From NCBI GenBank assembly GCA_945787155.1, contig CALZHD010000015.1, positions 1 through 33,019 of the forward strand: a stretch of 33,019 nucleotides of DNA. Direction: 5' to 3'. Under the pieces are notes generated by a model. The model was not told the origin of the DNA and searched no databases. It saw only the letters and a list, made by a program, of their open reading frames with translations. This document shows, piece by piece, positions 1 through 33,019 of this stretch (positions are counted from its first letter, which is position 1; each line of letters begins with the position of its first letter). This DNA is from an uncultured Gammaproteobacteria bacterium (GTDB taxonomy: Bacteria > Pseudomonadota > Gammaproteobacteria > SZUA-140). The translations under genes were made by a program, and so were the position numbers.

Positions 1-299
1 AATGCAGGAGCAGCTTTAGTGGGCGTAGAGCCATTGTGGTAGCAGTGTTGAGGCAACGAGAGAACGAAGTGAGCAAGGTTGTGCGAAAGCGCTGCGGACC
101 GCAGGGCGGTCGGGGAAAAAGGAATCAGCTGTCGCGTAAGTGAGTGAATTATTGGCATGGACGCCAAATAATTTTTAGAGAAGTAGCGACACAATCGTCA
201 TTTTCCTCTTTAATACTGCCTCTATATGGGAATGCTCTGAATTTAAGGTAGAATGGACTGCTTCGATTAATGAGTCGGCGTAGTCCAGAAAATAAATCT
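1..299. other. Non-coding region upstream of dnaX with several hairpins
   Basis: I see no convincing gene here. One frame is open from base 3 to a TGA at 141-143, but it resembles no family I know and has no visible start. The stretch holds two overlapping, mutually exclusive hairpins (CTGCG/CGCAG at 92-104 and GACCGC/GCGGTC at 97-111). It also holds a nested inverted repeat at 130-191 that includes a terminator-like stem. A possible -10 hexamer TAGAAT at 249-254 could serve dnaX, but no good -35 is visible. The SRP 4.5S RNA gene often found before dnaX is not recognisable: its conserved core is absent. Confidence 0.6.
147..176 (+). terminator. Terminator-like hairpin inside a nested inverted repeat
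   Basis: AATTATTGGC (147-156) pairs with GCCAA-A-TAATT (163-173), giving ten base pairs with one bulged A at 168 and a six-base loop. A run of five T (172-176) closes the element. An outer pair, TGTCGC (130-135) with GCGACA (186-191), encloses it. It could end a transcript entering from the left or be part of a dispersed palindromic repeat. The upstream gene is outside the window. Confidence 0.45.
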
Positions 300-1901
300 A
301 TGAGTTATCAAGTCATTGCGCGTAAGTGGCGGCCTAAGGTGTTTGCCGAGATGGTCGGGCAGGAGCATGTCCTACGAGCCATTATCAATGCGCTGGATAA
401 TGATCGCCTGCATCACGCCTTTCTGTTTACCGGTACCCGTGGGGTGGGGAAGACGACGATTGCGCGCATTCTCGCCAAATCCCTGAATTGTGAAACGGGT
501 ATTAGTTCGAAGCCTTGCGGGCAGTGTAGTGCCTGTCACGAGATCGATGAGGGCCGTTTTATCGATCTGATTGAGGTCGATGCGGCCTCGCGTACCAAGG
601 TCGAAGATACTCGTGAGCTGCTGGAGAATGTGCAGTACGCGCCGACACGCGGGCGTTATAAGGTCTATTTGATCGATGAGGTGCACATGCTCTCGACCCA
701 CAGTTTCAACGCGCTGTTGAAGACGCTGGAGGAGCCGCCGCCGCATGTGAAATTTCTGCTCGCGACCACCGATCCACAGCGTCTGCCGGTGACGATTCTG
801 TCGCGTTGCCTACAGTTTAATCTAAAACGCCTGCCGCAAAAGCTGATCAGCGAGCATCTGGCCTTTGTGCTGGGCGAAGAAAAGATAGAGTTTGATCAGC
901 CCTCGCTGACGTTACTGGCGCACTCAGCGGATGGCAGTATGCGCGATGCGTTGAGCCTGCTGGATCAGGCGATCGCCTATGGTGGTGGCAGCTTGGATCA
1001 GGTTGAGGTGCGCGAGATGCTCGGTTCAATCGATCAGCACCATGTGATGACATTGCTGAAAAGTCTGGCGGATCAGAATGGTGAGGCGTTGTTACAGCAG
1101 GTCGATGCACTGGCGCAACAATCACCGGATTTTGGCGGCGTACTGGCGGCGATGATCAGTGTATTACATCAGATTGCATTGGTTCAGGCAGTGCCGACAG
1201 CGCTGAATGACGAAACTGCTGAGCGTGATGAGATCATGGCGTTGGCGGCAAAGATGACGCCGGAAGATGCACAGCTCTTTTATCAGATTGCATTGTTGGG
1301 ACGTCGTGACCTTGAGCTGGCCCCAGAGCCACGTAGCGGTTTTGAGATGGTATTGCTGCGCATGTTGTCATTCCGACCTACGAGTGCAGCGATGCCGCAG
1401 GCATCGAACAAGGGTGGGACGAAGGTCGCACCTGCTGCAGCTAGTAGCGCGGTGGTTCCTGCTTCGACTGCTGCTGCAACGGCAAGCGTAAATAAAATGG
1501 TAGCCGCACCTGCCACAACCATCAGTAATGAGTGGAGTGAGGTTGTGGCTGCGCTCAATCTCAGAGGCGCAGTGCGTAGCCTGGCGGTGAATTCCTCGCT
1601 GCTTGAGCGCACCGACACCACGCTCACCCTGTTATTAGATGAGGGTCACGCGCATCTGCGCAACAACAAGTTTGAACAGCGCTTTGAAGAGGCATTGCAG
1701 CAGTACTTCGGACAAAAATTAAAGTTGGTGATGAATGTGGGTGCACCTGAAGCCGAGACACCAGCATCTAAGGAGGTGCGTGTCGCGGGTGAACGTAAAC
1801 AGACAGCATTGGAGACGATCGAAGGTGACGCCAATGTAAAATCACTGCAAGAGGCCTTTGGTGCGCAGGTGATACCAGAGTCGGTGATCGCCATTGATTG
1901 A
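300..1901 (+). CDS. dnaX: DNA polymerase III subunit tau (clamp loader ATPase)
   Basis: DnaX is the AAA+ motor of the clamp loader, opening the beta clamp and loading it on primed DNA while bridging polymerase cores. The product is 533 aa from the ATG at 300, where the family's typical N-terminus MSYQVxARKWRP begins. An in-frame ATG at 270 would add ten unconserved residues. Visible motifs are Walker A GTRGVGKT (about 45-52), a zinc module with cysteines 64, 73, 76 and 79, Walker B LIDEVH (124-129) and the LLKTLEEPP segment. Residues from about 370 to 420 form an Ala/Ser/Thr-rich linker, followed by a tau C-terminal domain. The protein is shorter than the 643 aa E. coli tau. I find no A-AAA-AAG slippery heptamer after the ATPase domains, so a frameshifted gamma product like that of E. 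coli is not apparent. It leads a dnaX-ybaB-recR cluster. Confidence 0.96.
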   Translation: MSYQVIARKWRPKVFAEMVGQEHVLRAIINALDNDRLHHAFLFTGTRGVGKTTIARILAKSLNCETGISSKPCGQCSACHEIDEGRFIDLIEVDAASRTKVEDTRELLENVQYAPTRGRYKVYLIDEVHMLSTHSFNALLKTLEEPPPHVKFLLATTDPQRLPVTILSRCLQFNLKRLPQKLISEHLAFVLGEEKIEFDQPSLTLLAHSADGSMRDALSLLDQAIAYGGGSLDQVEVREMLGSIDQHHVMTLLKSLADQNGEALLQQVDALAQQSPDFGGVLAAMISVLHQIALVQAVPTALNDETAERDEIMALAAKMTPEDAQLFYQIALLGRRDLELAPEPRSGFEMVLLRMLSFRPTSAAMPQASNKGGTKVAPAAASSAVVPASTAAATASVNKMVAAPATTISNEWSEVVAALNLRGAVRSLAVNSSLLERTDTTLTLLLDEGHAHLRNNKFEQRFEEALQQYFGQKLKLVMNVGAPEAETPASKEVRVAGERKQTALETIEGDANVKSLQEAFGAQVIPESVIAID

Positions 1902-1968
1902 TGTAGGCTGGCAAAGCATGGCAGTCGTTATTTTTTGGTAATAGATGATTCAAGAGCGAGGTAAGATT

Positions 1969-2292
1969 ATGAAAGGCGGGTTAGGTAATTTGATGAAGCA
2001 GGCACAACAGATGCAGGCTGATATGCAGAAGGCGCAGGAAGAGCTGGCCAATCTGGAAGTGACCGGTCAGGCCGGTGGCGATATGGTCAGTGTGGTGATG
2101 ACGGGACGACACGATGTGCGTCGTGTCTCTATCGATGACAGCCTGTTGCAGGACGATAAGGATATGCTGGAAGATCTGATTGCCGCGGCCGTGAATGACG
2201 CCGTGCGCAAGGTTGAGAAAGAGAGTCAGGAGCGCATGTCGAGCATGACTAGCGGCATGCCGCTTCCTCCGGGAATGAAACTGCCATTTTGA
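1969..2292 (+). CDS. ybaB: YbaB/EbfC family nucleoid-associated protein
   Basis: A small DNA-binding protein of the YbaB/EbfC family, which forms tweezer-like dimers and co-occurs with dnaX and recR. The product is 107 aa from the ATG at 1969, preceded by GAGGT at 1958-1962 with six-base spacing. An upstream in-frame ATG at 1945 lacks conserved residues and a good ribosome site. The N-terminus [16 protein letters not shown] and the C-terminal [11 protein letters not shown] are hallmark segments; the first 30 residues are a predicted coiled helix rich in Gln and Met. It lies 67 bp after dnaX and 40 bp before recR, so the three are probably cotranscribed. Its role in recombination or nucleoid structure is inferred from family and context. 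Confidence 0.95.
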
Positions 2293-2332
2293 TGATTGTG
2301 ATTTGGCCGTCATCAGGTCTGGTTGTTGAGTA

Positions 2333-2929
2333 ATGGTAGATAGTTCACTGATTGGGCGGCTGATTGAGGCGTTGCGTTGTCTGCCTGGTGTAGGGCCGAA
2401 GTCGGCACAGCGCATGACCTTTCATCTGCTGGAGCGTGATCGCGACGGAGCAAGGCGGTTAGCGCAGGCCTTATTGGTGGCCGCTGATCAAGTCGGCAAC
2501 TGTCAGGTGTGCCGTACGTTGAGTGAAGATGATGTATGTCGAATCTGCGCCAATCAGGGGCGTGATCGTAGTCAGCTCTGCGTTGTTGAGATGCCGGCCG
2601 ATGTGCAGGCCGTAGAGCAGTCAGCGGCCTATCGCGGGATTTATTTTGTGTTGATGGGGCATCTCTCTCCAATCGATGGTATCGGTCCGGATGATATTGG
2701 GCTGGATCGTCTGGCGCAGCGTCTTGATGAGGGTGAGGTCAAGGAGGTGATCCTGGCGGCAAATCCAACGGTAGAAGGTGAGGCGACCTCGCATTATATT
2801 GCAGAGCTGGCGCGTGCCCGAGGCATCAAATCGACGCGAATTGCCTATGGCGTTCCGTTTGGTGGAGAGCTTGAATATGTGGATGGTGGAACGTTGTCAC
2901 ATGCCTTCACGGGGCGGCGAGAGGTCTGA
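2333..2929 (+). CDS. recR: Recombination mediator protein RecR
   Basis: RecR works with RecF and RecO to load RecA on SSB-coated single-stranded gaps. The product is 198 aa, the usual length. It shows a helix-hairpin-helix DNA-binding segment ([15 protein letters not shown], residues about 14-28), a four-cysteine zinc finger (C57, C60, C69, C72) and a Toprim domain starting at about residue 80 ([10 protein letters not shown], then [15 protein letters not shown]). A Walker-like C-terminal segment ends in [26 protein letters not shown], also typical. It is the last gene of the dnaX-ybaB-recR cluster. The ribosome site before the ATG is weak (TTGAG), which suggests dependence on readthrough from ybaB. 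Confidence 0.97.
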
Positions 2930-3070
2930 ATGTGATGTTTATCACTGAGCATCAGAATATGGCATGTTACCTTTCAATATAATATTGTGAAATATATAGG
3001 GAATATTGATTATATAATCCCCCTCTCTTTATGTAGTCTTGATATACTTAATAATGATGTTTTCGTGGGA

Positions 3071-3114
3071 GAGGCACTTCGGTGACGCGAGAAGCCTCAA
3101 GGATAAAGGTGCCT
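3071..3114 (+). promoter_or_regulatory. nsrR leader with competing hairpins near the ribosome site
   Basis: GAGGC (3071-3075) can pair with GCCTC (3094-3098), enclosing a CAC-TTCG-GTG mini-hairpin with a UUCG tetraloop. Alternatively AGGCAC (3072-3077) pairs with GTGCCT (3109-3114), which would bury the end of the AAAGG ribosome site at 3105-3109. The two pairings exclude each other. Several AT-rich -10-like hexamers lie upstream (TATAAT 3013-3018, TATACT 3043-3048), so the start of transcription is unclear. Regulatory function is inference only. Confidence 0.35.
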
Positions 3115-3116
3115 GA

Positions 3117-3590
3117 ATGCAGTTAACACTCTATACAGATTATTCCTTCCGTGTGTTGATCTATCTGGGTCTGAAAGGTGAGGGGCTGGCGACGATCACC
3201 GAGATCTCGGAAAACTACGAGATTTCTCGTAACCACCTGGTTAAAGTGGTGCACAATCTTTCCAATAACGGTTTCATTCATACCGTACGTGGCAAGGGTG
3301 GTGGTATGCGGCTTGCCTTTGCGCCGGAGGATATCAATGTAGGTACCGTAGTGCGTGCTACGGAAAAGAATTTTAATATTGTTGAATGTTTTGATCGTGA
3401 TAACAGTAATTGTCCAATCACGCCGGTGTGTGCGCTAAAGGGCGCGCTCAAAGAAGCAAGTCGTAACTTTATTGGTGTGCTGGATCGATATACGTTGGCG
3501 GATGTGTTGGTCAATCGTGATGAGCTTGCGGGTTCATTCAAGTCGATCAAGATTGTCGAGCAGCAGCCACCCGTGGCGTTGAGTTCCTAG
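3117..3590 (+). CDS. nsrR: Rrf2-family nitric-oxide-sensing repressor NsrR
   Basis: NsrR is an iron-sulfur repressor that leaves its operators when nitric oxide attacks the cluster, releasing NO-detoxifying genes. The 157 aa product has the Rrf2 winged helix (MQLTLYTDYSFRVLIYLG, then SRNHLVKVVHNLSNNGF and TVRGKGGG). Three cluster-ligand cysteines are at 91, 99 and 105. E. coli NsrR has cysteines at 91, 96 and 102 in a comparable context ending ITPxCxLKxAL, which this protein also has (PITPVCALKGAL), so I prefer NsrR over IscR or another Rrf2 member. The first gap is three residues longer here. No NO-detoxification gene sits next to it; it appears monocistronic, with AAAGG 7 bases before the ATG. 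Its stop codon overlaps that of rsgA. Confidence 0.88.
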   Translation: MQLTLYTDYSFRVLIYLGLKGEGLATITEISENYEISRNHLVKVVHNLSNNGFIHTVRGKGGGMRLAFAPEDINVGTVVRATEKNFNIVECFDRDNSNCPITPVCALKGALKEASRNFIGVLDRYTLADVLVNRDELAGSFKSIKIVEQQPPVALSS

Positions 3591-4510
3591 TCGCTACTGT
3601 TAATGTCGTTATAGATATTGTAGTAACTTTCCATCCGCACTGAACTGATCTTTCCTTCCTTCGCTGCTGCCTCAATGGCGCAGCCATCATTGTGGCGGTG
3701 GCTGCAATTTCTGAATTTACATGCGCCCAAATAGGGCTGGAACTCTCTAAAACCCAGTGCTAGTTGCGTGGCGTCGACTTTCCACAGGCCAAACTCACGT
3801 ACACCGGGGGAGTCGATCAGGTGACCGCCCTGTTGCAGGTGGTAGAGCATGGTGGTGGTGGTGGTGTGTTTGCCGAGTCCCGAGTGAGCTGAGACTTCGT
3901 TGGTACGAATCGCCAGTTCCGGCATGATGGCATTGATCAATGATGATTTTCCAGCACCAGACTCACCCACAAAGATACTGGTTTTATCGCAAAGCTGGGC
4001 ATTCAATGCCTCGATCCCTATCTGGGCCTTGGTGCTCGTCAGCAGTGTGCTGTAGCCAATTGCCTGATAAATTTTCAGTGCCAGCTCCATTCGCTCGATG
4101 GTTTTTGGTGAGGCAAGATCACACTTGTTGAGCAGGATCAGTGGTGTCGCGCCGAGCAACTCTGTTGCGACGATATAGCGATCGGTCAGCGCACTGTTGA
4201 ACTCATAGCTGGCTTCTTCATCGCCGACGTCGGGAATGGCGTTGACGATGATCAGTTGATCGATGTTGGCCGCGGTCTCTTTGGGTTGCCCACGGCGATC
4301 GGGGCGTGTCAGCACGCCACGGCGAGGCATCACTGCAGTGATCACACCACCATCGCCACTGACCTCCCATGTCACAAAGTCGCCACATAGCGGTGATAAT
4401 TTTTTGCGGCTGACACACTGGGTGATCGTACCGTTACTGCCTTCAACCGCGTAGAAATTGCTATAGCGTGCGATTACGAGTCCATTGTGTCCGTCTGGAA
4501 ATATGATCAT
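3587..4510 (-). CDS. rsgA: Ribosome small subunit biogenesis GTPase RsgA
   Basis: RsgA checks late maturation of the 30S subunit. The 307 aa product has an N-terminal OB-fold region (about 1-75) and a circularly permuted GTPase with motifs in the order G4 NKCD (128-131), G1 GESGAGKS (182-189) and G3 DSPG (233-236). A C-terminal zinc finger follows, with C264, C269, H271 and C277. The permuted order is diagnostic of the YjeQ/YlqF group and the zinc finger of RsgA. The gene lies 45 bp behind the M48 protease gene on the same strand and is probably cotranscribed with it. Its TAG stop shares the palindrome CTAG (3587-3590) with the convergent nsrR stop. The start at 4510 gives a somewhat short N-terminus, so it is less certain than the rest. 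Confidence 0.95.
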   Translation of the reverse strand: MIIFPDGHNGLVIARYSNFYAVEGSNGTITQCVSRKKLSPLCGDFVTWEVSGDGGVITAVMPRRGVLTRPDRRGQPKETAANIDQLIIVNAIPDVGDEEASYEFNSALTDRYIVATELLGATPLILLNKCDLASPKTIERMELALKIYQAIGYSTLLTSTKAQIGIEALNAQLCDKTSIFVGESGAGKSSLINAIMPELAIRTNEVSAHSGLGKHTTTTTMLYHLQQGGHLIDSPGVREFGLWKVDATQLALGFREFQPYLGACKFRNCSHRHNDGCAIEAAAKEGKISSVRMESYYNIYNDINSSD

Positions 4511-4555
4511 CGAACTTGTCGATTCGCTATTTCTGAAAGCCTTTGCAGCACTGGA

Positions 4556-5800
4556 TTACTCCCTTTTTCTGGCAAGGTGCGCAACCCTGACAGGTGCGGG
4601 TGGGTGAGAGTCATGAAAGGCAGAATAAAGACTGTCTGGTGTCAGTGTCGCGGCATTCTCTTCGTACATTTTTACCAGCGCATTAATTAGATCTTCGGCT
4701 TCAGCATGTTCGGCCGCAAAATCATCGGCCTCGAACTCATGTTTGCGTGAGACGCGAGACATGATTGGCCCTATGAAAAAGGTAAATACGGGTGTGACCA
4801 GGATAAACAACATCAGTGCGGTGTGGGTCGATGGTGTCTCGATACCGAGGCCGAGGTAGAACCACTGCTGGTTGATTAACCAGCCGAGTAGCGCCAGTGC
4901 TACGAGGCTCATTGCCGCCGTTGAGAATAACCGTTTTTTGATGTGACCATGTTTAAAGTGGCCTAGCTCGTGCGCGAGCACGGCCTCTATCTCTTCCGTT
5001 GAAAGTGATTCGATCAATGTGTCGTAAAAGACGATTCGCTTGTTGGTACCAAGCCCGGTGAAATAGGCGTTACCGTGGCCGGAACGTCGCGAGCCATCCA
5101 TCACAAAGATGCCGTTGCTGCTGAAACCGGTCTTCTGCATCAGGGTCTCGATGCGTTGTTTCAGTTCCTGATCTTCTAGCGGCTGAAATTTGTTGAAGAG
5201 CGGAGAAATGAAGGCTGGGTAAGCCCACATCATAAAGAAGATAAAAGCCATCCACACCAGCCACACATAGAGCCACCACAGGCTGCCTGACTGCTGCATC
5301 AGCCACAGGACGATCCATGCCAGCGGGATGCCAAAGGCGAGCGAGATTGCGATCGTCTTAAGGGTATCGGTGATAAAGAGCTTTGGCGTGCTTTTATTAA
5401 AGCCGAAGCGCTCCTCGATGAAAAATGTTTTGTATGCCGAGATTGGCAGATCAAGCAGGCTGCCGATGACAAAGGCGCTGACGAGCACCCCGACACCGGT
5501 AGTGAGTGGTGATAGCTCCAGTGCCAGCCATGCATTATCGAGCAGGTTGAGGCCTCCGCCGATGGTCCAGCAGAGCAGCAGCAGTGTGGCGATAATCAGA
5601 TCAAGGATTCCGAGGCTGATGTTAGTGGTAGTGTAGTCTGCAGCCTTGTGATGGGCATCCAGCGAGATCTTGCTGTCGAACGGTGCAGGCACCGCCCCTC
5701 GGTTGTTGGTGACACAGCGTGTTTGACGTAGGCCAAGCCAGATCTGCACACTGAGCGTGAGTGCTGCCATGAGTAGAAATGTCACTGAAAATGTATTCAT
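4556..5800 (-). CDS. Ste24-type M48 family membrane metalloprotease
   Basis: An integral-membrane zinc protease of the CAAX prenyl protease 1 (Ste24) type within peptidase family M48. The bacterial members are thought to act in membrane protein quality control; the substrate is unknown. The product is 414 aa with an N-terminal membrane segment (1-25), further segments at about 63-82, 98-120, 147-168 and 175-200, the zinc motif HELGH (277-281) and two more segments at about 293-312 and 328-348. The likely third ligand is the first Glu of EFEAD (about 355). It ends SHPPAPVRVAHL, typical of the subfamily. GGAG lies 6 bases before the ATG, inside the last copy of a 13-bp tandem repeat. Divergent from orn and followed by rsgA, an arrangement I recall from several proteobacteria. 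Confidence 0.92.
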   Translation of the reverse strand: MNTFSVTFLLMAALTLSVQIWLGLRQTRCVTNNRGAVPAPFDSKISLDAHHKAADYTTTNISLGILDLIIATLLLLCWTIGGGLNLLDNAWLALELSPLTTGVGVLVSAFVIGSLLDLPISAYKTFFIEERFGFNKSTPKLFITDTLKTIAISLAFGIPLAWIVLWLMQQSGSLWWLYVWLVWMAFIFFMMWAYPAFISPLFNKFQPLEDQELKQRIETLMQKTGFSSNGIFVMDGSRRSGHGNAYFTGLGTNKRIVFYDTLIESLSTEEIEAVLAHELGHFKHGHIKKRLFSTAAMSLVALALLGWLINQQWFYLGLGIETPSTHTALMLFILVTPVFTFFIGPIMSRVSRKHEFEADDFAAEHAEAEDLINALVKMYEENAATLTPDSLYSAFHDSHPPAPVRVAHLARKRE

Positions 5801-5804
5801 TTAT

Positions 5805-5856
5805 CTCCGATTCCGTTATCCGATCCCGCTATCCGAGCCCGCTATCCGACCCAGTT
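5805..5856. repeat. 13-bp tandem repeat, four copies, in the M48 protease leader
   Basis: Four adjacent 13-base units: CTCCGATTCCGTT (5805-5817), ATCCGATCCCGCT (5818-5830), ATCCGAGCCCGCT (5831-5843) and ATCCGACCCAGTT (5844-5856). Copies 2 and 3 differ at one base. On the minus strand each unit contains a purine-rich GGAT or GGAG. The copy nearest the start codon supplies the GGAG ribosome site of the M48 protease gene. The array lies between the divergent starts of that gene and orn. Confidence 0.85.
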
Positions 5857-5876
5857 ACGCGACGCGCGTGACACTC

Positions 5877-5885
5877 TGGTACAAT
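5877..5885 (+). promoter_or_regulatory. Extended -10 promoter for orn
   Basis: TG-G-TACAAT (TG 5877-5878, hexamer 5880-5885) matches an extended -10 element. The best -35 match is poor (TTACGC at 5855-5860, 19-base spacer), as is common for extended -10 promoters. Predicted start is near 5892, leaving a leader of about 54 bases before the orn ATG at 5946. Confidence 0.5.
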
Positions 5886-5945
5886 GCGCATTAAAATCAT
5901 TAAATTAATTTAGTCTCTAATTTAGCCTGGGAAGAGTTTACCACT

Positions 5946-6494
5946 ATGCCGCAAAGCCCCAACAACCTTGTTTGGCTCGATCTGGAAATGACAGGTCTGC
6001 TCCCTGAGCAGGATTATATCATTGAGATCGCCACGATCGTTACCGATAGCGAACTGAATGTACTCGAAGAAGGGCCGGTGTTCGCCATTCATCAAAGTGA
6101 TGAGGTGTTGAATGGTATGGATGAATGGAATACGCGTCAGCACGGGCGCTCAGGGCTGGTTGATCGGGTGCGAGAGAGTAAGATTACGACGGCTGAAGCG
6201 GCGCGCGAGACGCTCGATTTTATCCAGAAGCATGTGCCTGCACGACAATCACCGATGTGTGGTAACAGCATCTGTCAGGATCGTCGTTTTATGTATCGCC
6301 TGATGCCGGAGCTTGAAGCCTATTTTCATTATCGTAATCTCGATGTCAGTACGTTGAAAGAGTTGTCACGTCGCTGGTCACCAGAGGTTTATAAAGGGTT
6401 TAGCAAAGAGTCTTCACATCTGGCGATGGATGATATTCGTGACTCGATCAATGAGCTTAAACATTATCGCGAGCATTTTATCCAGTTGTCGTAG
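5946..6494 (+). CDS. orn: Oligoribonuclease
   Basis: Orn is a 3'-5' exoribonuclease that finishes RNA decay by cutting dinucleotides, including pGpG from cyclic di-GMP breakdown. The product is 182 aa, the standard length, and has the full DEDDh set: D12 and E14 (in DLEMTG), D112, H158 and D163, the same numbering as E. coli Orn. The ribosome site GGAAGAG lies about 10 bases before the ATG. It is divergent from the M48 protease gene and followed, 51 bp on, by the beta-propeller gene. A PilZ protein elsewhere in the window indicates that cyclic di-GMP is used by this cell, which fits the pGpG role. Confidence 0.97.
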
Positions 6495-6545
6495 TATTAA
6501 TATTAATTCGATTTAGTTTGTTTATTCAGTTTATAGGAGTCGCGG

Positions 6546-7814
6546 ATGAGTAATGCTTCGCAGGCGTGGCGAGTTGCCATGCATATCAACAAGGGTGAAA
6601 CGGGTTCTGTCGTCATCGTCAGTCACGATGGTGCAAAGACGAGCGTTACTAAGATCCCATCGACTCATGCTGAGAGTGATGCGCGAGAGCAGGTCTTCAT
6701 CGGTGTCGCCTCTGGTGGCGCTGCCATCCAGATGGATGCCAACAGTCAGGCGATCAATCATCAGGGTACCTTTATTGCCGAGAGCTATGTGCCTTACGGC
6801 TATCCACATCTTGATGGTGATACCCACTGGTACTCATACGATGGTGATAAAGAGACCGGTGAAGATCGACAGGCTTGCCCCGCGGGGGGCGCGCCGATGC
6901 TGGTGGTACGCAATACCGGGGAAAGTGCTGAGGTGGTGAAGATGGTCTGCCTGGGACGAGGCCATCATGTGGTCGCCTTTTCTGCACCGACTAAAATCAA
7001 CTCCGCTATCCCTGAATATGCCTTTGTCAGTAATCTGCAGGATGGCAATATCGTGGTGTTGGGTAATGATCCTGCCGATGCGGACCATTATCTACAGGTG
7101 ATCAAGATCATCGACCTGTGTGAGCCGGAGAAAGAGAAGAGCGGTGAGCACTGCACTCCGAATAATGCCTTTCCACACGGCATGGCGTTTTCGCCACTGA
7201 CCGGCAAGATTTATTGCCTCAATAACGGTTACGCCTCCATCGTTGTCATCGATCCTGTGTCGCTTGAGATCGATTCACGTCTACAGATGAAGATGAGCAG
7301 TAACCTGTTGCTGAGTAACGATGGTCGTTACCTGATTGGCAAAGGGGCTGACCGTAAAAATGACCCTGAGCATGTGATGGGGCGCATCTCGGTGGTCGAT
7401 GTAATGAGTGGCAATACCGAAACCGTGATTGACCTGCCCGATATCTATCCCAGTACCTATCGCTTCAATCGCGATGGCAGCAAGCTTTATGTCACGACCG
7501 CCGCCACGGGTAAGGGTGTGCAGCGTGATAATGTGAAGATGGATCTGTTACAGGTCTATGATGCGACAGCACTGCCTGCACTCACGCTGGTGAAAGAGGT
7601 CAAGGTGGGGGTGGCTGACTGTGGCCGTCGTCCATTGGCCTACATTGCATCGGAACAGGGGCCGGACCGTCTCTTTATTCCTAATCCGACTGACGGCACG
7701 CTCACCGTACTGGATGGTGCTACTGAAGCAGTACTGGAAACCATCGATATCGACGAGGGTGATGCCAGAGAGATCACGTTCTCATTTTGGGATGGGACGA
7801 TCAGCGGTAGCTAA
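6546..7814 (+). CDS. Cytosolic beta-propeller protein of unknown function
   Basis: I do not recognise this 422 aa protein as a named family. Its central and C-terminal parts show repeated segments of YVTN/lactonase-like propellers, such as AFVSNLQDGNIVVLGND, GKIYCLNNGYASIVVIDPVSLEI, SKLYVTTAATGKG and DRLFIPNPTDGTLTVLDGATEAVLETIDI, each one blade-like turn. There is no signal peptide or membrane segment, which is unusual because most bacterial YVTN propellers are exported. Six cysteines (in QACPAGG, MVCLGRGHH, DLCEPE, GEHCTP, IYCLNN and ADCGRR) and a His pair could bind metal, but that is inference. A strong ribosome site AGGAG (6535-6539) lies 6 bases before the ATG. It follows orn by 51 bp and meets queG tail-to-tail with a 7-bp gap. 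It could be a scaffold or an enzyme; I assign none. Confidence 0.7.
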   Translation: MSNASQAWRVAMHINKGETGSVVIVSHDGAKTSVTKIPSTHAESDAREQVFIGVASGGAAIQMDANSQAINHQGTFIAESYVPYGYPHLDGDTHWYSYDGDKETGEDRQACPAGGAPMLVVRNTGESAEVVKMVCLGRGHHVVAFSAPTKINSAIPEYAFVSNLQDGNIVVLGNDPADADHYLQVIKIIDLCEPEKEKSGEHCTPNNAFPHGMAFSPLTGKIYCLNNGYASIVVIDPVSLEIDSRLQMKMSSNLLLSNDGRYLIGKGADRKNDPEHVMGRISVVDVMSGNTETVIDLPDIYPSTYRFNRDGSKLYVTTAATGKGVQRDNVKMDLLQVYDATALPALTLVKEVKVGVADCGRRPLAYIASEQGPDRLFIPNPTDGTLTVLDGATEAVLETIDIDEGDAREITFSFWDGTISGS

Positions 7815-7821
7815 ACCGGTG

Positions 7822-8907
7822 CTATTGTGGGTGCTGTGCCAGCGCCCACTGAACATGCTCACATACTATCTCTGATGGATGATCACGGCGGTGTTGTAGC
7901 GCCGCGATGATCTCGGGTTGAGTGGGTGCATTGCCGAGTGCCACCGCAATGTTGCGCAACCAGCGTTCATGCCCGATACGGCGAATCGCTGAACCTGCAG
8001 TGTTGTCGAGAAACTGCTGTTCACTCCACAGAAATAGTTCAACCAGCGCACTATTGTCGAGCTGGTGGCGCACCTGAAAGTCGTGCTCGCGTGTCAGTTG
8101 TGCAAAACGATTCCACGGGCAAAATAGCTGGCAGTCGTCGCAGCCATAAATACGGTTACCGATCAGTGGGCGGAACTCCACGGGAATGCTGCCGTGCAGT
8201 TCGATGGTCAGGTATGAGATGCAGCGCCGCGCATCGAGCTTATAAGGGGCGATGATCGCAGCGGTGGGGCAGCAGTCGATGCACGCCTGGCAGGTGCCAC
8301 AGTGGTTTTCACCGGGGGGATCAATCGGTAGTGGCAGATCGGTGTAGAGCTCGCCGAGGAAAAACCACGAGCCTGCTTTTTGATTGATCAGATTGGTGTG
8401 CTTGCCGATCCAGCCCATACCCGATTTCTGTGCCAGCGCCTTCTCCAGTACCGGCGCGCTATCGGTGAAGGCGCGATATGAAAATGGGCCGACATGCTGT
8501 TCGATCTGGGTCGCGAGTTTTTGTAGCCGTTGGCGCAGTACTTTGTGATAGTCGCGCCCCATCGCATAGCGGGAGATGTAAGCGAGCGCAGGATCGTTCA
8601 GACACTCCTCTGCCTGTTGCTGATCGTTGGCCAGGTAGTCCATGCGCACCGAAATCACGCGTAGTGTGCCGGGTTCAAGCTCGGCCGGGCGGCTTCGTTT
8701 GGTGCCGTGGCGCGCCATGTATTCCATTTCACCGTGGTGACCTGCATCGAGCCAGTTGAGCAGATGAGCCTCATCTTCGCCGAGATCGGTATCGCTGATC
8801 GTCATCGCCTCAAAACCGAGCGCCTTGCTCCAGGCACGGATCTTGACGGCCAGTTCAGCGAGCGCTTCGGGGGTGAGCGGGGGTGATGGTTTCTTTGCCC
8901 TTTGCAT
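7822..8907 (-). CDS. queG: Epoxyqueuosine reductase QueG
   Basis: QueG reduces epoxyqueuosine to queuosine in the wobble base of tRNAs with GUN anticodons, using cobalamin and two 4Fe-4S clusters. The 361 aa product begins at the ATG at 8907 (MQRAKKPSPPLTPEAL); longer in-frame extensions overlap nnrD and look unconserved. The catalytic Asp is likely D149 in FTDSAP. The ferredoxin-like region has C203, C206, C209 and C213 in CGTCQACIDCCP, and C229, C256, C259 and C263 around CDDCQLFCPWN. A C-terminal HEAT-like helical region carries the tRNA-binding surface. It is divergent from nnrD, with only 19 bp between start codons, as in other gammaproteobacteria where queG and nnrD are neighbours. Confidence 0.96.
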   Translation of the reverse strand: MQRAKKPSPPLTPEALAELAVKIRAWSKALGFEAMTISDTDLGEDEAHLLNWLDAGHHGEMEYMARHGTKRSRPAELEPGTLRVISVRMDYLANDQQQAEECLNDPALAYISRYAMGRDYHKVLRQRLQKLATQIEQHVGPFSYRAFTDSAPVLEKALAQKSGMGWIGKHTNLINQKAGSWFFLGELYTDLPLPIDPPGENHCGTCQACIDCCPTAAIIAPYKLDARRCISYLTIELHGSIPVEFRPLIGNRIYGCDDCQLFCPWNRFAQLTREHDFQVRHQLDNSALVELFLWSEQQFLDNTAGSAIRRIGHERWLRNIAVALGNAPTQPEIIAALQHRRDHPSEIVCEHVQWALAQHPQ

Positions 8908-8909
8908 AA

Positions 8910-8924
8910 GCGCTATGATAGCGC
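8910..8924. promoter_or_regulatory. Symmetric palindrome between divergent queG and nnrD starts
   Basis: GCGCTAT-G-ATAGCGC is a perfect 7-bp-arm inverted repeat whose axis (8917) lies exactly ten bases from the first base of each start codon (8907 minus, 8927 plus). It contains TATGAT on the plus strand (8914-8919) and TATCAT on the minus strand (8920-8915). Each ends seven bases before its ATG, where a -10 element would place transcription start at the first base of the codon. The -35 matches are weak on both sides. It could be a bidirectional promoter, an operator, or both. Confidence 0.55.
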
Positions 8925-8926
8925 GT

Positions 8927-10414
8927 ATGAGTAATCTACCGCATAACTTATACCGTGCCGCACAGGTGAGGGCGCTCGACCGTATCGCCATTGATGAGTT
9001 TTCCATTCCCGGTATTGAATTAATGAACCGTGCCGGCGCTGCGGCCTTTGCGATATTGCGTAGTCGCTGGTCTCAGGCGCGGCGGATCGTAGTGGTGTGT
9101 GGCGGTGGTAACAATGGCGGGGATGGTTTTGTCGTTGCGCGTTTGGCACATGAGGTCGGACTCGAGGTGACGGTGTCGCTGCTGGCAGAGGCTCGTTCGC
9201 TGAAGGGTGATGCCCTGCAGGCGTATGAGGCGATGATGGCGACAGGTATTGAGCCGCAAGCGTTCACCCCTGATGCGTTGAGTGATGCAGATCTGATCGT
9301 CGATGCGATGCTGGGTACCGGTCTTGATCGAGATGTAAAGGGTGGCTGGCGAGATGCCATCGTTGCAATCAACGGTACCGCAATGCCCGTACTTGCGCTC
9401 GATATTCCGTCGGGACTGAATGCCGACACGGGTGCCGTGATGGGGATAGCGATCCATGCCGCAACGACGATCAGCTTTATCGGGGTGAAGCAGGGAATGT
9501 TGACCGCAGCGGGTGCTGACCGTTGTGGTGACCTTCTGTTTGATGATCTGCAACTGCCAGCGGCGGTGTATCAAAAGGTGGTGCCATCGGCCCAGCGTAT
9601 CGACCCTCGATTACGCTCTGAGCTGTTGCCACGCAGATCTCGCTCGACCCATAAGGGTGATTGTGGTCATGTGCTGTTGATTGGTGGTGCGCCGGGGATG
9701 AGTGGCGCGGTGCGGATGGCGGGTGAGGCGGCGTTGCGCAGTGGTGCCGGCCTGGTCAGTATCGCGACAGCGCCAGCGCATGCCGCAGTGATTAATCTCA
9801 CCCGTCCCGAGCTGATGGTGCATGCGGTTGATGGCGCTGGTGCGTTGAGTGCGTTGATAAATAAGGCAGATGTCATCGCGATTGGCCCCGGACTCGGCAG
9901 ATCCCAGTGGGGCATAATGATGCTGGATAAGGTGCTGAGGTGTGACACGCCGCTGGTGGTGGATGCTGATGCGTTGAACCTGCTGGCGATCGAGCCATAC
10001 ATGCGTGATGACTGGGTGCTGACACCGCATCCCGGCGAAGCGGCGCGACTGTTGAATATCGCCACCGCCGAGGTGCAGGCGGATCGCTTCTTTGCCGCCG
10101 ATGCGCTGCAGCGGCGATACGGCGGCGTGGTGGTATTAAAGGGATGTGGTTCGCTGGTCGTTGATCAGGATGGCGCGGTGGCGTTGTGCGATGCGGGTAA
10201 TCCCGGCATGGCGAGCGGTGGCATGGGCGATCTGTTGACCGGCGTGATTGCAGCCCTGATCGCGCAGGGGTTGAGTCTGGCCGATGCCGCAAGGCTTGGG
10301 GTGTGGTTGCATGCAGCGGCGGCTGATCGTGCGACTGGACCGGGTCAGGGTGAACGCGGGCTGCTTGCGAGTGACCTGATGCCTCATCTGCGTAAACTGG
10401 TGAATGGGTTTTGA
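8927..10414 (+). CDS. nnrD: Bifunctional NAD(P)H-hydrate repair enzyme (epimerase/dehydratase)
   Basis: This protein repairs damaged NAD(P)H: the N-terminal half (YjeF_N, NnrE) epimerises the R-hydrate, and the C-terminal half (NnrD) dehydrates the S-hydrate using ADP or ATP. The product is 495 aa from the ATG at 8927. The epimerase half shows VCGGGNNGGDGFVVAR and MLGTGLDRDVKG. The kinase-like half shows KGDCGHVLLIGGAPGMSGA, GPGLGRS, VDADALN, LTPHPGEAARLL, KGCGSLV and GNPGMASGGMGDLLTG. Longer starts upstream overlap queG and are not conserved. Its TGA overlaps the TTG start of tsaE (TTGA). The order nnrD-tsaE-amiB-mutL matches E. coli, apart from the gene inserted before mutL. Confidence 0.96.
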   Translation: MSNLPHNLYRAAQVRALDRIAIDEFSIPGIELMNRAGAAAFAILRSRWSQARRIVVVCGGGNNGGDGFVVARLAHEVGLEVTVSLLAEARSLKGDALQAYEAMMATGIEPQAFTPDALSDADLIVDAMLGTGLDRDVKGGWRDAIVAINGTAMPVLALDIPSGLNADTGAVMGIAIHAATTISFIGVKQGMLTAAGADRCGDLLFDDLQLPAAVYQKVVPSAQRIDPRLRSELLPRRSRSTHKGDCGHVLLIGGAPGMSGAVRMAGEAALRSGAGLVSIATAPAHAAVINLTRPELMVHAVDGAGALSALINKADVIAIGPGLGRSQWGIMMLDKVLRCDTPLVVDADALNLLAIEPYMRDDWVLTPHPGEAARLLNIATAEVQADRFFAADALQRRYGGVVVLKGCGSLVVDQDGAVALCDAGNPGMASGGMGDLLTGVIAALIAQGLSLADAARLGVWLHAAAADRATGPGQGERGLLASDLMPHLRKLVNGF

Positions 10415-10881
10415 AGGTGAGTGAAGTGGAGCGGCGCTGGCAGGTGACGACGGCTGACGAGATGGAGGCACTGGGCGGGTGTTTCGCCAATGTAGCCGGC
10501 CACGGCGGCGTGATCTTTCTGCAGGGTCCGCTAGGAGCGGGCAAGACGACCTGGGTGCGCGGTTTTTTAGGCGCACGAGGACATGTTGGCGCGGTTAAGA
10601 GTCCTACCTATACCCTGGTGGAATCATACCTACTCGCCGCTGGCACCGTGCATCACTTTGATCTTTACCGTCTTGGCGACCCTGAAGAGCTTGAATATAT
10701 GGGGATTCGCGACTATTTCTCTGATGATACGCTCTGTCTGGTGGAGTGGCCGGAGCGAGGTGCGGGGATCATCGGTCCCGCCGATATGGTATTAACCCTA
10801 ATCTATTGTGATAATGGGCGTGAGTTGTCAGCCTGTGCCGGCAGTGAAAAAGGGCGTGAAATTCTGGCGCAGCTCGATTAG
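10411..10881 (+). CDS. tsaE: tRNA t6A biosynthesis ATPase TsaE
   Basis: TsaE is the ATPase that, with TsaB and TsaD, installs threonylcarbamoyl on A37 of ANN-decoding tRNAs. The product is 156 aa from a TTG at 10411 overlapping the nnrD stop by four bases; a GTG at 10417 would give 154 aa and is equally possible. Visible are Walker A GPLGAGKTTWVRGFL (about residues 39-53), the switch-like KSPTYTLVESY, HFDLYRL, EELEYMGIRDYF and CLVEWPERG, all strongly conserved in TsaE. It is likely cotranscribed with nnrD. A gap of 165 bp with AT-rich promoter-like sequence separates it from amiB, so amiB may have its own promoter. Confidence 0.95.
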   Translation: MKVSEVERRWQVTTADEMEALGGCFANVAGHGGVIFLQGPLGAGKTTWVRGFLGARGHVGAVKSPTYTLVESYLLAAGTVHHFDLYRLGDPEELEYMGIRDYFSDDTLCLVEWPERGAGIIGPADMVLTLIYCDNGRELSACAGSEKGREILAQLD

Positions 10882-11046
10882 AAAAAGGGCGCGATTGCAT
10901 TTCAGCTCGCAGGGATTTGGTCGTTAGCTGAATTGATGATGTGATGTTAATGAACAGGTTTACGATCTATCTTATTAAAAAATATTGCAATTTATTGGCG
11001 AATATATTACAAATGCGAATATGGGAGTAAAGTCGGGCCAAGAGTA

Positions 11047-12399
11047 ATGAAAAAATTGAGTCTCATATTCTTGTTAGCGCTACCGTGGGTTTGCTCTGCA
11101 GCGGGCATTCAGGTCGACGGTGTGCGTACATGGCAGGCACCCGATAACACCCGAGTGGTGTTCGATGTGAGTAGTGCGAATGCCGACTACAAGCTGTTTC
11201 GTCTTCCCAATCCTCCGCGTCTCGTGATCGATTTTAAGAATACACGCCTGACTGGCAGGGTACTTAAGCCTGCCGGTGATGACCTTATCCTGAAAAATAT
11301 CCGTACTGCCGCACGTCCCAATAACGATCTGCGTGTGGTGCTCGATCTGCGCGATAAAACCAGATTCAAAAGCTTTCTCTTGAAACCTTATAAACAATAC
11401 GGTCACCGTTTAGTGGTTGATTTGTTGCATGGGGTGGGAAAATCAAAAGGACCAACAACAGCCTCGAATAGACCCACCACCACGTCGACCAGCAAGGTTG
11501 CAAAAGTACGCAAGCAGTTGGCAGAGCCCAAATTACGAGATCTTGTGATCGCAATCGATGCGGGGCATGGTGGTGAAGATCCCGGTGCCCATGGGCCGCG
11601 TGGCACCAACGAAAAGGATGTGGTATTTGCGATTGCGAAGAAACTAGCGGCGCTGATAAAGAAAGAGAAAGGGATGCGTCCCCTGATGATTCGAGATGGC
11701 GATTATTACTTGAGTCTACGTCAGCGAACTCAAAAGGCACGTGATAATCGAGCCGATATGTTTATCTCTATCCATGCGGATGCCTTCAGGGATAAGCGGG
11801 TATACGGGACATCGGTCTATATCCTGTCGGAAAATGGAGCCACCAGTGAGGCGGCACGCTGGTTGGCAGAAAAAGAGAATGCCTCCGACCTGATTGGCGG
11901 CGTGAGTCTTGACGATAAAGACAATATGCTGGCGCGTGTACTGCTTGACCTTTCGCAGACGGCAACCAAGCAAGCGAGTTATGAAGCGGGCCGTGAGCTT
12001 TTACAGGAGCTGAAGCCACTTGGAAAGCTGCATAAAAAAGAGGTGCAACAAGCGGGCTTCGCGGTGTTGAAATCACCCGATATTCCATCGGTACTGGTCG
12101 AAACGGCCTTTATCTCGAATCCTAATGAAGAAAAGAAGCTGCGCAGCAGCAAGCACCAGAATGTACTGGCAAAGGCGTTATTGAAGGGTGTGCGCGATTA
12201 CTTTTCTAAAAATGCACCTCCCGGTACGCTTTATGCCATGAGGGCGCGCCAGCATGTGATCGCCAGTGGTGACACGCTGTCTGAGATTGCTCAGCGTTAT
12301 CATGTGAGTATTGCCAGTATCCGCTCTGAAAACAGGTTGTCAGGGGATGGGGTCAGGATTGGGCAGGTGTTAAGAATTCCTGCCTTTGGAGATGGTTAG
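11047..12399 (+). CDS. amiB: N-acetylmuramoyl-L-alanine amidase with AMIN and LysM domains
   Basis: A periplasmic zinc amidase that splits septal peptidoglycan during daughter cell separation. The 450 aa protein has a signal peptide (1-18, ending CSA), an AMIN targeting domain (about 22-128), a Thr/Ser-rich linker (135-155), an Amidase_3 domain (about 167-390) and a C-terminal LysM domain (about 402-446). Zinc ligands are likely H174, E189 and H243, with catalytic E352. Residues 272-323 (starting WLAEKENASDLIGGVSL) form the helical insertion that blocks the active site in amidases activated by EnvC or NlpD, so an LytM-type activator is expected. The position after tsaE identifies the AmiB branch; AmiC is the main alternative name. 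Possible promoter: TTGCAA at 10985-10990 with a weak -10. Confidence 0.9.
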   Translation: MKKLSLIFLLALPWVCSAAGIQVDGVRTWQAPDNTRVVFDVSSANADYKLFRLPNPPRLVIDFKNTRLTGRVLKPAGDDLILKNIRTAARPNNDLRVVLDLRDKTRFKSFLLKPYKQYGHRLVVDLLHGVGKSKGPTTASNRPTTTSTSKVAKVRKQLAEPKLRDLVIAIDAGHGGEDPGAHGPRGTNEKDVVFAIAKKLAALIKKEKGMRPLMIRDGDYYLSLRQRTQKARDNRADMFISIHADAFRDKRVYGTSVYILSENGATSEAARWLAEKENASDLIGGVSLDDKDNMLARVLLDLSQTATKQASYEAGRELLQELKPLGKLHKKEVQQAGFAVLKSPDIPSVLVETAFISNPNEEKKLRSSKHQNVLAKALLKGVRDYFSKNAPPGTLYAMRARQHVIASGDTLSEIAQRYHVSIASIRSENRLSGDGVRIGQVLRIPAFGDG

Positions 12400-12422
12400 G
12401 GCCGGTTGAACTGATTTCACCG

Positions 12423-12917
12423 CTAGGCAACTGAGCGCTTGAGTCGCTCTATCTCTCTCGCTTGATTTTCAATCATATGCTCTTGATTCTGGATGATGCC
12501 TAGCATTTCGCTGGCGCGTGATGCCGACGGTTGAGTATGATTTCTCTCTGCTAAGATCTGACTAATGATGGTGCGCAGTGCGTGTTCATGGCAGGGTTTT
12601 TCGATATATCGCATGACTTGTGCTTCGTTGACTGCACCGTAGAGTGATTCTTTGGTACAGTAACTGCTGATGATGATGCGAGACGTGCGTGGTTGTGATT
12701 GCATGAATTTTTTCAGGAAGGTGATGCCGTCCATTTCAGGCATCATGTAGTCAGAGATGACAATGTCGTAGTCGCTCTGAGTCGATTTCTCGAGCGCGAT
12801 ATGGGCAGAGGTAAAGGCATCAATATCACAGTTAGGCAACGGTGCCAATATTCTTTTCAGCATGCGTAGGCATGCGCGCTCGTCGTCGACCAGTAAGATA
12901 CGATGGGTACGATTCAT
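12423..12917 (-). CDS. Stand-alone response regulator with C-terminal coiled coil
   Basis: A 164 aa protein with one receiver domain (about 5-122). Acidic residues D11 and D12, phospho-acceptor D56 in SDYMMPEMDG, the Ser pair in IIISSY (84-85) and K107 in IEKP are all present, so it should be phosphorylated. The remaining about 40 residues (EMLGIIQNQEHMIENQAREI) are predicted coiled coil; there is no DNA-binding, GGDEF or HD-GYP output domain. The receiver resembles those fused to HD-GYP or sensor kinases, so it may be a truncated or adaptor form. No histidine kinase is adjacent. It lies on the minus strand between amiB and mutL, which are usually neighbours, and converges on amiB with 23 bp between stops. 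Its target is unknown. Confidence 0.85.
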   Translation of the reverse strand: MNRTHRILLVDDERACLRMLKRILAPLPNCDIDAFTSAHIALEKSTQSDYDIVISDYMMPEMDGITFLKKFMQSQPRTSRIIISSYCTKESLYGAVNEAQVMRYIEKPCHEHALRTIISQILAERNHTQPSASRASEMLGIIQNQEHMIENQAREIERLKRSVA

Positions 12918-13224
12918 TGTGATTACTCACTTTTCAGTTTGTCAGTTACGCGATTACGGCGGCAATTTACAGGGTAATGCTATTGCTCATCAGTAGTGTC
13001 TTGTTAGGTGGCCTGCTGTCCTCGATGTTACGTATTTATCGGCTTAAATCGGTAAATTTTGAGTGAAAAGTAGGTGGATAGCTGTCGAGCGGGGACATGA
13101 TTGCTAACATGCTGATATATTGTGAAGATTATTGATTATTGGGATATTGAATCGGAGAGATAAAGATATTATTCGAGTGGATTGTTTATAATGGCAGTGA
13201 TCAAAAACCGTGGTGCACATACTG
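12918..13224. other. Divergent intergenic region between response regulator and mutL
   Basis: About 300 bp without a gene, AT-rich. It must carry the start signals of the divergent response regulator gene and mutL. A TATAAT hexamer at 13187-13192 would place mutL transcription near 13199, only about 26 bases before the ATG at 13225. No good -35 is seen. TGAAAAGT and its complement ACTTTTCA occur on opposite sides of the region, but the distance makes pairing doubtful. I see no RNA gene. Confidence 0.45.
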
Positions 13225-15120
13225 ATGTCTAATCCCAATCCTGTTTCTGAATCTCAAAACGCTGCGGCGAGGCGGATTCATCATTTATCATCTCAGTTGG
13301 CGAATCAAATTGCAGCGGGTGAAGTGGTCGAGCGTCCCGCTTCGGTGGTGAAAGAGTTATTAGAAAATAGCCTGGATGCTGGGGCCACTCAGATTGAGAT
13401 CGATGTTGAGCAGGGCGGCACACGTCTTATCCGGGTGAGAGATAATGGCGTCGGTATTCATAGGGATGACCTTGTGTTGGCGCTGAATCGGCATGCCACC
13501 AGTAAGATCATCGACGCCAGCGATCTGGATGGTATCGTCACCCTTGGTTTCCGTGGCGAGGCACTTCCCAGTATCGCCTCGATTTCTCGCATGAGTCTGG
13601 TGTCACGTCAGCAGGGGGATGACAGCGGTTGGCGTGTCAGTAGTGAAGGCTATGCACCTGAGGAAGCGGCAGTGCCCTGTGCGCATCCATTGGGGACGAC
13701 CGTTGAGATTCGGGACCTCTTTTTCAATACCCCTGCGCGGCGGAAATTTCTGCGTAAAGAGAAGACGGAATTTAATCACCTGGAAGAGGTGATTAAGCGG
13801 ATTGCATTAAGTCGTTTTGATGTGGGATTGCAGCTCAAACACAATCAACGCGTAGTGTTGTCACTGCGGCCTGTCACCAACGTTGATCACTATATTGACC
13901 GGGTAGAGGCCGTCTGTGGACAGCCGTTCAGGCAGCATGCACTGGCGATAGAATATGAAGCCGCAGGGCTGCGATTGTGGGGCTGGGTTGCGCTACCGGC
14001 ATTTTCACGTAGTCAGGCCGATATGCAGTATTTTTACGTGAATGGGCGGGTGGTTCGCGACAAGTTGGTGAGTCATGCCATTCGTCAGGCCTACCGGGAT
14101 GTGCTTTATCACGGACGTCACCCCGCGTTTGTGCTGAATCTTGAGATGTCTTCCGAACAGGTTGATGTCAATGTTCACCCTACCAAGCACGAGGTCCGTT
14201 TCCGTGAAGGACGGTTGGCACATGATTTTATTTTTCGAGCGATTCACCGTTCACTGGCTGAGGTGAGACCGGGGGATGCCGAGAGCGGTATTTCGACCGA
14301 TCAACCGCTGCCGAGCCTGGGGCCAAACCTAAGCACGCCAGCCACGCAGGTCCCGCTCCAGACCTCATCCCAGCCAGGCGCTAGCCTGCGTGGCGCCACG
14401 ACAACCTATACTCGACAGTCAAATATCTCACTAGGGATGCGTGAGCCATTGAACGATGTCTATCAGGCACTTGCTAACGTCACTGCAATACCGGCTGCAA
14501 TCGATGTTGAGTCAGAAGAGACTGATGCATCAGAAGTGCCGCCGTTGGGGTTTGCCGTGGCGCAGCTGCACGGGGTCTATATTCTGGCGCAGAATGAAGC
14601 GGGATTGATCCTGGTGGATATGCATGCCGCACATGAGCGTATTACTTATGAGTGGATGAAGCGGACGTTTAATGAGGGAGGGGTTAAGTCCCAGCCGTTG
14701 CTGGTGCCGCTGTCGATTGCTGTCAATCAGAAAGAGGCGGCGTTGGCGGAGGAATTCTCAACGGTATTTGCTTCGCTGGGATTTGATATTCAGCGCATTG
14801 CCCCGGAAGTATTGGTGGTACGTGAGGTGCCGACATTGCTCAGCGATGCAGATATCGAAACATTGGTGCGCGATGTGCTGGCCGATATTAATACCTATGG
14901 AGAGAGCGTGCGTGTGCAGGAAAGGCTCAACGAGGTGTTGTCAACGATGGCATGCCATGGTTCTGTACGCGCAAATCGAATGCTGACGTTACCTGAGATG
15001 AATGCTTTGTTACGCGATATGGAGCGTACTGAGCGCAGTGGGCAGTGTAATCATGGCCGTCCGACGTGGACGCAAATGACACTTGCTGAGCTTGATAAGC
15101 TTTTTTTACGCGGTAGGTAG
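13225..15120 (+). CDS. mutL: DNA mismatch repair protein MutL, endonuclease type
   Basis: MutL links mismatch recognition by MutS to strand removal. The 631 aa product has the GHKL ATPase domain with ANQIAAGEVVERPASVVKEL, ENSLDAGAT, RDNGVGI, TLGFRGEALPSI and NTPARRKFL, then a linker (about 345-440) and the C-terminal dimerisation domain. That domain carries D465-MHAAHE-RITYE, matching the DQHA-x2-E-x4-E metal-binding motif with Gln replaced by Met. It also has ACHGSVRANRML and C608-NHGRP, the other conserved endonuclease motifs; E. coli MutL lacks this set. So it probably nicks DNA itself. I chose the ATG at 13225; a GTG at 13210 is the alternative, and neither has a strong ribosome site. It converges on the small RNA/purB region. 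Confidence 0.95.
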   Translation: MSNPNPVSESQNAAARRIHHLSSQLANQIAAGEVVERPASVVKELLENSLDAGATQIEIDVEQGGTRLIRVRDNGVGIHRDDLVLALNRHATSKIIDASDLDGIVTLGFRGEALPSIASISRMSLVSRQQGDDSGWRVSSEGYAPEEAAVPCAHPLGTTVEIRDLFFNTPARRKFLRKEKTEFNHLEEVIKRIALSRFDVGLQLKHNQRVVLSLRPVTNVDHYIDRVEAVCGQPFRQHALAIEYEAAGLRLWGWVALPAFSRSQADMQYFYVNGRVVRDKLVSHAIRQAYRDVLYHGRHPAFVLNLEMSSEQVDVNVHPTKHEVRFREGRLAHDFIFRAIHRSLAEVRPGDAESGISTDQPLPSLGPNLSTPATQVPLQTSSQPGASLRGATTTYTRQSNISLGMREPLNDVYQALANVTAIPAAIDVESEETDASEVPPLGFAVAQLHGVYILAQNEAGLILVDMHAAHERITYEWMKRTFNEGGVKSQPLLVPLSIAVNQKEAALAEEFSTVFASLGFDIQRIAPEVLVVREVPTLLSDADIETLVRDVLADINTYGESVRVQERLNEVLSTMACHGSVRANRMLTLPEMNALLRDMERTERSGQCNHGRPTWTQMTLAELDKLFLRGR

Positions 15121-15219
15121 AGGCTCCTCTGAAAAGGTAGCTTTTTAAATACTATGAAGTTCCGTCAGAATGCATCAAGCCGAAAATTAGGCTGAGTAAA
15201 AACTATTAGTTGAAGCTAT

Positions 15220-15320
15220 AAAAAACCCGTGTCGCAAGGAAGGAGTATGCGGGGTCACGGGCCAAAGGCACTTCGATGATGCATTGAAAGAATGAGTAGG
15301 GGGTACTTCAAAACCTTCAC
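15220..15320 (-). ncRNA. Candidate small RNA, downstream sibling (A)
   Basis: Predicted RNA of about 100 nt transcribed leftwards from near 15319-15320. It begins TGAAGGTT. TGAAGG (15319-15314) pairs with CTTTCA (15290-15285) through one G-U. A C-rich single strand (ACCCCCTACTC) lies between. The terminator is CCCGTG (15261-15256) with CACGGG (15231-15226), and inside it CGCA/TGCG closing an 11-base loop TACTCCTTCCT, followed by six T (15225-15220). The loop is complementary to AGGAAGGAG-type ribosome sites. It is homologous over its length to the unit at 15407-15516. Expression is inferred, not shown. Confidence 0.62.
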
Positions 15321-15325
15321 TTTCA

Positions 15326-15331
15326 ATTATC
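15326..15331 (-). promoter_or_regulatory. -10 element for small RNA A
   Basis: GATAAT on the minus strand (15331 to 15326). Its first base lies 28.5 bases from the centre of the CRP-type site at 15352-15367, identical to the distance in the second unit. No -35 match is present, as expected for a class II activator promoter. Predicted start about 15319. Confidence 0.5.
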
Positions 15332-15351
15332 CATATCCCTGAATTGGATGG

Positions 15352-15367
15352 CGTGATTACAGTCACA
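15352..15367 (-). promoter_or_regulatory. CRP/Vfr-type binding site for small RNA A
   Basis: TGTGA-CTGTAA-TCACG on the minus strand matches the CRP consensus TGTGA-N6-TCACA in nine of ten defined bases. Its centre (15359.5) is at about -40.5 from the predicted start, the class II position. The regulator itself is not encoded in this window. Confidence 0.55.
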
Positions 15368-15406
15368 TCTTTATCGATATTTTGTGTTATCAAATCAGAG
15401 CAGAAT

Positions 15407-15516
15407 AAAAAAAGCCCGTGTCGCAAAGGGGAGCAATGCGTGGCACGGACTAAAGTTGCTTAGACGACGCTTTGAAGGATAAAAGGGAGGTGGAGAGCTC
15501 CTCCGGCAACCTTCAA
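15407..15516 (-). ncRNA. Candidate small RNA, upstream sibling (B)
   Basis: Predicted RNA of about 110 nt transcribed leftwards from near 15516. It begins TTGAAGGTT; TTGAAGG (15516-15510) pairs with CCTTCAA (15478-15472). Between them lies CTCTCCACCTCCC, an anti-Shine-Dalgarno-like stretch that can be free or paired with GGAGG (GGAGG/CCTCC versus GGAG/CTCC). The terminator pairs AGTCCGTG (15451-15444) with CACGGGCT (15420-15413); one pair is U-G, possible only in the minus-strand RNA. Inside, CGCA/TGCG closes an 11-base loop TTGCTCCCCTT. Seven T follow (15413-15407). It lies 113 bp after the purB stop on the same strand and is homologous to the unit at 15220-15320. Confidence 0.65.
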
Positions 15517-15522
15517 GATTCT

Positions 15523-15528
15523 ATTATC
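15523..15528 (-). promoter_or_regulatory. -10 element for small RNA B
   Basis: GATAAT on the minus strand (15528 to 15523), 28.5 bases from the centre of the CRP-type site. It predicts transcription starting at about 15516, exactly where the 5' stem of the RNA begins. No -35 match. Confidence 0.55.
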
Positions 15529-15548
15529 TACACTGACAGGGGGAAATC

Positions 15549-15564
15549 TGTGAGTAGACTCACA
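15549..15564 (-). promoter_or_regulatory. CRP/Vfr-type binding site for small RNA B
   Basis: TGTGA-GTCTAC-TCACA on the minus strand is a perfect match to the CRP consensus half-sites. Its centre at 15556.5 is at about -40.5 from the predicted start, the class II position. The same bases form an inverted repeat (CTGTGAG/CTCACAG, 15548-15554 and 15559-15565), so a tetraloop hairpin is a formal alternative. Confidence 0.62.
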
Positions 15565-15579
15565 GTTTGATGCTTTGGC

Positions 15580-15619
15580 ATAGCGTGGCACACAGGAGGC
15601 TTTCTGTATGCCACGCTAT
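15580..15619. repeat. Long inverted repeat after purB
   Basis: ATAGCGTGGCA (15580-15590) and TGCCACGCTAT (15609-15619) are perfect 11-bp arms. The 18-base loop contains a further ACAG/CTGT pair. It starts 11 bases after the purB stop on the minus strand. No T tract follows on either strand, so it is not a standard intrinsic terminator; it may protect the purB mRNA 3' end or mark Rho-dependent termination. Confidence 0.6.
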
Positions 15620-15629
15620 AGTGAGAAGA

Positions 15630-17655
<2,026 letters not shown>

Positions 17656-17676
17656 CGTATTTTGCCTTTACTACAA

Positions 17677-18801
17677 TTAGAGGGTTGTGATGTCGGAAAG
17701 TGTATTGCCAAACTGATCGATAATGCCGCCGCCGAGGCACTCATCCTGCTGATAAAATACAATTGATTGTCCCGGCGTGACGGCACGCTGTGGCTGTTCG
17801 AAGAGCACAGTTGCGATGCCATTATCAATCGCGGTGATCGTGCAGGGCTGATCTTGTTGACGATAACGGACTTTGGCGCTGCAATGAAAGGGTGAACTTG
17901 GCGCTTCGCCACTGACCCAGTGCAGCTCGATGGCGTTGAGTGCCTGTTTAAACAGTGCCGGGTGGTTTGTCCCTTGTGCAACGAGTAATACGTTGTTATC
18001 AAGGTCTTTGTCGACGACATACCACGGCTCGCCGCTGTTATCTTCACGCAGGCCACCGATCTTTAGTCCCTTACGCTGGCCGATGGTGTGAAACATCAAG
18101 CCGTCGTGTTGGCCGATGGTCTTGCCTTCAAGGGTCTGGATCTCACCCGGTTGTGCCGGCAGATAGGTATTGAGAAAACTTTTGAATTCGCGCTCACCAA
18201 TGAAGCAGATGCCGGTGCTATCTTTCTTTGAATGATTTTCAAAACCGGCTTCTGCGGCAATCATGCGCACTTCACTCTTTGGTAATTCGCCTAATGGAAA
18301 TAGCGTTTTAGCAAGTTGTGCCTGCCCGAGAGTATAAAGAAAGTAACTCTGGTCTTTATTGTCATCTTTTCCCTTGAGTAGTTTGAACTGGCCGTCCTGT
18401 TCAGCGATGCGTGCGTAGTGGCCGGTTGCGATTTTATCTGCGCCTTGTTGTATTGCGTAATCGAGGAAAGCCTTGAACTTGATCTCTTTGTTGCACAGGA
18501 TATCCGGATTCGGGGTGCGGCCACTTTTGTATTCATTAAGAAAGTATTGAAAGACGCGCTCCCAATACTCGCTGGCGAAGTTGACTGCATCCATTGGAAT
18601 GCCGATCTTATCGCACACTTGCATCGCGTCCTGTGCATCGATGGCGGCGGGGCAGATGCCATCAGGGTCTTTATCTTCCCAGTTCTTCATGAAGACGCCA
18701 CTGACCGAGTGCCCCTGCCGATGCAGTAGCAGCGCGGTGACTGATGAGTCAACGCCACCGGACATGCCGACGATGATCTGTTGTGTGGATGGACTGTTCA
18801 T
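17677..18801 (-). CDS. mnmA: tRNA-specific 2-thiouridylase MnmA
   Basis: MnmA puts sulfur on U34 of Lys, Glu and Gln tRNAs using ATP and sulfur relayed by TusE or a similar donor. The 374 aa product shows the PP-loop GMSGGVDSS (12-20), catalytic cysteines C103 (ILCNKEIKF) and C199 ([10 protein letters not shown]), corresponding to C102 and C199 in E. coli, and the TPNPD and [13 protein letters not shown] segments. A C-terminal beta-barrel domain ends the protein. It is the first gene of mnmA-hflD-purB; the 88 bp to rluE may hold the promoter. Confidence 0.97.
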
Positions 18802-18889
18802 TTTGCGCGAGGAGTGATGGTAACTTATTGACCTAAAGACAGTGAATTATAGCAAGTCCTGTCATTTTTCGCAGTCTAGTGGATGGGAG

Positions 18890-19426
18890 CTATGGTGCAT
18901 CAATGATGCGGTGTTCGCCGGGTGCGAGTCCTTTGAGGGTCCAGTTTCCAATGGCGTAACGGATCAGGCGCAGTGTGGGGAAGCCGACGGCAGCAGTCAT
19001 GCGTCGAACCTGGCGATTGCGCCCCTCGCTAATCTTTATTTCCAGCCAGGCCGTTGGAATCTGTGCGCGATAACGCACCGGTGGGGTGCGTGGCCAGATC
19101 TCTGGTGGCTTGATGCGTCGAACCCTGGCGGGGCGGGTGAGGCCATCTTTCAATTCAACGCCCTGGCGGAGCTGCCGGATCGCTTCATCAGAGGGGGTGC
19201 CATCCACCTGTACCCAGTAGGTCTTTTCCAGTTTGTGGCGCGGGTGGGCGATGCGATGCTGTAGTTTGCCATCATCGGTGAGCAGCAGCAGTCCCTCGCT
19301 ATCCCTGTCGAGCCGTCCTGCGGCGTAGACAGCGGGAATATCGATAAAATTCTTGAGGGTTTCACGGCCTTCTGAAGCGCTGAACTGGGTCAATACATCA
19401 TAGGGCTTATTGAATAAAATCAGCAT
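18890..19426 (-). CDS. rluE: 23S rRNA pseudouridine synthase RluE-like
   Basis: A 178 aa pseudouridine synthase of the RsuA/RluB/E/F group; in E. coli RluE modifies U2457 of 23S rRNA. Seen: start [15 protein letters not shown], catalytic motif [16 protein letters not shown] with the likely nucleophile D40, [28 protein letters not shown] and the [13 protein letters not shown] end. It lacks the N-terminal S4 domain of RluB/RsuA, and its size fits RluE. It precedes mnmA on the same strand, as in E. coli, which supports the RluE name. The usual neighbour icd is not in the adjoining sequence. Confidence 0.93.
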
Positions 19427-19721
19427 GGTTTGAATTAGCTTAGGATGGATGCTTAGTGATATGCCTGTTAGTATTCCTATAAAGAATACAATGCTATCTC
19501 TTTGGAACTCAGGATTGGAATTTATATTTCATACGTCCATATTAACATCCTGAGCGATGACGAATGATGTCTGCGACAGTGCTGGTGGGCTGTTACGGTT
19601 TCGGTGCGGTGATTATTAATAATTGATAGACAGCAGCCCTTCTCCCCGAAGCCTTCTACTATGGGGCGTGATTCGTGTATGCCCGGCGGAGTGATTACGT
19701 CTCGAGCATTTTGCCGGAGGC
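19427..19721. other. Intergenic region between cspD and rluE
   Basis: About 295 bp with no gene. It contains an inverted repeat CTCAGGAT (19508-19515) / ATCCTGAG (19547-19554) with a 31-base AT-rich loop. CCGGC and GCCGG segments just downstream of cspD could form a weak stem, but there is no T tract on the minus strand. I see no RNA gene; rluE start signals must lie here. Confidence 0.45.
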
Positions 19722-19952
19722 TCAGTTCTTCAGTTTGGTTTCACTGTCTTGATCTGGCTTGATGTTGGCCGCAAAGAGTCCTTTAGGACCTTCTGAAAGG
19801 TCAAATTCGACCTTTTGACCACCCTTCAGCGTCTTGTAACCATCGATTGAGATGGCAGAGAAGTGTGCGAAGATATCTTCACCACCTTCATCAGGTGAGA
19901 TAAAGCCAAACCCCTTGGTATTACTAAACCATTTAACGAGTCCACTAGGCAT
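19722..19952 (-). CDS. cspD: Cold-shock domain protein CspD
   Basis: A 76 aa single-stranded nucleic acid binding protein with one cold-shock domain: MPSGLVKWFSNTKGFGFI contains RNP1 (KGFGFI, 13-18) and DIFAHF (about 26-31) is RNP2. In E. coli CspD is a stationary-phase inhibitor of replication and is encoded divergently from clpS-clpA, exactly as here, so CspD is preferred over CspA-type cold-inducible paralogs. A ribosome site GAGGGAG precedes the ATG. The gene has a recognisable promoter (TTGACT-N16-TATTGT) and a leader of about 69 nt that starts with a hairpin. Confidence 0.9.
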   Translation of the reverse strand: MPSGLVKWFSNTKGFGFISPDEGGEDIFAHFSAISIDGYKTLKGGQKVEFDLSEGPKGLFAANIKPDQDSETKLKN

Positions 19953-19995
19953 AATTATACTCCCTCACGTATTCGTGCAGCAGTGTCTTGTTAAT

Positions 19996-20020
19996 CATGG
20001 CCGCTATTGCGATGGCCATG
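19996..20020 (-). promoter_or_regulatory. 5'-terminal hairpin of the cspD leader
   Basis: CATGGCC and GGCCATG (20014-20020 and 19996-20002) form a perfect 7-bp stem with an 11-base loop that can add inner pairs. The predicted transcription start (about 20021) is the base just before the stem, so the mRNA would begin with this hairpin. Such 5' stems are known to protect messages from RppH/RNase E attack; the effect here is inference. Confidence 0.45.
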
Positions 20021-20027
20021 CCGCAAA

Positions 20028-20055
20028 ACAATATCCCAATATGCGAAATAGTCAA
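20028..20055 (-). promoter_or_regulatory. cspD promoter
   Basis: On the minus strand, TTGACT (20055-20050) is a near-consensus -35 and TATTGT (20033-20028) a 4/6 -10, separated by 16 bases. The predicted start is near 20021, about 69 bases before the cspD ATG. Confidence 0.6.
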
Positions 20056-20262
20056 GTGCTGGGCCTGAGTGGGCTTGCCGTGATGGGTGGCGAGCATAAA
20101 GTGGCCGGATTATTGCTTTATTTATAAGTGGTTGTATTTTGTATTTGGTGGCTATATATCAGCTGTCTGGTGTGATATTTTATTATCTTTTTTTAAGCTC
20201 TAATCCCGATGAAAAACAGGGTGTTATGGGGCCTGGTTCGAAGATTTTTTTTAGAGATAAGG

Positions 20263-20268
20263 TATAAT
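20263..20268 (+). promoter_or_regulatory. Consensus -10 element abutting the clpS start
   Basis: A perfect TATAAT ends ten bases before the clpS ATG (20279). A start seven bases downstream (about 20275) leaves at most four untranslated bases. The -35 is weak (TTCGAA at 20237-20242, 20-base spacer). No ribosome site is in range, since AAGG at 20259-20262 is 16 bases away. Confidence 0.5.
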
Positions 20269-20278
20269 TGACGACAGT

Positions 20279-20599
20279 ATGGATAAAGAGGATCAGCATA
20301 TTTCTGACGAGAGTTTGGCGCTACAGGAGGCCAAACCAAAACTAAAGCGTCCCCCGCTATTTAAAGTGTTACTGCTTAATGATGATTACACGCCAATGGA
20401 TTTTGTCGTCCATATTTTGCAGGATCATTTTGGCATGACGAGTGAGAAAGCAACGCAAGTCATGTTGCATGTGCATACAAGGGGTGTTGGTGTGTGCGGT
20501 GTTTTTACACGAGATATCGCAGAGACCAAAGTAGCACTGGTGAATCAATTCGCACGCGAGCATCAGCATCCGCTGAAATGCACCATGGAGGAAGCGTAG
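20279..20599 (+). CDS. clpS: ATP-dependent Clp protease adaptor ClpS
   Basis: ClpS recognises proteins with N-terminal Leu, Phe, Tyr or Trp and delivers them to ClpA-ClpP. The 106 aa product has a flexible N-terminus (1-25) and the core [20 protein letters not shown], with the NDDYTPM segment lining the N-degron pocket, followed by [22 protein letters not shown]. It is 25 bp upstream of clpA and divergent from cspD, the standard order. No other ATG occurs before residue 40, so the start is secure even though it lacks a ribosome site and lies almost at the predicted transcription start. Confidence 0.97.
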
Positions 20600-20624
20600 C
20601 GAGCAAAACTTAGGTAGGTGTTTT

Positions 20625-22889
20625 ATGTTAAGCAAAGATCTTGAATACACACTCAATGCGGCTTTTCAGTCTGCACGAGACAGAAATCATGAGTTTATGA
20701 CAGTGGAGCATCTGCTGCTGGCATTGTTTGATAACGCTGAATCAGCGGCCATTCTAAGGGCATGTGATGCCGATATCGAAGGGTTGAAGAAAGAGCTGGA
20801 GGCTTTTCTTGAAGAAAATACCCCGATATTGAGTGGTGACGAACGTGAGACCCAGCCAACGCTAGGTTTTCAGCGTGTCTTGCAGCGAGCCGTCTTTCAT
20901 GTGCAATCCTCTGGTAAGCGCGAAGTGGGTGCCCCCAATGTGCTGGTCGCCATTTTTGGGGAGCAAGACTCACAGGCAGTCTTTTTTCTAAACAAACAGG
21001 ACATCACTCGACTCGATGTTGTCAGTCATCTCTCTCATGGGCTGACAAAGACCTCGAATGATGAGGAGGGTGAGCGTATCTCCCCGGAGTCGGATGAAGC
21101 TGATGCCGAGGGTGAGGCGGCCAAGACCCCGCTGGAGAATTATGCCACCAACCTCAATGAGCGAGCTCGGGCGGGTAAGATTGATCCGTTGATTGGGCGT
21201 GATAGCGAGGTGCATCGTGTGGTGCAGATTCTTTGCCGTCGCAGTAAAAATAATCCATTGCTAGTAGGCGAGGCGGGTGTCGGCAAGACCGCAATCGCGG
21301 AAGGGCTAGCCAAGATGATCGTCGATGAAGCGGTGCCTGATGTGTTGGCGCAGAGTACGATCTATTCGCTCGATATGGGTGCGCTGTTGGCGGGTACGAA
21401 AGATCGTGGTGACTTTGAAAAGCGATTAAAGGGCTTGCTAGCTCAGATTAAGGAAGAAGAGAGCGCGGTACTTTTTATCGATGAAATTCATACCATCATT
21501 GGTGCGGGTTCTGCCTCTGGTGGGGTGATGGACGCCTCTAATCTGATTAAGCCGGTGCTGAGTTCAGGTGATCTACGTTGCATCGGTTCAACCACCTATA
21601 ATGAGTATCGCAGTATCTTTGAGAAGGATCGTGCACTGGCACGTCGTTTTCAGAAAGTCGATGTCGGTGAACCGTCAGTAAGTGAGACCATCGATATTCT
21701 GAAGGGATTAAAATCACGTTTTGAAGAGCATCACAAAGTGAGGTACACGCTTGACTCTTTGAAGACGGCAGCCGAACTCGCGGCTCGTTATATTAATGAT
21801 CGTTACCTGCCGGACAAAGCGATTGATGTGATCGATGAGGCAGGTGCAAACCAGCGACTTTTACCTGTATCGAAACGTAAAAAGACGATTGGTGTAAAAG
21901 AGGTTGAAGCCATCGTTGCCAAGATTGCGCGCATTCCAGCGAAGAGTGTTAGCAGTTCCGATAAAGCGAAACTGCGTACGTTGGAACGTGATCTGAAGAT
22001 GGTGATCTACGGTCAGGATGAAGCGATTGATACGCTAGCGACTGCGATCAAGATGTCGCGCTCAGGCCTGGGTGAGACCGGTAAGCCAATCGGTTCATTT
22101 CTGTTTGCAGGGCCTACCGGTGTTGGTAAGACCGAAGTCAGTCGTCAGCTTGCCCATATCCTTGGGATTGAGTTGATTCGTTTCGATATGTCTGAATATA
22201 TGGAGCGCCACGCAGCATCACGCTTGATCGGTGCGCCGCCCGGTTATGTCGGTTTTGATCAGGGAGGATTACTGACTGAAGCGGTGAATAAGCAGCCTCA
22301 CGCGGTGTTGCTGTTTGATGAAATAGAGAAGGCGCATCCCGATGTTTTTAACCTGCTGCTGCAGGTGATGGATCACGGTACGCTGACGGATAACAATGGT
22401 CGCAAGGTCGACTTCCGCAATGTGATCATCATCATGGCCAGTAATGCCGGCGCTGAACAGATGAGTCGAGCATCGATCGGTTTTGCGACACAAGATCACT
22501 CTTCCGATGGTATGGAGGTGATCAAACGTACCTTTACGCCAGAGTTTCGCAATCGTCTTGATGCTATTGTGCAGTTTAAAGCGCTCGATGCCGTTACGAT
22601 TGCTAATGTAGTTGATAAGTTCATCATTGAACTAGAGACGCAGCTGGAAGAGAAAAATGTGGTAATCGATGTTGAAGAGTCTGCGCGCGAATGGTTGGCG
22701 ATGAATGGGTACGATCCCTCAATGGGCGCACGCCCGATGGCGCGTACCATTCAGGAGAATGTCAAGAAGCCGCTGGCGGAGGAGTTGTTGTTTGGACGTC
22801 TGGCCAAGGGTGGTCGCGTCAAGATCGATGTTGACGGTGATGCGCTGGTGTTTAAGATCGAAGGTGCCGAGGAGATGGTCGACGGCTGA
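20625..22889 (+). CDS. clpA: ATP-dependent Clp protease ATP-binding subunit ClpA
   Basis: ClpA is the hexameric AAA+ unfoldase that feeds substrates into ClpP. The product is 754 aa (E. coli 758). It has an N-domain binding ClpS (about 1-142), D1 with Walker A GEAGVGKT (215-222) and [14 protein letters not shown], and D2 with Walker A GPTGVGKT (496-503) and [14 protein letters not shown]. The ClpP-docking loop is IGF (618-620), where E. coli ClpA has IGL; the IGF form is common in ClpX. A ribosome site with AGGTAGG precedes the ATG. It is cotranscribed with clpS and convergent with infA. The ClpP subunit is not in this window. Confidence 0.97.
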
Positions 22890-22897
22890 TCATTTTA

Positions 22898-22935
22898 TAT
22901 CAGCAAGCGGTGCGCTTCTGGGCCGGTTGCTGATA
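22898..22935. terminator. Hairpin between convergent clpA and infA
   Basis: TATCAGCAA (22898-22906) and TTGCTGATA (22927-22935) are perfect 9-bp arms around a GC-rich 20-base loop that can pair further. It starts nine bases after the clpA stop and could end transcription from both sides, although neither strand has a full T tract. Confidence 0.5.
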
Positions 22936-22943
22936 ATGGCACG

Positions 22944-22967
22944 CTGTAATTTATACTGTAATTTATA
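22944..22967. repeat. Perfect 12-bp tandem duplication
   Basis: CTGTAATTTATA occurs twice in direct succession (22944-22955 and 22956-22967), ending six bases before the infA stop codon on the minus strand. Origin is probably replication slippage. Confidence 0.85.
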
Positions 22968-22973
22968 AAGGGA

Positions 22974-23192
22974 TCAACGTGCGCGGTAGGTGATACGCCC
23001 TTTAGACAGGTCGTATGGTGTTAGCTGGACGGTCACCTTATCGCCAGTCAGGATGCGGATATAATGTTTGCGCATCTTGCCAGAGATGTGTGCCGTGACG
23101 ACATGCCCATTTTCAAGCTCCACGCGGAACATTGTGTTTGGTAGCGTCTCGACGACGGTGCCTTCCATTTCAATATGTTCTTCTTTTGCCAT
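22974..23192 (-). CDS. infA: Translation initiation factor IF-1
   Basis: IF-1 binds the ribosomal A site during initiation. The 72 aa product is a single S1-type OB fold with [41 protein letters not shown] and the C-terminal [11 protein letters not shown], near-identical in pattern to other proteobacterial IF-1 proteins. It lies between clpA and aat as in E. coli, but the serine tRNA gene that E. coli has here is not visible. The 200 bp upstream to aat is AT-rich and may hold its own promoter. Confidence 0.98.
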
Positions 23193-23392
23193 GCGCTAAT
23201 AATCGTCTAATTTGGGTTTTAGTTTAGTTGTGTGCATTCTGGATTTTTGCTCGGTATTGCCGAGTTATTCTCTCAGTTCTATCAGGGCTTCCACCCCAAG
23301 CGGCGAGATTATACACCATTTCTTTTTATTTCTCGCTATCGACGCGGTTAAGTAAGCAATTGAGTTAGAAATAATGTTTAAGGAACCCTTGA

Positions 23393-24226
23393 TTAGTCAG
23401 AATCGTGTAGCGAAAGGGTCCTTTTCCACTGTGATGGGGCCAGGCTTGTGGCGGAGCAAGCGTGCTCAAGATGGTCGACGAAGGTTGCGCGCTCTATGTT
23501 CTCAGCACCCAGTCGGGCGAGGTGATCGGAGCTAATTTGGCAGTCGATCAGCGAAAATTGCCATTGTTTCAGCTGATGCACTAGATGGGCGAAGGCAACC
23601 TTTGAGGCATCTGACTCTCGGCTGAACATAGATTCTCCAAAAAACACTCGACCGATCGCGATGCCGTAGAGGCCTCCGATCAGTGTGCCGTCGCGCCAGA
23701 CCTCGACGGAGTGGGCGTGCCCAAGGTGATGCAACTGTTGGTAAGCCGCCTGCATCTCCGGAGTGATCCAGGTGCCGAGGTCATCTTCCTGGGAGGACGC
23801 CTGATTGGATTCTAACCTGTCCTGGGAGGACGCCTGATTGGATTCTAACCTGTCCTGTGAGGATGGCTGATTGGGTTCTGACCTGTCGCGTGGTGCGGCG
23901 CAGGCCTGGATGACATCAGTGAAGGCATGATCCAGTGTTACTATAAATCGTCCTTGACGCAGTCGTTTTTTCAGGCTGCGCGATAATATGAGTCGATTTG
24001 GGTAGAGCACTGCGCGAGGGTTGGGCGACCACCACAGGATCGGTTGTCCATTGCCATACCATGGGAATATGCCGTGTCGATAGGCGTTCAGCAGCGTAGC
24101 GCTAAAGAGGTTGCCACCAACCGCCAACAGGCCATCAGGTTTGTCGAGGGCGAGTGCAACATCTGGAAACTGGCACTGTTCCTGATAGGGATTGAGATAA
24201 AATGGTGGTTGCTGTTCTTTAATCAT
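23393..24226 (-). CDS. aat: Leucyl/phenylalanyl-tRNA-protein transferase with internal repeat
   Basis: Aat adds Leu or Phe from tRNA to proteins with N-terminal Lys or Arg, creating N-degrons read by ClpS. I start it at the ATG at 24226 ([15 protein letters not shown]), 7 bp after the upstream stop; longer frames overlap that gene and are not conserved. The product is 277 aa against 234 in E. coli. Conserved segments are [59 protein letters not shown] and FFGESMFSR. Between the helix ending CAAPR and GTWITPEM the protein carries three 11-residue repeats ([11 protein letters not shown], then [11 protein letters not shown] twice) encoded by a 33-bp tandem repeat; relatives have only a few residues there. 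The active-site segments look intact. Confidence 0.94.
23788..23886. repeat. 33-bp tandem repeat, three copies, within aat
   Basis: Units at 23788-23820 and 23821-23853 are identical; the third, 23854-23886, differs at five positions. The period is a multiple of three, so copy number changes keep the aat frame. Each unit encodes eleven hydrophilic residues rich in Ser, Gln and Asn. Confidence 0.95.
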
Positions 24227-24233
24227 CCGAACA

Positions 24234-25367
24234 TCATGGCTGCTGGTTTTTATAGGGGAGGTAACGACACAGCATCTCCTGATAGCGTCCCAAATCCTGC
24301 TGCTCATAGCTGACCGCTTTTTGAATCGCTTCCCTGAAACCTGGGTGTGCAATCCAGTGGCGTGAATGGGTGGTGGTGGGATAGAAGCCGCGGATCAGTT
24401 TGTGTTCGCCCTGCGCCCCGGCCTCAAAACGTTTGAGACCGTGTGCGATGCAGTAGTCGATGGCACGATAATAACAGACTTCAAAATGGAGGCTGTGGTA
24501 GTCGCCGTGACAGCCCCAGTAGCGTCCATAGAGGGTGTCGCTATTGACGAAGTTGAGTGCTGCGGCAACATCTTTGCCATCTTTTTGGGCGACCACCATG
24601 ATAATACTTTCTGCCATGGTGCGTCCGATTTCTCTAAAAAAATTGGCCGAGAAAGGTGTTTGATGACCTCGCTTGAGGTAGGTGACCTGGTGAAAGCGAT
24701 AAAAGTTTTGCCACCGTTCATCAGTAATCTGATTGCCATGCAGTAGTTGTACGGTGATACTGGCCTCGGTGACTCGACGCCGTTCCCGCTTCACTTTTTT
24801 ACGGTGGCGCGAGGCGAGTTGTGCCAGGAATGCGTCGAAGTCTTCATAATCGTGATTGACCCAGTGGTACTGAGTATCGGCGCGTGCCATTAGCGCTTGT
24901 TGTGCCAAACGTTGATCGTCGATTTCGTCAAGGAAGAGGCAATGCAATGATGAGACCTGCTCAGTTTCCGCATAGTTGATAATATAGTCGATCAATTCTG
25001 CCGCCGCCTGCGGATCATCGCGATCTTCCAATAGCAGGCGTGCGCCAGGCACCGGGGTGTAGGGCGTCGCGATTACCAGCTTGGGGTAATAGGCCATACC
25101 GTTGCGCTCATAGACACCAGCCCACGCCCAGTCGAAGACAAACTCTCCCCATGAATGGTGCTTGAGATACATTGGCACGGCGGCGACCAGCCGCTCATCT
25201 TTGTGACCAAGCAGATATCTCGGCTCCCAACCGCTTTCCCCGCCGACGGCCTGGTGATTTTCCAGCGCGCTGAGGAAGGCATGGCTTAAAAACGGGTTGT
25301 CACCCGCGAGCCGGTCCCATGCCGCAGAGGGGGTCGGTTGGATGCTTTCAGCGATGGTGAGTTTCAT
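24234..25367 (-). CDS. GNAT/FemAB-like N-acyltransferase (COG3146-type)
   Basis: A 377 aa protein of the group often annotated as peptidoglycan biosynthesis-like or GNAT family N-acetyltransferase (DUF482/COG3146). I place the start at the ATG at 25367 ([10 protein letters not shown]); a longer frame from 25409 adds unconserved residues. Typical segments are [77 protein letters not shown] and GRYWGC, plus the C-terminal [26 protein letters not shown]. The double acyltransferase fold resembles FemAB enzymes that use aminoacyl-tRNA. The substrate is not established. It is seven bases upstream of aat, another tRNA-dependent transferase, and the two are probably cotranscribed. Confidence 0.82.
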
Positions 25368-25480
25368 CGTGATTATCTGTATCTGTTTGGCCGGGTGTGC
25401 AACATCCATGTGAGCACACTCGCTTTTAATCGATTAAAGGGAGGGATGATTGAGGCTTTTTGCTTAGAGTATGCTGGTTG

Positions 25481-25780
25481 TTACTTGAATGACTTGATTA
25501 AGCCTGCAATCTCAAATTCCCCTTCCGACTCGCCCGGATTTGAGCGAATCACTTCGATCACGGCATTCAGAGGCGGTGTTGAGTCAGTGCCGGAGACGAC
25601 GTGAATCTCGACCAGCGAATTTATTTCATACGCCTCAGCGGCGATGAAGAAGATGCCATTAGCGCTGAGATTTTTTGTGATGCCTTCTTTTTGTTCATCG
25701 GCACTACCGGCTTTTTTATATTTAACGATGCTCTCGGTGGCGATTCTGTGAAACTTTCGCTGCTCTCTTACATTGTACAT
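25481..25780 (-). CDS. PilZ domain protein
   Basis: A 99 aa protein consisting of essentially one PilZ domain. The cyclic di-GMP motifs are present: an arginine-rich start (REQRKFHRI, residues 5-13) for RxxxR and NLSANG (about 38-43) for (D/N)xSxxG. It therefore probably binds cyclic di-GMP and signals to a partner, possibly motility or surface machinery; the partner is not identifiable from context. It stands alone between trxB and the acyltransferase gene, about 100 bp from each. Orn in this window would clear the pGpG produced by cyclic di-GMP hydrolysis. Confidence 0.85.
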   Translation of the reverse strand: MYNVREQRKFHRIATESIVKYKKAGSADEQKEGITKNLSANGIFFIAAEAYEINSLVEIHVVSGTDSTPPLNAVIEVIRSNPGESEGEFEIAGLIKSFK

Positions 25781-25880
25781 ATGGTAAGCCTCTTCGATGC
25801 ATGTTCAATAGCAGACCATTGTAGCAGCCTGCATTCCTTTGGGCTGCGAACTGGCCTGCATGTCTAGTGATATTGCTAGC

Positions 25881-27108
<1,228 letters not shown>

Positions 27109-28161
27109 ATGCGTGTTGGAATCCCTCGTGAAATTAAGCCGCTCGAAGGGCGTGTTGGTCTGATCCCTGCGGCGGCGGCTGAGCTGGTAAAACAGGGGCA
27201 TGAGCTCTTTATTGAGACGGGTGCTGGCGTGCTGAGTGGTTATCGTGATCAACAATATGCCTCACTTGGCGTCACTGTGCAGCCCGATGCGGCGAGCCTC
27301 TACGACGCGTCTGAGGTGATCATCAAGGTCAAAGAACCGGTGGAGCCGGAGATTGGATTGTTACGTGAAGATCATTTGCTGTTCAGTTTTCTGCACCTGG
27401 CAGCTGAGCCAGCGTTGACTCAGAAACTACTCGATATTGGTCTGACCGCGGTGGCGTTTGAGACTGTTGAAGAAAATCGTCAATTACCATTGCTCGCCCC
27501 GATGAGTGACATCGCTGGACGGCTTTCGACCCAGATCGGCACCACGCTGCTGCACCAACCGAATGGTGGCAAGGGGATCTTGCTGGGTGGACTGCCTGCT
27601 GCGCCACGTGGCCGCGTGGTGATTCTGGGTGGCGGTGTCGCGGGTGGCGGCGCGGCAACACTGGCGGCGGCAATGGGTGCCGAGGTGGTGGTGTTCGATA
27701 AGGATCGAACAAAACTGGAGCAGATGCGCGCACTCGGTCCCAATGTGACGGCGCTTTACGCTTACAACGACCTGATTGCCGCAGAGGTGGCGTGCGCCGA
27801 TCTATTGGTTGGCGCCGTGTTGATTCCCGGTGCGAAGGCGCCGCATCTGGTCTCAGCGGAGATGGTCAAGACGATGGGTGATGGTAGTGTGGTGATCGAT
27901 ATCTCCGTCGATCAGGGCGGCTGTATCGAGACCACGCGTCCAACGAATTATGAATCTCCGACCTTTGTATGGGAAGGGGTGGTTCATTTTGGCGTCACCA
28001 ATATGCCGGGGGCGGTGCCGCGTAGCGCATCACAGGCGCTATCGGCGGCGTTGATTCCCTATGCCATCCGTCTGGCCAATGGCGAGCTGGAGCAGCACGC
28101 TAGCCTGCGTGCTGGTATCAATGTGAGTGGTGGCGAATTAATCCACCCCGCACTGAAGTAA
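27109..28161 (+). CDS. ald: Alanine dehydrogenase
   Basis: Ald interconverts L-alanine and pyruvate plus ammonia with NAD. The product is 350 aa from the ATG at 27109 (MRVGIPREIKPLEGRVGLIP); an ATG at 27070 adds 13 unconserved residues. AAGGAG lies at 27093-27098. Catalytic residues match the family: R15, K75 in KVKEP, H96 in FSFLHLA, and an Asp in VVIDISVDQGGC. The NAD fold is at VVILGGGVAGGGAATLAAAMGAEVVVFD, with Gly-Gly-Gly where most members have a bulkier segment. It is slightly shorter than the usual 370 aa. It sits between trxB and ftsK. Confidence 0.95.
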   Translation: MRVGIPREIKPLEGRVGLIPAAAAELVKQGHELFIETGAGVLSGYRDQQYASLGVTVQPDAASLYDASEVIIKVKEPVEPEIGLLREDHLLFSFLHLAAEPALTQKLLDIGLTAVAFETVEENRQLPLLAPMSDIAGRLSTQIGTTLLHQPNGGKGILLGGLPAAPRGRVVILGGGVAGGGAATLAAAMGAEVVVFDKDRTKLEQMRALGPNVTALYAYNDLIAAEVACADLLVGAVLIPGAKAPHLVSAEMVKTMGDGSVVIDISVDQGGCIETTRPTNYESPTFVWEGVVHFGVTNMPGAVPRSASQALSAALIPYAIRLANGELEQHASLRAGINVSGGELIHPALK

Positions 28162-28201
28162 TCTATGGCATAATTCCCCACTGTTTTTAGCGCCGCTGAC
28201 G

Positions 28202-28232
28202 TAACGCTTGTTGCGTTAGGCACCTAATTTTT
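28202..28232 (+). terminator. Weak terminator or attenuator between ald and ftsK
   Basis: TAACGC-TTGTT-GCGTTA (28202-28218) is a perfect 6-bp hairpin. Five T (28228-28232) follow after a nine-base gap, too far for an ideal intrinsic terminator. It may reduce readthrough from ald into ftsK. Confidence 0.3.
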
Positions 28233-28258
28233 AAGGCCATTTTTCAAAGACTAAGTGA

Positions 28259-30571
28259 GTGGGACGGGCAACGCGTAATAAATCTGGAGAGCAGTCACCA
28301 TTAGCTGGCCATCTTGTGAGAGGCCTGCGCGAAGGTGCGCTCTTTATTTTCGGCGTGGTGGCGCTGTATATGCTGCTCTCTCTGGTCACCTACGATGTGG
28401 CCGATCCTGGCTGGTCTCATAGTCCCGATAGCGATATCGTGCACAATAAAGGCGGCGTTGCCGGCGCTTGGTTTGCCGATATCTTTCTCTCCCTGTTTGG
28501 TTATTTTTCATACCTCTTTCCACTCATGGTGGCTTATGGTGGCTGGCTGCTCTATCGCGGCCGCGCGACCGAGGATGCGGTCGATATGCGCCAGGTTGCG
28601 CTGCACAGTGGTGGTTTTCTGTTGACGATGATTGCAGGCAGTGGTCTGGCGGCGCTCCATTTTGTCAGTTCGCCTGAGGCGTTGCCGATGAGCACCGGTC
28701 CGGGTGGCGTATTGGGTGGTGGTGTAGGCGGTATGTTGGTGACGCCGTTTAGTTTTATCGGTGCGACGTTGTTGCTGCTGGCGCTGTTCATGACGGGCGT
28801 GACGCTCTTTACTGGGCTGTCGTGGATTGCGTTAATGGATCGCACTGGTGCGCTTACGCTCAAGTGGGCCGAGGATCTACGTAATCAGCTAGATCGCCTG
28901 CGCGACTATATCGAAGGACGTCGTCTGCGCAATGCGCGCAGTGAAGTGATGATCGTTGAAAAAGAGAAAGAGAAGACACGTATTAAGCCGCGCATTGAAC
29001 CGGTCATCAAAAAATTGGAAACCAGTACGCGACTGGAGAAAGAGCGTCAGGTACCACTCTTCAAGACCAATTCTAAGGGTGGTCTACCACCGCTTTCACT
29101 GCTTGATAAGCCTGAGCAAACCAAGAACAACATCTCCCACGCTTCACTGGAGGCGATGTCGCGTCAGGTAGAATTGAAGCTACAGGATTTTGGCATCGAG
29201 GTGCAGGTGGTTGAGGTTCATCCTGGGCCGGTGATTACCCGTTATGAATTGCAACCGGCAGCTGGCGTCAAGGTGAGCCAGATCAGTAATCTGGCGAAAG
29301 ATCTGGCGCGAGCACTGTCGGCGATCAGCGTGCGTATTGTCGAGGTGATCCCCGGCAAATCGGTGGTCGGGCTTGAGATCCCCAATGAACATCGTGAAAT
29401 GGTGCGTCTCAGCGAGATCATACAGTCAGAAGAGTATGATCGAGTGGCAGCACCGATGACGTTGGCCCTGGGTAAGGATATTAGTGGTCACCCGGTGGCG
29501 GTCGATCTTGCCAAGATGCCACATCTGCTGGTGGCCGGTACTACCGGCTCCGGTAAGTCGGTGGCGGTCAATGCGATGGTGTTGAGTATGCTCTATAACG
29601 CCTCACCCAAAGAGATGCGTCTGATCATGATCGATCCAAAGATGCTGGAGCTCTCGGTCTATGAAGGGATTCCTCATCTGCTGGCACCGGTCGTGACCGA
29701 CATGAAAGAGGCAGCCAATGCGTTGCGTTGGTGCGTCGCCGAGATGGAGCGTCGTTATGCGCTGCTGGCGGCACTTGGGGTGCGTAACATTAGTAACTTC
29801 AATAAAAAGGTGCAGGATGCGATCGACAATGGCGAGCCGCTGCTCGATCCTACCGCTAAACCGTCGGATGCCCTAGAATTAGATGGTGACGTGCCGGTGA
29901 CACTGGAACCACTGCCGTACATCACCATCATCGTCGATGAGCTGGCAGACATGATGATGACAGTCGGCAAAAAAGTCGAGGAATTGATCGCTCGTCTCGC
30001 ACAGAAGGCGCGTGCCGCAGGGCTCCATCTGGTATTGGCAACACAGCGTCCGTCGGTCGATGTGATTACCGGCCTGATTAAGGCCAACATTCCGACCCGT
30101 ATCGCATTCCAGGTATCATCAAAAATTGATTCACGCACCATCCTTGATCAGGGCGGCGCCGAACAACTGCTCGGCCATGGTGACATGCTCTATCTACCGC
30201 CGGGGACTGCGGTGCCGACGCGTGTGCATGGTGCCTTCGTTGATGATCACGAGGTACATAATGTGGTCGCGCATCTCAAACAATATGGTGAGCCTGATTA
30301 TATCGATGAGATCCTCGAGCCGAATGAAGGCAGCGGTGCCGATGGTGGACTGCCTGAGGTCGAAGGGGCCGAGAGTGATGAGCTCTATGACTCGGCGGTG
30401 CGTATTGTCACCGAGACACGTAAGGCCTCTATTTCTGGCGTGCAGCGTCGCCTGAAGATCGGTTACAACCGAGCCGCACGACTGGTCGAAGGGATGGAGC
30501 AGGCCGGTATTGTCGGGCCGTTGGGGTCCAATGGCCAGCGTGAAGTGCTGGCACCGCCTCCGGTTAAGTGA
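28259..30571 (+). CDS. ftsK: DNA translocase FtsK
   Basis: FtsK couples division to chromosome segregation: the N-terminal membrane part binds the divisome and the C-terminal motor pumps DNA to dif for XerCD recombination. The product is 770 aa from a GTG start at 28259. It has about four membrane segments in residues 20-195, a short basic linker (about 205-290; E. coli has hundreds of residues more), the alpha and beta motor domains with Walker A GTTGSGKS (427-434) and [11 protein letters not shown], and the winged-helix gamma domain (about 705-765, [24 protein letters not shown]) that reads KOPS. The stop overlaps the start region of lolA. Confidence 0.97.
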
Positions 30572-30588
30572 AGGAGCTGTTGAGGGTG

Positions 30589-31253
30589 ATGTTGCGATGT
30601 AGCCGTAAACTTTTTATTAGCCAGCTGGTACTGATCATGCTGTTTATGCCGCTTTCAGCGAATGCGGGAAGTGGGCTTGATCGTCTCAACCACTTCTTTG
30701 AGGGATTGACGGGGCTGCGTGCCAACTTCGAACAGACGGTGATTGATGCCAGCGCCTTTTCATTACAGGAGAGTCGTGGGGTACTGGTCATGCAGCGTCC
30801 CGATAAATTCCTGTGGGACTATCAACAGCCCTATCAGCAGGCGATCATCGCCGATGGTAAAAAGATCTATATCTATGATGCTGATCTTGAACAGGTGACC
30901 ATCAAACCGATGCAAAAATCGATGGGCGATACGCCGATGTTACTGCTCAGTAGTGGTGGTGCGCTGGATGATAGTTTTGTGATTACCGCAAACGGCGCAG
31001 ATAGCGGGCTTGAGTGGCTCACATTAAAACCTAAAGCACAGCAAACCAATTTTACCATGATGCGACTCGCCTTTGACGCTAAGACACTGCGTGTGATGGA
31101 ACTCGTCGATAGTTTTGATCAGACCACACGGCTGCTATTTAGTGATATGCAGCGTAATCCGCGTATCGATAATTCACTGTTCAAATTTGTTGCGCCTGAT
31201 GGTGTGGACGTGATCGAAGAGGTTGCTAACGAAACCGCAGGGCATCATCCCTG

Positions 31254-31254
<1 letters not shown>
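30589..31254 (+). CDS. lolA: Outer membrane lipoprotein carrier protein LolA
   Basis: LolA ferries lipoproteins from the LolCDE complex across the periplasm to LolB. The product is 221 aa from the ATG at 30589, with a signal peptide (MLRCSRKLF, a hydrophobic core, cleavage after ANA). AAGGAG lies 12 bases upstream. A GTG at 30568, overlapping the ftsK stop as GTGA, would add seven residues and is a possible alternative. Mature-part motifs are [54 protein letters not shown] and [19 protein letters not shown]-like (here [17 protein letters not shown]). The TGA overlaps the rarA ATG by one base (TGATG). Confidence 0.95.
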
Positions 31255-32629
<1,375 letters not shown>

Positions 32630-32633
<4 letters not shown>

Positions 32634-33004
32634 CTCAGTTGCTTGCCATCGCCGCGGGGGGTGCAGTCGGCGCGGTGCTACGTTACGGCATGGCGAGTGG
32701 CATTTCTCAGTGGCTGGGGCGCGATTTTCCTTTTGGCACGCTGGCGGTCAATGTGCTCGGCTCACTGTTGATGGGATTGTTGTATGTGTTGCTGATTGAC
32801 CGCATGCAGTTGAGCCCAGAGTGGCGCGCCGCATTGCTGATAGGTCTATTAGGTGCATTTACTACCTTCTCCACCTTTTCGATGGAGACACTGAACCTGA
32901 TCGAACAGGGAGCACTGCTCAAAGCGGGGCTGAATATTGTATTGAGTGTTGTACTATGTCTGGGTGCAACCTGGGTTGGTGTGCTGGCCGGGAGACAGTT
33001 ATGA
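32630..33004 (+). CDS. crcB: Fluoride exporter CrcB/Fluc
   Basis: Fluc channels export fluoride as dual-topology dimers. The 124 aa product has four membrane segments (about 4-24, 32-56, 65-90 and 97-121), [26 protein letters not shown] with the pore Asn, and [15 protein letters not shown] with the Phe/Thr track. It starts with TTG at 32630 overlapping the rarA stop (TTGA); an upstream ATG is absent. No fluoride riboswitch is seen, since the gene is embedded in the lolA-rarA operon and has no leader. Confidence 0.93.
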
Positions 33005-33019
33005 AACAGATTACGGTAA
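33001..33019 (+). CDS. Start of a downstream gene, cut by the window end
   Basis: An ATG at 33001 overlaps the crcB TGA (ATGA) and opens MKQITV before the window ends. The typical neighbour in this cluster is serS, but these residues do not resemble the usual SerS N-terminus (MLDPK). Another crcB-linked small protein is possible. Six codons are too few to identify it. Confidence 0.5.

Follow-up and report, generated by a model that had tools for sequence, protein, structure and literature searches.

Downstream of purB in the window, by which the whole analysed stretch of 33,019 nucleotides is meant, two homologous units on the minus strand are probably best read as sibling small RNAs (sRNAs), which are induced by CRP-cAMP and repress mRNAs by means of C-rich loops directed at ribosome-binding sites. 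The anatomy of both units, their mutual homology, their conservation, the architecture of their promoters and the presence of genes for CRP, adenylate cyclase and Hfq in the genome were computed here. The initial annotation had described a tandem pair of sibling sRNAs of no known family, and this description was upheld, as the two copies were found to be homologous and conserved, to possess independent promoters and terminators and to have no match in Rfam. Judged from sequence, they look like an undescribed sRNA family that would respond to the carbon state; its kind is known, since the mode of action would be that of CyaR and of the sibling sRNAs of Neisseria, but membership in either of these is not supported.

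Locus and anatomy of the two units

The units lie between purB (adenylosuccinate lyase; 15630–17036, minus strand; NCBIfam NF006764, 1.6e-228), the conserved upstream neighbour, and the convergent mutL (13210–15120, plus strand; NCBIfam NF000949, 2.4e-266), in whose place other genes stand in some relatives. Unit A (15407–15516, minus strand, about 110 nt) consists, according to sequence and fold, of a 5' stem-loop, a linker and an intrinsic terminator with T7, and unit B (15220–15320, minus strand, about 101 nt), recognised as its sibling by a covariance model of unit A alone, has a terminator with T6. Read on the minus strand, the 5' stem of unit A is formed by TTGAAGG (15516–15510) and CCTTCAA (15478–15472), and its terminator by the arms AGTCCGTG (15451–15444) and CACGGGCT (15420–15413) with an inner CGCA/TGCG, an 11-base loop, TTGCTCCCCTT (15426–15436, minus strand), which is the second C-rich loop of the unit, and T7 at 15413–15407. 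In unit B the 5' stem is composed of TGAAGG (15319–15314) and CTTTCA (15290–15285) with one G-U pair, and the terminator follows the same plan, with the 11-base loop TACTCCTTCCT and T6 at 15225–15220. On direct reading the two related minus-strand units, their stems, CGCA/TGCG, 11-base loops and T7/T6 tracts, all of which had been claimed before, proved correct to the base; the stem differences between the copies indeed keep pairing (with the one G-U in unit B), and the T(U)-G pair at 15449/15415 is present as claimed.

Anti-Shine-Dalgarno words (CUCC, CCUCC) occur in the C/U-rich apical loops. In unit A the apical part of hairpin 1 carries the C/U-rich stretch CTCTCCACCTCCC (15485–15497, minus strand), to which a C-rich loop corresponds in homologs, and in unit B the C-rich apical stretch of hairpin 1 (15298–15305, minus strand) is located around CCCCCTA. 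A CCUCC-type seed and a C-rich terminator loop are both found in unit A (CUCUCCACCUCCC, UUGCUCCCCUU); they are weaker in unit B, which has no CCUCC, and some distant homologs (L061b, L063) have no CUCC. The unpaired linker, of consensus RUCRUCNRAGYR and with the sequence GCGTCGTCTAAGCAACTTT at 15452–15470 (minus strand), is conserved across the genus according to alignments and can still be recognised in unit B; it may constitute a second, more specific seed.

The claimed helices were recovered by folding, with whole-unit z-scores of -2.2 (A) and -1.4 (B), which are modest, so that the folding of one sequence is by itself no strong argument and the evidence that goes beyond chance is comparative; the 5' part of unit B folds no better than shuffled sequences (z = +0.1), and the mean z of the 5' part over 30 units, homologs included, was -1.9. 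When the units were read as peptide-coding, no convincing small ORF was detected in the sequence. Of the general properties of a trans-acting base-pairing sRNA, an own promoter, an own intrinsic terminator, the lack of an ORF and a length of about 50–300 nt are all present at the sequence level. A generic promoter and terminator scan detected neither unit, owing to loop size and promoter type.

A long palindrome (ATAGCGTGGCATACAG...CTGTGTGCCACGCTAT) without a T tract follows the purB stop codon immediately, at 15573–15628, and several congeners (e.g., G004, G007 and G009) display a hairpin of other sequence at the same place. Possibly it constitutes a 3'-end or processing element of purB; the miRNA models of Rfam that matched it were dismissed as chance matches.

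Putative promoters and regulatory genes

Each unit possesses its own CRP-like operator of the form TGTGA-N6-TCACA/G. That of unit A, TGTGAGTCTACTCACA (15549–15564, minus strand), agrees with TGTGA-N6-TCACA at 10 of 10 positions, is centred at about -41.5 from the predicted start and is present in orthologs; that of unit B, TGTGACTGTAATCACG (15352–15367, minus strand), agrees at nine of ten, and its counterpart is kept before unit B in both G005 and G006. The -10 boxes, both GATAAT, are situated at 15523–15528 (unit A, minus strand; predicted start 15514–15516; 92% conserved in the genus) and 15326–15331 (unit B, minus strand; predicted start about 15319–15321). From the operator centre to the end of the -10 box 34 bases were counted in both units, which, with a start 6–8 bases beyond the box, places the operator near -41.5. 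This is the position of CRP in class II CRP-activated promoters, and both units are preceded by a putative promoter of this architecture. The pattern TGYGA-N6-TCAC-N21..24-ATAAT has only two matches in the 3.19-Mb genome, one before A and one before B, and the reversed pattern, used as a control over the whole genome, has none. A similar promoter precedes the purB-linked unit in congeners and elsewhere in the order; 20–21 nt usually separate the site from the -10 box.

In the genome there are genes for a CRP/Vfr ortholog, whose recognition helix, GCSREMAGR, is of the CRP type (best PDB matches: Vfr, 2.8e-88, and E. coli CAP, 1.5e-85), for two class III adenylate cyclases and for Hfq. In seven of the 20 genomes from the order no Hfq was detected, and some of these seven are at least 90% complete. 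As a separate observation, a second regulator of the Crp family, which has an SREM..R recognition helix (L199; G000:C56, 1480–2139), adjoins a CHASE2-like protein, and its contig also encodes a class III cyclase domain; regulator and cyclase domain are possibly a dedicated cyclic-nucleotide pair.

Conservation within the genus

A covariance model built from seven unit-A ortholog sequences only matched unit B with E = 5.7e-9 in the whole 3.19-Mb genome and nothing in it beyond units A and B. Homologs of unit A were found in nine of the ten genomes of the genus (E 1e-12 to 1e-23), and the model yielded 12 units in these nine, two each in G000, G005 and G006 and one each in the six others, copy numbers which are lower bounds, as most genomes are draft assemblies. 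At least one unit directly 3' of purB was present in all eight congeners in which purB was found as well as in the genome of the window; the tenth genome (G002) gave no purB match. The condition set by the initial annotation against its own reading, that structure and start signals be missing from close relatives with the surrounding genes retained, was checked and did not refute it.

Mean pairwise identity over nine genomes of the genus amounts to 92% in the -10 box, 79% in the CRP site and 71% in the RNA, as opposed to 33% in the gap between purB and promoter and 25% in the region after unit A, and the contrast between RNA and flanks indicates selection. Covariation within the genus is modest, with two pairs changed on both sides and 93–99% of cells paired in the outer helices, because stems are nearly identical within clades and replaced between clades; whole stems have been replaced in unit B of both G005 and G006 and elsewhere in the family, which gives a stronger compensatory signal.

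In most relatives the unit is single-copy. In G009 (locus L009), about 280–320 bases past the end of purB, a remnant of unit B was observed, in which two exact 13-mers stand in order and the middle is deleted. From the occurrence of unit B in separate genomes and from this remnant we infer that the unit was duplicated long ago within the genus, with more than one loss of B.

Distribution beyond the genus

All ten other genomes of the family, which as examined here makes up the whole order, carry one unit after purB, and the gene beyond it varies (its start, read by eye, is mutL-like, serS-like or different again). The stems of these units are entirely different. What the units have in common is a TGTGA-N6-TCAC-like site, separated by 20–21 nt from a GATAAT-like box, and two hairpins, a long one whose loop is C/U-rich and that of the terminator, whose loop is C-rich. 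An exchange of arms between units lowers pairing to 47–53%, a figure which shows only that the stems differ, since the helices compared are minimum-energy folds and pair by construction. When the model of the genus alone was run over 96 kb of other loci, nine matches with E of 0.016–1.3 were obtained, all nine of them in units downstream of purB.

In more distant lineages, three consecutive modules of promoter, hairpin and terminator were found 3' of purB in L015 (G041) and L187 (G173), two in an uncultured Chromatiaceae bacterium (L061), one each in L063 and L112, and one weak unit in Cycloclasticus (L069). The unit in L083, a Chromatiales MAG, is identical in sequence to that of G011 of the family. 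Most other purB loci examined had no unit. Homology beyond the genus is suggested by synteny, architecture and weak model scores.

Comparison with known sRNA families

In Rfam, only chance matches were obtained for 15180–15640 of the window at the gathering score and at E<=10, and no family beyond chance for 14 homologous loci at E<=1; the replacement of stem sequences may explain why the units are absent from Rfam. In the literature covered, which leaves out most subscription papers and hence does not prove absence, no description of a purB-linked sRNA was found.

CyaR (RyeE, RF00112), an sRNA of enterobacteria including E. coli, base-pairs with ompX at the Shine-Dalgarno region and in Yersinia is dependent on CRP and Hfq (PMC11795201). 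It is activated by CRP, as is predicted for the present units from operator and spacing, and in MG1655 a CRP-like site was located by scan at about -42 to -42.5 from the cyaR start, compared to about -41.5 here. Like unit A it possesses a CCUCC seed, and its terminator loop carries CUCCC, so that site and motifs follow the same logic as in the present units. However, CyaR is a single copy of 87 nt without a long 5' stem bearing a C-rich loop, and cyaR adjoins trhP (yegQ) and ogrK, whereas the present units adjoin purB. Membership in CyaR was rejected, since RF00112 gave no match at E<=10 (15180–15640) or E<=1 (the 14 homologous loci) and the locus differs; conversely, model R1 of the present units did not match the CyaR locus.

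NmsRA and NmsRB (NgncR_162/163) are, according to the accessible text of PMC5362039, homologous tandem sRNAs of one intergenic region with UC-rich anti-Shine-Dalgarno regions, which repress mRNAs of the TCA cycle and related ones. They resemble the present units in being tandem homologs with anti-Shine-Dalgarno loops and differ in being betaproteobacterial, in having three stem-loops and in their locus, and CRP control is not described in that portion of the source (PMC5362039). No Neisseria family was among the Rfam matches of the units, either for 15180–15640 of the window or for the 14 homologous loci. For sX13 of the Xanthomonadaceae, as for alpha-r7 sRNAs, stable stems are reported in the available part of PMC3771888 whose apical loops are C-rich and act in the repression of mRNAs that have G-rich motifs, as is a fixed synteny to one housekeeping gene with variable flanks, which the present units share; sX13 is unlike them in its position beside polA, its three hairpins and its independence of Hfq, and a CRP link is not described there (PMC3771888). 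The present units have two main hairpins and purB synteny instead of the three hairpins and the polA synteny of sX13. Spot 42 (E. coli spf) is likewise a CRP-linked sRNA of carbon metabolism 3' of a housekeeping gene, but it is repressed by CRP-cAMP, to go by a title cited in PMC3771888, is found at the polA locus and was without an Rfam match here.

Proposed mode of action and alternatives

According to the mechanism proposed, units A and B would be trans-acting siblings descended from one old sRNA gene 3' of purB, which was duplicated in tandem in the genus. Each would be transcribed from its own class II promoter, with CRP-cAMP at about -41.5 and the GATAAT -10 box, from starts near 15515 (A) and 15320 (B) to its own intrinsic terminator. 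At high cAMP, i.e., in a poor carbon or energy state, both sRNAs would accumulate, and the C/U-rich loops of hairpin 1 and terminator would pair with GGAGG-like, purine-rich ribosome-binding sites of several mRNAs and block their translation, probably with the assistance of Hfq. Translational repression induced by CRP-cAMP is proposed because CyaR, NmsRA/B and sX13 are likewise built with C/U-rich loops complementary to the GGAGG of ribosome-binding sites and a poly-U terminator, and for these three repression via Shine-Dalgarno or G-rich motifs has been demonstrated. Transcription, start sites, CRP binding, Hfq dependence and Shine-Dalgarno repression are predictions in this scheme, and a C-rich loop is suited to Shine-Dalgarno targeting but is not proof of it.

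Four proteins of the Crp/Fnr type encoded in the genome exceed the Pfam cut-off and a further one matches more weakly, and the paralog beside the CHASE2-like protein also has an SREM..R helix, so that the activator could be a paralog, e.g., a nitric-oxide or redox sensor, and the signal a different one. We consider this rather unlikely, as the site is TGTGA-N6-TCACA, with the half-site of CRP and not the TTGAT type of FNR, and as the CRP recognition residues are kept in the CRP ortholog. It is also improbable that the units are genuine CRP-regulated sRNAs which act mainly by sequestering a protein, either a binder of C-rich RNA or, via GGA motifs, CsrA, instead of by base pairing. The GGAGGA in hairpin 1 of unit A and the repeated UCC tracts of some relatives (e.g., G019 and G017) would fit such a role, yet GGAGG is missing from unit B and from the orthologs of G003, G004, G007 and G009, can pair with the CCUCC of unit A itself and is not conserved, whereas the C-rich loop is.

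That the hairpins form a 3' UTR or attenuator of purB, with terminators that serve purB and prevent collision with mutL and no independent RNA, was deemed quite improbable. Such a role would agree with the position of the units 3' of purB on the same strand and with a gap that offers no other obvious intrinsic terminator for purB; it does not account for a promoter and CRP site of its own before each unit, a combination unique in the genome, nor for the variable gap between purB and unit (33% identity), nor for the tandem recurrence of two or three complete promoter-RNA-terminator modules, a recurrence that a terminator does not need. Least of all is it to be expected that the units are chance structures or decaying repeats without function: modest folding z-scores for single sequences and the absence of unit B from most congeners, with its remnant only in G009, could be cited in favour, but promoter and RNA are conserved against diverged flanks and are present across the whole order.

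Wider occurrence of the module

It is quite possible, albeit a tentative proposal, that the units belong to a widespread, hitherto unnamed purB-tied sRNA family of several gammaproteobacterial lineages, in which a module of class II CRP promoter, C-rich hairpin and C-rich terminator multiplied repeatedly (two to three in tandem), stems turned over completely while loops and promoter were kept, and which would form a main post-transcriptional arm of CRP-cAMP in bacteria outside enterobacteria. The well-studied sRNAs under CRP-cAMP control are mainly those of enterobacteria and vibrios. If uncultured environmental gammaproteobacteria do possess a conserved, CRP-driven anti-Shine-Dalgarno sRNA, the same circuit, from a low-energy signal via a C-rich RNA to repression at the ribosome-binding site, would exist, or would have arisen again, in distant lineages. 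The units also provide a clear example both of duplication and loss of sibling sRNAs and of an sRNA whose synteny and architecture were maintained as its stem sequence was replaced.

In L013 and L011 (G017, G019) the loop of hairpin 1 was observed to have grown into UCC tandem repeats, which suggests slippage-driven growth of the anti-Shine-Dalgarno tract. A class-wide scan for the promoter pattern produced a few matches besides this family and one other (f23). In L181 (G360), around 1500–1610, a full module of CRP site, GATAAT, C-rich hairpin and terminator was found in another family, upstream of an rnd-like gene instead of next to purB; the remaining matches of the scan look like chance or mRNA leaders.
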